Position numbers and translations under genes: made by a program. From Halobacillus shinanisalinarum (GTDB lineage: Bacteria > Bacillota > Bacilli > Bacillales > Halobacillaceae): DNA of 64,000 nucleotides. Of the stretch, positions 1 to 64,000 are shown one piece after another. The notes below the pieces were generated by a model that ran no database searches, was not told the DNA's origin, and was given only the letters and a program-made list of their open reading frames with translations. How positions within the stretch are numbered: position 1 is the stretch's first letter; each line of letters begins with the position of its first letter. Where the stretch lies: positions 2,876,001 to 2,940,000 of the forward strand of contig NZ_CP095074.1 of the NCBI RefSeq assembly GCF_022919835.1. Reading direction: 5' to 3'.

Positions 1-50
1 TAATGAATAGTGATACTGATACGCCAGAAAGATTAGATTTATGAACGTGA

Positions 51-85
51 AAGAGCTGCCGGCATAAAAGCTGGCAGCTCTTTTA
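51..85 (+). terminator. Intrinsic terminator of the gene upstream of the window
   Basis: GAGCTGCCGGC at 53-63 pairs with GCTGGCAGCTC at 70-80 (one G-T wobble) around a six-base loop and is followed by TTTT. It probably ends a gene lying left of position 1. Confidence 0.85.
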
Positions 86-280
86 GTTGGAAAATGCCTT
101 TTATCATCATTTGCTGTAGAAACGAGGGTCCTTTGAGCTGCTAACAGTGACGATCGTTAACTTGTCATTATGTTATGGGTCAATAACCCGTCACATAAAA
201 AATTCAGTACACGTAAAATGCTGTATTCTTTCTTAAGCTTATTTAGCAAGTCATGCTACAATAAGCCTGACTTTTATATT

Positions 281-431
281 AGAGGATGTTCACAAAGTCA
301 CCAAATGATAAAAGGGAATTTCTTCGTTACTCGGTTTTTCCGGTCCTCACGTAGGAGAGGCATACGCTGTGGCCCTCAAAACTTTCGCGCCTCGGACTTC
401 TTGTTTCTCATTCGTCACCTTGAACACACAC
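281..431 (+). repeat. MITE-like dispersed repeat, copy 1
   Basis: The left end (GGATGTTCACAAAGTCACC, 283-301) and the right end (TCACCTTGAACACACAC, 415-431) match the ends of the other copies at 55503, 58452 and, inverted, at 36166 and 31771. This copy has lost the long T run from its right arm. The interior shares CGGTTTTTCCGGTCCTCACG and the ATACGCTGTGG block with the 55503 copy. No open frame is conserved between copies. Confidence 0.75.
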
Positions 432-699
432 TATTACGTATTTTCTTTTACTTGTATCAATTTCATAATTTAAGCCCCTTCTGCCCCAAGAGATTCAAAA
501 CGCAAAAAAGGAAGTACCTCCCCAAATCTAGTCAAGTAGGAAATTTGAAATCATTTTTATTAGGTAAGGGCAGTGATCTGGAAGACTCCATCTCGAGATA
601 GGTTTCCGTTTCCTTGGATAGAGAAGGAGGTCCGGGAAATCACTGAAGTCACTGAAAAACATCTCCTAAATAAAGGGAATTAAAAAAGACAAAAGAAAA

Positions 700-785
700 A
701 ACCTCCAGATTTGGTATAATGGTATCGCCGAACACCACAACACAAAAAGGAGGCTTTTCTTATGCTCACTTCTTTAAGGAGGTAA
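700..785 (+). mobile_element. Possible 5' leader remnant of an insertion sequence
   Basis: A promoter-like GGTATAATGG (712-722) is followed by a very good ribosome binding site (AAAAAGGAGG, 744-753) and an ATG at 762 that opens only a seven-codon frame ending with TAA at 783-785. A strong start region leading nowhere resembles the cut front end of a transposase gene. The link to a particular IS family is a guess from general appearance; it could equally be a short leader peptide for the acetyltransferase gene 45 bases downstream. Confidence 0.25.
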
Positions 786-830
786 AGAGTTTTTGTATAG
801 TAGAAGTATCATGCACCGAGGAGAATGATT

Positions 831-1274
831 ATGAAATGGGTAGAAAAAACATTTGACCAGTTAACAACGAATGAGTTATATACCCTTTTAGAGCATAGAA
901 CGGATGTTTTTGTAGTGGAGCAAAATTGCCCGTACAAAGAGGTAGATGGACGTGACGATGAATGCGTACATATTTGGCTTGAGGATGATGGTGAAATGCT
1001 CGCTTATTGCCGGATTCTCCCACCGCAAACCAGTGACGAATACGATGCAATCGGTCGTGTTCTCGTTACGAAGAAGGCACGCGGCAAGGGGTATGCGAGA
1101 GATATAATGAATAAAGCAATTGATAAGCTGAAGCAAAGAAGGGACGTTGAGAAGATCTCATTGCACGGACAGGAACATTTACGCTACTTTTATGCATCAT
1201 TTGGTTTTGAAGAAATATCTGAGGTTTATCTCGAAGATGACATTCCACATGTAGATATGTTGATGAAGTTGTAG
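831..1274 (+). CDS. GNAT family N-acetyltransferase, ElaA-like
   Basis: Cytosolic acyl-CoA-dependent acetyltransferase of about 147 residues. The N-terminal half (VFVVEQNCPYKEVDGRDDEC, residues 27-44) is typical of the ElaA branch, and the acetyl-CoA loop is seen as RVLVTKKARGKGYAR near residues 76-90, followed by the YFYASFGFE C-terminal strand. The ATG at 831 is chosen over the one at 825 because GAGGAG (818-823) sits a normal distance before 831 but touches 825. The substrate is unknown for the family. It stands alone; the next gene starts about 80 bases later with its own ribosome binding site. Confidence 0.9.
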   Translation: MKWVEKTFDQLTTNELYTLLEHRTDVFVVEQNCPYKEVDGRDDECVHIWLEDDGEMLAYCRILPPQTSDEYDAIGRVLVTKKARGKGYARDIMNKAIDKLKQRRDVEKISLHGQEHLRYFYASFGFEEISEVYLEDDIPHVDMLMKL

Positions 1275-1354
1275 TAGTTAGATGATGTTTGACTAGGGTT
1301 ATTAGGTGGAATAGGTACCCTTGTATAACGATTTACAACATGGAGGGTGCTCAC

Positions 1355-2809
1355 ATGAGTCCACAAACATTTACAAAACAATATATTAATGGGGAATGGA
1401 AGACTGGTTCCAGTGAAAAAACAGTCGAAAACGTGAACCCTTATACAAATCAAACGATCGCAAGCATCCAGTCTGCCAACGAGCAAGACTTGGATGAAGC
1501 TTATAAAGCTGCTGAGGCAGCACAGAAAGATTGGCAAAAGCTTACACCTGGTAAGAAGCAGGCTTACTTTGATGCTCTACTTAAGGCTATGACTAAACGT
1601 AAGGATGAAATTGTTGATTGGTTGGTCAAAGAATCTGGAAGTACGCTCATCAAAGCGGAAGTTGAGTTTCAATCAGCGTATGGCATACTACGAGAATCCG
1701 CCTCATTCCCAACTCGAATGGAGGGTCAAATTTTGCCATCAAATATACCGGAAAAGGAAAACCGTGTTTATCGTTCTCCTAAGGGAGTGATCGGTGTGAT
1801 TGGACCATGGAACTTCCCGTTTCATTTAGCGATGAGATCCGTGGCCCCTGCGATTGCAACAGGCAATGCGGTTGTCGTCAAACCTGCATCAAGTACACCC
1901 GCTACGGCAGGCTTGCTTCTTGCTGACCTGTTTGAAGAAGCTGGATTTCCTAAAGGGGTAATCAATGCCGTCGTTGGTCGAGGCTCTGAAATTGGGGATG
2001 CATTTGTTGCGCACCCTGTACCAAAGCTTATTTCATTTACCGGTTCTACTGAAGTAGGCAGTCATATCGGAGAACTTGCGGGAAAGCATATCAAAGATAC
2101 AGCCCTTGAGTTAGGGGGGAATAATGCCATGCTCGTTCTTGAGGATGCCGACGTTGAAAAAGCAGTTCAGGCTGCTGCTTTCGGCAAGTTTTTACACCAG
2201 GGTCAAATTTGTATTGCCTTAAACCGTATCGTTGTTCATGAGTCTGTTCATGATCAATTTGTGGAAGCATTGAAGCAGAAAGTCGAGGGATTGCAGTCTG
2301 GTGATCCTGCTGAAATACAAACCGTTGTAGGCCCGCTCATTAATCAGGAGGCGTCCGAACGAATCCAAAACGATATAGGTGAGAGCATAGAGCAAGGCGC
2401 AACGAAACTTGTTGGTGGAGAGGTGTCAGGTAATCTGATGCAGCCTACCCTGTTAACAAACGTAACGAATGAGATGCCGATTGCTAAAAACGAAATCTTC
2501 GGTCCTGTAGCTGCAGTTATTAAAGTTACTAGTGAAGAGGAAGCCATTGAAGTGGCGAATGATTCACCATATGGCTTAGGTGGTTCCGTGTTCACTAAAG
2601 ATGTCCACCGTGGTGTTGAGGTAGCGAAACAAATCGAAACGGGTATGATTCACGTCAATGATCAATCTGTAAACGATGAAGGTCACGTCGCCTTTGGTGG
2701 GGAAAAACAGTCTGGTTTAGGACGCTTTGGGGGAGCCTTTGCGATTGATAAATTTACGACAGTCAAAACGATTGGAGTTATGAATGGTTATCGCGAATTC
2801 CCATTCTAA
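1355..2809 (+). CDS. Aldehyde dehydrogenase family protein (YfmT-like)
   Basis: NAD(P)-dependent oxidation of an aldehyde to a carboxylate; 484 residues, the usual length for the family. Visible active-site parts are N153 in GPWNFP, K176 in VVVKPAS, E252 in LELGG and the nucleophile C286 in HQGQICIAL. The sequence feels closest to the YfmT/benzaldehyde-vanillin dehydrogenase branch, so an aromatic aldehyde is plausible, but the substrate cannot be read from sequence. The start at 1355 follows GGAGGG; an open frame continues upstream to 1289 without a ribosome binding site. It ends in a terminator shared with the convergent aminotransferase gene. Confidence 0.93.
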   Translation: MSPQTFTKQYINGEWKTGSSEKTVENVNPYTNQTIASIQSANEQDLDEAYKAAEAAQKDWQKLTPGKKQAYFDALLKAMTKRKDEIVDWLVKESGSTLIKAEVEFQSAYGILRESASFPTRMEGQILPSNIPEKENRVYRSPKGVIGVIGPWNFPFHLAMRSVAPAIATGNAVVVKPASSTPATAGLLLADLFEEAGFPKGVINAVVGRGSEIGDAFVAHPVPKLISFTGSTEVGSHIGELAGKHIKDTALELGGNNAMLVLEDADVEKAVQAAAFGKFLHQGQICIALNRIVVHESVHDQFVEALKQKVEGLQSGDPAEIQTVVGPLINQEASERIQNDIGESIEQGATKLVGGEVSGNLMQPTLLTNVTNEMPIAKNEIFGPVAAVIKVTSEEEAIEVANDSPYGLGGSVFTKDVHRGVEVAKQIETGMIHVNDQSVNDEGHVAFGGEKQSGLGRFGGAFAIDKFTTVKTIGVMNGYREFPF

Positions 2810-2823
2810 TAGAGAATAAACGG

Positions 2824-2855
2824 GAGTCAGGGCACTATTCGCCCTGACTCTTATT
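2824..2855. terminator. Bidirectional terminator between convergent genes
   Basis: Perfect ten-base stem GAGTCAGGGC/GCCCTGACTC with a seven-base loop, between the aldehyde dehydrogenase gene and the converging aminotransferase gene. Confidence 0.85.
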
Positions 2856-4027
2856 CATTGTCGGAATTGTTTAAAGCGCTGAACGGACTCACGAAGGTCT
2901 TCTTCAGAATTGTTTAAACCGATTCGGACATATCCTTCTCCGTAAGCACCGAAGCCTACTCCTGGAGCAACGAATAAGCCAACTTGTTCAAGCAGTGCGT
3001 CCGCAAAGGATTGTGATGTATAACCTTCAGGGACCTTTAGCCATACGAAGAAAGAACCTTTACATGGCATAAGTTCCCAGCCTATTTCTTCAAAACCTTC
3101 TATTAAAATATTCCTTCTTAATTCATACGTTTCACGCAACTCTTTTACCGACTCTTGGGAGTCAAGCAGAGCTGTGGCCGTAGCTTCTTGAACCGCTCCG
3201 AACAAACTTACATAATAATGGTCTTGGATTTTCTCAAGTGCCTCAACCACACTCGGATTACCAACAGCGAAAGCGACACGCCACCCCGCCATATTATACG
3301 TTTTTGACATCGTATAGATTTCGATACCGACGTCTTTTGCCCCGGGCACCTGCATAAAGCTGAGCGGTTTTTTATGCTCATCGAATCCAATTGCCCCATA
3401 AGCAAAGTCATGGACGACACATATATTATGCTGGTCAGCGAACTCAATTGTTTCTTTGAAGAATTCTTCAGACGCGACAGCACCTGTTGGGTTATTAGGA
3501 TAATTTAAAAACATCAACTTGGCTTTTTCTAATGTTTCTTTATCTAGTGCGTTATAATCCGGTAAAAAGCTATTTTCCTGGAGAAGTGGCAGGGACTTCA
3601 TCACTGCATCTGCTATCGCCACCCCGGACCAATAATCAGGATAGCCTGGGTCAGGAACGAGCGCAACATCGTCTGGGTTCAAGAAACATTGACTGAGCTC
3701 GACAAGACCGGCTTTGCTCCCGAACATGATCGCCACTTCAGATGAAGGGTCAAGCGTCACGTTATATTCTCGTTTATAAAATTGAGCCGCCGCTTCTTTC
3801 AGATAATCGAATCCCTGGAATGGCGAATATTTATGATAGACAGGGTCTTCGGCGGCTTTTTGTAATGATTGAACGATGTGGTCTGGTGTGGGCTGGTCAG
3901 GATTGCCTTGGCCAAGATTAATGACATCGTGGCCTTTTTGTTGATATGTATTTAACTTCTTAACGAGTTCAGCAAAAAATTGATCGGGTAGTCTCTTTAG
4001 GGTTTCAGATTGAGGGAAGTTTTTCAT
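2855..4027 (-). CDS. mtnE: PLP-dependent aminotransferase, MtnE-like
   Basis: Class I/II fold-type I aminotransferase of 390 residues. The pyridoxal phosphate lysine is K242 in TMSKTYNMAGWR, with NNPTG at 178-182 and D207/Y210 in the cofactor pocket. The N-terminal run INLGQGNPDQPTP (36-48) matches what I know of the Bacillus MtnE (YkrV) group, which makes methionine from ketomethylthiobutyrate in methionine salvage. An MtnU-like amidase lies 3.8 kb away on the same strand, which agrees with that role. I see no S-box riboswitch upstream (4028-4170), unlike the B. subtilis salvage genes, so regulation may differ. A general aspartate or aromatic aminotransferase role is the alternative. Confidence 0.7.
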   Translation of the reverse strand: MKNFPQSETLKRLPDQFFAELVKKLNTYQQKGHDVINLGQGNPDQPTPDHIVQSLQKAAEDPVYHKYSPFQGFDYLKEAAAQFYKREYNVTLDPSSEVAIMFGSKAGLVELSQCFLNPDDVALVPDPGYPDYWSGVAIADAVMKSLPLLQENSFLPDYNALDKETLEKAKLMFLNYPNNPTGAVASEEFFKETIEFADQHNICVVHDFAYGAIGFDEHKKPLSFMQVPGAKDVGIEIYTMSKTYNMAGWRVAFAVGNPSVVEALEKIQDHYYVSLFGAVQEATATALLDSQESVKELRETYELRRNILIEGFEEIGWELMPCKGSFFVWLKVPEGYTSQSFADALLEQVGLFVAPGVGFGAYGEGYVRIGLNNSEEDLRESVQRFKQFRQ

Positions 4028-4170
4028 GTGGTCACACCTTTTTATAATATTTTTTGAAAAATTCTAATAAGTTATCTTAACGCGGGAGTGTTGATTTGTA
4101 AAGTGAACTTGAATTTGTTGGACTTGTAGTAGGTATAATAAGAGAAGAAGCTTTGAAGGGACGTGTAAGA

Positions 4171-5502
4171 ATGAAGTTTATCATTATCGGCGGGGATGCT
4201 GCCGGCATGAGTGCTGCTATGCAAATGGTTCGAAATAGTAAAGGTAATGAAATTGTTACTCTTGAACGTGGGGAGATTTATTCATATGGCCAATGCGGCT
4301 TGCCTTACGTTTTTGGAGGAGAAGTTGATTCGTTTAATGATTTAATTGCACGGACACCCGAGACATTTCGTGACAAATACGGGATTGACGCGCGCTTGCT
4401 GCATGAAGTTACAAAAGTGGATTGTGATCACAAGATTGTCTATGGCATTGATCATGGCAGTGGTGAAAAGTTTGAGGAGTCCTATGATCGTTTACTAATT
4501 GCTACGGGAGCAGATCCGGTACTCCCTCCATGGGAAGGAAAGAATCTGTCTGGAATTCACCCGTTAAAAACGATTCCCGATGCAAAGGCGATCATGGATG
4601 ATTTGCAGGAAGATGTGCATCAGGTGTCCATCATCGGCGGTGGCTATATCGGTCTTGAAATGGCAGAAAATTTAGCTGCTATTGGTAAAAAAGTAAGGAT
4701 GATCGATCGTGGGGATCGTTTAGGTAAAATTTTTGACGAGGACATGAGTGAATTGATTCATAAGGAAGCTGAAAGGCAGGGGGTAGAACTCGTTCTTAAT
4801 GAATCAGTTGAAGGGTTTAATGGGAAAGACAGGGTAGCAAGTGTCATCACGGACGAGGGAGAGTACGAGACGGACCTTGTTTTAGCTGCTGTTGGTGTCG
4901 CTCCGAATACATCATTTCTAAACGGAACGGGAATTTATACGAGTTATAATCAGGCGATCGAGGTCAATGCGTTTATGGAAACGAGTATTATGGATATTTA
5001 CGCAGCTGGGGATTGTGCCACACAATTTCACCGTGTTAAACAGCGTCCGGACTATGTACCGCTTGGGACCCACGCAAATAAACAAGGGAGAGTTGCTGGG
5101 TTAAATATGATTGATAAACGGCGAGTTTTTCGTGGGATCGTAGGTACGTCTATTCTGAAATTTTTTGAGCTGACACTTGCTCGGACAGGTTTGTCATCTC
5201 GTGAGGCAGAAGAAGAGCATTTTCCTTACCAAACTGTTTCGATTGAATCGACACATGAGGCGGGATATTACTCAAAAGATAACCCGATGACGTTGAAATT
5301 GATATACGATGAGCAGTCACGGCAGTTGCTAGGGGGTCAAATCATCGGACGACAAGGCGTGGATAAACGGATTGATGTGCTGGCCACAGCCATTTATCAC
5401 AACATGACTGTAGATGAGCTTATTGATCTCGATCTCTCCTATTCTCCTCCTTATAACAGTGTATGGGATCCGATCCAGCAAGCGGCTCGCCGGGCAAAGT
5501 GA
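4171..5502 (+). CDS. cdr: CoA-disulfide reductase family flavoprotein
   Basis: FAD-dependent pyridine nucleotide-disulfide oxidoreductase of 443 residues. The N-terminal FAD site is [13 protein letters not shown] (4-16), the NAD(P)H site is [13 protein letters not shown] around residues 155-167, and there is a single active cysteine, C42 in SYGQCGLPY, as in Staphylococcus CoA-disulfide reductase rather than the CxxxxC of glutathione reductase. The usual C-terminal dimerisation domain follows. The likely job is keeping coenzyme A or a related low-molecular-weight thiol reduced. The start at 4171 is preceded by GAAGGG; the upstream in-frame ATG at 4153 overlaps that site. Confidence 0.8.
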
Positions 5503-5562
5503 AACCTTTAATGATGTGTGACCGTATAAAAGGGGACTGAATATTGAAAGGGTGAGTGAGTA

Positions 5563-5766
5563 ATGGGTGAACAAGGATGTATGAAATGCGGCAGTACAGA
5601 AGCCGGGACGAAGGATGTATCGATGACAGGCTCAGGTCTATCAAAAATGCTTGATGTACAAAATAACAAGTTTACCGTTGTTTATTGTAAGAATTGTGGT
5701 TATTCAGAGTTTTACAATACTCAAGCTTCAAAAGGAAGTAATATTTTTGATTTGTTCTTTGGGTAA
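5563..5766 (+). CDS. Small zinc-ribbon protein (COG3478-like)
   Basis: A 67-residue protein with two CxxC knuckles, C6/C9 (CMKC) and a second pair (CKNC) near residues 43-46, which should bind one zinc ion as a ribbon. The C-terminal NIFDLFFG tail is typical of a small Firmicutes family described only as predicted nucleic-acid-binding Zn-ribbon proteins. It starts 60 bases after the flavoprotein gene and 116 bases before nos, on the same strand, so co-transcription is possible. No function is known. Confidence 0.75.
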   Translation: MGEQGCMKCGSTEAGTKDVSMTGSGLSKMLDVQNNKFTVVYCKNCGYSEFYNTQASKGSNIFDLFFG

Positions 5767-5882
5767 ATATGAAGTACCTGTTGGCTCTTAGTGCATTTTT
5801 TCTGTAAAACCCTCCATACCCATGATGGTACAATAAATGTGATAAAATGAGGGCAATCATGAATACAGGAGGCATCTCTGTT

Positions 5883-6962
5883 TTGAGTACTGGTTTATGG
5901 CAGGAGGCTGAAACGTTTATTCGTCAGTGTTATGTGGAACTTGGTAAGTCGAATGAACAAATAGATGAAAGACTAAGAGAAGTGAAAGAGCTTATAGATC
6001 GCACGGGAACCTATCATCATACGTATGAAGAACTTGAATATGGTGCTAAAGTTGCCTGGAGAAACAGCAATCGCTGCATTGGGCGTTTGTTTTGGGAAGG
6101 TTTGAAAGTGTTTGACCAGCGTAACATTGAAGATGAAGAGGGGATTCGTAATGCTCTCTTGACCCATATGGACTATGCGACAAATGGAGGTAAAATCCGC
6201 TCCACCATCTCAATCTTTAAACCGAAGCGGCAAGACAAGGAGATTCGCATATGGAATCATCAACTCGTTCGATATGCCGGCTATGAGGAAGAGTACGGAA
6301 TGGTAGGAGATCCAGCTTCCGTTGAATTCACAAAGAAGTGCCAAGAGTTAGGTTGGCGAGGAGAAGGTGGAAGATTTGATGTTCTGCCGCTTGTTATACA
6401 AATCGATGGCCGTCAGCCAAAGTGGTTTGATATACCAAAAGAAAAACTGCTCGAGGTTTCGCTTCATCACCCTGATTATGAGTGGTTCGAGGATCTTGGG
6501 CTAAAATGGTATGCCGTTCCGTTTATTTCTGATATGTGCCTTGAAATTGGAGGCTTGGATTATACTGCGGCTCCTTTTAATGGATGGTATATGGGTACGG
6601 AAATAGGGGCACGTAATTTAGCTGATGAATTTCGTTACAACTTGCTGCCGACAGTTGCTGAGGCGATGGGATTGGATACAAATCGAAACAGCTCCCTTTG
6701 GAAAGATCGTGCGCTTGTAGAGCTGAACCAGGCTGTGCTCTATTCTTATAAAGCTGCCAAGGTGAGTATCGTCGATCATCATACCGCTGCCCAGCAGTTT
6801 CAACTTTTTCAAAATAAAGAAGTGAAGTGCGGACGGGAAGCGACGGGGGATTGGACATGGTTGATCCCACCGATGTCGCCAGCCGCAACGAACATCTTTC
6901 ATCAGTCGTTTGAAGATCGGATGGATACACCGAATTACTTTTATCAAGAAAAAGCATTTTGA
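5883..6962 (+). CDS. nos: Nitric oxide synthase oxygenase (bacterial NOS)
   Basis: Heme enzyme that oxidises L-arginine to citrulline and nitric oxide using electrons from separate flavoprotein partners; only the oxygenase domain is present, as usual in Bacillus. The heme thiolate ligand is C65 in RNSNRCIGR, and the arginine-binding glutamate lies in WYMGTEIGARNL. From known work, bacterial NO protects against oxidative stress and antibiotics. I place the start at the TTG (5883) ten bases after AGGAGG (5867-5872), giving 359 residues; ATGs at 5847 and 5859 have no ribosome binding site, and 5859 lies upstream of the SD. The gene ends just before the methyltransferase leader. Confidence 0.95.
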   Translation: MSTGLWQEAETFIRQCYVELGKSNEQIDERLREVKELIDRTGTYHHTYEELEYGAKVAWRNSNRCIGRLFWEGLKVFDQRNIEDEEGIRNALLTHMDYATNGGKIRSTISIFKPKRQDKEIRIWNHQLVRYAGYEEEYGMVGDPASVEFTKKCQELGWRGEGGRFDVLPLVIQIDGRQPKWFDIPKEKLLEVSLHHPDYEWFEDLGLKWYAVPFISDMCLEIGGLDYTAAPFNGWYMGTEIGARNLADEFRYNLLPTVAEAMGLDTNRNSSLWKDRALVELNQAVLYSYKAAKVSIVDHHTAAQQFQLFQNKEVKCGREATGDWTWLIPPMSPAATNIFHQSFEDRMDTPNYFYQEKAF

Positions 6963-7051
6963 GTGGAAAGTCCTTTATTTTCTTCAGGACTGCTCACGAT
7001 TTTGATAACATATCCGCTAAAATCAGAATATGTACGCTTAAGGAGGTCCCC

Positions 7052-7783
7052 ATGGAATATAAAGGCCCGTCAGCATACGATAATGAGCAGTTTTTGGATA
7101 ACTTTTTAGCAAGGAGAAATCGTGAAGAGAGTCCTAATAATACGATGGAACACCCTGCTTTCATGAAATTTCTTGGCGATGTCAGTCAAAGGAAGATTCT
7201 TGATCTCGGATGTGGGGATGCTCAATTTGGTGTAGAGTTATTGGAACAGGGATGTGCTTCATATGAGGGAGTAGAAGGGTCAAGTAAAATGACGGACCAA
7301 GCGAGGAGTACGCTTGGTCAACTAAAAGGAAAAGTATTTCACTCGTCCATGGAAGATTGGGATTATCCTCACGATCATTATGATGTGATCATTTCAAGAG
7401 TTTCCTTCCATTACATAGAAAAGCTGCAACCTGTTTTTAAGAAAATTCATCAATCTCTTCGTGAAAATGGCAGGTTTGTTTTCAGCGTTCAGCACCCAGT
7501 ACTAACCTCTTCCCAAGTGAGTGCCGAGCAATCCTCTAAAAAGTTTAATTGGGTAGTCGATAATTATTTTGAATGCGAAAAGCGTGTGGAGCCATGGATT
7601 AATGAGAAGGTAGTAAAGTATCATCGAACATTTGAAGAATATTTCAGATTAGTAAAAGGTGCCGGATTTAAGATTGATGATGTGAGTGAGTGTACACCAA
7701 GGCGAGACAACTTTAATAGCGAGGAAGAGTATGAGAGACGGAAGCGTATTCCGTTGTTCCTTATCTTTGCTTGCCAAAAATGA
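7052..7783 (+). CDS. Class I SAM-dependent methyltransferase
   Basis: A 243-residue cytosolic protein with the SAM-binding motif ILDLGCGDAQFG near residues 43-54 and a C-terminal arm containing SECTPRRDNF that may select the substrate. It resembles the UbiE/YodH-type small-molecule methyltransferases, but no substrate can be assigned. The start at 7052 follows AGGAGG at 7041-7046. It lies 89 bases after nos and ends in its own terminator, so it may be read through from nos. Confidence 0.85.
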   Translation: MEYKGPSAYDNEQFLDNFLARRNREESPNNTMEHPAFMKFLGDVSQRKILDLGCGDAQFGVELLEQGCASYEGVEGSSKMTDQARSTLGQLKGKVFHSSMEDWDYPHDHYDVIISRVSFHYIEKLQPVFKKIHQSLRENGRFVFSVQHPVLTSSQVSAEQSSKKFNWVVDNYFECEKRVEPWINEKVVKYHRTFEEYFRLVKGAGFKIDDVSECTPRRDNFNSEEEYERRKRIPLFLIFACQK

Positions 7784-7808
7784 AAAAAGCCCGTTGACGG
7801 GCTTTTTC
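7783..7808 (+). terminator. Intrinsic terminator
   Basis: AAAAAGCCCG-ttga-CGGGCTTTTT directly after the methyltransferase stop codon. Confidence 0.85.
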
Positions 7809-7871
7809 TAATTTTGGTGCCAAATTTTTAATAATTGAGTTTCGCCGCGATTTTTAGAAAATAGTCGCGAA

Positions 7872-8654
7872 TCACTTATAAAGGTCTGGCCGCCGATCTT
7901 GGAAAATAGGAATTTGATCGCGGATTGCCTCTACTCTTGTAAAGTCAACCTCAACCATCAAGATTTCCTCTTCTTCGCCTGCTTCACCAACAACGGTCCC
8001 CCATGGATCCACGACGATCGAATGGCCGCCGAATTCATTGTTAGGGTCAGCTCCAACCCGGTTGCAGGCAATAACAAAGCATTGGTTTTCAATGGCGCGA
8101 CTGATTAATAAATGGCGCCAATGCGCAACACGTGGTTTTGGCCATTCGGCGACAACAAACAGTCCGCGAGCTCCTTCAAGCATGTGGGTACGGATCCATT
8201 CAGGGAAACGAATATCGTAGCAGATCACCCCTGCCACAGGTGTTTCGCCTAACTGAAAGTTCCCTTGCTGATTACCAGACTTCAAATATTTCTCTTCATC
8301 CATTAATCGGAACAGGTGAGCTTTTCGATACTTCATACAGCGCTCACCATTTTCGTCATAGACGACAAAGGTATTGTAAAAATCCTCCCCATCCCGTTCG
8401 GCAATTGAGCTTGCAATCATAACTTTATGATTCTCGGCTAATTCGGCTAGCAGCTGATGGGTGGGTCCATCGAGTTTTTCTGCAATTTTGTCAAAATGGC
8501 TTAAATCATAGCCTGTTGTCCACATCTCTGGAAGAAGAATGACTTCACCGCCTTTTGCTACAGCTTCTTTAATGTGTGCACGGACATTCTTGCGGTTCAT
8601 AGCAGGATCCCCATAAGCGATGTCCATTTGGATAATTGCTAAATTAGTTGTCAT
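7872..8654 (-). CDS. mtnU: Carbon-nitrogen hydrolase, MtnU/omega-amidase-like
   Basis: Nitrilase-superfamily amidase of 260 residues with the full Glu-Lys-Cys triad: E43 in LLPEMW, K111 in YRKAHLF and C145 in GVICYDIRFPEW. The family member MtnU (YkrU) of Bacillus cleaves 2-oxoglutaramate or 2-oxosuccinamate left by glutamine or asparagine transaminases. With the MtnE-like aminotransferase nearby on the same strand, this forms a transaminase plus omega-amidase pair that makes amination irreversible. The start at 8654 follows GAAAGAGGTGA on the minus strand. The pair is separated here by four genes on the other strand, so the genes are not one operon. Confidence 0.8.
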   Translation of the reverse strand: MTTNLAIIQMDIAYGDPAMNRKNVRAHIKEAVAKGGEVILLPEMWTTGYDLSHFDKIAEKLDGPTHQLLAELAENHKVMIASSIAERDGEDFYNTFVVYDENGERCMKYRKAHLFRLMDEEKYLKSGNQQGNFQLGETPVAGVICYDIRFPEWIRTHMLEGARGLFVVAEWPKPRVAHWRHLLISRAIENQCFVIACNRVGADPNNEFGGHSIVVDPWGTVVGEAGEEEEILMVEVDFTRVEAIRDQIPIFQDRRPDLYK

Positions 8655-8774
8655 CGTTTCACCTCTTTCCATTAGTTTACCAGAAAATGACCATTGGTTC
8701 TTTATTTGTATGAAAAACTGACAGCCATGCTAAAATAAAAGCATGAACTATCAAAGAGAAAGGCGGAGAAGACT

Positions 8775-10520
8775 ATGTTTGAGCTGCTTTTGCCAATGCT
8801 TGAACGTTTGGGGATTATTGTAACAGTGGCCTTTATCGTTACTCGATTTCGGTTTTTTCGTGAGCTCATCGATCAAAAGACACTTGATCGCCCTCAGCAA
8901 TATATGGCGGTCGTGTTCTTCGGGTTGTTTGGGATTATTGGAACATACACAGGAATTACTTATGATATTAGTTCATTTGAGTATAGCAGCTGGGCAATCA
9001 ATCTCGGTGAGTCGGAAGCGCTTGCTAATTCACGTGTGATCGGGGTGGTTGCTGCCGGTTTGTTTGGCGGCTACCGTATTGGCGTGGGAGCAGGTTTGAT
9101 TGCCGGCCTCCATCGGATTTCACTTGGCGGGTTTACTGGAATTGCGTGTGGAATCTCAGCAGTGATAGCGGGTTTGATTGCCGGATTTTTTCATAAAAAA
9201 GATCAGCCCCTTAAATTGAAGACGGCATTAATGGTTGGGGCGCTGGCTGAGACCGTACAAATGGCAGTTATTCTAATCATTTCAAATCCATTTGCTCGTG
9301 CCTGGGATCTTGTGCAGGAGATAGGCTTGCCAATGATTGTGGCGAATGGGGTTGGATCGGCCTTGTTCTTGCTTATTATTCGGAATGTGTTGAATGAAGA
9401 AGAAAAAGCAGGTGCGATTCAAGCGCAAAAAGCGCTCAAGTTAGCAGAATCGACGGTTTCCTATTTGCGTAAAGGTCTAACGGTGGAATCAGCACAAAAA
9501 GCCTGTCAGATCATTTACGATGAGGTGGGCGTCCGGGCGATTTCAATGACGGATCAAGAGAAAATCCTTGCTCATGTCGGAGAGGCAGATGATCATCACA
9601 ATTCTGGTGAAGGGATACAGACGCGTGCGACAAAAGATGTCATTCATACAGGAGACCTCATTGTAGCCCGTCATGAGGATATCAATTGTAGCGAGCCAAA
9701 CTGTCCGTTAGGGGCTGCTGTGATTGCACCGCTTAAAAGGAGGCAGGAGGTCGTCGGGACACTGAAGTTTTATGTACGCTCTGAGAAGGACGTGTCGAAT
9801 GTACTGCTTGAGCTGATACAGGGCTTGAGCGCCCTGCTAGGTCAGCAGCTCGAAATTGCGGAGGCGGAGAAAGCGCGTGAATTGGCACGTGAAGCTGAAG
9901 TGAAAGCACTTCAAGCTCAAGTAAATCCCCACTTTCTGTTTAATTCATTAAATGTCATTGTTTCACTCACCCGAACAGAGCCTGATCGTGCAAGGTCATT
10001 GCTGATAGCCTTGTCTAAGTTCTTTAGGCAAAACCTTGGAGCAACTACGAAAACGTGGACATCTCTAAAAGAAGAGCTGCAGCATGTGAAGTCTTACTTA
10101 ACCATTGAAGAGACACGATTTGTCGATAGGCTTCATGTACAATATGATGTGGATCAGCGTGCGCTAGATATGAAAATTGCCCCGCTAACACTTCAACCAT
10201 TAGTGGAAAATTGTATTAAGCATGGCATAAAGGACCAGCAAGAAGATTGTGAAATCATTGTACGAATTAAAAGTGTAGAAGAAGGTGTGAAGATTTCCAT
10301 CATGGATAACGGAACAGGGATTGATCAAGACCGATTGAAGACACTCGGAAACCAAGAGGTAGAGTCTGAGAAAGGAACAGGTCTCGGTTTGTTTAACGTG
10401 AATAAACGTCTCGCCTATATGCATGGGGAGCGTTCGACGTTGCGGATTATAAGTGCACCTGGAGAGGGTACTGAAATATCCTTCTTTCTATATGAAAAAG
10501 AAGAGGAGGTTTCTGCATGA
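8775..10520 (+). CDS. lytS: LytS/BtsS-type sensor histidine kinase
   Basis: Membrane sensor kinase of 581 residues. Domains in order: several transmembrane helices with the 5TMR-LYT signature (about 1-205, including GVVAAGLFGGYRIG), a GAF domain (about 220-350), a His_kinase domain with H386 in NPHFLFNSLN, and an HATPase domain with NCIKHGI and the GTGLGLFNV G-box. Family members LytS (B. subtilis) and BtsS/YpdA (E. coli) respond to external pyruvate. It overlaps the response regulator gene by four bases (ATGA) and precedes a CstA-family transporter, so pyruvate sensing is a reasonable inference. Confidence 0.92.
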   Translation: MFELLLPMLERLGIIVTVAFIVTRFRFFRELIDQKTLDRPQQYMAVVFFGLFGIIGTYTGITYDISSFEYSSWAINLGESEALANSRVIGVVAAGLFGGYRIGVGAGLIAGLHRISLGGFTGIACGISAVIAGLIAGFFHKKDQPLKLKTALMVGALAETVQMAVILIISNPFARAWDLVQEIGLPMIVANGVGSALFLLIIRNVLNEEEKAGAIQAQKALKLAESTVSYLRKGLTVESAQKACQIIYDEVGVRAISMTDQEKILAHVGEADDHHNSGEGIQTRATKDVIHTGDLIVARHEDINCSEPNCPLGAAVIAPLKRRQEVVGTLKFYVRSEKDVSNVLLELIQGLSALLGQQLEIAEAEKARELAREAEVKALQAQVNPHFLFNSLNVIVSLTRTEPDRARSLLIALSKFFRQNLGATTKTWTSLKEELQHVKSYLTIEETRFVDRLHVQYDVDQRALDMKIAPLTLQPLVENCIKHGIKDQQEDCEIIVRIKSVEEGVKISIMDNGTGIDQDRLKTLGNQEVESEKGTGLGLFNVNKRLAYMHGERSTLRIISAPGEGTEISFFLYEKEEEVSA

Positions 10521-11245
10521 GTATTCGTGCCGTAGTCGTTGATGATGAACGTTTCAGCCGTGAGGAGCTTATCTTTTTAATAGAACGTTACCCTTCCATT
10601 GAGGTTATAGGGGAGGCTGATTCTGGTGAAGTGGCGTTAATGAAGACGATCCAATTGCAGCCGGATGTGTTATTTCTTGACGTCGAAATGCCAAAAATGG
10701 ATGGAATGGAGGTAGCAAAGTCTGTTCGGGAGTTAAAGAAGGTGCCTGAAATTGTGTTTGCGACCGCCTATTCGGACTTCGCTGTTGAGGCATTTCGTCA
10801 TAATGCGGTTGATTATTTATTAAAGCCGTTTGATGAAGAGCAGTTATCACACACAATCGAGAGACTGGAGAAGAAATTAATAGGCCAGAAGAGTTATCAA
10901 GAGAAAACTTGGATGCCGACAAAATTGGCGGTGGAAGAAGATGGCGATATTCGTTATCTTGATCCTAACGACATTTTATATGTTTACAGGGAAGGAAGGG
11001 TGACGAAGGTCGTTGGAAAGGCCAGAAGCTATGAGATAAATTGGGCGCTTAAAGATATAGAGGCAAGACTTACGCCTTTTTCATTTTTTCGGATTCATAA
11101 AAGCTATCTCGTTAATCTTAATTACATCGACAGGCTTACCCCGTGGTTCAATGGTGCTTACCACCTGGAGCTGAAGGGGCATGAGGAAAAGCTATCTGTT
11201 AGCCGCAACTATGTAAAAAACTTAAGGAACCAATTAGAGCTATAG
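10517..11245 (+). CDS. lytT: LytTR-family response regulator
   Basis: A 242-residue regulator with a receiver domain (phosphoacceptor D55 in LFLDVEMPKMDG, conserved DD at 9-10 and K105 in LLKPFDEEQL) and a C-terminal LytTR DNA-binding domain (about 135-240, including RIHKSYLVNLNYI and LSVSRNYVKNLR). It is translationally coupled to the kinase gene. LytTR proteins bind direct repeats spaced two helical turns apart, and three such repeats lie 300 bases downstream in front of the transporter gene. Confidence 0.93.
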   Translation: MSIRAVVVDDERFSREELIFLIERYPSIEVIGEADSGEVALMKTIQLQPDVLFLDVEMPKMDGMEVAKSVRELKKVPEIVFATAYSDFAVEAFRHNAVDYLLKPFDEEQLSHTIERLEKKLIGQKSYQEKTWMPTKLAVEEDGDIRYLDPNDILYVYREGRVTKVVGKARSYEINWALKDIEARLTPFSFFRIHKSYLVNLNYIDRLTPWFNGAYHLELKGHEEKLSVSRNYVKNLRNQLEL

Positions 11246-11266
11246 AGGATATTCAAAAAGTCACTA
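11244..11266 (+). repeat. Partial left end of the MITE-like repeat
   Basis: AGAGGATATTCAAAAAGTCAC right after the lytT stop resembles the left end of the GTTCAAAAAGT repeat family (one base changed in GTTC). No right end is seen, so it is at best a fragment. Confidence 0.4.
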
Positions 11267-11548
11267 ATAGAAACCGGTCGTACGTTGAGGGCACTGAAAA
11301 GTCTGAAAAAGGAGATGGCCCACTCCATTATTGTATAGCCGAGCCTATGACAGCTAAGAACTTTAAGCTACACGTTAAGCATGTACGAGTGATAATGTAC
11401 ACCAATGATTGTGGGAACCTTTAACAAGTGACTTCTTATTACAGGACTCACCTATCACGATCTAATAGGCGGTTCCGTTCGTCTCTTTTTTTAAAAACGG
11501 GACTCATTCCTTATAGAAATGAACAAACATCACTTTTTCAGCTGCTTC

Positions 11549-11602
11549 CGTACGTTGGACCAGTTTTTTTACATGTTAACACTTATTTTCGACATGTTGA
11601 AC
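11549..11602 (+). promoter_or_regulatory. Three 21-bp-spaced repeats, predicted LytT binding sites
   Basis: TACGTTGGA (11551), ACATGTTAAC (11571) and ACATGTTGAA (11592) place their GTT cores at 11554, 11575 and 11596, exactly 21 bases apart each time. LytTR regulators usually bind two 9-bp direct repeats separated by 12 bp, which is the same 21-bp period. The last repeat ends about ten bases before the expected -35 position of the cstA promoter, a good place for an activator. Confidence 0.6.
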
Positions 11603-11616
11603 ATAAATTAACCTTA

Positions 11617-11655
11617 TGAAAACGTTCTCTTGCTATGATAGTGAAAACGATTACA
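11617..11655 (+). promoter_or_regulatory. cstA promoter with two cre-like CcpA sites
   Basis: TGAAAACGTTCTCT (11617-11630) matches 13 of 14 positions and TGAAAACGATTACA (11642-11655) matches 14 of 14 positions of the cre consensus TGWNANCGNTNWCA. Between them lies an extended -10, TGCTATGAT (11631-11639), with no good -35, as expected for an activator-dependent promoter. The sites would place CcpA over the core promoter and the start of transcription, so glucose-type repression is predicted. Confidence 0.65.
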
Positions 11656-11678
11656 AATCTAGTGAGGGAGGAACCATC

Positions 11679-13118
11679 GTGGTTACATTTCTTGTCAGTA
11701 TTGCACTTTTAATTATAGGCTATTTTACTTATGGTAAATACGTTGAGAAGGTTTTCGGAGTGAACACGGACCGACAGACCCCTGCTTTCACACACAGTGA
11801 TGGTGTGGATTACCTGCCGATGTCAGAGAAAAAGAATTCCCTTATCCAGTTGTTGAATATTGCTGGTGTAGGCCCGATTTTTGGACCGATCTTAGGGGCT
11901 CTATATGGTCCAGTTGCGTTTCTGTGGATTGTGTTCGGAGCTATTTTTGCCGGAGCCGTTCACGATTATTTAACCGGCATGATTTCGATTCGCAATCGAG
12001 GTGCTCATTTACCCGAGTTAGCTGGTAAATTTCTTGGAAAAGTGATGAAACACGTCGTTAATGCTTTTTCGATTCTTTTACTTGTGTTAGTCGGTACGGT
12101 ATTTGTAACAGCACCTGCAGATTTGCTGTACAGTTTGACTAGCAGTTGGTTGACTCTTCCGATTATTTTAGTTGCTATTTTCGCTTATTATTTACTAGCA
12201 ACCCTACTGCCCATTGATAAAATTATCGGCAGATTCTATCCGATTTTCGGCGCTCTTTTACTTATTAGTGCTATCGGTGTGGGGGCGGCTTTGGTTTTCA
12301 CAGGCGCACCGATCCCGGAAATATCGTTAACTAATATGCATCCTGATAACGCGCCGATTTTCCCTTTGTTGTTTTTGACAATTTCATGTGGGGCTTTGTC
12401 TGGCTTTCATGCTACACAAACACCGATCATTTCCCGGACAACACAGCGGGAAAAGCAAGGGCGTCGAATTTTTTACGGTATGATGATTACCGAAGGAATT
12501 ATTGCAATGATTTGGGCGGCGGCAGCGATGAGCCTGTTTAATGGTCCGACTGGGTTGAACGACGTACTTGCAAATGGAGGACCTGCGGCGGTCGTAAGTG
12601 AAGTGTCTGTTGCGATGCTTGGAGCTGTTGGTGGTACACTTGCTATTCTTGGCGTTATTGTTTTACCAATTACCTCAGGTGATACAGCGTTCCGTAGTGC
12701 ACGTATGATTATTGCTGATTATATTAAAGTTTCTCAGAAGAAGGTATTGAGCAGAGTATGGATTGCCCTGCCAATGTTCGTGATCTCTTTTGCCTTAACA
12801 AAAATTGACTTTACGTTACTGTGGAGATACTTCTCCTGGGCGAACCAGTCGACAGCCATGATTGCCTTATGGGTCGGAGCCATGTATTTATTCCTAGCAC
12901 GTAAAAATTACTGGATCGCTGCTATCCCCGCCACGTTTATAACGATGGCAACGTTCACGTATATTCTTAATGCACCCATTGGATTTGGACTAGCATTAAA
13001 CCTATCTTATGTGATTGCAGCAGTGATTACTGTCATTATCGTAACAGCTTTCTTTGTGGCAGCACGACGTAGACTGATTCAAAACATTCCCCTTGAAGAT
13101 GATCTGAAGTCAGCTTAA
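11679..13118 (+). CDS. cstA: CstA/BtsT-family transporter
   Basis: Polytopic membrane protein of about 479 residues, the short Firmicutes form of the carbon-starvation A family (E. coli CstA and BtsT are about 700). Signature stretches are GPIFGPILGALYGP and GAVHDYLTGMISIRNRGAHL. E. coli members import peptides and pyruvate with protons; here the LytS/LytT neighbours favour pyruvate, by inference. The GTG at 11679 follows GGGAGG at 11666-11671. The in-frame ATG at 11616 overlaps the cre site and promoter and is rejected. Predicted control: activation by LytT, repression by CcpA. Confidence 0.88.
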   Translation: MVTFLVSIALLIIGYFTYGKYVEKVFGVNTDRQTPAFTHSDGVDYLPMSEKKNSLIQLLNIAGVGPIFGPILGALYGPVAFLWIVFGAIFAGAVHDYLTGMISIRNRGAHLPELAGKFLGKVMKHVVNAFSILLLVLVGTVFVTAPADLLYSLTSSWLTLPIILVAIFAYYLLATLLPIDKIIGRFYPIFGALLLISAIGVGAALVFTGAPIPEISLTNMHPDNAPIFPLLFLTISCGALSGFHATQTPIISRTTQREKQGRRIFYGMMITEGIIAMIWAAAAMSLFNGPTGLNDVLANGGPAAVVSEVSVAMLGAVGGTLAILGVIVLPITSGDTAFRSARMIIADYIKVSQKKVLSRVWIALPMFVISFALTKIDFTLLWRYFSWANQSTAMIALWVGAMYLFLARKNYWIAAIPATFITMATFTYILNAPIGFGLALNLSYVIAAVITVIIVTAFFVAARRRLIQNIPLEDDLKSA

Positions 13119-13134
13119 TCTAAACGGAATATAA

Positions 13135-13169
13135 CCACCAGGTCTGTGTACCTGGTGGCTTCTTTTTTT
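13135..13169 (+). terminator. Intrinsic terminator of cstA
   Basis: CCACCAGGT-ctgtgt-ACCTGGTGG followed by a T-rich run. Confidence 0.9.
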
Positions 13170-13230
13170 AGAAACAGGCATAGACAACTATGGAAAAGGG
13201 TATGAGATGATTAGATTGGGAGGGATTCGG

Positions 13231-13668
13231 ATGCCAGCTATTATACGTCAGCCTAAAGAAAAAGATCTCATGCATTTAACCCGTTATGCCATCGAATTTC
13301 CCCAACCATCCAACCTGAAAAATAATGAATGGATGAGAGAACGGAAATTTTGGGCAGCAGATCGCCTACTCGACGATGATGATGTGAAAAAACTATTAAT
13401 TGCTGAGTCCGGGGGCAAAATGGTTGGTTACATATATGGGGTCATTCATGAGCAAAAGGATGGCGAAATTCAGGAAATCTATGTCGATGAGTTTTACCGT
13501 CGAGAAGGTATTGGAACATGTTTATACCAGGCACTCGTTGACTGGATGAGCGAAGAGGGGACGGAGGTAGTAAACTTATCTGCTCCAGTTGGGTCTGAAA
13601 AAATAGAAAAGTTGATGACATCGTTAGGGTTTAAGCCTGTTGGGAAGGTCTATCAGAAATACTTATGA
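13231..13668 (+). CDS. GNAT family N-acetyltransferase
   Basis: A 145-residue acetyltransferase. The acetyl-CoA-binding strand and loop are seen as IQEIYVDEFYRREGIGTCLY near residues 84-103. The start at 13231 follows GGGAGGGA; an ATG at 13207 lacks a ribosome binding site. The stop codon overlaps the possible upstream start of the lipid kinase gene, so the two are probably co-transcribed. The substrate is unknown. Confidence 0.88.
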   Translation: MPAIIRQPKEKDLMHLTRYAIEFPQPSNLKNNEWMRERKFWAADRLLDDDDVKKLLIAESGGKMVGYIYGVIHEQKDGEIQEIYVDEFYRREGIGTCLYQALVDWMSEEGTEVVNLSAPVGSEKIEKLMTSLGFKPVGKVYQKYL

Positions 13669-13682
13669 AAGAAGGTAGTTTT

Positions 13683-14561
13683 ATGAAGGCTATGTTAATC
13701 GTGAATCCTTCTTCAGGTAAAGAAGAAGCTGTAGATTACGTAAAACAAATCGAAGCTATTTTGCAAAATAAGGGGTATGAAATAAAGACCGTCCAAACGG
13801 AGAAAGAGTTTGATGCGACCAAGTTTTGTCAAAACGCCTGCCAAGAAAAATTTGATCTGATTGTTTCACTTGGCGGAGACGGAACACTAAATGAAACGAT
13901 TAATGGTTTGGTTGATCAACAGCACCGTCCGAAACTAGGAATTATTCCTCTAGGTACAGTAAATGACTTCGCCAGAGCTTTGCAAATCCCTCTAGATCCA
14001 GAAGAAGCGATCAAGGTTTTACAATCAGATCTAACGAAAAAAGTGGACGTGGGTCGCTTCAATGATCAGTACTTTGTTAATATTGTTGCCGTTGGTGCGC
14101 TTGCAGAAGCAAGTTATGATGTGACCCCTGAGCAAAAAACGAAATTTGGTACGCTAGCTTATGTCGTGGAGGGGTTGAAAACATTGGCTTCGACCCAAAC
14201 CTACCCACTTCGGATTGAACACGACGAAAAAGTGTGGGAAGGTGATTCTTTTCTTTTTCTAGCAGCGTTAACCAACTCGACGGCGGGATTTGAAAAGCTC
14301 TCTCCGCAAGCCAAAGTAAATGATGGATTGTTGCATTGTTATATAATAGAAAATGTAAACATGATCCGAATGGCCTCGATTGCTTCATCTATGGTAAGAG
14401 GGGAATTAAGGAATCAGAAGGACGTAGAGTATTTCACTGCAGGGAAGTTGAACATCGCATCACCAGAAGATCTTGTGACAAATGTTGACGGAGAAGAAGG
14501 GGATCGGCTGCCCGTTTCCATTGAAGTAAAACCACAGCATATTGAAGTCATTATAGATTAA
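13683..14561 (+). CDS. Lipid kinase, YegS/BmrU/DgkB family
   Basis: Diacylglycerol-kinase catalytic fold of 292 residues. The nucleotide-binding signature is SLGGDGTLNETING near residues 60-73, and NPSSGKEEA lies at the N-terminus. Members phosphorylate diacylglycerol or related lipids at the membrane face. It starts at 13683, after a GAAGGTAG site. A second paralogue is at 47466. Which lipid each one uses cannot be told from sequence. Confidence 0.88.
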   Translation: MKAMLIVNPSSGKEEAVDYVKQIEAILQNKGYEIKTVQTEKEFDATKFCQNACQEKFDLIVSLGGDGTLNETINGLVDQQHRPKLGIIPLGTVNDFARALQIPLDPEEAIKVLQSDLTKKVDVGRFNDQYFVNIVAVGALAEASYDVTPEQKTKFGTLAYVVEGLKTLASTQTYPLRIEHDEKVWEGDSFLFLAALTNSTAGFEKLSPQAKVNDGLLHCYIIENVNMIRMASIASSMVRGELRNQKDVEYFTAGKLNIASPEDLVTNVDGEEGDRLPVSIEVKPQHIEVIID

Positions 14562-14666
14562 ACTGGAATGCCGTAGTTTGTGTAAAAGGAAAATTTTTCA
14601 GTATGATATTGTTACTTTATCTTGCTTCTTGTAAAATTAAGTTAATCAATTCTACGAGGTGAACGC

Positions 14667-15323
14667 ATGGACTTTAACAATATCCGTTTTATGATCCAAA
14701 TGCAGGGGATGTCGACATTGAGTGGGGGATCGGCATCTTCGTTCAATCATTCAGTAAGTGATACGGCCTTTCAAAGTATTTTACAGTCAGTTATGTCTGA
14801 CCAGCCTCCAAGTAGTCTAGTTGTAAATAATAGTTCTAACTTCACAAACTTTAATGCGTTTAGGCAGCAGCCGTTACATATTCAATATCAAACGCCTCCG
14901 GTAATTTCTCAAGCCCCGGTTCAAGCTCCTGAAGTAAAAGTGAAAGTGGACAACGAGCCAATTGAAGCACTTATAAAGGAAGCTTCCGAGAAATATGGTG
15001 TCAGCGAGAACTTAATTCGTTCCGTCGTTAAGGCAGAATCGAATTTCAACCCCGATGTAGTCAGCCATGCAGGCGCTCAGGGGCTTATGCAGTTAATGCC
15101 GGCAACTGCTAGGGGATTGGGTGTCATAGATCCATTTGATCCAAGACAGAATCTTATGGGTGGGACAAAATATTTAAAACAAATGCTCGATCGATACGAT
15201 GGTAACTCTACACTCGCCCTAGCAGCATACAATGCTGGTCCGGGAAATGTCGATAAATATGGAGGAGTTCCACCGTTTGAGGAAACACAGAACTATGTGA
15301 ATAAAGTATTAGGCCTTGCCTAA
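14667..15323 (+). CDS. Lytic transglycosylase, SLT domain (YjbJ/CwlQ-like)
   Basis: Cell-wall hydrolase of 218 residues that would cleave the MurNAc-GlcNAc bond. The catalytic glutamate is E124 in [10 protein letters not shown], followed by [13 protein letters not shown] and AYNAGPGNV motifs of the SLT domain (about 100-215). The first 95 residues are Gln/Ser/Asn-rich and lack a signal peptide, as in B. subtilis CwlQ (YjbJ), so the export route is unclear. It has its own ribosome binding site (ACGAGGTGA) and a terminator. Confidence 0.9.
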
Positions 15324-15330
15324 AAAAGCT

Positions 15331-15375
15331 AACCTTCTACGTGATTTATAGCACGTCAGGGAGGTTCGTTTTATT
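15331..15375 (+). terminator. Intrinsic terminator
   Basis: AACCT(tct)ACGTG pairs with CACGT(cagg)AGGTT-type sequence across a short loop, followed by a T-rich run after the transglycosylase gene. Confidence 0.7.
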
Positions 15376-15480
15376 TAAACAAAAAAGTACGATCACGGAT
15401 TAGACTTTAGAGGACAACTTACTTGGGAGAAATCTACTTTTAGCTCAAGAAAAATGTACATAGTTTAGGAGGGGTGTTAA

Positions 15481-15825
15481 ATGGAGCATGCTATGAAATT
15501 ATACGAGAATCCTTTTCGCTTAATGAGAGAAGGGAAGAAACATGTAGAGGTACGTTTGAATGATGAAAAAAGGAGAAAAGTTAAGATTGGCGATGTCATT
15601 GAATTTAGGAGCCTTTCAGAAAGTAGCAGCACAATGAGAACGGAGGTCATAAATCTTCAATCATATCCAACGTTTCAAGAGATGTATGAGCACATTCCAA
15701 GCGAGGATTTGGGAGTGGAAGCTTTGTCCTTGGAGGAAATGGTGAATAGCACGTATGAAATTTATACCCCAGAACAAGAAAAGCAATGGGGTGCTTTAGC
15801 TATATCGATTCAACCTTTGAGATAA
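15481..15825 (+). CDS. ASCH domain protein
   Basis: A 114-residue protein that fits the ASCH fold throughout: KLYENPFRLMREGKKHVEVR at the N-terminus, KIGDVIEFR in the middle and WGALAISIQPL at the end. ASCH domains are related to PUA domains and are thought to bind RNA or modified nucleotides. Start at ATG 15481 after AGGAGGGG; the internal ATG at 15493 is an alternative. It is a single gene between two terminators. Confidence 0.8.
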   Translation: MEHAMKLYENPFRLMREGKKHVEVRLNDEKRRKVKIGDVIEFRSLSESSSTMRTEVINLQSYPTFQEMYEHIPSEDLGVEALSLEEMVNSTYEIYTPEQEKQWGALAISIQPLR

Positions 15826-15842
15826 ATAAATATGTAAACGAA

Positions 15843-15877
15843 GCGAACCAAGGGGAAGTGACTTGGTTCGCTTTTGT
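15843..15877. terminator. Terminator between convergent genes
   Basis: Perfect ten-base stem GCGAACCAAG/CTTGGTTCGC with a TTTTG tail. Confidence 0.85.
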
Positions 15878-15892
15878 TCGATCTCGGTGTTT

Positions 15893-16432
15893 CTATATAT
15901 GCTGACTCATTTGGATGTATCGATCGAATACTTTAGTCATTTCCTTTAAGCGATTGTGCACATCCTCATCAATGAGCTCCCCATTAGTAGAGAAGTGGTT
16001 CGTGTGCGTATAAACATAATTAGGTGTCACCAGACAGCGGAAATAGTCAAGAATCGGCTTAAGCTGGCTCTCGATGACTAAATGATGCTGTAATGTACCA
16101 CCGTTTGCTACAATGGATACAGGTTTATACCGCATAGCCAAAGGTGAAACGGCATCAAAAAGGTTTTTCAATGTTCCGGGAATAGATCCTTGGAAAATGG
16201 GCGTGGCAATGACATAAGCATCTGCTTTTTCCATTTCACTTATCAGCTTTTGCATATCTTCATTATATTGATCAAACGGACGACCATCTACGAATTGCAT
16301 CTCATAATTTTCTAAATTAATGATAGTCGTCTCGTATTTGTTTTCAAGTTGGCTTATATATATTTGGATTTCTTCCAATAACGTTTTTGTTTTCGTTCCA
16401 ACGATGGTGCCGTTAAGTAATAAGACCTTCAT
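15893..16432 (-). CDS. NADPH-dependent FMN reductase family protein
   Basis: Flavodoxin-fold oxidoreductase of 179 residues. LLNGTIVGTKTKTLLEEI (4-21) forms the phosphate-binding loop and YVIATPIFQGSIPGTLKNLFD the FMN-contacting segment shared with azoreductases and SsuE-type enzymes. It probably supplies reduced flavin or reduces quinone or azo compounds. The start is put at 16432 because upstream codons lack the family's beta1 strand, and GGGGAG lies before it on the minus strand. Confidence 0.82.
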   Translation of the reverse strand: MKVLLLNGTIVGTKTKTLLEEIQIYISQLENKYETTIINLENYEMQFVDGRPFDQYNEDMQKLISEMEKADAYVIATPIFQGSIPGTLKNLFDAVSPLAMRYKPVSIVANGGTLQHHLVIESQLKPILDYFRCLVTPNYVYTHTNHFSTNGELIDEDVHNRLKEMTKVFDRYIQMSQHI

Positions 16433-16601
16433 GGCCAGTTTTCTCCCCTTTAATCTTCCAAGTTTGGGCACGTTTTTTAAAAATGTTTTTCAACCATTAT
16501 GTTAAATCATACGTTTCAAATAAGCAATTGTGACTATAGGTGTAAGGGTGGTTGGTAAGAGGGTATAGTATAATAAATGACTAGCAAGAGGTGCAATTGT
16601 A

Positions 16602-16880
16602 ATGAGAAGAATATGGAGAAGAATAAAGTTTTTATTCAATATACGAAAATCGGTACCGTTTTTACTGAGCTTTTTTCGTTCACACGAAGTAGCAAGAAGT
16701 AGTAAAGTGACTGCTGTTTTACTTATGATCGGTTACCTCCTATTTCCCTGGGATGTGATCCCTGATTTCCTAGTGATCTTTGGTCTGGTCGATGACGTGG
16801 CCGTTTTAACTTTTATTTTACAGCAAATCGTAAAAATGGCACCTTCATCTTTAAAGAAAGAATATGATATGGAGGAATAA
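16602..16880 (+). CDS. DUF1232 (YkvA-like) small membrane protein
   Basis: A 92-residue protein carrying the DUF1232 signature, FPWDVIPDFLVIFGLVDDVAVL, preceded by a short hydrophobic stretch. Family members are small membrane-associated proteins without a defined role. The N-terminal 30 residues are strongly basic. ATG at 16602 after AAGAGGTG. It is followed 75 bases later by ohr, with no obvious terminator between them. Confidence 0.82.
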   Translation: MRRIWRRIKFLFNIRKSVPFLLSFFRSHEVARSSKVTAVLLMIGYLLFPWDVIPDFLVIFGLVDDVAVLTFILQQIVKMAPSSLKKEYDMEE

Positions 16881-16955
16881 AAAGGTTTAAAAGCACAGCT
16901 TTTGAGGAACATAAAGGTTGTGTGATCATTATAAATAATCAAGGAGTGGTTGATA

Positions 16956-17372
16956 GTGAGTAATGTAATGTTTACAGCACATGCTACAGCAAAAGGCGGA
17001 CGTGAGGGTCACGTTAAATCTGATGATGGTTTAATCGATCTGAATCTCGTACAACCAGGTAGCGGCAATGAACAAGGATCTAACCCTGAACAATTATTTG
17101 CAGCTGGATATTCTGCTTGCTTTGATGGTGCTCTTAACTTAGTTGCAAGTAAGAAAAAGAAGGACATCGATTCTGAGATAACTGCAGATGTCAGTTTACT
17201 AAAAGATGAGTCAGATGGCGGCTTTAAGGTAGGAGTCGTTCTGAACGTGAGTGTTAAAGGGGTTTCCCAGGAGGAAGCAGAAGGACTTGTAGAGGAAGCA
17301 CATCAAGTTTGCCCTTATTCAAAAGCGACACGTGGAAACATTGATGTAGAGCTAAATGCTAAAGCTGTATAA
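16956..17372 (+). CDS. ohr: Organic hydroperoxide resistance protein Ohr
   Basis: OsmC/Ohr-fold peroxidase of 138 residues that reduces organic hydroperoxides through a reactive cysteine pair, C55 in GYSACFDGAL and C119 in HQVCPYSKAT. Cytosolic; from family knowledge it is re-reduced by dihydrolipoamide. I choose the GTG at 16956, nine bases after AAGGAG (16941-16946); an in-frame TTG at 16950 is too close. An OhrR-type MarR regulator is not adjacent in this window, although two other MarR genes occur at 45664 and 49462. Confidence 0.93.
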   Translation: MSNVMFTAHATAKGGREGHVKSDDGLIDLNLVQPGSGNEQGSNPEQLFAAGYSACFDGALNLVASKKKKDIDSEITADVSLLKDESDGGFKVGVVLNVSVKGVSQEEAEGLVEEAHQVCPYSKATRGNIDVELNAKAV

Positions 17373-17430
17373 TTAAATGTTAAATGAATCCAGGATTTTT
17401 CTGGGATTCTGAAAAAATAACGATTTTTAA

Positions 17431-17464
17431 AAGAAGCTAATCACCTAGTGATTAGCTTCTTTTC
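17431..17464 (+). terminator. Intrinsic terminator of ohr
   Basis: AGAAGCTAATCAC-cta-GTGATTAGCTTCT followed by TTTT, a 13-base perfect stem. Confidence 0.92.
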
Positions 17465-17645
17465 TATAGCCTTTAAACGATCGGGTTGTCCTTTTTCAAA
17501 AGATAAAAAGGAAGTCGTTATACTTTTCTTGATGCTATAATCGTGCTACTTTCAACTTAGCGTATCTAGTGTGGATAGAAAGGTGCCAAAGGTTTGATAA
17601 TAAATTATAAAGTAATAGTATGTGGTTGAAAGTGAGGACGATTTT

Positions 17646-17930
17646 ATGGAAATAACCGATCAGGCCCGTGATCTGCTTGACCAGCTACTCGAGGATGAAG
17701 AGGCAAGTTGTTTGCGTTTGTTCTTTGCAGGCTTTGGCTGTGGTGAACCTGATATTGGGATGACGTTAGCTGAACCTGAAGCGGATGATGAGCTTCATCA
17801 TATTAATTCGATACCTGTGGCTATCGATCAAAAGATTATTCATTTAACAGAGAAACTGACTATTGAAGGAAAACAAACGATGGAAGGGCCTAAATTTCAA
17901 ATGCTCGGGCTCCCTGAAAAGGACTGTTAG
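17646..17930 (+). CDS. HesB/IscA-like iron-sulfur family protein
   Basis: A 94-residue protein of the HesB-like (Fe-S biosynthesis) fold. It has the GFGCGEPDIGM segment and a cysteine near the C-terminus (KDC), but it lacks the classical C-x-C end of A-type carriers, so cluster binding is uncertain. The start at 17646 follows GTGAGG; the GTG/ATG further upstream has no such site. A terminator follows directly. Confidence 0.75.
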   Translation: MEITDQARDLLDQLLEDEEASCLRLFFAGFGCGEPDIGMTLAEPEADDELHHINSIPVAIDQKIIHLTEKLTIEGKQTMEGPKFQMLGLPEKDC

Positions 17931-17932
17931 TA

Positions 17933-17965
17933 GAAGCTACTGCTTGGACAGTAGCTTTAATTTTG
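17933..17965 (+). terminator. Intrinsic terminator
   Basis: AAGCTACTG-cttgga-CAGTAGCTT with a T-rich tail. Confidence 0.85.
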
Positions 17966-18006
17966 TGTGTGGGACCAGCGGTTTGTGAAAAGATCATGCT
18001 GTTATG

Positions 18007-18128
18007 GATTCTATATCAAGGATTCTTCCCAAAAGCTCAGGGGATTCTGCCCTAAATGTTGATGATTCTGTCCATCGCCATAAAAATTCTTCTGAAAACC
18101 CCGGAGATTCTTCCCTACCCCAAAAGTC
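18007..18128. repeat. Degenerate 21-bp phased repeat tract (GATTCT core)
   Basis: GATTCT or its one-base variant recurs at 18007, 18021, 18043, 18064, 18085 and 18106. After the first, the spacing is 22, 21, 21, 21 bases. Several units continue as CCC followed by an A-rich patch. The units are too diverged for a CRISPR array and too regular for chance. The tract lies between the HesB-like gene and the gamma-glutamyltransferase gene. Confidence 0.65.
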
Positions 18129-18173
18129 GAGATTTGAGATAGTGAGCATATTAAACAGGAAAGGGTGATGTGA

Positions 18174-19772
18174 ATGTTATATAATCCATATCCCTCCACA
18201 AGACTGACAACTTACGGGACTAAGGGAATGGTCGCCACCTCACAACCTCTCGCTGCACAGGCCGGACTTGATATTTTGAAAAAAGGAGGCAATGCGGTAG
18301 ATGCTGCCATCGCCACGGCTGCCTGCTTAACTGTTGTTGAGCCCACATCCAACGGAATTGGCGGCGATGCTTTTGCCTTAGTTTGGATGAAGGATCATTT
18401 GTATGGATTGAATGCAAGTGGTCCAGCGCCTCAATCGATTTCTATTAATGCTGTGAAGGAAAAAGGCTATAAATCCATGCCGACGCACGGTTTTATCCCT
18501 GTTACTGTTCCTGGAGCACCAGCGGCATGGGCAGAGCTCTCCGATAAATTTGGAAAACTTGATTTTAAAGAGTTGCTTGCCCCTGCTATTGCTCACGCGG
18601 AGGAGGGGTATGCGTTAACTCCCATTCTCGCAAAGTACTGGGAAAAGGCATACAATCAATATAAAGAGAAGCTGACCGATGAGCTATTTTCGAATTGGTT
18701 TGAGACATTTGCGCCAAATGGCCGAGCCCCTAAAGTTGGGGAGATTTGGTCTTCTTCTGATCACGCTAAAACATTAAGAGAACTCGCCGAAACGAAGTCG
18801 GAATCCCTCTATAATGGTCATTTAGCTGATCAAATAGATAGTTACTCAAGAAAGCATGGAGGGTTTTTGCGAAAACAAGATTTGCAACGATACAAATCCA
18901 AGTGGGTGGAACCCATTTCGGTAAATTACCGGGGCTACGACGTGTGGGAGGCCCCACCAAACGGGCAAGGACTTGTTGCATTAATGGGCTTAAATATGAC
19001 GAAGCGTTTCCAGTTTGAATCAACATTGAATATGGAGGACTATCATAGGCAGATTGAGGCATTGAAGCTTGCATACAGTGATGGTCATAAGCATATAGCT
19101 GAAAAAGGAAATATGAAATATTCCGTCGATGATCTTCTATCCGATAACTATGGGGAAAAGCGTGCAAATCAAATCGGTGATGAAGCGGTCCTTCCGAAAG
19201 CGAGTGAACCTTCCAGTGGTGGGACGGTGTATCTTGCTACGGGGGACGCTGAAGGAAACATGGTATCGTTTATTCAAAGTAATTATGAAGGGTTTGGGTC
19301 AGGTCTGGTTGTACCTGGAACTGGAATTGCTTTGCAAAACCGTGGCCATAACTTTTCGATGAATCCAAAGCATGTGAACGCACTTGAAGGTGGTAAACGG
19401 AGCTTTCATACCATCATTCCAGGCTTTTTAACAAAAGATAGTAAACCCGTGGGACCATTTGGAGTCATGGGTGGATTTATGCAGCCACAAGGCCATATGC
19501 AAGTGGTCAGTCATTTGATCGATTGTCAGTTAAATCCACAAATGGTCCTAGATGCTCCCAGATGGCAGTGGACAAAAGAAAAGGAAGTTCTTATTGAGCC
19601 TGACTTTCCTAACCACATTGCTCAAGGATTAGAGAGAAAAGGACATCATATTCGCGTGGAGCTGGATACAGGCCGCTTCGGACGTGGGCAAATTATCTTA
19701 AGAAATAATGAAACAGGTGTCCTGGCTGGCGGTACGGAATCACGTACGGATGGAACGATTGCTGTTTGGTAA
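18174..19772 (+). CDS. ywrD: Gamma-glutamyltransferase family protein (YwrD-like)
   Basis: N-terminal-nucleophile hydrolase of 532 residues. T351 in PSSGGTVYLATGD should be the residue where the chain cleaves itself and which then acts as nucleophile; GFIPVTVPGAPAAW and NYEGFGSGLVVPG are family signatures. There is no signal peptide, so unlike secreted GGT it acts in the cytosol, like YwrD of B. subtilis. The order ywrD then two half-size chromate transporter genes recalls the B. subtilis ywr region. The exact gamma-glutamyl substrate is unknown. Confidence 0.88.
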   Translation: MLYNPYPSTRLTTYGTKGMVATSQPLAAQAGLDILKKGGNAVDAAIATAACLTVVEPTSNGIGGDAFALVWMKDHLYGLNASGPAPQSISINAVKEKGYKSMPTHGFIPVTVPGAPAAWAELSDKFGKLDFKELLAPAIAHAEEGYALTPILAKYWEKAYNQYKEKLTDELFSNWFETFAPNGRAPKVGEIWSSSDHAKTLRELAETKSESLYNGHLADQIDSYSRKHGGFLRKQDLQRYKSKWVEPISVNYRGYDVWEAPPNGQGLVALMGLNMTKRFQFESTLNMEDYHRQIEALKLAYSDGHKHIAEKGNMKYSVDDLLSDNYGEKRANQIGDEAVLPKASEPSSGGTVYLATGDAEGNMVSFIQSNYEGFGSGLVVPGTGIALQNRGHNFSMNPKHVNALEGGKRSFHTIIPGFLTKDSKPVGPFGVMGGFMQPQGHMQVVSHLIDCQLNPQMVLDAPRWQWTKEKEVLIEPDFPNHIAQGLERKGHHIRVELDTGRFGRGQIILRNNETGVLAGGTESRTDGTIAVW

Positions 19773-19784
19773 AGGAATGAGAGC

Positions 19785-20366
19785 ATGAAAACACAATGGC
19801 ATTTATTCGTCGCCTTTTTCCGAGTAGGGATGCTTGGTTACGGGGGAGGCCCAGCTTCCATCCCGCTCGTTCATAAAGAGGTTGTTGGAAAATATCAATG
19901 GATGGATGATTCGGACTTTGGTGATTTATTGGCGCTTGCAAATACGCTGCCTGGGCCGATTGCTACGAAAATGGCAGGTTATATCGGTTATCGGGTAAGT
20001 GGCTGGATCGGTCTCATTAATGCGGTGATGGCTGTGATGATCCCCACCATCTTCTTAATGATTGTTTTATTAGGATCCTTAACATCAGTTCAAGGGGGCG
20101 GCTGGGTAGAAGGTATGACGAATGCTGTCATGCCTGTTGTTGGTGTAATGATGGCTGTGTTAACATGGCAATTTTTCAATAAAGCTAGAAAAGGAATGGG
20201 CTGGGTACAGACGATTCTATTCACTGTAGTTGCCCTTATTTTATTGGAACTGTTACATGTACACCCTGGTATTATTATTGCGGCTTTATTAGCTGCGGCT
20301 ATCCTTCGCAAGGAGCCGAAGGATGAAGACGAGAAGGGTGCTGTGAAAGGAGGGGATGAAGGATGA
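19785..20366 (+). CDS. ywrB: Short-chain chromate transporter, N-type half (YwrB-like)
   Basis: A 193-residue CHR-family membrane protein with the hallmark GYGGGPASIPLV (19-30) and LALANTLPGPIATKMAGYIGY (about 46-66). Short CHR proteins work as pairs, one for each half of the long ChrA. It begins 12 bases after the gamma-glutamyltransferase gene and overlaps the next gene by four bases (ATGA), so the three genes form an operon. Chromate or a related oxyanion is the likely substrate. Confidence 0.9.
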   Translation: MKTQWHLFVAFFRVGMLGYGGGPASIPLVHKEVVGKYQWMDDSDFGDLLALANTLPGPIATKMAGYIGYRVSGWIGLINAVMAVMIPTIFLMIVLLGSLTSVQGGGWVEGMTNAVMPVVGVMMAVLTWQFFNKARKGMGWVQTILFTVVALILLELLHVHPGIIIAALLAAAILRKEPKDEDEKGAVKGGDEG

Positions 20367-20896
20367 TCTTATATTGGAAAATCTTCGTCGCCTTCTTTAT
20401 TCCAGGTGTGTTAGGCTATGGCGGTGGGCCCGCTTCGATTCCGTTAGTAGAAAATGAAGTCGTGGGCCGCTATGGGTGGATGAACGTCCAGCAGTTTAGT
20501 GAAGTGTTAGCTTTGGCAAATTCCTTACCAGGTCCAATTGCCACGAAATTAGCTGGTTATATTGGGTATGAACAGGGTGGAATCCTTGGAGCGGCCATTG
20601 GTGTATTCGCTACAGTTGCTCCTTCCTTAATCATTATGGTCTTTTTACTTGGTCTGTTATATAAATATAAGGATTCGCCCAAAGTACAGCGCATGACATT
20701 ATATGTCCGCCCGGCCATAGCTATTTTACTTGGACTGATAGCTTACCGATTCTTTGCAGAGTCACAAGCGCAAATTGGTTGGATTCAAATGCTGTTGATT
20801 GCAGGAAGCAGCTACTTGCTAATTGAGCGGATGAAGGTCCACCCCGCCTTTGTGATTCTTATCTCACTAGTTTACGGTGGTTTGTTTTTAGGATAG
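20363..20896 (+). CDS. ywrA: Short-chain chromate transporter, C-type half (YwrA-like)
   Basis: A 177-residue CHR-family membrane protein with GYGGGPASIPLV and LALANSLPGPIATKLAGYIGY, clearly paralogous to the preceding protein. It is translationally coupled to that gene. The two halves are expected to insert in opposite orientations and act together. A terminator follows. Confidence 0.9.
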   Translation: MILYWKIFVAFFIPGVLGYGGGPASIPLVENEVVGRYGWMNVQQFSEVLALANSLPGPIATKLAGYIGYEQGGILGAAIGVFATVAPSLIIMVFLLGLLYKYKDSPKVQRMTLYVRPAIAILLGLIAYRFFAESQAQIGWIQMLLIAGSSYLLIERMKVHPAFVILISLVYGGLFLG

Positions 20897-20903
20897 GATG
20901 AAA

Positions 20904-20940
20904 AGAGCCTTGATCTATTGTGAGCAAGGCTCTATTTTTA
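20904..20940 (+). terminator. Intrinsic terminator of the ywr-like operon
   Basis: AGAGCCTTG pairs with CAAGGCTCT across a 12-base loop, then ATTTTTAT. Confidence 0.85.
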
Positions 20941-20962
20941 TTATGATGAGAGGTTTGACAAC

Positions 20963-21574
20963 ATGATGGCACCAGGGCACCAAGTCGTCGGCTTTACATG
21001 TGGAGTAGTAGCGATGACACTTTTACCCAAACTAGCTTTTCTGCCACAAACACCGTTACAAACGATTTTGTTCTTCGCTTTTGTTTTATTTGGGGCGCTG
21101 CTTCCTGATATCGATACACCACGTTCAACGCTCGGAAAAAAGTTTTGGAGAATACTAATGCTCATTCTGTTAGCGGTGTTCCTCTTGTATTTATTTTCAC
21201 CTGGGTTTTTCGATGTGTATCGTGATGAGTTGAAAATCTTTGTTATATTCATGCTCCCTCTTCTCATTATGGTTCGTAGTCACAGGAAAATGACACACTC
21301 CTTTTTATTTGTTTTGCTATTAGGATTATATAGTTACTTAATTGATTACTTTTTTACTGTACCGTCCTATTATTTTCTCGGTATAATGATAGGAACATTA
21401 TCTCACCTGTTGGGAGACGTGGTTACATGTAAAGGAATCCCCCTATTGTACCCCCTTACAAAAAAGCATTTTCGATTTTTCCTGACCTTTAAAACTGGGT
21501 CACAAATCGAGAAAATTATTGTTTTCGCTTTGAGCATCTGGAACATTTGGTTTCTTATGACCCAATTTTTCTAA
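20963..21574 (+). CDS. YdjM-like membrane-bound metal-dependent hydrolase
   Basis: A 203-residue membrane protein with the family pattern of dispersed His/Asp residues: GHQVVGF near the start, LLPDIDTPRSTLGKK (about 47-61), RSHRKMTHS (about 107-115) and GTLSHLLGDVVT (about 142-153). Four or more transmembrane segments are evident. The family (DUF457) is predicted to bind metal at the membrane; its reaction is unknown. GAGAGG lies nine bases before the ATG. Confidence 0.82.
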   Translation: MMAPGHQVVGFTCGVVAMTLLPKLAFLPQTPLQTILFFAFVLFGALLPDIDTPRSTLGKKFWRILMLILLAVFLLYLFSPGFFDVYRDELKIFVIFMLPLLIMVRSHRKMTHSFLFVLLLGLYSYLIDYFFTVPSYYFLGIMIGTLSHLLGDVVTCKGIPLLYPLTKKHFRFFLTFKTGSQIEKIIVFALSIWNIWFLMTQFF

Positions 21575-21656
21575 ACTTCCATCGCTAGAAGGATTAGAAA
21601 AGCCAGTTATAGTGTATATACTAAGCATAATGAATTTTGGAAGGGGTACTAACATC

Positions 21657-22504
21657 ATGTTGATTACAGGAGTGACTAGTCATGTCGGTAAAGAACTTGC
21701 ATACTGGTTATTGAGAAATAATATTTCTTTTCGAGCAGTATCGAGAACCCCCTCTATAATAGAGCACCAATTTAGGGGGAGGCTGTGGAGTGTAAACAGC
21801 TTGATTTTAACGATCCTGCTACGTATGATAATGCCTTCCGCGGTATGAAAAGTATGTTTCTACGACGTCCAGCAAAGGTTTCCCAGGTAAGTGATATGAA
21901 ACGACTGTTATTAGCTGCTAAGCAGGCAGGTGTGAAGAAGATCGTTTATTTGTCCCTCTTAGGGTCTGAGAAGATGCCATTTCTTCCAGATCGGAAAATT
22001 GAGAAGCTGATTATGAACATGGGGTTTGAGTTTACATTTCTCCGTTCTAGTTTTTTTATGCAAAATTTACTCACTCAACATTTAGAAGACATACGCGATC
22101 ATCATCAAATTTATGTTCCTGCTGGAAATGGGAAGTTAAGCTTTATTGATGCTCGTGACGTAGCTGAAATAGCCTTTCTATCCCTGATCCATACAGGGTT
22201 CCAAAATAACTCCTTTAAGCTGACGGGAAGCCAGTCGCTAACGTACTATGAAGTGGCTAAAATTCTTTCGGAAGAACTTGACTTCAACGTTAATTATATA
22301 AATCCAACAAAACATGAGTTTTTGAAACGATGTAAACAGCGTGGTCTCTCTGATGCTCATACTTCATTATTGGCAAACACCTATACAGCTGCAAAGAATG
22401 GTTTCTTTAAACGTATGAGATTGGACTCAAGGCGAATATTGCAACGTGATCCAAGGTGCCTGTGGGAGTTTGTACGAGGTTATAAAAGTATATTTAGCTA
22501 TTAA
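21657..22504 (+). pseudogene. NmrA/NAD(P)H-binding protein gene with a -1 frameshift
   Basis: Two overlapping frames make one NmrA-like protein. The first (from ATG 21657) gives the NAD(P) site LITGVTSHVGKEL; the second continues with VECKQLDFNDPATYDNAF through a full Rossmann-type C-terminal part ending in a hydroxylase-like helix region. The switch lies at the GGGGG run at 21775-21779: one extra G would join them as FRG-EAVECKQ. Either the gene is broken, or a base is missing from the assembled sequence, or the run allows slippage. The intact protein would have about 282 residues. The ribosome binding site is GGAAGGGG. Confidence 0.8.
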
Positions 22505-22507
22505 AAG

Positions 22508-22540
22508 GAGTGCCTGACTGAACAGGCACTCTTCCTTTTA
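22508..22540 (+). terminator. Intrinsic terminator
   Basis: GAGTGCCTG-actgaa-CAGGCACTC followed by TTCCTTTT. Confidence 0.85.
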
Positions 22541-22560
22541 CAATTCTTTCTTTTTAAAGG

Positions 22561-22645
22561 AGGTTGTTCAAAAAGTCACCAAATGATCAACGGCGAATTT
22601 ATTCGTTGCTCGATTTTTCCGGTCCTTATGTATGAAAGTGCCCTT
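22561..22645 (+). repeat. MITE-like dispersed repeat, left part only
   Basis: AGGTTGTTCAAAAAGTCACC, then CAAATGATCAACGGCGAATT and TTCGTTGCTCGATTTTTCCGG match the left half of the GTTCAAAAAGT repeat family. The right end is missing; the match fades after the GTATGAAAG block. Confidence 0.7.
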
Positions 22646-22715
22646 TTTGGCTTTTCGTTTGTGATATGTGTTCATTTTTAGGGAATGATAGGATTATGGA
22701 AAGGGGTGGAATAGA

Positions 22716-23285
22716 GTGTTTGATCGCTGTTTACAAGTGAAGGATTTCATGAGGGATTATAATGGAAAGTGGATGGTGGCAGGTGGTTGGGCAATTGACT
22801 TACATATAGGGGAAGAGACACGTGAGCATGAGGATATTGAGGTGGCCGTTTTTCGTGATGAACAGACAGATTTAGCCTCTTTATTAGCTGATTGGGATAT
22901 CTATATCGCTCAAGAAGAGCGGAAGAGGGAGTGGGATTTAAACGACCCAATTGAACTTCCGGTTCACGAAATTCATGCATCACGTCAAGATGGTGAGAAG
23001 CTGGAAATTTTACTTAATGAGAGAAATAGAGGGAGATGGGTTTATAGGAGAGAACCTAATCTCTCATTTCCATTATCCATGATGAATCTTCAATCCGAAC
23101 AAGGGATTCCGTATTTAAATCCTGAAATTGTTCTTTTATATAAAGCTAAACACACGAGGGATAAGGACCATGATGATTTCAATTACGTTTTCCCTCATTT
23201 GAACGAGCATCAAAAGGAATGGCTGAAGCAGGCACTTATGCATTCCCAACCGACTCATCCTTGGCTTGAAAAGCTTTTATATTAA
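22716..23285 (+). CDS. Nucleotidyltransferase-fold protein (aminoglycoside/lincosamide transferase-like)
   Basis: A 189-residue protein with the minimal nucleotidyltransferase motif WMVAGGWAIDLHIGEETREH followed by EDIEVAVF (residues 20-48). Here the second acidic pair reads E-D-I-E rather than D-x-D. The architecture resembles small nucleotidyltransferases of the AadB or LinA type, but no drug substrate can be claimed. It starts at GTG 22716 behind AAAGGGGTGG and lies next to a degraded repeat, so recent acquisition is possible. Confidence 0.72.
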   Translation: MFDRCLQVKDFMRDYNGKWMVAGGWAIDLHIGEETREHEDIEVAVFRDEQTDLASLLADWDIYIAQEERKREWDLNDPIELPVHEIHASRQDGEKLEILLNERNRGRWVYRREPNLSFPLSMMNLQSEQGIPYLNPEIVLLYKAKHTRDKDHDDFNYVFPHLNEHQKEWLKQALMHSQPTHPWLEKLLY

Positions 23286-23317
23286 AGATGATTTACTAAA
23301 TCAAAGGGGGAGTTTTT

Positions 23318-24631
23318 TTGAACAGGGAAAGGGCATGGATTCATATACGGGACAGCTTTTGGTTTCTGCCAACGATTTATAGTATCCTATCGATTATTTG
23401 TGTATCCCTGGTGACAATGGTCGATTTATGGATCATCCCTAAAGTGAAAGAAAATATACCATCTATCTTATTAATGAACACCAGTGCTGCTCAAACGCTT
23501 TACGGCTCATTAATTACTTCGATTCTAACGATGACAACGATTAGCTTTTCGACTATAATGGTTGTCCTGACTACTTACTCGACACAATTTTCTCCACGTA
23601 CACTGCAGGATTTTATGAAAAGCAGGGTAACTCAGCATGTTCTTGGTGTTTTCTCATTTGGATTTATCTTTGTGATCATAAATTTGCTTCTTATGGGAAG
23701 TGAACAGAGTAAAGAACTTATTAGTCCATTCCTAACGGTCATTGTTTCGATTGTGTGTTTGGCTTTTTTCATATTATTTATTCATCATTCTTCAAGGTTC
23801 GTTCAAGTTAATAATTTAATCGGTACTATTCGATCAAGTACCTCCAAAGTGATCAAAAAGACATATGAAGCGAAGAATTACTACGAGTTCAGCGATTGGA
23901 ATGAACAAGTGATCAGAGAACGTAAGAAAAAAAGGAAAAAGATAATTTACGCGAGGGAATCTGGTTATGCACAAACCGTTGGAATTCCATCCTTAATTGA
24001 GTGGGCGAGCAAAAGAGATACACTTATTGAAGCTGACTTTTTTGTTGGCAGCTATCTTCAAAAAGGAATGCCAGTCTTTTATTGCTGGAGTGATACGGAG
24101 GAAGAGGAAGCGTTAGAAGGCTGTCATGATTATTTGCTGATTGGCAACGAGAGAACAGATCTTCAAGATATTGAATTTTCGTTACAGAAACTGGTTGAAA
24201 TTGCTGTTAAAGCAATCTCTCCTAGTACCAATGACCCTCATACAGCTGTGAACTGCATTAACCGGATTGGTTCTTTATTAGCTGAACTTGGGGCAGTTTA
24301 TGAACCCATCCGTTATTTTGCAGATGGAAACAAAGAATTATGCCTTATAATGGAACCAATAGCGTATGAAGAATACCTTTATAAAAGCTTCTATCAAATA
24401 CGCATATACGGGAGTCAGGACATATCTGTCATGAATGGCGTGCTGGAAGCATTATATAAAGTGGCAGTGGTAAATGATGATACTGTTAAAGGAGACGTCT
24501 GGGAGTTTGGAGTGTATATGATGAAAGCTGTTCATACCGAGCAGCTTGATGAGTTAGATTTCAAGCACTTTAAACATCAAGTTGAAAAATTGGCTGATTC
24601 ATGCAACGAGACGATTTCTTTTCAAAGATAA
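23318..24631 (+). CDS. DUF2254 membrane protein
   Basis: A 437-residue protein with about four transmembrane helices in the first 160 residues (including SLITSILTMTTISFSTIMVV and FGFIFVIINLLLM) and a soluble C-terminal half containing KAISPSTNDPHTAVNCI, the signature of the DUF2254 family. The function is unknown for the family. A TTG start at 23318 is chosen after AAGGGGG. A terminator follows. Confidence 0.88.
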   Translation: MNRERAWIHIRDSFWFLPTIYSILSIICVSLVTMVDLWIIPKVKENIPSILLMNTSAAQTLYGSLITSILTMTTISFSTIMVVLTTYSTQFSPRTLQDFMKSRVTQHVLGVFSFGFIFVIINLLLMGSEQSKELISPFLTVIVSIVCLAFFILFIHHSSRFVQVNNLIGTIRSSTSKVIKKTYEAKNYYEFSDWNEQVIRERKKKRKKIIYARESGYAQTVGIPSLIEWASKRDTLIEADFFVGSYLQKGMPVFYCWSDTEEEEALEGCHDYLLIGNERTDLQDIEFSLQKLVEIAVKAISPSTNDPHTAVNCINRIGSLLAELGAVYEPIRYFADGNKELCLIMEPIAYEEYLYKSFYQIRIYGSQDISVMNGVLEALYKVAVVNDDTVKGDVWEFGVYMMKAVHTEQLDELDFKHFKHQVEKLADSCNETISFQR

Positions 24632-24634
24632 AAC

Positions 24635-24668
24635 ATAAGCCTGTGGGGGGTCTACAGGCTTATTTTCT
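24635..24668 (+). terminator. Intrinsic terminator
   Basis: ATAAGCCTGT pairs with ACAGGCTTAT and is followed by TTTC-rich sequence. Confidence 0.8.
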
Positions 24669-24757
24669 TTGCAAAGTGAATATAGTGGATATATGCTAAT
24701 ACATATTTGATAAAATAGAAAAAGATGTGACTTTAAGGTATAAAGGGGATCGATGTT

Positions 24758-25573
24758 ATGTGGCATTGGAAAAATATTTACCGTGGTATGATTATGGGGG
24801 CAAGTGATGTTGTGCCTGGTGTGAGCGGAGGTACGATCGCTGTTGTTCTCGGGATTTATGACCAGCTTATCGAAGCAATTAATGGCTTTTTCAGTAAAGA
24901 GTGGAGAAGGCACCTGAAGTTCTTAATACCCCTTGGCATTGGTATTGGAACATCTATTCTATTATTAGCTAATTTGATTGAGTGGCTGTTTGAACACCAC
25001 CCTGGGCCAACGAAATACTTTTTCTTAGGTCTTATTATTGGCGTCATTCCTTACTTAACACATAAGGCAGATATGAAAAATAGCTTTAAAAGCAATCACT
25101 ATGTGCTGTTATTGATAGGAGCTGTGTTGGTAGGGTCTATGGCATTCTTTCAAACTTCAGAGTCAGCAGTTATAACGAACCTCACCTTCGGATCTTATGT
25201 GATGCTGTTTTTCTCAGGATGGCTTGCAAGTAGTGCGATGATTGTCCCCGGTATTAGTGGCTCATTCCTTTTATTGATTATCGGGATGTATAGTACAATC
25301 ATTAATGCGGTGGCTAACTTAAATTTCGGCGTTATATTGGTCGTTGGTTTGGGTATCTTATGCGGGATTATTTTCATGAGTAAACTCATTGAATTTTTCC
25401 TGGAGAACTATACATCAGGCACATTTGCTTTAATTATTGGGTTAGTTGTTGGTTCAATCTTTGTTATTTTCCCGGGCATACCTGGAGACCTCGGAACGTG
25501 GCTTTTAAGTATAATCACTTTAATAAGTGGGCTGCTGTTTGCCTGGTTCCTTGGTCGCGTTGAATACTCGTGA
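24758..25573 (+). CDS. DUF368 (PopT-like) polyprenyl-phosphate translocase candidate
   Basis: A 271-residue polytopic membrane protein. The family signature SDVVPGVSGGTIAVVLGIYD (residues 16-35) is repeated in the second half as ASSAMIVPGISGSFLLLIIGMY, an internal duplication. Recent work on DUF368 proteins assigns them to recycling undecaprenyl phosphate across the membrane for cell-wall synthesis; that role is transferred here by family. ATG after AAAGGGGAT. Confidence 0.85.
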   Translation: MWHWKNIYRGMIMGASDVVPGVSGGTIAVVLGIYDQLIEAINGFFSKEWRRHLKFLIPLGIGIGTSILLLANLIEWLFEHHPGPTKYFFLGLIIGVIPYLTHKADMKNSFKSNHYVLLLIGAVLVGSMAFFQTSESAVITNLTFGSYVMLFFSGWLASSAMIVPGISGSFLLLIIGMYSTIINAVANLNFGVILVVGLGILCGIIFMSKLIEFFLENYTSGTFALIIGLVVGSIFVIFPGIPGDLGTWLLSIITLISGLLFAWFLGRVEYS

Positions 25574-25647
25574 GCGGATGAAAAGACATAAATAGGTAAA
25601 TCACGTATGATAAGGTTAGATTTTTATAGAAAAAGGAGAAGTGTTGC

Positions 25648-25965
25648 ATGGAGTCTATTCATACAAACGAAACATTTCAAGGCGTAATTGAGAGTAAGCA
25701 GCCTGTGATTGTCAAGTTTCAGGCAGATTGGTGTCCAGATTGTCGTCGAATGGATATGTTTATTGGGGATATCCTTAAGGAATTTAATAACTATAAATGG
25801 TATGATGTGAATAGAGATGAACTGCCAGAGATTGCTGATAAATATGAGGTTATGGGGATTCCTAGTCTCTTAATTTTTCAGGAGGGGGAGAGAACAGCTC
25901 ATTTGCATAGTGCGAATGCAAAAACTCCTGAAGAGGTTGAGGAGTTTTTACAAGCTAGCTTGTAA
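25648..25965 (+). CDS. Thioredoxin family protein
   Basis: A 105-residue thioredoxin fold with a CPDC active site (ADWCPDCRRMD, about residues 26-36) and the conserved cis-proline in GIPSLLIF. The CPDC motif and short length resemble the YtpP/YdbP group of small Bacillus thioredoxin-like proteins. Cytosolic. It is followed by a strong terminator. Confidence 0.9.
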   Translation: MESIHTNETFQGVIESKQPVIVKFQADWCPDCRRMDMFIGDILKEFNNYKWYDVNRDELPEIADKYEVMGIPSLLIFQEGERTAHLHSANAKTPEEVEEFLQASL

Positions 25966-25970
25966 TAGAG

Positions 25971-26003
25971 CGTTCACATGGTAGTACCCATGTGAACGTT
26001 TTT
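25971..26003 (+). terminator. Intrinsic terminator
   Basis: CGTTCACATGG pairs with CCATGTGAACG and is followed by TTTTTT. Confidence 0.92.
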
Positions 26004-26077
26004 TGTAAGTATAAAAGAAAGCGCTATTATATGAATGAACTATTTGTGGGACATATGCTGATAAGGGGGTATTTGAT

Positions 26078-27118
26078 CTGTCGAAACGATTATTGCTGGT
26101 GGGAGCGGGCCATGCTCATATTGATGTAATTCGTTCCATGAAGGAGCAGCCTATCGATGATGTTGAGGTATGCTTAATTTCGCCTTCTGAATACTTCTAT
26201 TATTCGGGGATGTTCTCAGGCTATACGGAAGGAGTCTATTCTCTTGAAGAGATACGGCTTGATTTAAAGAAATTGACTCAAGATGCGGGCATCCATTTTA
26301 TTAGGAAGAGAGCTTCACGTGTATATCCGAACTTCAAAAAACTTTTCTGCCGGGGCGGCGCTGTATACCCATTTGATATGATTAGTTTTGACATTGGTTC
26401 CAAACATCTCCCAGATCATTTTGGACATACAGTTGCGCGCTCAATTAAGCCTCATGAACAGTTTGTCGAACAGGTGAATGAATTAAGGAAAACGAGTCAC
26501 CCTCTTATTGTAGGTGGTGGGGCAGGAGGCTGTGAATTGGCACTTTCGCTGCAAGCCTATAAAGCCAGGGAGCAAATAGATGGGCAGGTTCGCTTGGTCA
26601 GCTCATCAAACATCCTCGGTTCTCAGCCAAAAAGAATGTCTAAAAAGCTAAAGTCTATTATGCAGGAAAAAAGAGTTCAATTATGGGAGCGGGAAAGAGT
26701 AGAAGAAGTGTATGAAGATTATATTGTGACAAGTGCAAACAATAAAATTAGACATACCGGCGTACTTTGGCTTGGCGGGCCGCTTGCAGATCCCCTGTTT
26801 GAAACGTCAGGAATTAAAGTGGACGAAAAAGGGTTTCCACTAGTGAAAGCAACATTGCAGTTTGACAATTATGAGTTTATGTTTGGAGTGGGGGACTGTG
26901 TCTCATTAAAGACTAACCCGTATTTAGACAAGAGCGGAGTACACGCTGTCAAACAGGCTCCTATTCTTTATGAAAATTTGCGCCGCTTTGCTGCTGCGGA
27001 GGAACTTATAACGTATCAGCCCAGAAGCTTGTTCTTTATCTATTATCAACAGGGATGGAGAAGGCTTTACTACTATATGGCCCTGTGGCCGTTCATAGTA
27101 AGAGCACATGGCAGCTGA
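26078..27118 (+). CDS. FAD-dependent pyridine nucleotide oxidoreductase (SelD-fusion type)
   Basis: An NDH-2-like flavoprotein of about 346 residues. VGAGHAHIDVIR near the N-terminus is the FAD site with the His pair typical of the oxidoreductase domain found fused to SelD in other bacteria. YFYYSGMFSGYTEGVYS, IVGGGAGGCELALSL (the second nucleotide site) and FGVGDCVSL follow. No SelD domain is present. The only start with a good ribosome binding site (AAGGGGG, 26063-26069) is CTG at 26078; a TTG at 26093 would cut into the first beta strand. It converges on the TVP38/ABC operon. Confidence 0.75.
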   Translation: MSKRLLLVGAGHAHIDVIRSMKEQPIDDVEVCLISPSEYFYYSGMFSGYTEGVYSLEEIRLDLKKLTQDAGIHFIRKRASRVYPNFKKLFCRGGAVYPFDMISFDIGSKHLPDHFGHTVARSIKPHEQFVEQVNELRKTSHPLIVGGGAGGCELALSLQAYKAREQIDGQVRLVSSSNILGSQPKRMSKKLKSIMQEKRVQLWERERVEEVYEDYIVTSANNKIRHTGVLWLGGPLADPLFETSGIKVDEKGFPLVKATLQFDNYEFMFGVGDCVSLKTNPYLDKSGVHAVKQAPILYENLRRFAAAEELITYQPRSLFFIYYQQGWRRLYYYMALWPFIVRAHGS

Positions 27119-27153
27119 AAAATAAGATTGATCGTGCATTTATGGATAAGTTT

Positions 27154-27197
27154 AGATAAAGCGTTTGTTCCTCCAACTTGGAACAAACGCTTTATCT
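27154..27197. terminator. Bidirectional terminator between convergent units
   Basis: An 18-base perfect stem: AGATAAAGCGTTTGTTCC at 27154-27171 pairs with its complement at 27180-27197 around an eight-base loop. Confidence 0.92.
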
Positions 27198-27840
27198 ATA
27201 AGTTAAGCCAATCCCGGACCTTTTTTCTAAATATAAATGTTATCAGAAGAAGGGCTGTAAAAACGCTGATGGCAATAAGAATGAGGCTGCGCTCACCACT
27301 CGCTAAACTTGTGCCAACAAGACTATAAGCAAATGTTCCTGGAAGCATCCCGATGATCGTAGCCGGCACAAAAGAACGTAGTTTCACACGGGCCATTCCA
27401 GCCAAATAACTTAAAATATCAAATCCAACGACAGGGATTAAACGAAGAATGAAAACATAAAGAAATCCTTTCTCATTCATTCGTTTGTAAATGGTCTGGG
27501 CCCACTTGGTTTCTTGGAATTTGATAACAGAAGCACCGAAGAAATGACCGATAAAGTATCCGGTGATCGATGCACCAGTTGCTCCGATGACAATATAGAG
27601 CATCCCAGGCCAAAGTCCATATGCGAAAGCTGCAGCCAACGATAAAATCGAGGTAGGGAGGGCGACGATCGGCCCTATCGTATATAATCCCATAAATAGC
27701 AGCGGTCCCCACAAACCGAAGGATAGAATATAATCGCGAATTTGCTCTGGTCTTATATCTAAGTACTGTCTAGCAAGCCATGCAATGACTACAAAGGCGA
27801 TAAGAAAAATAAGCCCCCGTAGGAGTTTCATTTTATTCAT
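27196..27840 (-). CDS. TVP38/TMEM64 family membrane protein (YdjX/YdjZ-like)
   Basis: A 214-residue polytopic membrane protein of the SNARE-associated/DedA superfamily. It has the re-entrant signature GATGASITGYFIGHFFG and the LRLIPVVGFDILSYLAGMARV block. It starts at 27840 in an ATGA overlap with the ABC ATPase gene and is the last gene of the operon. In E. coli, ydjX and ydjZ lie beside ynjABCD, so the linkage of this family with the YnjBCD-type importer seems to be conserved. The biochemical role is unknown. Confidence 0.85.
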   Translation of the reverse strand: MNKMKLLRGLIFLIAFVVIAWLARQYLDIRPEQIRDYILSFGLWGPLLFMGLYTIGPIVALPTSILSLAAAFAYGLWPGMLYIVIGATGASITGYFIGHFFGASVIKFQETKWAQTIYKRMNEKGFLYVFILRLIPVVGFDILSYLAGMARVKLRSFVPATIIGMLPGTFAYSLVGTSLASGERSLILIAISVFTALLLITFIFRKKVRDWLNL

Positions 27841-28805
27841 AAGGGATTCCCCATTCTTGTCGAAAAGGAGCAAATTCTTTCTAATGGAAGATAAATAGAA
27901 AAGGTGTCTCTATGTTCATTTACTGTGAGCGGTAATGTGATTTTTTCATTTATCTCCTCAATGAAAAGGTGTCCCAGTTTCTGACCTTGGGAGTAGGTAG
28001 TGTGGAGAAGTTGTGCCTTAAATGCCCTGTGCTGTTTAACTGGTTCCGTAAGCGTTAACGCACTTATAGGTGAATACTGTTCATTGTTTAAGACGAGATG
28101 CCCTTTTAAAAATCTGGCTACAAAAGGGTTGGCGGGCTTTTCATGAATCTCATCTGCTGCCGCAAATTGTTGAAAGATGCCTTCATGAAACAGTGCAATG
28201 CGATCTCCCATTAACATCGCTTCTTCCAGGTCGTGGGTCACAAAGACCGCTGTGATCTGATGAGTTTTAAGTAAATCTCTAACCCAATAGCGCAGTTCTT
28301 CTCTGAGTTGGGCGTCCAAGCTACTGAACGGCTCATCCAACAGTAAGACTTCAGGCTCCGTAGCAATCGCTCGAGCTAACGCCACACGTTGCTGTTGTCC
28401 CCCTGATAATTCAGCTGGGAAGTGGCCCCCATATTCGGATAAACTGATTGCCTGTAATAGTTTCTTCGCTTTGTCTCCTGCATTTTTTCCAGCTACTCTG
28501 ACACCATACGAAATGTTCTCCTCCACTGTCATGTGAGGAAAGAGTAAAGGTTGTTGAAAAACGAGCCCAATGTTTCTGGCATTTGCCTTACGATCTGTTA
28601 CATCCTTACCATTAAGCAAGACAGCTCCTGAAGTGACAGGCTCCAAACCAGCCAACATCCGAAGTAAAGTCGTTTTTCCACTTCCAGAAGGTCCAACAAT
28701 GCTAATCAGTTCCCCTTGTTCAAGTTGAAAATTTACATCCTTCACGATCTCGGTTTTACCGAATCGTTTGTGCAGCTGAGTGACATCAATTACATGGGTC
28801 ATCAT
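27837..28805 (-). CDS. ABC transporter ATP-binding protein (YnjD-like)
   Basis: The 322-residue ATPase subunit of an importer. Walker A is GPSGSGKTT (about 40-48), signature LSGGQQQRVALARAIA, Walker B VLLLDEPFSSLDAQ and the H-loop FVTHDLEEA; the last 90 residues form a TOBE-like regulatory domain (HRAFKAQLLHTTYSQGQ onward). It starts at 28805 in an ATGA overlap with the upstream permease gene, after GGAGG. It should energise the two permeases encoded upstream. Confidence 0.92.
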   Translation of the reverse strand: MMTHVIDVTQLHKRFGKTEIVKDVNFQLEQGELISIVGPSGSGKTTLLRMLAGLEPVTSGAVLLNGKDVTDRKANARNIGLVFQQPLLFPHMTVEENISYGVRVAGKNAGDKAKKLLQAISLSEYGGHFPAELSGGQQQRVALARAIATEPEVLLLDEPFSSLDAQLREELRYWVRDLLKTHQITAVFVTHDLEEAMLMGDRIALFHEGIFQQFAAADEIHEKPANPFVARFLKGHLVLNNEQYSPISALTLTEPVKQHRAFKAQLLHTTYSQGQKLGHLFIEEINEKITLPLTVNEHRDTFSIYLPLERICSFSTRMGNPL

Positions 28806-29602
28806 CCATTCCTCCAAGGCTTTCTTGTATAGGGCAATAGAAACAATAATAGTTCAACAACGATGTACATAAAGAAGGGGAGTAGTGCGAACCAAATAGA
28901 GAATGCCGCCATTAATGAGGCATCTGCTGTATTTAAGAAGGGGAAGAAGATCATTGGCAATGTAAGAATTCTTCCTCCACCTATAATAGCAGTCGACGCA
29001 TATTGACTTAAACTAATGACAATCGTTAAAAAGGTGACGCTTCGAATGGCTGGCTTAAGCAGCGGCAACTCAATCGTAAGCAGCTGTTTGAAAGAAGTTG
29101 CACCCAGGATAGACGCCTGCTCTAACATGCCGTGACCGAGCTGATTATAGGTATTGTGAAAAATTTTAATACTATAGGGAACTGTAGGAACTAGGTGGAT
29201 TAGAACAACCCCCATCCATGTATCAGCAAGGCCAATCCGGATCATAAATAAATGAAGTCCCATAGCTACAGCCAAAACAGGGACTAATATTGGCGCTAGG
29301 AATAAGGCTTCGAGAAAGGAACGTCCAGTAAAAGAATACAAGGCTAATCCCTTGCCGCTCAAAAGTCCGATCAATAGATTAAAAAGCAATACACAAACAC
29401 CGATCACTAGCGACCAAAGGGTGGCTTCGGCTATATTTGGGTCAGAAAATAATACCTGATAGCTCTGTAGATTGAATGTTAAGCCTTCCCCTGATTGATA
29501 GCGCCAAACCTCACTAAAACTTTGTAGAATTAGAAAGAGGACAGGCCCTATGAACAAAAAGAATAAGAGCAGATAAAACTTGAACTTCATAGATCTCATC
29601 AT
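28802..29602 (-). CDS. ABC transporter permease, second (YnjC C-half-like)
   Basis: A 266-residue inner-membrane permease with about six helices and the EAA loop seen as LEQASILGATSFKQLLTIELPLLKPAI. It belongs to the BPD_transp_1 fold. The start at 29602 lies in an ATGA overlap with the first permease gene, with GAGGGGG before it. An open frame extends 47 codons further upstream but covers the end of the preceding gene. With its partner it forms the membrane channel. Confidence 0.9.
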   Translation of the reverse strand: MMRSMKFKFYLLLFFLFIGPVLFLILQSFSEVWRYQSGEGLTFNLQSYQVLFSDPNIAEATLWSLVIGVCVLLFNLLIGLLSGKGLALYSFTGRSFLEALFLAPILVPVLAVAMGLHLFMIRIGLADTWMGVVLIHLVPTVPYSIKIFHNTYNQLGHGMLEQASILGATSFKQLLTIELPLLKPAIRSVTFLTIVISLSQYASTAIIGGGRILTLPMIFFPFLNTADASLMAAFSIWFALLPFFMYIVVELLLFLLPYTRKPWRNG

Positions 29603-30486
29603 AAACGCCCCCTCATGGCACGCATGCGCCGGCGGTTCATGTAAAAGTATCCAGCTAAAGTGAGTGTTAAAATGACTATGCTTACAAATACCATGGAAGC
29701 GAAGGCAAGTGGTCGCTCTTCCAAAATTCCTCCATAAAACCATTGGTAACTTAGCACAGAAATCATTTCCGGAAACGTTGTACCTAAAAGTGCTGGAACT
29801 TCATAGGCGGTTAGAGTAAAAGAAAATAAAATTAAAAAGGTTTCGATTAATACAGGCTGAATATGTGGCCATTCGACCGTCCTAAATTGCTCCCAGCTTC
29901 TCCCGCCAAGGGTTTTGACTAGATCATAGTAGCTTGTCGGGATCGATGAATAAATAGGCAGGAGCATCAAAATAACAAAAGGAATCTCTTTCCATACGTA
30001 CGTAATAATGATTCCGAGGCCATAAGGGTCACGCGTGAGAACTGGGAATTGCCCTGTCCCATCTATCCAACCAACAACAAGAAAAATTTGCGCAATCAAT
30101 CCCGTTTCTGCAAGGAGGAGAATGACTAAGTATCCCCAAACAAAATGAGGGAATAGCATAGGCAGCCATACAGATAAACGGGGGGTGGTTTTATCTAGAT
30201 AGGTGTGGAAGAGTCGCGTTATGATTAATCCGATAATGATCGCGATTACGGTTGCGACTAGTGACGTTCGTACACTAAAAGCGATGGATGAGAGAAACCG
30301 CTCCGATTGGAATAATTGTACATAATAGGTGAATGTGAGTCCTTGGTTCCCGTTAATGCTGCTTCTTACCGCTGCAAACATCCCGTATAAAGGCAAAATT
30401 AGAAAAACGAGTGCAGGAGCGAGCAGAAACCACAATTTACTCTTGGACGACTTCATTAAACCACTGTTCTTCCATCCACTCGACAT
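29599..30486 (-). CDS. ABC transporter permease, first (YnjC N-half-like)
   Basis: A permease of 295 residues (285 if the ATG at 30456 is used) with about six membrane helices and the EAA loop DLVKTLGGRSWEQFRTVEWPH. The start is uncertain: 30486 has AGAGG at good spacing, while 30456 gives the more typical N-terminus MKSSKSKLWFLLAPAL. Either way it overlaps the binding-protein gene by 20 to 50 bases. In E. coli the two YnjC halves are one fused protein; here they are separate. Confidence 0.88.
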   Translation of the reverse strand: MSSGWKNSGLMKSSKSKLWFLLAPALVFLILPLYGMFAAVRSSINGNQGLTFTYYVQLFQSERFLSSIAFSVRTSLVATVIAIIIGLIITRLFHTYLDKTTPRLSVWLPMLFPHFVWGYLVILLLAETGLIAQIFLVVGWIDGTGQFPVLTRDPYGLGIIITYVWKEIPFVILMLLPIYSSIPTSYYDLVKTLGGRSWEQFRTVEWPHIQPVLIETFLILFSFTLTAYEVPALLGTTFPEMISVLSYQWFYGGILEERPLAFASMVFVSIVILTLTLAGYFYMNRRRMRAMRGRL

Positions 30487-31675
30487 AAGCAGCCTCTGAT
30501 TCTGGCAGGAAACTCTCTTCTAGTTTTTGCTGGCTAATTACACTATCCCCTCGATCTACCGCCTTAAACTTCTTCCTCATTTCCTCAGACAGCTTTTCTA
30601 AACTGATCGGAGTGTTTTCACCCCAATAATTCGGCTTGTATTTGGCCAACTGTGCTTCTGGTGAGAGTAAGTAGTTAATCGTCGTAAGTGCACCTTTCAC
30701 ATTTGGACTGTTAAAAGGAATCGATAGAAAATGGGTGTTACCAATCGATCCGGGTTCCATAACGAACGATTTCGTTGTCTCAGGGAATACCCCTTGCTCA
30801 ATTAGTGATTCTGCTCGTGCTTCATTGTAACCCATCGTCATCCACACTTCCCCCTGACTGTATAGTTTATCGAGTTCCGTTAATGAGTTAGGATAATGTT
30901 CCCCAGAACGCCATAAGTCGGGTTCAATGTTATTTAAATATCCCCACATTTTATTGGCGGTTCCTGAAATCGCTTCTTCATCTAAGGGTTCATTATAAAT
31001 ATCAGAAGGCTGATCAGCTTTCGCATAAAGAACATGTCTTAAAAAGGCATTCCCTGTAAAGTCTGTTGCATTCGGATATGTAAACTTCCCAGGATGAGAC
31101 TTTATCCATTCCTGTAATTGTGCAAAAGAAGCTGGTGGTTCATCTATTTTGGACTCGTCATAGTGAAAAACAAACTGCACTTTCCCCCATGGAGCTTCCA
31201 TTCCCTCGACGGGCGTGCCGAAGTCAGTTGTAAGTGCAGGATCATCTGTTTGATAGTACTTATTAAAATTTGGAAGTTTATCAGTAAAAGATCCAGCTAG
31301 TAAATTATTTTTTTTGGCATTTTTAAAGTTTTCACCATTGATCCATATGATATCAATGGTCCCGTCCTGTTTGTTTGCTTTCTTTTCCGTCTGAAGCTTT
31401 TGCAAAATTTTCACCGTATCCATTGGCACCCGTTCAAGTGTAATGTTGTACTTTTCTTTTAAATGAGGGATGGCCCACTCATCAAGGTATTGGTTGATTC
31501 CTTCATCACCGCCCCACATATACAATCGAACGGTCGTCCCGTCAGCCGCTTCTTCAATTTCAGACCATGGTTGGCTAGTGATTTCATCAAAACTGTTTGA
31601 CGACTGCTCGTTAGTATTCCCACAGCCAATAAGCAGGAAAATGGAAACAAATAAAAGAAAGTAAAAACGTTTCAT
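30437..31675 (-). CDS. Extracellular solute-binding lipoprotein (YnjB-like)
   Basis: A 412-residue lipoprotein with signal peptide and lipobox LLIGC (lipidated C18). The mature part is a type 2 binding protein: RLYMWGGDEGINQYLDEWA, DIIWINGENFKNAKKNNLLAG and VFHYDESKIDEPPASFAQL resemble the YnjB family (COG4134), whose ligand is not established. It is the first gene of an operon binding protein - permease - permease - ATPase - TVP38 protein, all overlapping, so they are surely co-translated. No regulator is adjacent. Confidence 0.88.
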   Translation of the reverse strand: MKRFYFLLFVSIFLLIGCGNTNEQSSNSFDEITSQPWSEIEEAADGTTVRLYMWGGDEGINQYLDEWAIPHLKEKYNITLERVPMDTVKILQKLQTEKKANKQDGTIDIIWINGENFKNAKKNNLLAGSFTDKLPNFNKYYQTDDPALTTDFGTPVEGMEAPWGKVQFVFHYDESKIDEPPASFAQLQEWIKSHPGKFTYPNATDFTGNAFLRHVLYAKADQPSDIYNEPLDEEAISGTANKMWGYLNNIEPDLWRSGEHYPNSLTELDKLYSQGEVWMTMGYNEARAESLIEQGVFPETTKSFVMEPGSIGNTHFLSIPFNSPNVKGALTTINYLLSPEAQLAKYKPNYWGENTPISLEKLSEEMRKKFKAVDRGDSVISQQKLEESFLPESEAAYVEWMEEQWFNEVVQE

Positions 31676-31770
31676 ATTATACCCCCGTAACTATTCCTAG
31701 TTTACTATAACCTAAAATAAAACTCTATAATCTATCATACAAACAATTAGACCTGCTGGGAAATGTTAAA

Positions 31771-31834
31771 GTGCGTGTTCAAAAAGTTGCCAAATTCGCC
31801 GTTTATCATTTGGGGACTTTTTGAACAACCTCTT
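31771..31834 (-). repeat. MITE-like dispersed repeat, short inverted copy
   Basis: On the minus strand the order is GAGGTTGTTCAAAAAGTCC, CAAATGATAAACGGCGAATT, then TGGCAACTTTTTGAACACGC: both ends of the family joined with the interior removed. At about 64 bases it is the shortest copy and gives the clearest view of the inverted GTTCAAAAAGT/ACTTTTTGAAC ends. Confidence 0.85.
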
Positions 31835-31899
31835 AAAGAAGCATAACGCAAGAAGAATTAGGGAATCTTGTAGGAATAGAATGGAAGGGGGGATATAAC

Positions 31900-32490
31900 A
31901 TGCTTGACCAGCAATTTTCTAAGCCAAGGGGATGGATAGGGAAGGGTGTTGGCCTTTTCATGGCCAAAGAAAACGAAGAGCTTAATAGGTGGACACAATC
32001 TTTCTTATCGATTGATGAACAGGAGAGTGTGTTAGAAATCGGTTTTGGACCGGGCACCGCCTTAGCGGGAATCGCTAAAAAACACCCGACCGTAAACCTC
32101 TATGGAATTGATGCTTCTGAGGCTATGCTGACCATGGCATTGAAGCGACTAAATAAAGTTCGCGGTCTCCAACAAATCTGCTTAATTCATGGAGAGGCAA
32201 GCATGATTCAGAATGTGCAAAAAAGGTTTGATAAGGTTTATTCCATTAATAATATAACCTATTGGAATAACCCTGTATACACACTAAGGCATATTCGCTC
32301 ACAAATGAATACTAGTGGGAAAATCGCTCTTACGCTTTGTCCGCATGAGGATGGAGCTACTGACTCAACGACAGAAGTGCTTGGAGGTCAGCTGAAGTCC
32401 ATCCTCCATGGTGCAGGCTTCAGTCAAATTGAAATTTTCATTAAGCCAACAAAGCCCAATAATACGGTGTGCGCAGTAGCAATAAATTAA
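31900..32490 (+). CDS. Class I SAM-dependent methyltransferase
   Basis: A 196-residue methyltransferase with VLEIGFGPGTALAGIA (about 44-59) as the SAM motif and YGIDASEAML as motif II. The N-terminal FSKPRGWIGKGVGLFMAKEN is typical of a small family in Bacillus. The substrate is unknown. Its stop codon overlaps the stop of the convergent oxidase gene by three bases, a tail-to-tail contact with no room for a separate terminator. Confidence 0.85.
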   Translation: MLDQQFSKPRGWIGKGVGLFMAKENEELNRWTQSFLSIDEQESVLEIGFGPGTALAGIAKKHPTVNLYGIDASEAMLTMALKRLNKVRGLQQICLIHGEASMIQNVQKRFDKVYSINNITYWNNPVYTLRHIRSQMNTSGKIALTLCPHEDGATDSTTEVLGGQLKSILHGAGFSQIEIFIKPTKPNNTVCAVAIN

Positions 32491-33116
32491 TAAAGCCGCG
32501 CGTGATAGCTTTCATTCAAAGAAGCTTGAACTCTTTCCTCATCATGTACGTCTAGTTTGGCGTGATCGGCCATCATTTTTGCAGGAGAAGGGAGTGAGGT
32601 TGTGTCGATCCACTCTTCCGAACGCCAGAGCTTGGATCGTTTAAAGGCCTTGGCACAATGGATGAAGCATTCATTAACATGCACAACAATGCCAACCTTT
32701 GGAACGTGTCCTTGAGCCTCCAATTTACGTAGCAGGTCTCCATCCTTAATAATGGTCGCTTCTCCGTTGATCCGCAACGTTTCTTCTATGCCTGGAATGA
32801 GAAAAAGCAGACCGATATGTGGGTTTTCCAATATGTTTCTCATCGAATCTGCCCGTTTGTTCCCCAGTCTTTCAGGGAGGAGTAAATGTTTATCATCAAG
32901 AACATATGTGAATCCAGGAGCATCGCCTCTTGGTGAACTGTCACACTCTCCTTTAGTGTTAGACGTACTGACGATGGCAAAAGGGGAGTGGGCTAAAAAT
33001 TGCTTGGATAAAGCGTCGATGTACTTAATGACTTTATTGTCGGCTATTTTACCAGGAGTTCCTTGTAAAGAGTGGAGTTCTTCAACGGTGCGAACAGGAC
33101 TATGATATGGTTTCAT
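32487..33116 (-). CDS. Pyridoxamine 5'-phosphate oxidase family (MSMEG_1061-like)
   Basis: A 209-residue FMN-binding split-barrel protein. STSNTKGECDSSPRGDAPGF and LLLPERLGNKRADSMRNIL match the MSMEG_1061-type FMN-dependent PPOX subfamily rather than true PdxH. It probably reduces or oxidises a small molecule, using FMN or F420. ATG at 33116 behind AGGAGGAAAAC on the minus strand, divergent from the DUF2164 gene. Confidence 0.85.
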   Translation of the reverse strand: MKPYHSPVRTVEELHSLQGTPGKIADNKVIKYIDALSKQFLAHSPFAIVSTSNTKGECDSSPRGDAPGFTYVLDDKHLLLPERLGNKRADSMRNILENPHIGLLFLIPGIEETLRINGEATIIKDGDLLRKLEAQGHVPKVGIVVHVNECFIHCAKAFKRSKLWRSEEWIDTTSLPSPAKMMADHAKLDVHDEERVQASLNESYHARLY

Positions 33117-33187
33117 CGTGTTTTCCTCCTAAAGGGCTAGAATGTGGTAGGCTAATATATAAACGAATGACAGAGGGGAATTGTTTT

Positions 33188-33451
33188 ATGATTAAATCAC
33201 TAAAAAAAGAGCAAAAGGAATACCTCAAAGCTAGAATTAGAGAGTATTTTGAACTTGAGCAAGGTGAAGAAATGGGAGATTTAGCTGCTGATCAATTCCT
33301 GCACTTCATGATACAAGAAATGGGGCCTTTTTTGTATAATGAGGGGATAAATGATGCAAGACAAATGGTGGAGCAGAAGGTAATGAATCTTGACGAAGAT
33401 TTACTTTCGCTTGAACGGCCAGCTGGGCGGCCCACCGATCTTAAGGGATAG
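33188..33451 (+). CDS. DUF2164 family protein
   Basis: A small acidic cytosolic protein of 87 residues. IREYFELEQGEEMGDLAADQFLHF, read in two parts around residues 15-38, and EGINDARQMVEQK are characteristic of DUF2164, a family without known function. The start at 33188 follows GAGGGGA; the upstream frame back to 33107 overlaps the divergent gene's leader. Confidence 0.82.
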   Translation: MIKSLKKEQKEYLKARIREYFELEQGEEMGDLAADQFLHFMIQEMGPFLYNEGINDARQMVEQKVMNLDEDLLSLERPAGRPTDLKG

Positions 33452-33531
33452 TAAGGGGGTGTAAAGGTGAAAAAGGGGTTAGCTAATTAATAACTCTCCC
33501 CATTGTTTTAAGTGGCTATCCTGCGTTTCAG

Positions 33532-34413
33532 CTAAAGACTGGATATTGTTTTCCTTTTTTGATAGGTAGACAACATAACTCCTCCTACTATAAATAAGGA
33601 TCCAATTATTTCTATACCTGTGATGGGCTTGTATAATAATAGTAACCCCATAATCATAGCAACAAAAGGCTCTAAATTAGATAATATCGAAGCCTTTGAT
33701 GCATCAACGTGCCTAATGTTGTTATTCCAAATTAATGTAGCTATTCCATGTACAACAACGGCAGTCCCAGCCAGAAAGGCCCAATCAGCAAGGTCGGAGC
33801 TTATTCGTAACGGTGTGTCTAGTGTAAAGGCAAATGGAAGAGACACAATGAACCCCACGATATTCGAATACAAGGTAATTGTGAGAGGATCTACCCTTTT
33901 TGAGAGCCCTCTCGTCATAATAATCATAATGGCGAATGTGATCATCGTGACAATAATCCATAGAAGCCCCTTTTCAACATGCAAAGAGGATAAATTGCCT
34001 TTTGTTACAACAAAATAAATACCGATGATGGCAACTATAGACCCTATCAACATACGAACTGTAAACTTTTCTTTTAGAAATATGGCTGCTAGAAAGCCAG
34101 TTAAGATAGGGGTCGTCGCTAAAATTAATGCGGATGTGGTTGGATCAGCTGTTTGTAATCCTTCAAAAAAAGACCATTGATTGATAAAGACTCCAATAAC
34201 CCCGAGGAAGAAAATCGTAAGTGCATCTGCTTTATTCACACGTTTCAAACGCCTTTTGTAAAAGGATATCCCAATTAATAGCAGTACAATAAACAAAAGC
34301 CGCAGCATTGTTAACAATGCAGGAGAGAAATCCTGAACTAAAATCTTACCAAAAACAAAGTTACTTCCCCATACAATCACACAAAAAGTTAGCCAACTAT
34401 AAGCTTTTAACAT
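33532..34413 (-). CDS. EamA/DMT family transporter
   Basis: A 293-residue integral membrane protein with ten predicted helices arranged as two EamA repeats (about 5-135 and 150-285). WGSNFVFGKILVQDFSPALL and NLEPFVAMIMGLLLLYKP are the usual repeat landmarks. It probably exports a metabolite or amino acid; the substrate is unknown. AAGGAG precedes the ATG on the minus strand. A second EamA gene is at 55656. Confidence 0.88.
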   Translation of the reverse strand: MLKAYSWLTFCVIVWGSNFVFGKILVQDFSPALLTMLRLLFIVLLLIGISFYKRRLKRVNKADALTIFFLGVIGVFINQWSFFEGLQTADPTTSALILATTPILTGFLAAIFLKEKFTVRMLIGSIVAIIGIYFVVTKGNLSSLHVEKGLLWIIVTMITFAIMIIMTRGLSKRVDPLTITLYSNIVGFIVSLPFAFTLDTPLRISSDLADWAFLAGTAVVVHGIATLIWNNNIRHVDASKASILSNLEPFVAMIMGLLLLYKPITGIEIIGSLFIVGGVMLSTYQKRKTISSL

Positions 34414-34966
34414 ACTGATCTCCTTTTCTATATCAAAACACCAACTATTTTATTTTAAACTTAGCCGATTGTTCCGTACAACATTTTATTGTTTAGTTGT
34501 GTCAAGTCCACTAAACGTCCTGTTTCGAACCGTAAATTTCCAATTTGTATGGTGGATTTCGTTATCTTGCTTTTACATTCGGAAGGCAACCGCGTACATG
34601 GTCAACTATTTAGGGTATGCTATTCGTAGAGGTTGTCACATGAAATCGACTTAAAAACCATAAGTAACCATTGATTATTGGAAAGCACCAATGATCCCTC
34701 CTAGTCAAACGAGAGGAGTGGCTTAGCCATGAACCATACGAAAAGTGACAATATTTACTGGTCGCGTTTGAATATGGAAAAATTAAAATTTTTCTATAGC
34801 GGCAACGTCAAAAGGCATTAACCGGCTACCGGAGCGGCTTGGAATTGAAGAAATATCTATTGTGGGCTAGAGAAGGAGAAAAGCATTGATGACGGAATGG
34901 TTCACCAACGAATCAAGTAAAGAGACAAAGGTGTAGGCACCTTTGTCTCTTTTAGAGTTAGTACTT
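34414..34966. other. Intergenic region with possible small ORF
   Basis: About 550 bases without a recognised gene. A 30-codon frame at 34729-34821 (ATG preceded by GAGAGGAGTGG; product begins MNHTKSDNIYW) has a usable ribosome binding site but no known relatives. An open frame at 34469-34654 has none. The region ends in the terminator at 34919-34955. It borders the frameshifted cfa gene and looks like part of an eroding zone that reaches 37174. Confidence 0.4.
34919..34955. terminator. Strong hairpin terminator
   Basis: AAGAGACAAAGGTG pairs with CACCTTTGTCTCTT around a tiny loop, with TTTT on the plus side; it can also end the cfa gene on the minus strand. Confidence 0.85.
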
Positions 34967-36138
34967 TTACTTATACATATACTCTCGGCTCCAAGGAATG
35001 GAGTCATTTGGCCCTTTTGTGAAAATGAATTGGCCAAGGTCAACATTTCCAGTTTGGAATGATGCCGAACAGGAATTTAAATATAATCTCCACATTCTAA
35101 TGAAACGCTCATCTTTTGTTTTTCGAACTTCCTCTAAGACATTCTCAAAATTATCAGCCCATTTTTCAAGTGTCTTAGCATAATGTCTCCGCAAACTTTC
35201 CATATCAATTAAGTAGAGCTTGTTGTCTGTAATGTGATTAACTAGCTCACTGACAGCAGGAATATAACCCCCGGGAAGATATGCTTCTCAATCCAAGAGT
35301 TGGTTCCACCTTCAATGGGGGAGGTAATCGAGTGGAGAACCGATAACCCGCCATCTACGAGTAATTCATTTACCTTTTGAAAATATTCCGGTAAATGATC
35401 CTGGCCGACATGCTCAATCATTCCCACACTGACAATACGTTCAAGCTGCTGCTTTTTTAAATCTCTGTAGTCCATTAAATGCACATCTACGGAATTTTCC
35501 AATCCGTCCTCTCTAATCCGTTCTTTCACCCGTTCAAATTGTTCCTCAGATAGAGTGACACCTGTTGCTTGCACTCCATAGCCTTTGGCCGCAGTGAGGA
35601 TTAACTGCCCCCACCCGCATCCGATGTCTAATAACCTTTGCCCTTCTTGGAGGTTTAGCTTTTTTAGAATATGTGCCACTTTATTTTGCTGCGCCGTTTT
35701 AAGGGAATCACTTGCTGTCTTAAAATATCCGCAAGAATAGGTTATCGTTTCATCTAACCACAGCTTGTAAAAATCATTACCAATATCATAGTGAAACGTA
35801 GCATTTTCTTTGCTGCGTTTTTTTGTGTTTGAGAGCTTATCTAGAAACTGGGCATAGACCTTGCTATTGCCGAGGAAGCCTTTCTGACTTCGGTACATGG
35901 AGGTTACGATTTCTTTAAGATCACCTTCAACTTCAATCGTTCCGTCCATAAACGCTTCACCAAAAGCAATGGACGGGTCCTGCATGAGTTCCCCTTTTGG
36001 AATCACATCATGAAAGATGAGTGTGAAGTCTGGTTCCCCGTCCCCATATTTGACCGTTTCACCATCCCAAAAGGTGATCTCGATCGGATTCGAGAAGGTT
36101 TTTTTCAGTAACGTTTTATAAAACAGTTTATCAATCAT
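34967..36138 (-). pseudogene. cfa: Cyclopropane-fatty-acyl-phospholipid synthase gene with a -1 frameshift
   Basis: SAM-dependent enzyme that turns unsaturated membrane acyl chains into cyclopropane chains. The frame from 36138 covers LLDIGCGWGQL (SAM motif), YDIGNDFYKLWLD, TYSCGYF and the active-site segment VGMIEHVGQDHLPEYF, then breaks at HIFPG. Reading resumes in another frame as YIPAVSELVNHITDNKLYL and MESLRRHYAKTLEKW through to the normal C-terminus. The break is at a run of five Cs (35268-35272; Gs on the coding strand); one more G would restore a protein of about 390 residues. Pseudogene, sequencing error or slippage cannot be separated here. Confidence 0.85.
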
Positions 36139-36165
36139 TCAAAACACCTCGAAAAAATTATATAA

Positions 36166-36412
36166 GTGAGTGTTCAAAAAGTTGCCAAATTAGAAGGTCG
36201 ACTAAGGTCGCCACGACACGCGAGCAACGTTTTAGTAGAAGTTCCACTGTTGCTTCATGATACGTGAGTAGCGAGGCAACTTCAGAGAATGTCCTTCTCC
36301 GCTGCCTTGCACCGAAAAATGTACTTCTTTGAATAGGCTCGTAGACGCAGGTGCACACGCTCCTCAACGAAGAGATTCGCCTCTTATCATTGTGACTTTT
36401 TGAACAACTTCT
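36166..36412 (-). repeat. MITE-like dispersed repeat, long inverted copy
   Basis: On the minus strand it starts with GTTGTTCAAAAAGTCACA and TGATAAGAGGCGAATCTCTT and ends with TTTGGCAACTTTTTGAACAC, the two ends of the family. The 200-base interior differs from the copies at 281 and 55503 but includes GCTACTCACGTATCATGAAG, similar to their CTCACGTATGAAAG. It lies directly upstream of cfa. Confidence 0.8.
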
Positions 36413-37174
36413 ATAAAGCTTATTTGTAAATTGGATATGTGGTAAGGATGCACTCAATTAAATTAGCTAACTTTATATAGGATTCCCATAACTTTGGATA
36501 ATAGAACCATTTTTATAGAGTTTTTCAATCCGGCGTTCGCCCGTATTGCTTAAACCTGAGGAGGGATCCTAAAATTATCGACTATATTGAAACAACCTCG
36601 ATAGAAGAGGATTATGAAAAGATAGACGCAGCTGAATTACAGCTGACCGAAGCCATGTTATCTGCTTCCGAACTGGGGATCTATAAACGTGGGGAATGTT
36701 TGGAAGCCTAACGGGATTGGCGATCTATTTGCTAGGTCTTGCTGCAGGAGTAAGAATAAATAGAGAAGTGTATGGTGGTTTGTGAGGAGAGACCTGCAAA
36801 CGATGCAGATTCTTATGTACTTAAATAGATTTACTACGTTCCCCTACCGCAGAATTTTAAATTTACGAGTTGATGAAAAGAGAGCCGGGGGTTATTAAGT
36901 CTTTGGCTCTAGTTTTTTAAAAAATAATTGGTGGATGGATCATGAAATATGAATATCTCAAAGGGATAAATAGTGCTTTGTTGAAGTATATACTGTGATG
37001 ACGTGAATGGAGATAAAGTAGTGAAGAGGAAATGAGCTGTTTGAATGTAACCGTGTTTTTAGTTATGTTTTGTGCGGTATAATTTGGCCCTGAATTGGTT
37101 ATTGGGATACAGGAAAAAACTATCGTTTACAAAGGGCAGTTCTTAAAGCCGAAAAGTGAAGGAGGTGGAGTTAC
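36413..37174. other. Intergenic stretch with gene debris
   Basis: About 760 bases with no intact gene. A frame covering roughly 36550-36711 encodes LNLRRDPKIIDYIETTS, then an acidic helix-like part (EEDYEKIDAAELQLTEAML) and stops at TAA; it lacks a usable start. Shortly after, another frame reads GLAIYLLGLAAGVRINREV, a possible membrane helix. Together they look like remains of a small gene. The rest, up to the ribosome binding site at 37161, shows nothing I recognise and is AT-rich. Confidence 0.45.
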
Positions 37175-37654
37175 ATAAAGAACAAAGAGTATCCATTAGT
37201 CATCACAAAAGTAACTAAACCATTTAAGGAAGAAGCTAAAAATCTCATATTGGATGGGTTATTAGAACGTTTTGGTTGGATCGACCCGTCTCTTAACCCT
37301 GACTTAGATCATATAGAAAGACTTTATTGTCAAAATGGAAATGTGTTTTTGGCAGGTTTTATAAATAACGAGTTAGTTTGTACTGGTGCTTTGACCAGAA
37401 AAAACAGCAAAATTGGCCGGGTTCAACGAATGTCCGTTAAAAGAGAATGCAGAAGAAAAGGGTTAGGGAAGAGGATGCTAAAAGAACTTGAGTCTTTTGC
37501 TAAAGAAATGGGTTACGTTGGACTAATATTAGAAACAAATAATGACTGGATAAGCGCAATAAAGTTATATACTACAAATGGTTACCAAATCTACAATAAT
37601 GATGGTGCATGTAGTCATTTTCACAAAACATTAAAATCAGAAAGAGGGTTATGA
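37175..37654 (+). CDS. GNAT family N-acetyltransferase with non-standard start
   Basis: Acetyltransferase with the acetyl-CoA loop VQRMSVKRECRRKGLGKRML and the C-terminal IKLYTTNGYQIYNN strand. The full fold needs an N-terminal stretch (KEYPLVITKVTKPFKEEAK) that opens at an ATA codon at 37175, seven bases after GGAGGTGG; there is no in-frame ATG, GTG or TTG between the stop at 37157 and the TTG at 37250, which lacks a ribosome binding site. So either ATA is a mutated ATG, or the protein begins at TTG 37250 and is short. It ends inside the ATG of the next gene. Confidence 0.7.
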   Translation: MKNKEYPLVITKVTKPFKEEAKNLILDGLLERFGWIDPSLNPDLDHIERLYCQNGNVFLAGFINNELVCTGALTRKNSKIGRVQRMSVKRECRRKGLGKRMLKELESFAKEMGYVGLILETNNDWISAIKLYTTNGYQIYNNDGACSHFHKTLKSERGL

Positions 37655-38415
37655 TGAAAACGACAGATTACTCGAAAGTAGCTGATGTCTATGACAACAA
37701 TTCGTTTAGATTTGATGAGGTTCAAATGGACACATACCTAGCAGATTTTCTCCAAAATTACCAGAGACAATCTTACAGTGTCATGGATTTAGCTTGTGGT
37801 ACAGGCATATATCTCAATGATCAAACGTTATACTTTGAGTCGCATCCTATCCATTGGCATGGACTCGATGCTTCGAAAGAAATGCTTAGCAAAGCTGAAG
37901 AAAAACTAGAAGGGGTCACCCTGGTTCGAGGTTTAGCAGAAGATCTTCCTTATGGATCGGAAGCATTTGATTTCATCTCAAATAACTATGCATTTCACCA
38001 TTTTACCAAGAAAGGACAAGTGATAGATGAACTCTATCGAGTATTAAAGAAAAATGGAATCTACAAACTACATAACATAAACATTCACGACATGGAAAAC
38101 TGGTGGGTTTATCATTATTTTCCTGCAGCTTTTGAAGAGGATTTAGACAGGTTTTGGCAAAAGGAAGTTATCTTTAATGAACTTACTAGCCGAGGATTTA
38201 CCGTGCGTATTGAGAGTAGCTTCCAGATGGAGAACATTAAAGTAGCTGATTACTTGGATCATGCAGAAAACCGAGACATTTCTGTACTTACTCTTATAAG
38301 TGATGAGGATTATTATGATGGCTTAACTAAAATGAAATATGATGTAGAAATGGATCCAGACAAAGCTATAGTTAACGATTTTTCCGAGCTCGTCTGTATA
38401 GCTAAGAAAGATTGA
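37651..38415 (+). CDS. Class I SAM-dependent methyltransferase
   Basis: A 254-residue methyltransferase with VMDLACGTGIYL (about 44-55) and GLDASKEMLSKA as SAM-binding motifs, then FDFISNNYAFHHF. The C-terminal half (WWVYHYFPAAFEEDLDRFW) is likely the substrate cap. It overlaps the preceding acetyltransferase gene by four bases, so the two make a translationally coupled pair. The pair is AT-rich compared with its neighbours and sits beside repeat debris, which suggests horizontal acquisition. The substrate is unknown. Confidence 0.83.
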   Translation: MMKTTDYSKVADVYDNNSFRFDEVQMDTYLADFLQNYQRQSYSVMDLACGTGIYLNDQTLYFESHPIHWHGLDASKEMLSKAEEKLEGVTLVRGLAEDLPYGSEAFDFISNNYAFHHFTKKGQVIDELYRVLKKNGIYKLHNINIHDMENWWVYHYFPAAFEEDLDRFWQKEVIFNELTSRGFTVRIESSFQMENIKVADYLDHAENRDISVLTLISDEDYYDGLTKMKYDVEMDPDKAIVNDFSELVCIAKKD

Positions 38416-38861
38416 CAGGGTGGGGAAGTTCTATGGATTTAATGAGGTATTTGCGTATCTAACTCGTTTTATGCACGATTTAATGACATATAAGCGTATT
38501 TTTCATAATGCGTATTAGCTTGTTAATCCTTGGAAGACCGAGTCCCAAACGAATCGCCGACAAGCCCACTTTCGGTCAAAGAAGGCCGGCACTGATTCCC
38601 TTACCTTCCTCTTAGGGTACTTGCAGCTAATGAGAAGCCGACCTCATAGTAATAGACCGAATCAATGGTTTTTTAATGACTCCACTCCACCAAAGTGACC
38701 TTTTGTCCGTAAGTTTAAGAAGTGTAATCCTCCCAAAAGGAAAGATCGATTGGTTGCGAAAGAGGTCTTTACTTCAGGTGATAAAAGTATTGACTTTTAT
38801 TTTCGTGACCACTAGAATTCATTAGGTATTTCTACTATGTCCTGATCGAGGTGTGATACCA
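38416..38861. other. Intergenic region with phased repeat
   Basis: About 445 bases without a gene. It begins with a short tract of 20-bp-spaced GCGTAT/GCAC elements (38450-38517). The part 38520-38700 is richer in GC than its surroundings and shows a distant GACCGA/TCGGTC inverted pair, but nothing I can name. The last 60 bases should hold the promoter of the YitT-family gene. Confidence 0.4.
38450..38517. repeat. Short degenerate ~20-bp phased repeat (GCGTAT core)
   Basis: GCGTAT or GCACGAT elements at 38453, 38473 and 38494, then a closer one at 38510, each inside a T-rich unit containing TAATGA-like words. This is weaker than the tracts at 18007 and 49064 but has the same spacing. Confidence 0.4.
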
Positions 38862-39677
38862 ATGAATCAATTATATAGACTTGCTGTACTGTTTGTATTT
38901 TCCATTGTCTTAGGATTTGCCTTTAATATGTTCCTGCTCCCTCATGAAGTATTAACGGGTGGGATAACAGGTCTTGCTATGGTTTTTGGGCTGCTCTCTC
39001 CAATAAACTCTGGTATTTGGCTTGTCATTTTAAATATTCCTATTTTGATTATCGGCTGGATGAAACTAGGGAAGGAATTTATAGGGAACAGTATATTTTC
39101 CGTAGTCATCACCTCTATTTCGATGCAGTATATTCCAGTACTTAAGGTAACCGATGACGTGTTGCTATCAGCGGTATTTGGAGGGGTCATTGCGGGTATA
39201 TCTATTGGCTTTATTATACGATTTTATGGGTCAACTGGAGGGTTTGATGTCATTGGACTTGTCCTTACTCAAAAACGTGATATCCCTCTGGGTGGATTAA
39301 TTTTCGGTTTAAATAGTGTCGTTGTGTTTATATCAGGATTTATCTTTTCTTGGGATCTAGCACTATACACAATGGCCTCGATCTACATTACCGGAATTAT
39401 TATCGACCGTGTTCATACCCGTCATATAAAATTAAGTCTTATGGTGGTATCAGATCGTGGAGATGAGATTAAAGGTGAGCTTATTAAAAATTTAATACGC
39501 GGTATTACTGTAATGGATGGGCAAGGTGCCTATTCTAATACTGAACGTAAGGTACTCTACACCGTTATCTCCCGTTATGAACTAGCTATAGTCAAGTCGC
39601 TTATTACAAGTGTTGACCCAAAAGCGTTTGTCAGCATCAGTGAAACTGTTGAAGTAGTAGGGAACTTTAGGAGATAA
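38862..39677 (+). CDS. YitT family membrane protein (DUF2179)
   Basis: A 271-residue protein with about five membrane helices (YitT_membrane part, to about residue 190, including FGGVIAGISIGFIIRFYGSTGGFDVI) and a C-terminal DUF2179 domain (about 215-270; RGITVMDGQGAYSNTERKVLYTVI). The function is unknown for the family. ATG 38862 is preferred over GTG 38853 because GAGGTG is correctly placed for it. Confidence 0.88.
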   Translation: MNQLYRLAVLFVFSIVLGFAFNMFLLPHEVLTGGITGLAMVFGLLSPINSGIWLVILNIPILIIGWMKLGKEFIGNSIFSVVITSISMQYIPVLKVTDDVLLSAVFGGVIAGISIGFIIRFYGSTGGFDVIGLVLTQKRDIPLGGLIFGLNSVVVFISGFIFSWDLALYTMASIYITGIIIDRVHTRHIKLSLMVVSDRGDEIKGELIKNLIRGITVMDGQGAYSNTERKVLYTVISRYELAIVKSLITSVDPKAFVSISETVEVVGNFRR

Positions 39678-40032
39678 TACTTTCAAGGGGGAGTGATTTT
39701 TTTGTAACTAAAGAAGCTTGTTCAAATGAAATCACGAAGACGTTAGGGTTTTGCATGTTTTCAGAACCTGTTTCAACGTGAGCCATTCACCATATAGCAA
39801 GAAGAGTTGATGAGAATGTGTTCAGTTCTACGAAAGAGAGTTATTGATTTTTACACAAATTTTACACATTTATTGAATTTTTCAAACCGGCTTTGTATAG
39901 GAAGCCTTTATGACAGTGTATAGTTATATGATTAAGGTTATCATAATGTCTTGTTCTATATAAGTGGTGTGTATATAGAACGTGATTATATGTTAAAATA
40001 ACTAATACTATCATTAAGAAAGGGGAATGACA
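39678..40032. other. Intergenic region upstream of the SurA_N lipoprotein gene
   Basis: 355 AT-rich bases without a gene. The only structured element is the perfect inverted repeat at 39953-39981; an extended -10 (TGTTAAAAT, 39991-39999) follows it, so this is the likely promoter of the downstream lipoprotein gene. Confidence 0.5.
39953..39981. promoter_or_regulatory. Perfect inverted repeat, candidate operator
   Basis: GTTCTATATA (39953-39962) and TATATAGAAC (39972-39981) are exact reverse complements nine bases apart. The dyad overlaps the expected -35 of the TGTTAAAAT promoter and is too AT-rich, and lacks a T run, for a terminator. A dimeric repressor or an activator could bind here; the protein is unknown. 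Confidence 0.5.
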
Positions 40033-40815
40033 TTGATTAAAAAATGGTTATTACTTTTATCCCTTGTCGTAACTGCATCTCTAATAGCTGCATGTGGTAA
40101 TGCGGATGAGTCAGCTGAAGGCAATAATGAAAAGCAAGAAGCGCAGAAGGAAGAGTCTGCTAAAGATAAAAAAGGCGAGGAGGGTGCCGGGCAGACAAAA
40201 ATGCCTGAGCCTGACTTAGAAGGTGTTCCTGAAGTTGTTGCAAAAGTAAATGGAGAAGAAATTCCAAAGGAAAAATTTAAAACTAGCTATGAAGGACAAT
40301 TTCAGCGAATGGCTATGCAATCACAGATGTCAGGGCAAAAGGTTGACCAGGATAAATTAAAAAAGCAGGTTGCAGAGGGTCTAGTTAGTCAAGAACTCCT
40401 CATACAGGAGGCAGACAACCGTGGCCTTAAAGCTTCACAAAAGGCCATCGATGAAACACTGAATGGATTAGTAAAACAAAATGGCCTTAAATCGAAAGAG
40501 GAGTTTATGTCTGCTTTGAAGAAACAAGGCATGAATGAAGAAGAAGTAATGAGCCAACTTAAAACTCAGGTAAAAGTAGATCAGCTAATTGCTGCTGAGG
40601 CTGGTGACGTTGAGCCAACGGACAAAGAGCTAAAAGCTGCTTATGATCAGATCAAAAAACAGCAAGAGCAAATGGGTGGAGGAGCAGAGATCCCATCCTT
40701 TGATGAAATGAAACCAAAACTTGAAACACAGGTGAAGAGCCAAAAAGAAGCAAAAGCGGCTCAAACTCTCGTTGAGAAACTTCGTAAAGATGCGGACGTC
40801 ACTGTCAACTTATAA
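40033..40815 (+). CDS. SurA N-terminal domain lipoprotein
   Basis: Exported lipoprotein of 260 residues with lipobox LIAAC, then a charged Glu/Lys linker (about 25-55) and a SurA_N-type chaperone domain (VVAKVNGEEIPKEKFK, LVSQELLIQEADNRGLK). The rotamase (PPIase) domain of PrsA is absent, so it may act as a folding helper without isomerase activity. The TTG at 40033 is chosen because AAGGGG lies seven bases upstream; the ATG at 40027 touches that site. A long terminator follows. Confidence 0.85.
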   Translation: MIKKWLLLLSLVVTASLIAACGNADESAEGNNEKQEAQKEESAKDKKGEEGAGQTKMPEPDLEGVPEVVAKVNGEEIPKEKFKTSYEGQFQRMAMQSQMSGQKVDQDKLKKQVAEGLVSQELLIQEADNRGLKASQKAIDETLNGLVKQNGLKSKEEFMSALKKQGMNEEEVMSQLKTQVKVDQLIAAEAGDVEPTDKELKAAYDQIKKQQEQMGGGAEIPSFDEMKPKLETQVKSQKEAKAAQTLVEKLRKDADVTVNL

Positions 40816-40863
40816 TTGAAATGATTATCAATATTCAATCAGCTGGAGAAGCTTTTGAATAAC

Positions 40864-40907
40864 TAAAGGCCAATTCCCTTTATAGATAAAGGGAATTGGC
40901 CTTTTTG
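40864..40907 (+). terminator. Intrinsic terminator
   Basis: AAAGGCCAATTCCCTTTAT pairs with its full complement ATAAAGGGAATTGGCCTTT around a tiny loop and is followed by Ts. Confidence 0.92.
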
Positions 40908-40933
40908 ATCAACGAGATCCTGTCCTCTTCTTT

Positions 40934-41956
40934 TTAAAAATGGAAACTCTCACTAGCCACAGATTCACGAAGCTGGAAGGCATCTGCTATCAGTTCATAA
41001 GATTTCATCCGTTCCTCAAAAGGAGAAACAATCGTGTTAATAATGACTTCATCTACCTGATAGTAATTTGCCAGACTCTCTACTTCACTTTTGACCTTTT
41101 CAATCGAGCCGACGACCATACGGCTGCGATTTTCACGAATCCGTTGTTCTTCAAACATGGTATATGGATAGCTAAACGCTTCTTCAGGCGTTGGGAAGTG
41201 ATGACGGATTCCGCCTTGCTCAATTTTTAAAAGGGCAAGATCCAAACTGGCTGCCAAGTATTCAGCTTGTTCATCGGACTCTGCACAAACGACGAATATG
41301 GAGACGTTCCCCTGAGGCGTCTGCTGCTGAAGGGATGGTTGAAAATTATTCGTATAGCGATCCATTGCGCGAGCGCCGCCATACCCATTAATAAAATGTG
41401 CAAAGGAGTAGGAAACCCCAATATCCGCTGCAACTCTTGCACTTGTTCCGCTTGAACCAAGCATCCAGACGGGTGGCGCGGTATCACCTTGTGGGGAGGC
41501 GAAGATACCCATATCTTGAGGGTCTTTGCCATGCAGATAGGCGATTAATTCCTCGACCTGAGCAGGGTATCCCTCTATACTCGGGATCTCCCCTCGGTTT
41601 AATGCCAAGTTGACGTTTGGCATGCCGCCGGGTGCACGTCCAACACCTAAGTCAATCCGATTAGGGTACAGTGTTTCAAGTACTCGAAAGGATTCAGCTA
41701 CTTTATAAGAGCTGTAATGTGGCAGAAGAACACCACCTGTGCCAATGCGTATTCGCTCTGTATGTGCGGCTAAATGGGTTGTCAATATTTCAGGTGAAGA
41801 CCCTGCCAAGCTATTTGTACTATGATGTTCTGCTACCCAAAATCTATGAAAGCCGAGCTGGTCAGCCCATTTGGCGAGCGCCGTCGTTTGTTGTAATGCA
41901 TCATGAGGACTCATTCCTGTTAATACAGGGGATTGGTCCAATACACTTAATTTCAT
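40934..41956 (-). CDS. LLM class flavin-dependent oxidoreductase
   Basis: Luciferase-like monooxygenase of 340 residues (MsnO8-type). MKLSVLDQSPVLTGMSPHDA, RFWVAEHHSTNSLAGSSPE and IRIGTGGVLLPHYSSYKVAE are the TIM-barrel signatures of the group. It uses reduced FMN and oxygen on an unknown substrate; FMN could come from a reductase such as the one at 15893, though the two are not linked. AAGGGG precedes the ATG on the minus strand. Confidence 0.9.
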   Translation of the reverse strand: MKLSVLDQSPVLTGMSPHDALQQTTALAKWADQLGFHRFWVAEHHSTNSLAGSSPEILTTHLAAHTERIRIGTGGVLLPHYSSYKVAESFRVLETLYPNRIDLGVGRAPGGMPNVNLALNRGEIPSIEGYPAQVEELIAYLHGKDPQDMGIFASPQGDTAPPVWMLGSSGTSARVAADIGVSYSFAHFINGYGGARAMDRYTNNFQPSLQQQTPQGNVSIFVVCAESDEQAEYLAASLDLALLKIEQGGIRHHFPTPEEAFSYPYTMFEEQRIRENRSRMVVGSIEKVKSEVESLANYYQVDEVIINTIVSPFEERMKSYELIADAFQLRESVASESFHF

Positions 41957-42133
41957 GTTCCCTTACCCCTTTTAGAATAGTAGTATTATTATCCCATGTG
42001 AAAAGGTAGAAGGCAAAAATTAATAATTTGAAATTGTAAAATCTACCAAAAGGGGAGTGTCCGTTGTATTAGGTCCCTGCGTTTCTGTGAATATTGTATT
42101 CTGCGATTCACATTTTGCGTTTTCAACTTATTT

Positions 42134-43459
42134 TCACCTATTCATCAGCCCTAATAATCCATAATCTAACATCAGGGAGGGGTCTATATGAAAAAGATCT
42201 CGCATCTGTAAGTCACTTAACTTAAGTGGGGTGAAAAAGACAGCCCCTTTACGGAATTCATCCACAGGCTGGTCAGCGAGGTGTTCGTTGTTTTCTAATC
42301 CCTCGATCACCTGGACAATTCCATCTTCAGTGATGCCTGTTTTAAGCTGTCTTTCTTCCAGGCGCCCTCGCTCATTCATGATCCAGGCGGCCGTATTCTC
42401 ATTCGTCATTAACAGGTCATCAAAAGCAGCGACAGTATCAATCGCTTTATCTGTAATGATTTCAACATCGGCGTGATAGCCAGGTTTAATTTCTTCACTT
42501 TCACCATCAACAATCACTTCATACGGATAGTCACTAGTACGATTGACATCTATTTTTTCAGGAAAAGGGTGAATGGTCTCAATTGTACCAGGTAACTCAA
42601 TATTTAAGTCAGGGATGCGGACAAGTGAGTTCATCCCCTGCTCTACAAGTTTTCTGTGATTCTCAGATAACTCCCCGCTCACCATTAAATTGCTTGATGA
42701 AAGGGTAAGCAAAGGAGATTTAAGGTTTTCGGATAGATCGGTTACAACACCAGAAAATTCGCTCGTTACCGTGATCGTTTGTCCTGTTTCCTCAAGCTGG
42801 CCAAGTTGGTCTTCAATCATAGTAAGCTGGGCCTGCTTTTGCGAAAGTTTTAGTTCTTTTTCAGCGAGTGCTTGCTCTTTCATAAATTCCATTTCGACCG
42901 TTGAATCCGTATTCCTCCTCTCCTGTGGTTGAGACTCTCTATCTTGTGAAGAGCGATCCTCTGTTGAAGGTGCTGGTGAAAGGAAAGGGTTATTATCCCC
43001 CTCCATTTCAGACCCTTGCGGAAAAGAAGGAAGGCTAGCCGCTTCTGATTCAGGTATTGTGAAGCCTTCCAATTCATTGATGTATGTCTCGATCGAGGTG
43101 ATCTCCTCTTCTAAACGGGATGCTTCTGACTCAAGCTTATTTACTTGTGTGTTATAATCGACGACTTCATATGTATAAAGCTCATCACCTTCTGAAATTT
43201 CATCGCTTTCTTCAACTAAGAACTCTTGAAACGCACCGGTTTGTTGATCAAAGTAAATAGCATTTGTATCGCTTGCAGTAAAAACACCTTTAGTATTGAT
43301 TGTTTCATAGAGGTCGTATGTAAAGGATTCGGACCATTCATTAATGTAAGATTTCCGTTCCACTTCACTGTCACGATCAAAGGATATTAAACAGGCATTA
43401 AGTAGTAGAAAAGCAATGGTGCATAGTCCTATGATTCTAACTTTATAGCGTGTTTTCAT
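42134..43459 (-). CDS. Membrane-fusion (HlyD/YknX-like) lipoprotein adaptor
   Basis: A 441-residue exported protein with a probable lipobox (LLNAC), a biotinyl-lipoyl-like hairpin split by a long coiled coil (about residues 100-220, with a Pro/Ser/Gln-rich insert) and a beta-barrel C-terminal part (ITVTSEFSGVVTDLSENLK, then PGYHADVEIITDKAID). The fold matches YknX-type periplasmic adaptors. The start at 43459 follows AGGAGG. It lies 16 bases after the YknW-like gene; no ATPase or permease (YknY, YknZ) gene follows, so its transporter partner must be elsewhere. Confidence 0.78.
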   Translation of the reverse strand: MKTRYKVRIIGLCTIAFLLLNACLISFDRDSEVERKSYINEWSESFTYDLYETINTKGVFTASDTNAIYFDQQTGAFQEFLVEESDEISEGDELYTYEVVDYNTQVNKLESEASRLEEEITSIETYINELEGFTIPESEAASLPSFPQGSEMEGDNNPFLSPAPSTEDRSSQDRESQPQERRNTDSTVEMEFMKEQALAEKELKLSQKQAQLTMIEDQLGQLEETGQTITVTSEFSGVVTDLSENLKSPLLTLSSSNLMVSGELSENHRKLVEQGMNSLVRIPDLNIELPGTIETIHPFPEKIDVNRTSDYPYEVIVDGESEEIKPGYHADVEIITDKAIDTVAAFDDLLMTNENTAAWIMNERGRLEERQLKTGITEDGIVQVIEGLENNEHLADQPVDEFRKGAVFFTPLKLSDLQMRDLFHIDPSLMLDYGLLGLMNR

Positions 43460-43475
43460 CGTCTTCCTCCTCACG

Positions 43476-44150
43476 TTAAGATGTAAGTAGATGTACGAGA
43501 TACGTACCGTAATGGGCCAAGGAAGCTGCTCCCGCCCATGTGATTATGTGCCACAGAATGACACCTGTAATAATCCAGCCTCTTTTTGATGTGGAAAGGA
43601 AAGATATACATTTGATTTGAAACCAGATGATAAGAATTTGAAAAAGAGAGATTGCACCAAAGAAATAAATCAGCCATTCTATGTTTGTTATGTAGGAAGC
43701 AACAACGCCAAACGAGAAAGGCGATACATACCAGTCTAGACCGGCATAAATTATAAGTGGAATCCAAGCGATCCGCTCGATCAGCATTATAAGTAAAACG
43801 TTCATTTGAATAATCATTGTTTTTTTGTAGGGCAACTCAAACATGATCCAAAATACTAGAGAAGCGATAAAAATTACCCCGAAGAACAAGAGAAGGCTGT
43901 AGCCAATCCTCCCGATAATGAACCATGCCTTATAAAACTCATACTCTGTGCGATTAAATTCAGTCATGTTCATCGATATAGGGTCGGTTCCTAGTCCAAG
44001 CCATGCCATCCATATGTATGTAAGAATAGTTAATAGCATTAAAGAGAAGAAAGCTTTCCATAGATTTCGTATTCGCTCGGCCTCTCTTAGTTTAAATAAC
44101 TGGTCATGAAGTCGTGTGAAGAGTTTAAATACATGGGTCGAATAAATCAT
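43476..44150 (-). CDS. Yip1-domain (YknW-like) membrane protein
   Basis: A protein of about 224 residues with five or six transmembrane helices and a short basic N-terminal part. Position, size and Yip1-like topology match YknW, which in B. subtilis helps assemble the YknXYZ exporter. ATG 44150 is eight bases after AAAGGA; the ATG at 44159 touches that site but is possible. It is the first gene of a two-gene unit with the adaptor. Confidence 0.65.
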   Translation of the reverse strand: MIYSTHVFKLFTRLHDQLFKLREAERIRNLWKAFFSLMLLTILTYIWMAWLGLGTDPISMNMTEFNRTEYEFYKAWFIIGRIGYSLLLFFGVIFIASLVFWIMFELPYKKTMIIQMNVLLIMLIERIAWIPLIIYAGLDWYVSPFSFGVVASYITNIEWLIYFFGAISLFQILIIWFQIKCISFLSTSKRGWIITGVILWHIITWAGAASLAHYGTYLVHLLTS

Positions 44151-44236
44151 CTGCTTCATCCTTTAAGATCTGTCTATTCTCTTCTAAGTTTAACTTAATT
44201 TGTCAAAGCGTGCTATATGATTCTATCAATTATTGG

Positions 44237-44268
44237 AAAAGCGCCGCTCCAAAATGGAGCGGCGCTTT
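44237..44268. terminator. Bidirectional-looking terminator
   Basis: AAAAGCGCCGCTCC-aaaat-GGAGCGGCGCTTTT, a 14-base perfect stem between the MATE gene end and the YknW-like gene. Confidence 0.92.
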
Positions 44269-44280
44269 TCATGGAATTTC

Positions 44281-45660
44281 CTAGTTTGAATGAGCTGGAA
44301 TATAATCGGAGGTATCTTTCGATTTCTTGAAAAAGAGAGTCCGGTCTCCATATAAAAAGAAGATCGACAGCGAAAAAGCAAGAATATCAGCCAATGGGAA
44401 AGCCAGCCAAACTCCTGTCACACCAAAGAAATTAGGGAGGATCAATACGAGCGGAATAAGGAATAGAACTTGACGCGCCATAGAAAGAATAAGGGCGGGT
44501 TTAGCCATTCCTAATGCTTGATACAGACCTCCGCTAACGACTTGAACACCAATGAGTATAGACATTGCAAACATGATCCGCATCGCCTGTGAGCCTGATT
44601 CAATGACAGCTTGATCCCCTGTAAAGATATGCATGAGAACTTCAGGTAAAGTCATCATGATGATGAAGATAAGGGCGGATATGATTGTGACGACTTTCAT
44701 GCCGAGCACAACGGTTTCCCTTAATCGGGTGAATTGTTTAGCGCCGTAGTTATAACCAATAATGGGCTGCATGCCTTGGAGGACGCCAATCATAGGCATG
44801 ATTGTAAACATGGTTAATTTATGCACAATACCAAACACACCTACTTCAAAGTCACCGCCGTATTTGATTAACATAAAGTTAATGGAAATAATCATGGCAC
44901 TTCCTGCTACTTGACGGACGAATGCTGGCATGCCAATGGTTAGTGTTTCTTTTATGACTAAAAGTTGAGGCCTTAAATCAGGCAGCTTCATTTCTAAAGT
45001 TGATTTCCCTGTAAGAAAATAACGTAGGATAACAATACTAACCGAAGCTTGTGAAATAACTGTAGCGATCGATGCACCCTGGACGCCCATGTCTAACCCA
45101 AAGATGAAAATTGGATCTAAAATAATATTGAGAACAGCAGGGATAATCATCGTTATCATGGCAAAACGTGAATTCCCCTCCGAACGAATAATGCTGTTTG
45201 TCGTAAAAGCGAATGAGAAAAAGATTGACCCGAGCATAATTGGAAAAAGGTAGTCGACAGCGTGTGGTAAGATGTCAGGTGTAGCCCCGAACAAGATTAA
45301 GAGCGGTTCCATAAAGGTGAAGGCCCCAACAAGTCCAACGACGCTTACGAGTAGAACCATAAAGATAATATTACCGAACACTTTATTGGCCTCTTCTGGC
45401 TTATCCTCACCGAGTCGTCTTGAAATAACCGAGGCACCTCCAATTCCAACCGCTGCTGAAATCGCCATTATAATCATCATGACAGGAAAGGCGATGCTTA
45501 CACCGGCGACTCCAAGAATTCCGACCCCTCTCGCAATAAATAATGTGTCAACAACATTGTAAAACGCCATGACAAACATACCGATCATGGCTGGAACGGA
45601 TAAATTGAATAGCAGCTTCGGGATCGGTTGTGTACCTAACCGTTGACTCTGTTCCTTCAT
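44281..45660 (-). CDS. MATE family multidrug efflux transporter
   Basis: A 459-residue polytopic protein with twelve helices in two halves. LFNLSVPAMIGMFVMAFYNVVDTLFIAR near the start and GMPAFVRQVAGSAMIISINFML at the start of the second half are MATE signatures. It exports cationic drugs or metabolites using Na+ or H+. Its ATG follows the MarR gene stop by three bases, so the pair is an operon and the regulator probably controls it. Confidence 0.92.
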   Translation of the reverse strand: MKEQSQRLGTQPIPKLLFNLSVPAMIGMFVMAFYNVVDTLFIARGVGILGVAGVSIAFPVMMIIMAISAAVGIGGASVISRRLGEDKPEEANKVFGNIIFMVLLVSVVGLVGAFTFMEPLLILFGATPDILPHAVDYLFPIMLGSIFFSFAFTTNSIIRSEGNSRFAMITMIIPAVLNIILDPIFIFGLDMGVQGASIATVISQASVSIVILRYFLTGKSTLEMKLPDLRPQLLVIKETLTIGMPAFVRQVAGSAMIISINFMLIKYGGDFEVGVFGIVHKLTMFTIMPMIGVLQGMQPIIGYNYGAKQFTRLRETVVLGMKVVTIISALIFIIMMTLPEVLMHIFTGDQAVIESGSQAMRIMFAMSILIGVQVVSGGLYQALGMAKPALILSMARQVLFLIPLVLILPNFFGVTGVWLAFPLADILAFSLSIFFLYGDRTLFFKKSKDTSDYIPAHSN

Positions 45661-45663
45661 AGT

Positions 45664-46107
45664 TTATGTCCTCCCAGTTGAGATTTTTAAATTCTCTTGT
45701 ATTTTTTGTAACCAGGAAACAATGACTTGCCGCTCTTCTGAAGTAAAACCTTTACCAATTTCGGCTTCCATCTCTTGAACTAGGTTCCAAACAGTTTTAT
45801 CCAGCTGAACTCCTTTACTCGTGAGTTTAATCACTTTCGCGCGTTTATCTTCGGTGCAGGCTTGTTTGGTAATGCACTCATTTTTTTGTAGTGATTCAAC
45901 AACACCGTTCATAGAAGATGCTTTAATGTATAATCTTTTCTGTAATTCAGATTGGCTTTGCTCCCCGTATTTTGCTAAAAAATAGATGACTTTAGCTTGG
46001 GAATGGGTAACTCCATATTCACTAAGTTTTTCATTGTATATATTTTGAATAAAATGTGAAATCACATTGATGTTGTATCCTAGCAGTGGTTGTATTTCTC
46101 GTTCCAT
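45664..46107 (-). CDS. MarR family transcriptional regulator
   Basis: A 147-residue winged-helix regulator. The recognition region is QSELQKRLYIKASSMNGVVESLQ (about 54-76) and the wing TEDKRAKVIKLTSKG. It is probably a repressor of its own operon with the MATE exporter, released by a ligand. AGGAGG lies before the ATG. The 200 bases upstream include the AT-rich palindrome ATAATTAT (about 46130), a weak operator candidate. Confidence 0.9.
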   Translation of the reverse strand: MEREIQPLLGYNINVISHFIQNIYNEKLSEYGVTHSQAKVIYFLAKYGEQSQSELQKRLYIKASSMNGVVESLQKNECITKQACTEDKRAKVIKLTSKGVQLDKTVWNLVQEMEAEIGKGFTSEERQVIVSWLQKIQENLKISTGRT

Positions 46108-46325
46108 AATTAGTTAGCCTCCTAAACAAAATAATTATAAATCAACGGGTATTAAAGGTAAATGATTTTGTTTGTGGGTTAAGGTACGGCAGTTGCCTGA
46201 ATTGTTTTGTGTACGTGTAAAATTTGTGAATGTCTGCCTTGGAGTAAGGAAAAATACCTCATAGGGGATGGTGGTTTCTTGCCAAATAAAGTAAAATGTA
46301 ATGTATAACGATCACTTAAAGGAGG

Positions 46326-47423
46326 ATGGACCTATGGGGTACCCTTTACTTGCAACGGAGATCATTTTACATTGGGTTAAGTTTAATCCTGCTTATTTTG
46401 CTAAGTCACTTTTCTGTGCAAAAACTTGGATTGACTGGTCTCGTTCAGCCCTGGCTCGTATACGTTACGATTATTGATGTGATGATAGTTGTTCCTGCTG
46501 TTTTATTTCTCATTGTGCTGCGCAGGAAGCCGACTCTTACCGTTTTTGCACCGTTAATGGTCTCAGGATTGCTGTTTTTGCACTGGATTGTTCCTAGCTA
46601 TGCCAAGGATAACTTACTGTACTTAAATTACACTGTGATCATGCTTGAAGTCAGCTTCCTATGTGTTGAATTAATACTAGCTGTTATGTTCATACGGAAG
46701 TTGCCTGAGTGGAGAGAACACTTTAAAGATGCAAAAACAACCCATGTTCTGCTTATGCCCCGCTTATTCTACGCCAATGAAAAAACATTTGCCTTTAAAG
46801 GGAAGCTTGCCTATTTTGAAAGGCTGGGCGGTTTTCTTGCTACAGATGCTGCTGCCATCCGTTTCAGTTTATTTCCCTGGCTTGACTCCTATCCATCACA
46901 TCAGCAATCATTTTCCTACCATCGAAACAGTGAGTATTTCAGTGTGTTCCTCATGCTTATCCACGCTATGGCAATTGAAATTATAGCTGTTCATGCTATG
47001 ATCGCTCAATTTAGTCACACGGCCGCCTGGCTCGCCACCTTCTTAGATGTGTATGCCTTATTATTTCTTATTGGCGATTACCAAGCCGTACGAAAATCTC
47101 CTGTTGTCATTAAAAAGCAGGTCCTTCATATTCAAAAAGGCCTTCGTTTTCACATAACGGTCCCTTTTGAGGAAATTGCCGCTATTGCCCCTTTTGAAAA
47201 AACAACAGCTGAATACTCCAAAATTAAACAAGGAGTGAACTTGACACTGGGCGGGTTAGAAACAAAGGCTCCACAGTTTGAATTGATGCTCAGAACCACT
47301 TTGGATGCCTATATGGTTTTCGGGTTTAAGAAAAAGGTGTCCACTATCTACCTAACAGTTGATGAACCTGAAATCTTTTTGAAAGAACTCTCTGCCTCAA
47401 TAGGCGTTTCAAACTTTCAATAA
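46326..47423 (+). CDS. Membrane protein with C-terminal PH-like domain, unknown
   Basis: A 365-residue protein. Six helices are visible at about 13-32, 40-63, 70-88, 98-121, 205-226 and 229-248; the last 100 residues (VVIKKQVLHIQKGLRFHITV through IYLTVDEPEIFLKEL) look like a bacterial PH domain, which often sits under the membrane. I do not recognise a named family. The start is unsure: AAAGGAGG runs straight into the ATG at 46326, and no other in-frame start is well placed. It is followed 42 bases later by a lipid kinase gene. Confidence 0.7.
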   Translation: MDLWGTLYLQRRSFYIGLSLILLILLSHFSVQKLGLTGLVQPWLVYVTIIDVMIVVPAVLFLIVLRRKPTLTVFAPLMVSGLLFLHWIVPSYAKDNLLYLNYTVIMLEVSFLCVELILAVMFIRKLPEWREHFKDAKTTHVLLMPRLFYANEKTFAFKGKLAYFERLGGFLATDAAAIRFSLFPWLDSYPSHQQSFSYHRNSEYFSVFLMLIHAMAIEIIAVHAMIAQFSHTAAWLATFLDVYALLFLIGDYQAVRKSPVVIKKQVLHIQKGLRFHITVPFEEIAAIAPFEKTTAEYSKIKQGVNLTLGGLETKAPQFELMLRTTLDAYMVFGFKKKVSTIYLTVDEPEIFLKELSASIGVSNFQ

Positions 47424-47465
47424 TAGGTAATCATTAATATAGGACAATGGATAGGGGGACGTGAC

Positions 47466-48407
47466 ATGCCTCGTTATAAAAGTGGTTTATTTATATATAA
47501 CGGCGATACGGACAGTGAAAATTTAGAACAAAATCTAGCCGTGACTTTACCGAGTGTTTCGCAGGCGATCAAAGAATTAACGATTATCCAAACCGATTCA
47601 CTTGAAGATTTCAAACAAACTTGCTGTGAATACGGACCTGAAGTGGATATTCTGATTATTTTAGGTGGAGACGGAACATTACATGAGTGTGTAAATTGTC
47701 TAGCAGATCAGGAAAAACGGCCTGTTATTGCTGTTCTACCCTCAGGAACGTCCAATGATTTTAGCCGAGTGTTAGGTACACCGCAAAACCTGCAATTGGC
47801 TGCTAAACAACTCCTTCATGGAGAGGAAGTGAAAGTAGACATAGGTAAGGCTGATAATCGCTACTTTATAAATTTCTGGGGTATCGGGCTTGTGACAGAG
47901 ACATCCTCGAATATAGATAAAGAGCAAAAGAATCGTATCGGTGTGCTGAGTTATTTTATAAGCGCCTTCAAGACAATGAGTCAAATAGATCCTTTTTCTT
48001 TTATAATTGAAGTTGATGGGGAGAAGGTTAGTGAAGAAGCAGTCATGGTTCTCGTTATGAATGGACGATTTATCGGGACAAGAGAAGTGCCATTGCCTTC
48101 CTCCCGGTTGCAGGATGGAAAACTTGACGTATTAATTGTGAAGAATTCTAACTTGACTACATTCAAAGAATTAATCACTATGAACAAGCCTGGATCTGAT
48201 CCAAGTAAATTTCAAGAACTATCACATATGCAAGGAGAAAAAATTCGTATCGACGTGGAAGAAAATAAAGAAGTGGATATGGATGGTGAGATAGTAGGGA
48301 AAACACCAACCATTATTAAAGGGCTCCCGAATCATTTTACATTTCTGTGCGCTGATACGAACGTTTTTAATAATGTACAACGGAATAAGAGGGGAAATAT
48401 GCAGTAA
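47466..48407 (+). CDS. Lipid kinase, YegS/BmrU/YtlR family
   Basis: A 313-residue diacylglycerol-kinase-like protein with LIILGGDGTLHECVNCLAD (about 62-80) as the nucleotide-binding signature and PSGTSNDFSRVLGTP next to it. It is only distantly related to the paralogue at 13683, so the two probably use different lipids. Its place behind the membrane/PH-like gene suggests a shared lipid-related role, by inference. GGGGGACG lies before the ATG. Confidence 0.85.
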   Translation: MPRYKSGLFIYNGDTDSENLEQNLAVTLPSVSQAIKELTIIQTDSLEDFKQTCCEYGPEVDILIILGGDGTLHECVNCLADQEKRPVIAVLPSGTSNDFSRVLGTPQNLQLAAKQLLHGEEVKVDIGKADNRYFINFWGIGLVTETSSNIDKEQKNRIGVLSYFISAFKTMSQIDPFSFIIEVDGEKVSEEAVMVLVMNGRFIGTREVPLPSSRLQDGKLDVLIVKNSNLTTFKELITMNKPGSDPSKFQELSHMQGEKIRIDVEENKEVDMDGEIVGKTPTIIKGLPNHFTFLCADTNVFNNVQRNKRGNMQ

Positions 48408-48414
48408 ATACAAA

Positions 48415-48453
48415 AGAGTCCGCTCAAAGCAGGTTGGGCGGGCTTCTTTTACT
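48415..48453 (+). terminator. Intrinsic terminator
   Basis: AGTCCGCTC pairs with GGGCGGGCT (using G-T pairs) across the loop and is followed by TCTTTTAC. Confidence 0.65.
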
Positions 48454-48523
48454 CAAAAACAAGGATTAGTCAAATAAAAATCGAATTATTATAACTAGAG
48501 ATAACTAATCTAAGGAGAGAAAA

Positions 48524-48916
48524 ATGATGACAAGATGCTTACTCCCTGAAGTTCATGCTGTCTTTGTACATACGAAAGATTTGAAACGGTCTGCCAGATG
48601 GTACAGCGATTTACTAGATCTCCCTTTTGAAGAAGAAAAGGTTCACTCACCTGTGTATAACCTTCCTGTAAAGGGCGGTGTTCACTTGACGATTGATGAC
48701 CATAAATACGACTCGAATTACAGTTTTGAGCGTGTGAGAACACCTGTGTTCAATTTCTGCTCTAAAAATTTAGTGGAGAGTTATCAAGAACTCGTGGGCA
48801 AAGGAGTGATAATAACAAAGGAAATAGAGAGTCATGGAGATTTTGGCTGGTTCCATATCCAGGATCCTGATGAGCATGTGGTGATGGTTTGTGGAACAAT
48901 TGTCGATCGTTCATAA
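48524..48916 (+). CDS. VOC (glyoxalase/bleomycin resistance) family protein
   Basis: A 130-residue vicinal-oxygen-chelate protein of two beta-alpha-beta-beta-beta modules. EVHAVFVHTKDLKRSARWYS (6-25) is the first module start, and GWFHIQDPDEHVVMVCG carries the conserved metal-side acidic residue. Role unassigned: a dioxygenase, isomerase or drug-binding protein are all possible. AAGGAG precedes the paired ATGs at 48524 and 48527. Confidence 0.85.
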   Translation: MMTRCLLPEVHAVFVHTKDLKRSARWYSDLLDLPFEEEKVHSPVYNLPVKGGVHLTIDDHKYDSNYSFERVRTPVFNFCSKNLVESYQELVGKGVIITKEIESHGDFGWFHIQDPDEHVVMVCGTIVDRS

Positions 48917-49063
48917 AAGTGGTTAAAGTTGATTTGTTAGGGTGAAGTTTGTTTTCCCAGAAAAAGGGGGAAATGAGCGGTTGGTTCGACGTGGAAACAA
49001 GTACCTGATCTCCGATGTTTAGTACGAGCAAATTGAAGGGTAAGTGATCCTCCCTTGAGGAAA

Positions 49064-49180
49064 GAATTGCGCGAAAACCGTGGTTAATTGCACGAAATTT
49101 TGAATAATTGCACAAAAATCTCATTAATTGCACATAAATCAGAATAATTGCACGTTTAGTGACTTTTTTGCACATTTCGT
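49064..49180. repeat. Degenerate 20-bp phased repeat tract (TAATTGCAC core)
   Basis: GAATTGC at 49064, then TAATTGCAC at 49085, 49105, 49125 and 49145, and TTTTTGCAC at 49165: spacing 21, 20, 20, 20, 20. Core TTGCAC is almost fixed, the following A-rich half is partly kept and the rest varies. There are no unique spacers of CRISPR size and no fixed repeat. Confidence 0.8.
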
Positions 49181-49240
49181 AAAAAACTCCCGAATTATGA
49201 CCAGCTGCGTCGATTCAATCGGGTACTACACGAGTCTGAC

Positions 49241-49400
49241 CAAGGCGCCTCCGCTTTTCTATTGTCTAGCTTCGAGTCGCAGCCCTTTTCGACGCAGCCC
49301 TTCGCGACATAAGCAATCCATTCTGTGGCAAAGATCGCCACGTCATGGTTTTGCTTATGCGTTCAGGGCTAAACGCTCTTCTCCGCTTTTCTTGTTTGAC
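49241..49400. repeat. Structured intergenic repeat (Bacillaceae GCGCCTCCGCTTTTCT type)
   Basis: AAGGCGCCTCCGCTTTTCT at 49242 and GCTCTTCTCCGCTTTTCTTG at 49375 bracket a core that can fold: CATAAGCAA (49308) pairs with TTGCTTATG near 49351, and GTGGC with GCCAC inside it. From memory, similar CATAAGC...GCTTATG repeats are scattered through many Bacillaceae genomes. A short relic of a related element (GGCGCTCCAGCTAGACACCG) is at 59590. Confidence 0.6.
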
Positions 49401-49461
49401 AGTCTATTTTTTTTATCTATATACTGTCTTTATCTAGAGGATGATGGGAGGGCGAGGATTT

Positions 49462-49926
49462 ATGGATGAACAAGAACAGTATCGTAAAAAGAAACAAGAC
49501 CCTTCTTTAAAGTTATTTGTCGTTTTGTCGAAGGCTCAGCGCGCGATAGCTGATTTAGTGAAGGACGATATTCAAAGTCATGGTTTGAACACGACGGAAT
49601 TTGGAGTGCTTGAACTTTTATACCACGAAGGTGATCAGCCATTACAGAAAATCGGGGAAAAGATTTTGTTAGCTAGCGGTAGTATTACTTATGTAGTAGA
49701 TAAACTTGAGAAGAAAGAATACCTTAGACGGGTTCCATCCCCTAATGACCGAAGGATTACCTTTGCTGCTATTACAAATAAAGGGGAAAATCTTTTGCAC
49801 GGGATTTTCCCAGAGCATTGGAAACAAATTGAATCGATTACAGGTGGCCTGTCTGATGAAGAAAAGCTGCAAGCTATTGACCTATTGAAACAACTGGGCA
49901 TGCATGCAGAGCAGCAAAAGAAGTAG
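49462..49926 (+). CDS. MarR family transcriptional regulator
   Basis: A 154-residue winged-helix regulator with LQKIGEKILLASGSITYVVDKLEKKEYL as helix-turn-helix and PSPNDRRITFAAITNKG as wing. The long, charged N-terminus and overall look resemble the MhqR/OhrR branch. No cysteine is seen in the N-terminal helix, so thiol sensing of the OhrR type is unlikely. Start at 49462 after GGCGAGGA; the ATG at 49441 is upstream of that site. It may be monocistronic; its target is unknown, with the ABC-F gene downstream a candidate. Confidence 0.88.
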   Translation: MDEQEQYRKKKQDPSLKLFVVLSKAQRAIADLVKDDIQSHGLNTTEFGVLELLYHEGDQPLQKIGEKILLASGSITYVVDKLEKKEYLRRVPSPNDRRITFAAITNKGENLLHGIFPEHWKQIESITGGLSDEEKLQAIDLLKQLGMHAEQQKK

Positions 49927-49985
49927 AAAAATTTAAATTAATCATGTACAATAGATGTATGACTAAAGACAAAGGAAGGATGAAG

Positions 49986-50060
49986 ATGTTATCAATGCAC
50001 GTGATTGATCGCGAATTATTGTATATCAATCGTGCGCTTTTTCATGGTTTAACTGTATAG
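49986..50060 (+). CDS. Leader peptide of the ABC-F gene
   Basis: A 24-codon frame, MLSMHVIDRELLYINRALFH then GLTV, with a strong AGGAAGG site six bases before the ATG. It is followed by a terminator and then the ABC-F gene. This layout (short leader ORF, terminator, resistance-type gene) is typical of genes switched on when an antibiotic stalls the ribosome on the leader. No protein function is implied for the peptide. Confidence 0.65.
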   Translation: MLSMHVIDRELLYINRALFHGLTV

Positions 50061-50137
50061 GGGACTGGTATGTCCAATTTTATAGTTAAATAATGGAAAA
50101 AGATAACGTCTCATACCTGATCATATAGTTAATGAAG

Positions 50138-50170
50138 AGTCAGAGGCGACGGGACCTCTGGCTTTTTTTG
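50138..50170 (+). terminator. Attenuator terminator before the ABC-F gene
   Basis: AGTCAGAGG pairs with CCTCTGGCT (one G-T pair) around an eight-base loop and is followed by seven Ts. It ends only 20 bases before the ABC-F start codon and inside the leader, so by default it would stop transcription. A competing upstream fold between the leader ORF and the terminator is likely but was not computed. Confidence 0.75.
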
Positions 50171-50189
50171 TCTTTAGGAGGAATTTGAA

Positions 50190-52037
50190 ATGATTACATT
50201 AAAAGATGTTTATAAAATTATTGGGGGCAAAGTATTATTTGAATCGCTCACTTTTGAAATAAATGAAGGACAAAAGCTCGGCTTGGTAGGCAGGAATGGC
50301 AGTGGAAAGTCAACGCTATTTCGTTTGATTACAAAGGAAGAATCACTTGATGACGGGGATCTGTTTATTAAAAAGGGACTATCCATTGGTTACTTAAAAC
50401 AGATTCCTGACGAATTCACTGGTACAGCGAAAGAGTATTTAGAGGAAGCATTTAATGAACTCAAGCATTTGGCTGAGGAAATGAAGCAACTTGAGAATAA
50501 AATGAAGGATCCAGCTAGAATGGAAAAGGCGCTTGCAGCTTACGGAGAGTTACAGGATCAATTTACTGAACTAGGCGGCTATGAAATAGAGTCATTAATC
50601 AGTCAGGTAGCCAATGGGATTAAGGTGGAAGGCTTGCTGCATCAACCATTTACTTACTTAAGCGGTGGAGAGAAAACAAAACTTTCGCTTGCGAGAATTT
50701 TGTTAGAAAAACCTGATGTGCTTCTACTTGACGAACCGACAAACCATTTGGATTTAGTCGCCATTGAGTGGCTTGAGCAACACTTGCAGCATTATAAAGG
50801 TACGGTATGCATGATCTCCCATGACCGATCATTCCTGGATCGCGTGGTTTCAGGAATTGTTGATCTTGAATCTGGCGAAGCGCGAAGCTATAAAGGAAAC
50901 TATTCTTCCTTTGAGCAACAGAAAGAGGAAAAGCTATTGGCAGAGTTTCATCAGTATCAGGAACAGCAAAAGAAGATAAAGAAAATGAAGGAAGCAATAC
51001 GGAGGCTGAGGCAGTGGGCTAATGAGGCAAACCCACCGAACCCGAAGCTGTTTAAAAAGGCCAAGAGTATGGAACGAGCTTTAGAAAAAATGGAGAAACT
51101 TAACCGCCCTGTTCTTGATCCTAAGAAAATGGGGCTGTCACTACAGGCTGAAGATCGAAGCGGAAATGATGTACTAATCGCAGACCATGCCAGTAAACAC
51201 TATGAAAGCAGACGAATTCTAACAGGGGTCGATCTCCAACTTCGTTACAAAGAGAGGCTGGCCATAGTTGGAGCAAATGGCAGCGGCAAATCGACACTTC
51301 TTAGGCTGCTGTTGGGGCAGGAAATGCCGGATTCAGGTGTAATTAAACAAGGCAGTTCTATTCAAATCGGTTATTTACCACAAAACCCTTTGCAAGGTGT
51401 GGATGATCAACAGCGGATGATTGATTATTTCAGACAATATATTAGAGTGACGGAAGGGCAAGCCAGGCACCTGCTGGCCGCCTTTATGTTTTATGGATAT
51501 GATGTGTTCCAAAAAATTGCCCATTTAAGCGGTGGGGAGCGCATGCGGCTCAAGTTAGCTATCTTTATGCATGAAGGGGTAAATTTATTAGTTCTTGACG
51601 AGCCAACCAATCACCTGGATGTTGAATCACAGGAAGTTCTAGAAGAAGCACTGCAGCATTTTGAAGGAACTGTAATTGGAGTATCACACGATCGTCACTT
51701 TCTAAATCAATGCTTCAGTGAAACAGCTTATCTTGTGAATGGCAGGCTCTATCGTTATTTCGGATCTTATAAGGAAACGAAAGAAAAATGGGCTGTCTTG
51801 TTAGATCAATCATGCCAACAATACCAAACAACTATACCCAAGAAACAACAAGGTAAATCGATTGAAATTGAAGTGTCTATAGAAGATAGGATAATGGAGC
51901 TTGAGGATAAGCTGAGTATAGTTGAAGGGAAGATCGGAAAGGAACCGAATGCTGATGAATTAATGGCTCTGCATGAAAAAAAAGAACGGCTGACAGAGAG
52001 AATTGAGCATCTATATGAATCATGGATCAACTCATAA
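50190..52037 (+). CDS. ABC-F family ATPase, possible antibiotic resistance/ribosome protection
   Basis: A soluble 615-residue protein with two ATPase domains and no membrane part. Walker A sites are GRNGSGKST (about 34-42) and GANGSGKST (second half); signatures are LSGGEKTKLS and LSGGERMRLK; both have LLLDEPTNHLD or LVLDEPTNHLD. The linker (about 250-310) contains KMKEAIRRLRQWANEANPP and KKAKSMERALEKMEK, the arm that reaches the ribosome in ABC-F proteins. The C-terminal 70 residues are a coiled coil. The attenuator leader argues for an antibiotic-inducible member, but a housekeeping YdiF/Uup-like role is possible. AGGAGG before ATG. Confidence 0.88.
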   Translation: MITLKDVYKIIGGKVLFESLTFEINEGQKLGLVGRNGSGKSTLFRLITKEESLDDGDLFIKKGLSIGYLKQIPDEFTGTAKEYLEEAFNELKHLAEEMKQLENKMKDPARMEKALAAYGELQDQFTELGGYEIESLISQVANGIKVEGLLHQPFTYLSGGEKTKLSLARILLEKPDVLLLDEPTNHLDLVAIEWLEQHLQHYKGTVCMISHDRSFLDRVVSGIVDLESGEARSYKGNYSSFEQQKEEKLLAEFHQYQEQQKKIKKMKEAIRRLRQWANEANPPNPKLFKKAKSMERALEKMEKLNRPVLDPKKMGLSLQAEDRSGNDVLIADHASKHYESRRILTGVDLQLRYKERLAIVGANGSGKSTLLRLLLGQEMPDSGVIKQGSSIQIGYLPQNPLQGVDDQQRMIDYFRQYIRVTEGQARHLLAAFMFYGYDVFQKIAHLSGGERMRLKLAIFMHEGVNLLVLDEPTNHLDVESQEVLEEALQHFEGTVIGVSHDRHFLNQCFSETAYLVNGRLYRYFGSYKETKEKWAVLLDQSCQQYQTTIPKKQQGKSIEIEVSIEDRIMELEDKLSIVEGKIGKEPNADELMALHEKKERLTERIEHLYESWINS

Positions 52038-52073
52038 AAAGGCGACCACAGATAAGCTTCTGTGGTCGCTTTT
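52037..52073 (+). terminator. Intrinsic terminator of the ABC-F gene
   Basis: AAGGCGACCACAG pairs with CTGTGGTCGCTTTT across an eight-base loop. Confidence 0.9.
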
Positions 52074-52180
52074 CTGCTTAAGAAGAAGTTCATTTGTACT
52101 GGATTACAGTTAAATGCTCGTTTATTCTTTTTAATACTGGGGAAGTTTACTAGGAGTAGTAAATATAAGGAGGATAAATT

Positions 52181-52813
52181 GTGCGTGTTTTAGTAATAGG
52201 TGCTAATGGTCAAGTTGGGAAATATGTTATTGACAAGTTGAACGATGCAGGACATGAACCAGTGGCTATGGTTCGGGACACGGACCAAGTTCCGCAGTTT
52301 GAAGACAAAGGTGTTAAGTCAGTTATCGGTGATTTAGAAAAAGATTTTGAATCTGCCTTTCACAATATAGAAGCTGTAATTTTTGCGGCTGGATCAGGAC
52401 CTCATACCGGTGCAGATAAGACGATTCTAATTGATCAGGAAGGTGCTATTAAAGCAATTGAACGTGCAAAGCATTTTGGGATAAAACGCTTCGTGATGCT
52501 AAGCTCGATGGCTGCCGACCGACCGGAATCCGGTGCAGATGCAATGAAGCATTACTTGTACGCGAAGCATCGCGCGGATGAGTATTTAAAACAGTCAGGA
52601 CTTGATTATACAATCGTTCGACCAGGTAGATTAACGAATGAACCTGGAAGCGGTAAGGTCGATATTCAAGAGCATATAAATGGTCATGGGGAGATCCCTC
52701 GTGAAGATGTCGCCGAAACGCTATCCTTTTTAATTTCAGAGTCGAAAGCTGAGAATAAGAATTTTGATCTGTTAAGTGGAGATCAGCGTATTCAGGAAGC
52801 CTTAGCGAATTGA
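52181..52813 (+). CDS. NAD(P)-binding SDR-type protein (YhfK-like)
   Basis: Atypical short-chain dehydrogenase/NmrA-like protein of 210 residues. LVIGANGQVGKYVIDKL (4-20) is the nucleotide site and AAGSGPHTGADKT a loop typical of B. subtilis YhfK. YAKHRADEYL supplies the YxxxK pair. The reaction is unknown. It starts at GTG 52181 behind AAGGAGG. Confidence 0.87.
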   Translation: MRVLVIGANGQVGKYVIDKLNDAGHEPVAMVRDTDQVPQFEDKGVKSVIGDLEKDFESAFHNIEAVIFAAGSGPHTGADKTILIDQEGAIKAIERAKHFGIKRFVMLSSMAADRPESGADAMKHYLYAKHRADEYLKQSGLDYTIVRPGRLTNEPGSGKVDIQEHINGHGEIPREDVAETLSFLISESKAENKNFDLLSGDQRIQEALAN

Positions 52814-52923
52814 TTCCGGCTACAAGGGTTTCACCTCTTGTATGCCCTTTTGATGAAGAATTTATCTTTAACCGTAGTTAAACCATACTAACGACCAGAC
52901 AAAGAAAGAGGGGAGGGACATCA

Positions 52924-53163
52924 ATGAATAAACAAAAGGTTGTTGTTTACACCAGTAACGGTTGTTCCCAGTGTGAAAGAGTCCTATCCATGCTGAGTGA
53001 ATGGAATGTAGCCTTTGAAGAGAGAAACATTACTGGTAACAAGCGAAACTTTAAAGACTTACAAGCACAGGGGATATATGCTACACCAGCTACAATGATT
53101 GACAATGAGAAAATCCTCGGTTATCAGGAACGTCAATTGAAGCGAACTTTAGGTGTTCATTAG
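52924..53163 (+). CDS. Glutaredoxin family protein
   Basis: A 79-residue glutaredoxin-like protein with a CSQC active site (TSNGCSQCERVLSML, 10-24) and the cis-proline in YATPATMI. Resembles the NrdH or bacilliredoxin-sized small redox proteins in Bacillus. ATG after GGGGAGGG. It is a single gene, with no terminator evident before the YppG-like gene. Confidence 0.88.
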   Translation: MNKQKVVVYTSNGCSQCERVLSMLSEWNVAFEERNITGNKRNFKDLQAQGIYATPATMIDNEKILGYQERQLKRTLGVH

Positions 53164-53302
53164 GGTACACGCTTTCAATCTACAAAACGATACATTTCTC
53201 TTAAGAGTCTTAAGCGATGTTTAGTATCACTTGTTTTTTTACACTCTTTTCTTCTCATAACATAGGCTATTAGTAAAATGAATGAAAAAGGTGGAACAAT
53301 CT

Positions 53303-53683
53303 GTGTACTATTATCCTTATTACCCTTATTACCCTTATTACCCTTATCGGCAAGCCAGCCAGAGGACAAATCCGTCACCGTCACCTTCCTATTATAATTA
53401 CTACCACCCCTATACAAACTATAATGCAGCACCTGGGACCACATGGAATCAAGGGTTCTATACGCACCAGTATCCGTACACGTATGGTTATGGAAATACA
53501 GGATATAATGATGCTGAACCAGCAGCGGGACAAAAGAGTAGTGTGGTCTCCTATTTCCAAGATGAGCAGGGGCAGCTAGACTTTGATAAAATGATGTCAA
53601 CAACGGGGCAAGTTGTGCAAACCATACAGCAAGTATCTCCGATTGTAAAAGGAATCGGATCTTTCGTAAAAGGAATGCGATAA
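53303..53683 (+). CDS. yppG: YppG-like, Tyr/Pro-rich protein
   Basis: A 126-residue protein whose first half is tyrosine- and proline-rich (YYPYYPYYPYYPYRQ repeats) and whose second half holds the YppG-type domain SVVSYFQDEQGQLDFDKMM, TTGQVVQTIQQVSPIVKGIG. YppG is thought to be spore-associated; the repetitive N-terminus fits a coat or surface protein. GTG 53303 is seven bases after AAAAAGGTGG; the ATG at 53282 has no ribosome binding site. The length then matches B. subtilis YppG. Confidence 0.8.
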   Translation: MYYYPYYPYYPYYPYRQASQRTNPSPSPSYYNYYHPYTNYNAAPGTTWNQGFYTHQYPYTYGYGNTGYNDAEPAAGQKSSVVSYFQDEQGQLDFDKMMSTTGQVVQTIQQVSPIVKGIGSFVKGMR

Positions 53684-53714
53684 AACGCGCTATTTCTATC
53701 ATGCGCGTTTTTTC
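53682..53714 (+). terminator. Intrinsic terminator
   Basis: AAACGCGC pairs with GCGCGTTT across a 12-base loop and is followed by TTT. Confidence 0.85.
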
Positions 53715-53742
53715 TACATACTATTGATGGCGGTGAAAGAAG

Positions 53743-54435
53743 ATGAGTGTTGGTTGTTTATGCATACATGGTTATACGGGCAGCCCGAGCGAAGTACAGC
53801 CCTTAGTCGAATTTCTTGACAACCGTACAGCATGGGAAATTTCTGTACCCACGTTACCTGGTCACGGAGACGATCTCGATTTAAGGGGCCATTATTATCA
53901 AGAATGGATTGCAACAGCTGAATTAGCGCTTTTGGAACTACTGAAAAGACATGATCGCATTATGATCATCGGGTTTTCTATGGGGGGCATGATTGCTGCA
54001 TACTTAACGGCAAAATATAATGTCGACCGACTGGTTTTGCTGTCAGCAGCATTAAAATATATAAGTCTGCCGCAAATGTATAAAGATATTGCTGCAATGG
54101 TCTTAGGTGCAACTCAAGGCACACTAGATTCGAATGAATTATTTTTGCGCTATCAGAAGAAGCTGAAGCAAACGTACGTTTTCTCCACATTAGAGTTTAT
54201 GAGATGTGTTCAGTTTACGAAACCTTTTCTTAAGAAGGTCAAGTGTCCTGTGTTAATCATGCAAGGGAAACTAGATGGAATGGTTCCAAGCAAGGCGGCG
54301 AACTTTTTGGAAAAAGAAATTCCAGTGGCAGACAAGGAAGTCATTTTTCTCGCAAAATCAAAACATTTGATTTGTCATGGTGATGACAAAGACGAACTTT
54401 TTAAGCATGTACTTACCTTTGCTAAGGGTTTTTAA
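53743..54435 (+). CDS. Alpha/beta hydrolase (carboxylesterase, Est30-like)
   Basis: A 230-residue esterase. The triad is visible: Ser in IIGFSMGGMIA (about residue 81), Asp in QGKLDGMVP and His in SKHLICHGDD. CIHGYTGSPSEVQPL near the start forms the oxyanion hole. Size and motifs fit Bacillus Est30-type carboxylesterases acting on short esters. Cytosolic. It is followed by a hairpin shared with the convergent degV gene. Confidence 0.9.
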   Translation: MSVGCLCIHGYTGSPSEVQPLVEFLDNRTAWEISVPTLPGHGDDLDLRGHYYQEWIATAELALLELLKRHDRIMIIGFSMGGMIAAYLTAKYNVDRLVLLSAALKYISLPQMYKDIAAMVLGATQGTLDSNELFLRYQKKLKQTYVFSTLEFMRCVQFTKPFLKKVKCPVLIMQGKLDGMVPSKAANFLEKEIPVADKEVIFLAKSKHLICHGDDKDELFKHVLTFAKGF

Positions 54436-54577
54436 ACCATAGTGAATGAAAGAGGGAGGAAGGATTGGTTAGGTGGCTATTATGAGGTGATCGTACTGAC
54501 CATTGTATTCCCGTTAACTGCTGGAATTTGGCATTAAAATCTCCTCAACCTCGATATGGGGACTATACGAAAGGGTA

Positions 54578-54607
54578 AAGTCAGAGAAGATATCTTCTCT
54601 GACTTAG
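54578..54607. terminator. Terminator hairpin between convergent genes
   Basis: A perfect 28-base palindrome, AAGTCAGAGAAGAT and its complement, overlapping the degV stop codon; it can end transcription from either side. Confidence 0.75.
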
Positions 54608-55461
54608 TCTTTAAAAAAGGCAATAACGAGTCCACCTTCTCCGGCATGGGTCGAAATTAACGGTCCCATTTCGGTGAAAATTGAATCGTTGAAATTGTAG
54701 CGATCTTTGATTGTTTGAAGTACAGACCTTCCGCGCTTTTCATCATTGCTGTGAGACAAGGCTATGACTTTATTCTCATTATGATGGGAGTACTCCCCAA
54801 TCTTATCGACGAAGCGGCGAAGTGATTTTTTATCCCCGCGGACTTTTTCCGAGACATCAATCTTGCCTTCTTCTGTGGCCTTCATTAGAAGTTTAATGTT
54901 TAACGTTTTAGCAATAGCACCCTTTACTTTGTCTAGACGCCCGCTTTTGATGACATTTTCAAGTGTCTTTAATATAAAAAGTGTTGTGGTCTGTTCGATT
55001 TTTTCTTCCATATGCCTGACGAGAGAATCAAAGCTAAGTCCTTCTTCTATTCTTTTGCCAGCCTCGTCAACAAGTAACGCGATCCCGCAGGAGGCTGTTT
55101 TTGTATTCAGAACAGCAATCGAACGGTGAGGTTCCTCTTCAAGTAACATGTTCTTTCCCATAACGGCACTTTCATACGTACTGCTCAAACCTTGGGTGAG
55201 AGCTAAGGTGATTATGGGTGTTTCAGCATCTACTTCTTTATATTTTTCGTAAAAATCGTTAGGGCTAGGGGAAGAGGAGGAAGGGAGGTCGCTTTCCTCT
55301 TTTAGCCTTCTGTAAAAGGTTGGTAAATCAATGGTCAATCCAGATTTATATTGGTCCTGACCAAAGTGGATGTTCAGTGGCACGACTTTCAAGTTATGGC
55401 GCTTGACCATTACTTGCGGTAGATCTGCCCCGCCATCAATTATAAGTTGAATTGTCATCAT
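54604..55461 (-). CDS. DegV family fatty-acid-binding protein
   Basis: A 285-residue protein of the DegV/FakB family, which holds a free fatty acid for the FakA kinase. The fatty-acid-binding motif appears as LPSSSSPSPNDFYEKY and TLALTQGLSSTYESAV (about 63-115), and the C-terminal part includes GPLISTHAGEGGLVIAFF. The start is at 55461 or 55458 after AGGTGA. FakA is not in this window. A fatty acid salvage role is transferred from the family. Confidence 0.9.
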   Translation of the reverse strand: MMTIQLIIDGGADLPQVMVKRHNLKVVPLNIHFGQDQYKSGLTIDLPTFYRRLKEESDLPSSSSPSPNDFYEKYKEVDAETPIITLALTQGLSSTYESAVMGKNMLLEEEPHRSIAVLNTKTASCGIALLVDEAGKRIEEGLSFDSLVRHMEEKIEQTTTLFILKTLENVIKSGRLDKVKGAIAKTLNIKLLMKATEEGKIDVSEKVRGDKKSLRRFVDKIGEYSHHNENKVIALSHSNDEKRGRSVLQTIKDRYNFNDSIFTEMGPLISTHAGEGGLVIAFFKD

Positions 55462-55502
55462 TTCACCTGCTCTCAAGTAATGGTGTAACTTGGCTCCCTT
55501 TT

Positions 55503-55636
55503 AGAGGATGTTCAAAAAGTCACGTTGCTCGGTTTTTCCGGCCCTCACGTATGAAAGGCATACGCTGTGGTCCTCAAAACGTTCGCGCGCCTCGAACTTC
55601 TTGTTACTCATTCGTTAACTTTTTGAACACACACTT
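55503..55636 (+). repeat. MITE-like dispersed repeat, copy
   Basis: It starts AGGATGTTCAAAAAGTCACG and ends TTAACTTTTTGAACACACAC; the ends form an 11-base inverted repeat GTTCAAAAAGT/ACTTTTTGAAC. Inside, CGTATGAAAGGCATACG is itself a short dyad. Compared with the 58452 copy it lacks the AAATGATAAATGGCGCATTT block. Confidence 0.88.
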
Positions 55637-55655
55637 TTAGCACACAATAACAACG

Positions 55656-56570
55656 TCAAAACCTTTTAGATGCATGAGTTATTTTAGGCTGTCTCAATTT
55701 CTTAGTACTAATAATGAAAAGCACAAGTCCGAATAAAACGATTGAACCTCCAAGCCACTGGTATGATGTGATTTGCTCGCCAAGAACAATGTAGGCTAGG
55801 ATGGAAGCACCGATTGGCTCTAGAAGAATGCTCATTGATATCGTAGAGGTGCTGATCCATCTTAATGACCAATTAAATAACGTGTGACCGAAGAACGTGG
55901 GAATAATGGCAAGTGCTAAAAAAATCAGCCATTGACTAGGTGAATATCCAGTAAACGGGTAACTCATAGCAAGGTTATAAACGAATAAACTGATCATGGC
56001 AATGCCGTAAACGATAAATGTGTAAAATAGAAGAGAGAGACGCTTACGCAAGTTTTGTCCTAAGAGAAAATAGGCAGTTACCATTATTGCTCCAAGCAAT
56101 GCTAGAATATCGCCAAGTAAAGCCAGTCCGCCTATTTGAAAGTCACCTGAGCTAATGATGATACTTCCCGTAATGGCGATCACCATGCTTAGCAAGGCAC
56201 CTGCAGTAAAACGCTCCTTGAAGAATAAAAATGTCCCAAGAAAAGCGAATAAAGGCTGCATGGACACAAGGATAACCGAACTGGCAACTGACGTATAATT
56301 AAGCGATTCAAACCATAAAATAAAGTGAAAGGCCAAGAACATTCCTGCAAATACGGCTAACAGCCAATCCTTTGAAGTGACGCTTTTAAATTCATGGGCG
56401 TGTTTCCACATGACATAAGGAGCCATGATTAGCACAGCGAATAACAACCGGTAGAAGGCGATCATAGAAGCTGGCACTCCACCAGCCAGTTTTACAAAGA
56501 TCGCTGCAGTTGATATGGATAGTACACCTATAGCTAACATGATATATGGATGAAATGGAGGTTTATCCAA
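55656..56570 (-). CDS. EamA/DMT family transporter
   Basis: A 304-residue membrane protein with ten helices in two EamA repeats; AAIFVKLAGGVPASMIAFYR begins the first and SILLEPIGASILAYIVLGE closes the second. Probably an exporter of an amino acid or metabolite. The start is TTG at 56570 after AAGGAGGG on the minus strand. It is only distantly similar to the EamA protein at 33532. Confidence 0.88.
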   Translation of the reverse strand: MDKPPFHPYIMLAIGVLSISTAAIFVKLAGGVPASMIAFYRLLFAVLIMAPYVMWKHAHEFKSVTSKDWLLAVFAGMFLAFHFILWFESLNYTSVASSVILVSMQPLFAFLGTFLFFKERFTAGALLSMVIAITGSIIISSGDFQIGGLALLGDILALLGAIMVTAYFLLGQNLRKRLSLLFYTFIVYGIAMISLFVYNLAMSYPFTGYSPSQWLIFLALAIIPTFFGHTLFNWSLRWISTSTISMSILLEPIGASILAYIVLGEQITSYQWLGGSIVLFGLVLFIISTKKLRQPKITHASKRF

Positions 56571-56727
56571 AAAGTAACCCTCCTTTTAAATGAGATCAAG
56601 CAACAGCGCCCGGTAATCGCGTTTCGTGCTCGAGGACCACACGCTTTTCTTAACAGTTTTACATTATTTTATCATTGATACGTTTGAAAAGCATAATAAA
56701 ATTGTGTAGAATTGATACTGTTATGTG

Positions 56728-56800
56728 TGTTATGATGGATGAATCTATCAGGCAGGTGCTTCAAAGCCTCTCCCGTATAGCATTGGCAGGAGGCTTTTTT
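56728..56800 (+). promoter_or_regulatory. cshA promoter and leader terminator (attenuator candidate)
   Basis: An extended -10, TGTTATGAT (56728-56736), is followed by a hairpin AAAGCCTC (56763-56770)/GAGGCTTT (56790-56797) with seven Ts, all about 60 bases before the cshA start. The T run and position make it a leader terminator, so most transcripts may stop here unless something prevents it. Confidence 0.6.
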
Positions 56801-56860
56801 TACATGTCTTAATCATAATTAAGGTAGAAGATTTTTTATAAAAAGGAGTATGAAAGTATA

Positions 56861-58339
56861 GTGACAACATTCAATTCATTAGGATTATCTAATCCGGTGT
56901 TAAAAGCTTTAAACCATATGGGTTTTGAAGAAACAACACCGATTCAAGAGCAAACAATCCCTCTCGGTTTACAAGGGAAAGACGTCATCGGCCAAGCGCA
57001 AACGGGAACAGGTAAGACAGCAGCATTTGGAATTCCGATGATCGAAAAAATTAATAAAGATGTCAAGTCTGTTCAAGGATTGGTCATTGCACCAACGCGT
57101 GAATTGGCTATCCAAGTAGCTGAAGAAGTGCACCGTCTCGGTAAAAATAAAGGGATACGCACGCTGCCGATTTATGGTGGATCGAATATGGAACGTCAAA
57201 TTCGTGCACTAAAAGATAACCATATCGTTGTAGCAACCCCTGGACGTTTACTTGATCATATCCGTCGTAAAACGATTAAGCTGGAGAACGTTCATACCGC
57301 AGTATTAGATGAAGCGGATGAAATGCTAAACATGGGCTTCATCGATGATATTCGTGATATTCTTAAGGCGCTTCCAGAAGAGCGTCAGACGTTATTGTTC
57401 TCAGCGACTATGCCTAAGGAAATCCGTAATATTGCAACAACACTTATGAAAAACCCTGAAGAGGTTAAAGTGAAATCGAAAGAAATGACTGTCGAAAATA
57501 TCGAGCAGTATTATGTTGAGATTCCGGAAAAACATAAGTTCGATACACTAACACGTCTTCTTGATATACACGCACCTGCATTGGCGATCGTATTCGGACG
57601 GACAAAGCGCCGTGTCGACGAAGTTTCAGATGGCTTGCAAGCCCGCGGTTTCCGTGCTGAAGGAATTCATGGTGATTTGACACAAGGAAAACGTATGTCC
57701 GTGCTAAACAAGTTTAAAAAAGGACGTATTGAAATTCTTGTAGCGACAGATGTGGCTGCACGCGGACTAGATATTTCTGAGGTATCCCACGTATATAACT
57801 TTGATATTCCACAGGATCCTGAAAGCTATGTTCACCGTATTGGACGTACAGGTCGTGCTGGACGCAAAGGCGAATCTGTCTCCTTTGTCACTTCACGTGA
57901 AAAAGCACAGCTTAACTTAATTGAAAAGCTTACGAAGAAAAAGGTTGAACGTATGAGTGTGCCATCTTCTGATGAAGCGCGCCGCGGACAACAACAAGTG
58001 GCTGTTGATAAGATGACCGAATCCGCTAATAATGAGGATTTAAACAAGTATAAGCAATCGGCAAATGAACTGCTTGAACAGCATGATGCCTCTGACCTTG
58101 TTGCTGCAGCATTGAAGATGCTTACAAAAGAACGCAGTGAGGTTCCTGTTCGACTTTCTTCTGTACAGCCGATCAGTGTTAAAGGTGCACAGCGCAGTGG
58201 TGGGGGTAAAGGTGGTAAAAAACCTTACCGTAAAGACGGCAAGCGAAATTTTAATAAACACAACAATAAGTCCCGTAATTTCAAAGGTAAAGGAAATCGC
58301 GGCTTCCAAAACAAAGGGCGTAACTCTAACGCTAAATAA
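56861..58339 (+). CDS. cshA: DEAD-box RNA helicase CshA
   Basis: ATP-dependent RNA helicase of 492 residues, active in cold growth, ribosome assembly and the RNA degradosome. Motifs: Q motif [11 protein letters not shown], Walker [11 protein letters not shown] (about 45-54), DEAD, SAT and [11 protein letters not shown]. The tail after about 425 is basic and Gly/Asn/Lys-rich ([20 protein letters not shown] and onward), the RNA-binding extension typical of CshA. GTG start after AAAGGAG. The 3' neighbours match the B. subtilis ydbR-ydcA-acpS-ydcC-alr order. Confidence 0.95.
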
Positions 58340-58344
58340 CATTT

Positions 58345-58386
58345 TTAAAGCTGTCTGACTTTCTATAGTTCGGCAGCTTTTTTATT
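58345..58386 (+). terminator. Intrinsic terminator of cshA
   Basis: AAAGCTGtC pairs with CgGCAGCTTT across a 15-base loop and is followed by Ts. Confidence 0.8.
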
Positions 58387-58451
58387 TTGGGGTATTTGAA
58401 ATGTGTTAAATAATGCAAGTATCCTCTTAAATGTGCAATTAATCCATAGAA

Positions 58452-58665
58452 AAGGATGTTCAAAAAATCACTAAATGATAAATGGCGCATTTCTTCGTTG
58501 CTCGGTTTTTCCGGTCCTCACATATGAAAAGCATACGTTATGGTTCCCAAAACTGTCGCGCCTCGACTTCTTGCGACGCACAAGGAACGTGCTAGTGTCG
58601 ACTTTGTCACAGGATGTGACGTTCTTTGTCGACGTTCTCATTCGTCAACTTTTTGAACACACACT
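58452..58665 (+). repeat. MITE-like dispersed repeat, long copy
   Basis: It starts GGATGTTCAAAAAATCACT, continues AAATGATAAATGGCGCATTT and ends GTCAACTTTTTGAACACACA. The interior contains TGCGACGCACAAGGAACGTG and GTCGACTTTGTCACAGGATG, absent from the 55503 copy and probably a nested insertion or expansion. It lies between cshA and the convergent rhomboid gene. Confidence 0.88.
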
Positions 58666-58705
58666 AGAAAAAAGCCGCCCATCCTTTAGATGCGCGGCTG
58701 CAAAA

Positions 58706-59476
58706 TTATAAAAAATTATTAACTAACGCAAGCGCTACAAGGAAGATAATGACCCCCCAAATGATGTACTTTCCATATCCCTTTCCTTTGCTACTACGTT
58801 TTTTCCAGCGGTTAGGGTCAAACCCTGCGCTGCTTCGACTTATGTTCTCATGCTTAGCCCGGTTTTGCCAAACAGAAAAGGGTCTAGCATTCTTTAATAA
58901 AGGAGGTGCTAGAGCAAACCCTCCAATAAGACCAAAAACATGTGCGAGTACGTTTATGTTCGGACGCGCAAACGTCATGAATAGTCCTAAGACAAAAATA
59001 ATTGTGATTATTTGTGAATTTGCTGAACCAATTAAATGTTTACGGAATAACACCATAAATAGATAGACACCAAAGATGCCAAAAATGGCACCTGAGGCAC
59101 CAAGGTGCTGGTAAAAAGCGTCAGGTGCAACAATGTACGTTCCCATGTTCCCTGCAATTCCAGCAATGAGGTAAACAGTAATAAACTTCACTTTTCCTAA
59201 CATTTGCTCAAGGGCTGGACCAAAGAGAACAAGTGAAAAGGAATTAAATAAAGCGTGTGAAAAGCCGCCGTGAAAGAATATCGGGGTCACAAGCCGCCAA
59301 TATTCCCCCTGTGATACAAGGTAATTATTGCCTACCCCTGCACGCAGCAAGTCCAGGGCAAAGTTGAATTGAAACACAGAAATAAACAGCCATAATAGCA
59401 GGTTAATCAACACAAGCCCTGACACTATAGGGTAAAATTTGAGGAATTCCTTAAAGCTTTCTGTTCGAACAAACAT
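58706..59476 (-). CDS. ydcA: Rhomboid family intramembrane serine protease (YdcA-like)
   Basis: A 256-residue membrane protease. Six helices form the core; catalytic Ser is in HLGASGAIFGIF and catalytic His in NVLAHVFGLIGG, with the WRLVTPIFFHGGFSHALFN loop-1 signature. After a basic stretch (KNARPFSVWQNRAKHENISR) there is a seventh C-terminal helix (IIWGVIIFLVALALVNNFL), longer than B. subtilis YdcA. It should cleave other membrane proteins. On the minus strand, divergent from acpS, as in Bacillus. Confidence 0.92.
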   Translation of the reverse strand: MFVRTESFKEFLKFYPIVSGLVLINLLLWLFISVFQFNFALDLLRAGVGNNYLVSQGEYWRLVTPIFFHGGFSHALFNSFSLVLFGPALEQMLGKVKFITVYLIAGIAGNMGTYIVAPDAFYQHLGASGAIFGIFGVYLFMVLFRKHLIGSANSQIITIIFVLGLFMTFARPNINVLAHVFGLIGGFALAPPLLKNARPFSVWQNRAKHENISRSSAGFDPNRWKKRSSKGKGYGKYIIWGVIIFLVALALVNNFL

Positions 59477-59633
59477 ATTTTTTTATCTCCTTTAAAAAGG
59501 GTTCTACTTCACAATATAAGCTAATCAGCAGACTAGTATTCTTTTTACAGTAGAAATTATCGGGTATACTACAACTAGTTCTGAAGAAAGGCGCTCCAGC
59601 TAGACACCGAAGCGTAAAAAAAGGAAGATGGAC

Positions 59634-60008
59634 ATGATTAAGGGAATTGGAATCGATATTATAGAAATCGATCGTATTAAACAAAGTATAAAGCGAAATC
59701 ACCGCTTTGTTCAAAGAATATTAACTGAGGCGGAGCAACAGCAGTATGAGCGATTAAATGAGCGCAGACGTGTTGAGTTTCTAGCGGGCCGTTTTGCAGC
59801 TAAGGAAGCCTTTTCTAAAGCTGTTGGAACTGGGATTGGTAAACTTAGCTTTCATGACATCGAAGTTACATCAAATGATGCGGGAGCCCCAGTCGTCCAA
59901 GCAAAGGGATATGAAACCCTTACTATTTGGGTAGCTATTTCTCATAGTAAAAAGCAGGCAGTTGCGCAAATTGTCCTGGAAGGTAGAGCAAATGACATAA
60001 TTACATAG
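59634..60008 (+). CDS. acpS: Holo-[acyl-carrier-protein] synthase
   Basis: Transfers the phosphopantetheine arm of CoA to acyl carrier protein, an essential step for fatty acid synthesis. 124 residues. Mg/CoA motif GIGIDIIEIDRIKQ at the start (metal-binding D8) and RFAAKEAFSKAVGTGI (about 50-65) with its catalytic Glu and Lys; HSKKQAVA at the end. ATG 59634 is seven bases after AAGGAAG. A small repeat relic lies just upstream (59588-59612). It begins the acpS-nnr-ydcC run. Confidence 0.95.
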   Translation: MIKGIGIDIIEIDRIKQSIKRNHRFVQRILTEAEQQQYERLNERRRVEFLAGRFAAKEAFSKAVGTGIGKLSFHDIEVTSNDAGAPVVQAKGYETLTIWVAISHSKKQAVAQIVLEGRANDIIT

Positions 60009-60048
60009 GTTGTCTCATAACATTGTAATGCGGGTAGGAGGGAACGAA

Positions 60049-61566
60049 ATGGATGTTGTGACCGCACAAGAGATGTACGAATGGGATCGAGTGGCGATAA
60101 AGTCAACTGGGTTAGACGGTAGACTATTAATGGAGAATGCAGGGCGAGCTGTAAGTTCCGATTTAGAGAAAAAGCTAGGGACGCATCAAAGGGTCATCAT
60201 CCTGATTGGTGCAGGGAACAACGGTGGAGATGGCTTTGTTATTGCGCGTACGCTTCTGAACCGTGGTTATTCTGTTGAAGCATGGCAAATTGTATCCGAC
60301 TCTAAAGTGGAAGGTGACGCACGTTATCATAAAGAGATTTTTATCAAATCAGGATATACATTATACAAATTAGAAAAAACAGATGATCTAAGCGAATCTC
60401 TTAAGAGTGCAGATGTTATTGTTGATGCAATGCTAGGGATTGGTGTGAAAGGGCGTTTGCGCGAGCCGGTCAAACAAGTGGTCGAACTTGCCAATGAGCA
60501 ACGAGCTTTCCGGGTAGCTGTAGATCTCCCCACTGGCGTTCCAGCTGATGAAGGGATCGTTGAGTTTGATGCATTTAAGGCGGATTATACGTGTATCATT
60601 GCTGCCTTAAAAATGAGTGCGTTAGTGGAGCATACCAGAGTATATTACGGCGAATGGAAAGTTTGTGATATTGGTTTGCCCGTGAAAAAACTCCCTTCCC
60701 CCAGTAGAAAAGTATGGCAAAGGGAAGGGGGCAGGCGAGTGTTACCTGGAAGGGATCCCAACTCTCATAAAGGGAGCCATGGGAAGGCGTTAGTTGTTGG
60801 CGGGGCAGCACATATGCCTGGATCAATTGCGATGTCAGCAAAGGCTGCACTTAGAAGTGGTGCTGGACTCGTAACGATTGCTACACCAAAAAGTGCGATG
60901 AATGCCGTTGCTTCCTATGTGCAGGAGGCAACTTTTCTGCCGCTTGCTGAAGAGCGGGGTGTCATAAAGGATTCGGCTGGTGTGGATGTGTCTGCTTATG
61001 ATGGAGTAGCAATAGGTATGGGGATGGGCCGGGGGCAAGAATCTAATAACCTAGTGAGTCACCTCATCTCTACTGTGAAGGCTCCACTGCTTATCGACGC
61101 GGACGCCCTCTATCAACTGAAAAATCTCGTGGGTTTATTAAGGAGTAGGACATACCCGACAATTCTCACTCCGCATCCTGGCGAATTTGCTCATTTAGTA
61201 GATCAATCGATTTCTGCAATTGTACGTTCACCTTTTTCCTACAGTCGTGAATTCTCTAAAGCGTACGGTGTCTACACTGTGTTAAAAGGCCCTGCCACAA
61301 TCATTACTGCTCCAGATGGTAGCCAGTTTGTAGACCTGTCAGGCAACGCCGGGCTAGCAAAAGGCGGGAGTGGTGACGTGCTATCAGGTATCTTACTTGC
61401 CATGATGCTTCAATCAGGATCTATCACTTATGCGTTAAATAACGGATGTATGTTGCACGGACTGACAGCTGAAATGTTAACAAAGGATGCTCACTCCATG
61501 GTTGATTTACTTGCGACAGATTTAGTTGAAGGTTTAACCCAGACCTTTCGTACATTTTCCTCTTGA
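60049..61566 (+). CDS. nnr: Bifunctional NAD(P)H-hydrate repair enzyme Nnr
   Basis: Fused enzyme of 505 residues that repairs damaged NADH and NADPH. The N-terminal YjeF_N part (1 to about 210) is the epimerase, with GAGNNGGDGFVIAR; the C-terminal carbohydrate-kinase-like part is the ADP/ATP-dependent dehydratase, with HKGSHGKALVVGG and the ATP site NAGLAKGGSGDVLSGIL. ATG 60049 follows GTAGGAGGG. It lies 40 bases after acpS and 53 before ydcC, so the three are likely one operon. Confidence 0.94.
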   Translation: MDVVTAQEMYEWDRVAIKSTGLDGRLLMENAGRAVSSDLEKKLGTHQRVIILIGAGNNGGDGFVIARTLLNRGYSVEAWQIVSDSKVEGDARYHKEIFIKSGYTLYKLEKTDDLSESLKSADVIVDAMLGIGVKGRLREPVKQVVELANEQRAFRVAVDLPTGVPADEGIVEFDAFKADYTCIIAALKMSALVEHTRVYYGEWKVCDIGLPVKKLPSPSRKVWQREGGRRVLPGRDPNSHKGSHGKALVVGGAAHMPGSIAMSAKAALRSGAGLVTIATPKSAMNAVASYVQEATFLPLAEERGVIKDSAGVDVSAYDGVAIGMGMGRGQESNNLVSHLISTVKAPLLIDADALYQLKNLVGLLRSRTYPTILTPHPGEFAHLVDQSISAIVRSPFSYSREFSKAYGVYTVLKGPATIITAPDGSQFVDLSGNAGLAKGGSGDVLSGILLAMMLQSGSITYALNNGCMLHGLTAEMLTKDAHSMVDLLATDLVEGLTQTFRTFSS

Positions 61567-61619
61567 TCCACAAATAAACGTTCCCTTTGTCCTTCAGAAG
61601 AGACAAAGGAGTTGAGTGC

Positions 61620-62645
61620 ATGAAGAAACGTTTTCTGATCCTTTTGTTCGTCTTAGTGACAATGATGCTCGTAATCAGTGCTTGCGGCGAGAAGTCCAAA
61701 GAAGACGTTGTGAAGAAACTATCGCAACAAGCCGAAGAGATGGCGGGTTATAAAACGGATGTAACTATGACCATGCGAACAGGTAAGGAAGAACAAAAAT
61801 ATCAGATTCAAATCTGGCATAAAAAAGAGGATTTTTATAGAGTGAAGCTTCATAATGAAGAGGATGAAAAGGGAAATCAAATCATTCTTAAGAACAAAAA
61901 CGGAGTATATGTCTTAACGCCTGCTTTAAACAAGAGTTTCAAGTTTCAAAGCGATTGGCCTGAAAACACAAGCCAGCCTTACCTTTATGCGTCTTTAGTG
62001 GAGGATATTAAGAAAGATACTGAGGCAGAATTTAACACAACAGAGAATCATTATGTGTTTAAAACAAAAACAAACTACCAAAACAATCAAACGCTTCCTT
62101 CCCAAGAGATCTATTTCGATAAGAAAAACTTTAAACCTGTCATGGTGAAAGTGTTTGATCAAGACAAGCAGGCGCTAGTAGAAGTGCAGTTTAAGGACTT
62201 TACTAAAGCTGATGGACTTAAGAAGGAAGATTTCGATGTAGATCAAAACATGGCAATGGCCCCTACTGAAGCACCTGTTTCGAATATGGAAGAAGGTACT
62301 CAAGCTAATGATATCCTCTATCCACAAGAGACACTTGGAGCTGAGTTGGTTGATAAACAGGAAGTAAAAACAGATGAAGGTACTCGAGTGATTATGACCT
62401 ATCAAGGGGAGAAAAGTTTTACTCTCATCCAAGAGCCAGCCGAGGTTGAGCCTACCAGTGCCGGACGGGCAGTGCCTGTAAGTGGCGACCCAGTACAATT
62501 AACTGGAGGTACATTCGGTGCAATGTCGGGTCAGCGTTTGCAATGGAGTCAATCCGACACAACATTTAACTTGGCGAGTGAAGAATTAACTCAAGAAGAG
62601 ATGGTATCAATTGCCAGTTCAATCAACAGCCATTCTTCCAAATAG
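61620..62645 (+). CDS. ydcC: LolA-like lipoprotein YdcC
   Basis: Exported lipoprotein of 341 residues with signal peptide and lipobox VISAC. The mature part has a LolA-like curved beta-sheet (TVTMTMRTGKEEQKYQIQIWH-type strands, read from about residue 45, and KNKNGVYVLTPALNKSFKF). Gene order acpS-nnr-ydcC-alr is conserved in Bacillus. Function not settled; in the family it is linked to the envelope and sporulation. ATG 61620 follows AAAGGAG. A terminator separates it from alr. Confidence 0.88.
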   Translation: MKKRFLILLFVLVTMMLVISACGEKSKEDVVKKLSQQAEEMAGYKTDVTMTMRTGKEEQKYQIQIWHKKEDFYRVKLHNEEDEKGNQIILKNKNGVYVLTPALNKSFKFQSDWPENTSQPYLYASLVEDIKKDTEAEFNTTENHYVFKTKTNYQNNQTLPSQEIYFDKKNFKPVMVKVFDQDKQALVEVQFKDFTKADGLKKEDFDVDQNMAMAPTEAPVSNMEEGTQANDILYPQETLGAELVDKQEVKTDEGTRVIMTYQGEKSFTLIQEPAEVEPTSAGRAVPVSGDPVQLTGGTFGAMSGQRLQWSQSDTTFNLASEELTQEEMVSIASSINSHSSK

Positions 62646-62654
62646 TAATCTCGC

Positions 62655-62687
62655 AAGCAGGCTTTAATGGTCTGCTTTTATTTTTAG
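62655..62687 (+). terminator. Intrinsic terminator of ydcC
   Basis: AAGCAG pairs with CTGCTT across an 11-base loop, followed by TTATTTTT. The stem is short. Confidence 0.65.
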
Positions 62688-62865
62688 AGGCACGACGATG
62701 AATGGCCCATGTGCAGTACGCGCCTTTCTTTCTCCGTGTTTTTGAGCTTCAGTCTTAATGGGAAGCTCTGGACTTTAACTGAAGAAACTCATTCTTCACA
62801 TTGTTGACAGTTGGCTTCCCTCGTTCAATAATAGAAAGATATTGAAACAGAGAGGGGAGTTTCCC

Positions 62866-64000
62866 TTGTCAATTGAAGCATTTTATAGAGATACTTGGGC
62901 AGAAATTGATCTATCAGCGATTGAATATAATATAGAACAAATGCAGAAACGGCTTCCGCAGCATACAGGGATCTATGCTGTAGTGAAAGCTGACGCATAT
63001 GGTCATGGAGATGTGCAAGTAGCCAAACAAGCACTGCGTGCCGGGGCAAAGAGACTTGCCGTATCATTGCTGGATGAGGCAGTTAAGCTTAGGAGAGCAG
63101 GGGTCACGGCACCTATTCTAGTTATGGGATGGAGCCGCCCAGAAGACATGCCTATAGCTGCAGAGAATGATATTGCAGTTACTGTTTTTCAGAAAGAATG
63201 GGTTGACCAAGTGAAAGAAACCTCATTTAACAAACCGCTTAAACTTCATATGAAATGGGACACAGGGATGGGAAGAGTCGGGATTCGAAGTACAAAAGAA
63301 ATGGACACTCTTCTCTCCGTCATTAAAGCGAGTCCCCTCCTTGAATTACAGGCGTTGTATACTCACTTTGCAACGGCGGATGAAGAAGATCTAACCTATT
63401 ATCAGGAGCAAACAGCGCGTTTTCAAGACATGTATGAACACTTTAAAAGGGTATGGCCGCACCCTGTAGAAATTCATACAGGCAATAGCGCGGCTAGTCA
63501 GCGTTTCCCGGAGCACATGCATCATTTTGTTCGGTTTGGTATCAGTATGTACGGACTTTATCCGTCTCCTGTCGTGAAGAAAGAGCGACCGATTGACCTT
63601 AATCCTTCCTTTTCATTAAAGAGTCAATTAATCCATGTGAAAAAAATGGATTCCAATGAAGCGATTAGCTACGGGGCCACCTACCAAACCGAGGAAGAGG
63701 AGTGGATTGGAACGATTCCGATCGGATACGCAGACGGCTGGATTCGAAAGCTACAAGGAATGGACGTGTTAGTGGACGGCAAACGTCACCCTATAGTCGG
63801 AAGAATATGTATGGATCAATGCATGATTAAACTGGATCGAGAATATTCTGTTGGAACTAAGGTTACATTAATTGGCAAGCAGGGTAACGAGATCATTCAT
63901 ACAGATGAGCTGGCCGATTATTTGGAAACCATTAACTATGAGATCCCTTGTATGATAAGTTACCGGGTACCACGCATGTATTTTATAAATGGGCATATTG
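62866..64000 (+). CDS. alr: Alanine racemase (runs off the window)
   Basis: PLP enzyme that makes D-alanine for peptidoglycan; about 378 residues are present and the stop codon lies beyond 64000. The cofactor lysine is K42 in YAVVKADAYGHG; other landmarks are MKWDTGMGRVGIR, HTGNSAASQRF, ISMYGLYPS, the catalytic tyrosine region SYGATYQ and GRICMDQCMI. The TTG at 62866 lies six bases after GAGGGGAG. In Bacillus the next genes are the ndoAI-ndoA antitoxin-toxin pair. Confidence 0.95.
   Translation, partial: MSIEAFYRDTWAEIDLSAIEYNIEQMQKRLPQHTGIYAVVKADAYGHGDVQVAKQALRAGAKRLAVSLLDEAVKLRRAGVTAPILVMGWSRPEDMPIAAENDIAVTVFQKEWVDQVKETSFNKPLKLHMKWDTGMGRVGIRSTKEMDTLLSVIKASPLLELQALYTHFATADEEDLTYYQEQTARFQDMYEHFKRVWPHPVEIHTGNSAASQRFPEHMHHFVRFGISMYGLYPSPVVKKERPIDLNPSFSLKSQLIHVKKMDSNEAISYGATYQTEEEEWIGTIPIGYADGWIRKLQGMDVLVDGKRHPIVGRICMDQCMIKLDREYSVGTKVTLIGKQGNEIIHTDELADYLETINYEIPCMISYRVPRMYFINGHI

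Follow-up and report, generated by a model that had tools for sequence, protein, structure and literature searches.

The locus studied here raises the question of whether the RNA in front of an ABC-F gene controls the expression of that gene, and by what means. It lies in a 64,000-nucleotide stretch of DNA (the window) from Halobacillus shinanisalinarum, whose genome measures 4.89 Mb. A sequence-only reading of the window had proposed a leader-peptide attenuator, in which a short open reading frame (ORF) and a terminator precede the gene and a drug that stalls the ribosome on the leader switches the gene on.

Organization and conservation of the locus

All features of the element lie on the forward strand. 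The leader ORF (49986–50060) begins with the ATG at 49986, ends with the stop codon at 50058–50060 and comprises 24 codons, read as the peptide MLSMHVIDRELLYINRALFHGLTV; an alternative in-frame ATG at 49980 would make it 26 codons long. Related elements were compared in a main alignment of 29 of the 31 Halobacillus/Thalassobacillus loci, H. shinanisalinarum included, with L023 and L027 omitted for their long insertions before ABC-F. The ATG at 49986 is present in all 29 sequences. The leader Shine-Dalgarno sequence AAAGGAAGG (49971–49979) carries one mismatch in H. shinanisalinarum, whereas 24 of the 29 have an intact GGAGG; the sequence-only reading was right about the 24-codon frame and slightly generous in calling its ribosome-binding site strong. 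It had also placed the end of the terminator 20 bases before the ABC-F start, exactly where we find it: the intrinsic terminator T2 (50136–50169) consists of a stem at 50136–50165 and a U-run to 50169, 20 bases ahead of the ABC-F ATG at 50190. A candidate leader promoter, TAGAAA-17-TACAAT (49924–49952), scores 9/12 in a consensus scan and lies just behind a MarR-type gene. Promoter-like sites are no commoner in the region than in shuffled sequences, and a TATAAT-like box occupies this place in most aligned sequences. The MarR-type regulator gene (49441–49926) is directly upstream of the element, and a similar frame ends here in the Halobacillus relatives inspected. Elsewhere in the window, an Rfam Bacillaceae-1 RNA lies above its gathering score at 58578–58644 on the reverse strand.

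The ABC-F gene (50190–52037) encodes a protein of 615 amino acids with two NBDs (Walker A motifs GRNGSGKS and GANGSGKS, with LSGGE and DEPTNHLD) and the linker RLRQWANEANPPN. Both ABC domains are intact by sequence, and the first contains an insertion that we take to be the Arm. Two NBDs and a short linker are shared with OptrA, EttA and PoxtA, to which the protein is 37.8%, 34.0% and 33.0% identical, respectively. The linker is intermediate in length (47 aligned residues, compared with 47 in PoxtA, 39 in OptrA, 34 in EttA and 66–68 in two Vga-type proteins), and its tip reads WAN.ANPPN in the aligned Bacillaceae members. The named relatives of highest identity are from Halobacillus, and OptrA is the nearest named plasmid-borne resistance ABC-F among the best 40 of 800 records. 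In a tree with long branches, whose deep joins we left unused, the protein forms a clade of its own with a Listeria protein and Bacillaceae orthologs (support 100/99). The protein stays below the cut-off of every named resistance ABC-F family (Vga, Lsa, Msr, Sal, OptrA, CplR), its best score being 347 bits against Sal (cut-off 725). The broad model NF000355 is passed with 443.6 bits (cut-off 380); because four more ABC-Fs of the same genome also pass, we rejected this match as proof of a resistance function. The same genome also encodes a Vga-type ABC-F with a long linker (L006, G000:C1:4050304-4051446), which groups with Vga(A)LC at 100/100 support.

A scan of species genomes, from which the best 80 of 487 ABC-F relatives were kept, places the element upstream of the gene in all 80 loci; it was recognized by the leader peptide in 76 and by a covariance model (see below) in four loci of Psychrobacillus (L055, L069, L073 and L078). 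Of 84 loci, 79 have a terminator that separates the leader from ABC-F, against 0.3 expected from shuffles, in a count that omits L090, L092, L093 and L095–L098 as duplicates of named loci. The leader frame of the relatives is 33–53 codons long and contains an LYxxRAxF core and, towards the C terminus, the stretch G-I/T-R/S-M-S/P; that of H. shinanisalinarum stops about 11 codons sooner than its nearest relative's. One locus recorded as Arthrobacter (L079) is of Bacillales type, with a leader closest to that of Sporosarcina (L053), and its genome label may be wrong.

We also searched 199 genomes of the order, using the peptide family RAxF-45 (NF041642), of which the H. shinanisalinarum leader is a truncated copy, at E up to 1e-5 and ABC-F at E up to 1e-120. 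RAxF-45 was found in 91 genomes, ABC-F in 112 and both in 90. A leader not conserved with the ABC-F gene would have spoken against the sequence-only reading; instead, 89 of the 92 RAxF-45 matches lie upstream of ABC-F on the same strand, 109–609 nt away. The other three comprise one locus split by contig ends, one match before a frameshifted ABC-F and one orphan remnant, so that linkage reaches 91 of 92 when the contig break and the frameshifted gene are counted in. At L196 (G145), an intact leader stands upstream of an ABC-F that is broken into several frames. ABC-F is present without a RAxF-45 match at E 1e-5 in 22 genomes, among which a weaker peptide match occurs in G002 and G031, an RNA-model match at the G016 locus and a leader bearing the T1 hairpin (see below) in G079. 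Taken as a whole, leader ORF, terminator and ABC-F gene are supported as one conserved unit.

Fold of the leader RNA

The RNA from 49960 to 50192 folds at −81.9 kcal/mol, compared with −48.9 kcal/mol (sd 4.3) for 200 shuffles (z −7.7). Across the 29 aligned sequences, the drawn structure is 86.7% paired, against 83.8% when shuffled and 39–45% when slid, and the cells changed on both sides number 77 versus 29.8 in shuffles. Further pair types, 1 of 5 covariation measures, show no excess in the same sequences (53 versus 54.2).

The best-supported helix of the predicted structure is P1, which would bury the leader's own ribosome-binding site. Its 5′ strand (49977–49993) takes in the end of the leader Shine-Dalgarno sequence and the start codon, and pairs with the anti-RBS strand at 50102–50118; covariation, RNAalifold and folds of distant loci all point to this pairing. 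In the alignment, 98.8% of the cells of the main helix are paired, with double changes at columns 53/179 and 55/177, and a two-pair extension (columns 62–63 with 175–176) is 91.4% paired with double changes in both pairs. In every one of the 46 more distant loci, folding predicts that the leader ribosome-binding site pairs with sequence 3′ of the ORF (P 0.63–0.94; shuffled mean 0.19); z lies below −2 in 45 of them (25 shuffles each), and the mean fold z is −4.95.

Outside P1 lies a second helix, P0, seen and tested in Halobacillus/Thalassobacillus. It joins CTAAAGAC (49963–49970) to GTCTTTAG (50170–50177), and its 3′ strand takes in the leading AG of the ABC-F Shine-Dalgarno sequence AGGAGG (50176–50181). 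All eight pairs are retained in 29 of 29 aligned sequences despite seven variants of the 5′ strand, a count that is biased because the pattern used to search for the 5′ strand admitted only pairing-compatible letters; RNAalifold also recovers the helix without that pattern. The support is mostly one-sided (G-U changes), and the sole double change is a 3′ GCC in three rows, each with GGC on the 5′ side.

Two hairpins lie within P1. HA (49997–50035) pairs GCACG (49997–50001) with CGTGC (50031–50035), the Arg-Ala codons of the leader. Its five-pair core, as given by RNAalifold, is retained in 28–29 of the 29 sequences, partly via G-U changes; the longer stem of the H. shinanisalinarum fold is 67.9% paired, its inner part being unconserved. 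HB (50041–50097) is 83.7% paired with double changes in five pairs, and encloses the T1 hairpin. The T2 and T1 stems are paired in 98.0% and 97.4% of cells.

T1 (GGGACTGGTATGTCC, 50061–50075) is followed here by AATTTTATA and by a T-run in most distant relatives. A loose T1 motif occurs in 76 of 77 loci. TTNTTT, described as a polymerase pause motif (PMC9226507), lies no more than 9 nt behind T1 in 31 of the 46 distant loci and in 7 of 31 Halobacillus/Thalassobacillus loci; the other 24 of the latter, H. shinanisalinarum among them, lack it there. A short hairpin with TTTTTT behind it fits this motif and suggests a polymerase pause or a weak terminator.

In the relatives, the peptide stretch G-I/T-R/S-M-S/P corresponds at the DNA level to a sequence close to GGGAHAMGTNTGYCC. 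Among 73 leaders the GGG codon is invariant, and the next four codons are near-invariant in their third positions and variable in their first and second. This pattern, the reverse of what selection on a protein leaves, indicates that the stretch is conserved for its RNA or DNA; the residues just before Arg-Ala do show protein-like constraint in the same table. In erm(D) and msr leaders, moreover, T1 lies 42 nt past the stop codon, and therefore encodes no peptide motif there, whereas in the element studied here it lies inside or right behind the leader. On both grounds, we rejected the idea that the T1 stretch acts as an arrest motif in the peptide.

Relation to RliI, RAxF-45 and other antibiotic leaders

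The Rfam model of the Listeria RNA RliI (RF01487) matches 49961–50168 over its full length with 34.0 bits (E 2.1e-7 in a 351-base search), short of the gathering score of 45 bits. Formal membership in RF01487 thus fails at the curated score, and the reading of the leader as an RliI-like element is well supported. Listeria RliI stands directly upstream of the orthologous ABC-F gene, whose product is the Listeria protein of the 100/99 clade. It shares with the H. shinanisalinarum element an outer helix burying the ribosome-binding site, likewise predicted there, together with two inner hairpins, a terminator and a leader ORF with the LYxxRAxF core, which scores 25.5 bits against RAxF-45 (cut-off 27). 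Unlike the Halobacillus element, the RliI leader has no match to the T1 pattern. A review, in the passages that treat RliI, describes it from term-seq as a putative conditional terminator of lmo2760 (PMC8079631). From the position of RliI we infer that the Listeria ABC-F at L099 is Lmo2760, a name absent from the L099 record.

A covariance model built from 23 of the 29 Halobacillus/Thalassobacillus elements (near duplicates omitted, H. shinanisalinarum included) recovers 54 of 54 held-out loci, Listeria RliI among them (E 2e-4). The same model gives two additional weak matches (E 0.07 and 0.74). L213 and L215 are also matched weakly (E 0.01–0.02); L213 precedes an MFS gene, and L215, with an apparent PTS gene downstream, was not counted as an element.

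Nine of 11 scanned leaders pass the NCBIfam cut-off for RAxF-45. The leader peptide encoded by H. shinanisalinarum stays below it (18.1 bits versus 27), and a six-frame match that runs past the leader stop (50010–50081) reaches 29.4 bits. By these profile comparisons, RAxF-45, a family whose library entry gives no function, is this element's leader peptide. In the portions of the open-access literature that we searched, no paper connects RAxF-45, RliI and the leader studied here.

The T1 hairpin reaches beyond this element. An exact T1 with five trailing T occurs 61 times in 55 of the 199 genomes, and the reversed pattern does not occur in them. Forty-six of these matches belong to the ABC-F element, namely that of G079 and 45 with a RAxF-45 match no more than 40 nt away. 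Of the remaining 15, eight lie before one kind of MFS transporter and one before another MFS transporter; Msr-type ABC-F or MFS-plus-Msr genes follow four more, and the last two lack a recognized leader. These gene kinds were judged by eye except for L222, L206 and L216. At 780 bits, the L222 protein clears the Msr family cut-off of 680; L206 and L216 encode MFS proteins that reach no specific family cut-off. The Msr-type leaders encode MTHSMRLRFPTLN-like peptides, which is the sequence of ErmDL as given in PMC10314930. Using blastn, we also found leaders with slightly different T1 copies at mef(F)-msr(G) and at erm(D), the latter annotated in its record as a predicted resistance feature. The recurrence of T1 in erm(D), mef/msr and MFS-pump leaders argues for antibiotic control.

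Twelve T1-bearing leaders were folded (erm(D), mef(F)-msr(G), Msr, MFS and another ABC-F; L209–L213, L215, L218–L221 and L226 lie outside this set). All 12 are predicted to have the leader ribosome-binding site paired with sequence downstream of it (P 0.66–0.80, shuffled 0.14–0.33); because the leaders were chosen for carrying T1, only this burial counts as a test. The erm(D) and mef(F)-msr(G) attenuators (leader MTHSMRLR...) share with our element the ribosome-binding site buried by a strand behind the ORF, and T1 with its T-run. Their leader is described as having 14 codons and a macrolide arrest motif (PMC10314930), compared with 24 codons here.

Several further T1 copies deserve mention. 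A second, related attenuator (for example MHTFTVDIK...LGTSLSFFS, T1 and a terminator of its own) precedes an MFS transporter of about 400 amino acids at L206–L213, L217–L219 and L223. At L214 (1953–2391), a 12-codon leader, MNTPVVLQMVLA, has T1 right after its stop codon and lies upstream of a different ABC-F of 514 amino acids. L226 and L221 carry T1 without a recognized leader or resistance gene; L226 retains a leader remnant, and the copy in L221 is unexplained.

An upstream ORF and a control region before an ABC-F gene are also described for vmlR, vgaL/Rli53, cplR and lsaA (PMC9226507; PMC10201436; PMC8079631). According to these sources, their upstream ORFs encode 3–4 residues (MIN, MRI, MAGN), in contrast to the 24 codons of the present leader and the 33–53 of its relatives. 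In vmlR and cplR, control of transcription and of translation is reported to be combined (PMC9226507; PMC10201436), a two-level arrangement that the combination of T2 and P0 resembles, here with a long leader.

A proposed switch and its alternatives

We propose that the leader RNA is an attenuator. ABC-F would probably stay silent while ribosomes move freely past the start of the leader ORF and come on once one of them is arrested there, the most likely cause being a drug against the large ribosomal subunit. In undisturbed cells, ribosomes would pass the leader start, P1 would shut behind them and polymerase would halt at T2, leaving an RNA of about 200 nt. If a ribosome stalled within the first codons, or if ribosomes queued as far back as the start codon, P1 would stay open, and the strand thereby freed (50115–50122) could delay the terminator and permit read-through. 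The same held ribosome would prevent P0 from forming and leave the ABC-F ribosome-binding site free for translation. T1 would pause the polymerase during the decision, and the ABC-F product would then act on the stalled ribosomes.

Fold modelling bears on the first of these steps. Before the 3′ arm of T2 is made, its 5′ arm is predicted to be sequestered (P > 0.5) in 6 of the 29 sequences without a masking ribosome, and in 27, 28, 20 and 11 of them with a ribosome masked at codon 1, 3, 5 and 8, respectively; from codon 11 onward, masking changes nothing in these sequences. The modelling thus gives good grounds for expecting a ribosome at the leader start to open P1. The candidate antiterminator strand ACCTGATC (50115–50122) could pair with 50138–50146 in the T2 5′ arm when P1 is open, and the commonest predicted partner of that arm is a conserved CCTGATT adjoining P1 (alignment columns 189–195). 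Folding the RNA for an antiterminator, the check that the sequence-only reading had suggested, yielded this candidate and only a small excess of pairing: the mean is 0.67 versus 0.59 with a shuffled linker, and higher in 24 of 29 related rows. We regard the antiterminator as plausible. At equilibrium the terminator wins, with P 0.95–1.00 in H. shinanisalinarum and on average in every masked state, and therefore the switch must be kinetic. P0 may add a second, translational layer of control: we infer that a ribosome held at the leader start would also occupy its 5′ strand or push it aside. The attenuator reading thus stands as regards a conserved leader, terminator and ABC-F unit that resembles known antibiotic attenuators, and is weakest at the antiterminator, which exceeds chance only slightly. 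A drug-inducible attenuator is the likely reading of this leader, and the uncharacterised ABC-F subfamily that includes the Listeria protein is a likely drug-inducible ribosome factor.

The trigger could conceivably reside in the peptide instead, a possibility that we consider doubtful. Ribosomes would stall at Arg-Ala-x-Phe, for instance with a phenicol-type drug, and those trailing behind would hold P1 open. The Ala is found in 73 of 74 leaders, and hydrophobic second codon positions are conserved just before it. Chloramphenicol and linezolid are reported to depend on an alanine context at the penultimate position, and OptrA and PoxtA to have short linkers (PMC8987054); OptrA is also the nearest named resistance protein in the plasmid comparison above (37.8% identity, among the best 40 of 800 records). 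However, CGTGC doubles as an arm of HA, which would explain its conservation without the peptide, and in the fold model, which places a single ribosome and no queue, a lone ribosome at codon 11 or beyond leaves the fold unchanged. A single ribosome at the RAxF site is weakened as the direct trigger by that result. The suggestion that the peptide may define the inducing drug finds little to hold on to here: the frame is cut short, and the C-terminal motif is constrained as RNA or DNA, its letters recurring past the erm(D)/msr stop. With its leader truncated and its T1 weakened in H. shinanisalinarum, the peptide is therefore a poor guide to the drug.

The truncated leader, the mismatched Shine-Dalgarno sequence and a T1 lacking TTNTTT mean that the H. 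shinanisalinarum copy may work less well than those of its relatives. It is unlikely that decay has gone so far as to leave the gene mostly constitutive or mostly silent. The sequence comparison that reveals these three defects also finds P1, P0 and T2 intact. The covariance model gives this copy 163.5 bits, fourth among the scanned genomes (the copy being in the training set), and the erm(D), Msr-type and L214 ABC-F leaders also stop before T1.

We find it quite unlikely that the leader serves primarily in autoregulation, where a natural pause on the leader would be resolved by the ABC-F itself, holding its level constant and making drugs secondary. Presence of the gene in 11 of 11 genomes of the genus would fit such a role, as would a short linker closer to those of EttA and OptrA than to the Vga types, and MsrD expression has been described as repressing its own induction (PMC10314930). 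Yet T1 and P1 also occur in the leaders of erm(D) and of MFS genes, which encode proteins other than ABC-Fs. Finally, it is very improbable that the terminated leader is itself the functional product, a trans-acting small RNA with incidental read-through into ABC-F, as proposed for RliI, which is reported to bind the lmo1035-1036 and Rli51 transcripts (PMC8079631; PMC11394854), for the element is upstream of ABC-F in 91 of 92 cases and P0 extends into the ABC-F ribosome-binding site.

The proposed attenuator may have a wider reach. Tentatively, and with slightly less than even confidence, we suggest that RliI, RAxF-45 and the leaders of erm(D), mef/msr, an MFS pump and several ABC-F genes form one modular class of antibiotic attenuators in Bacillales. 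Its members would have a buried leader ribosome-binding site and mostly a shared T1 (GGGAHAMGUNUGYCC-U6, a pause or early terminator), to which Halobacillus would add an extra helix that lets a stalled ribosome open both transcription and translation. What is new here is the link among RAxF-45, RliI and the ABC-F subfamily, together with the P0 helix and a T1 module common to macrolide-resistance leaders.

If these leaders do form one class, RAxF-45 would be in part an RNA motif annotated as a protein. The element is also a warning that a conserved short "protein" can owe its conservation partly to RNA. It brings together, as a single testable switch, three labels that stand apart in the sources consulted: a "small RNA" of Listeria, a peptide family with no stated function and the control of an ABC-F gene. 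By its peptide, this element is recognized in 91 of the 199 sampled genomes of the order.
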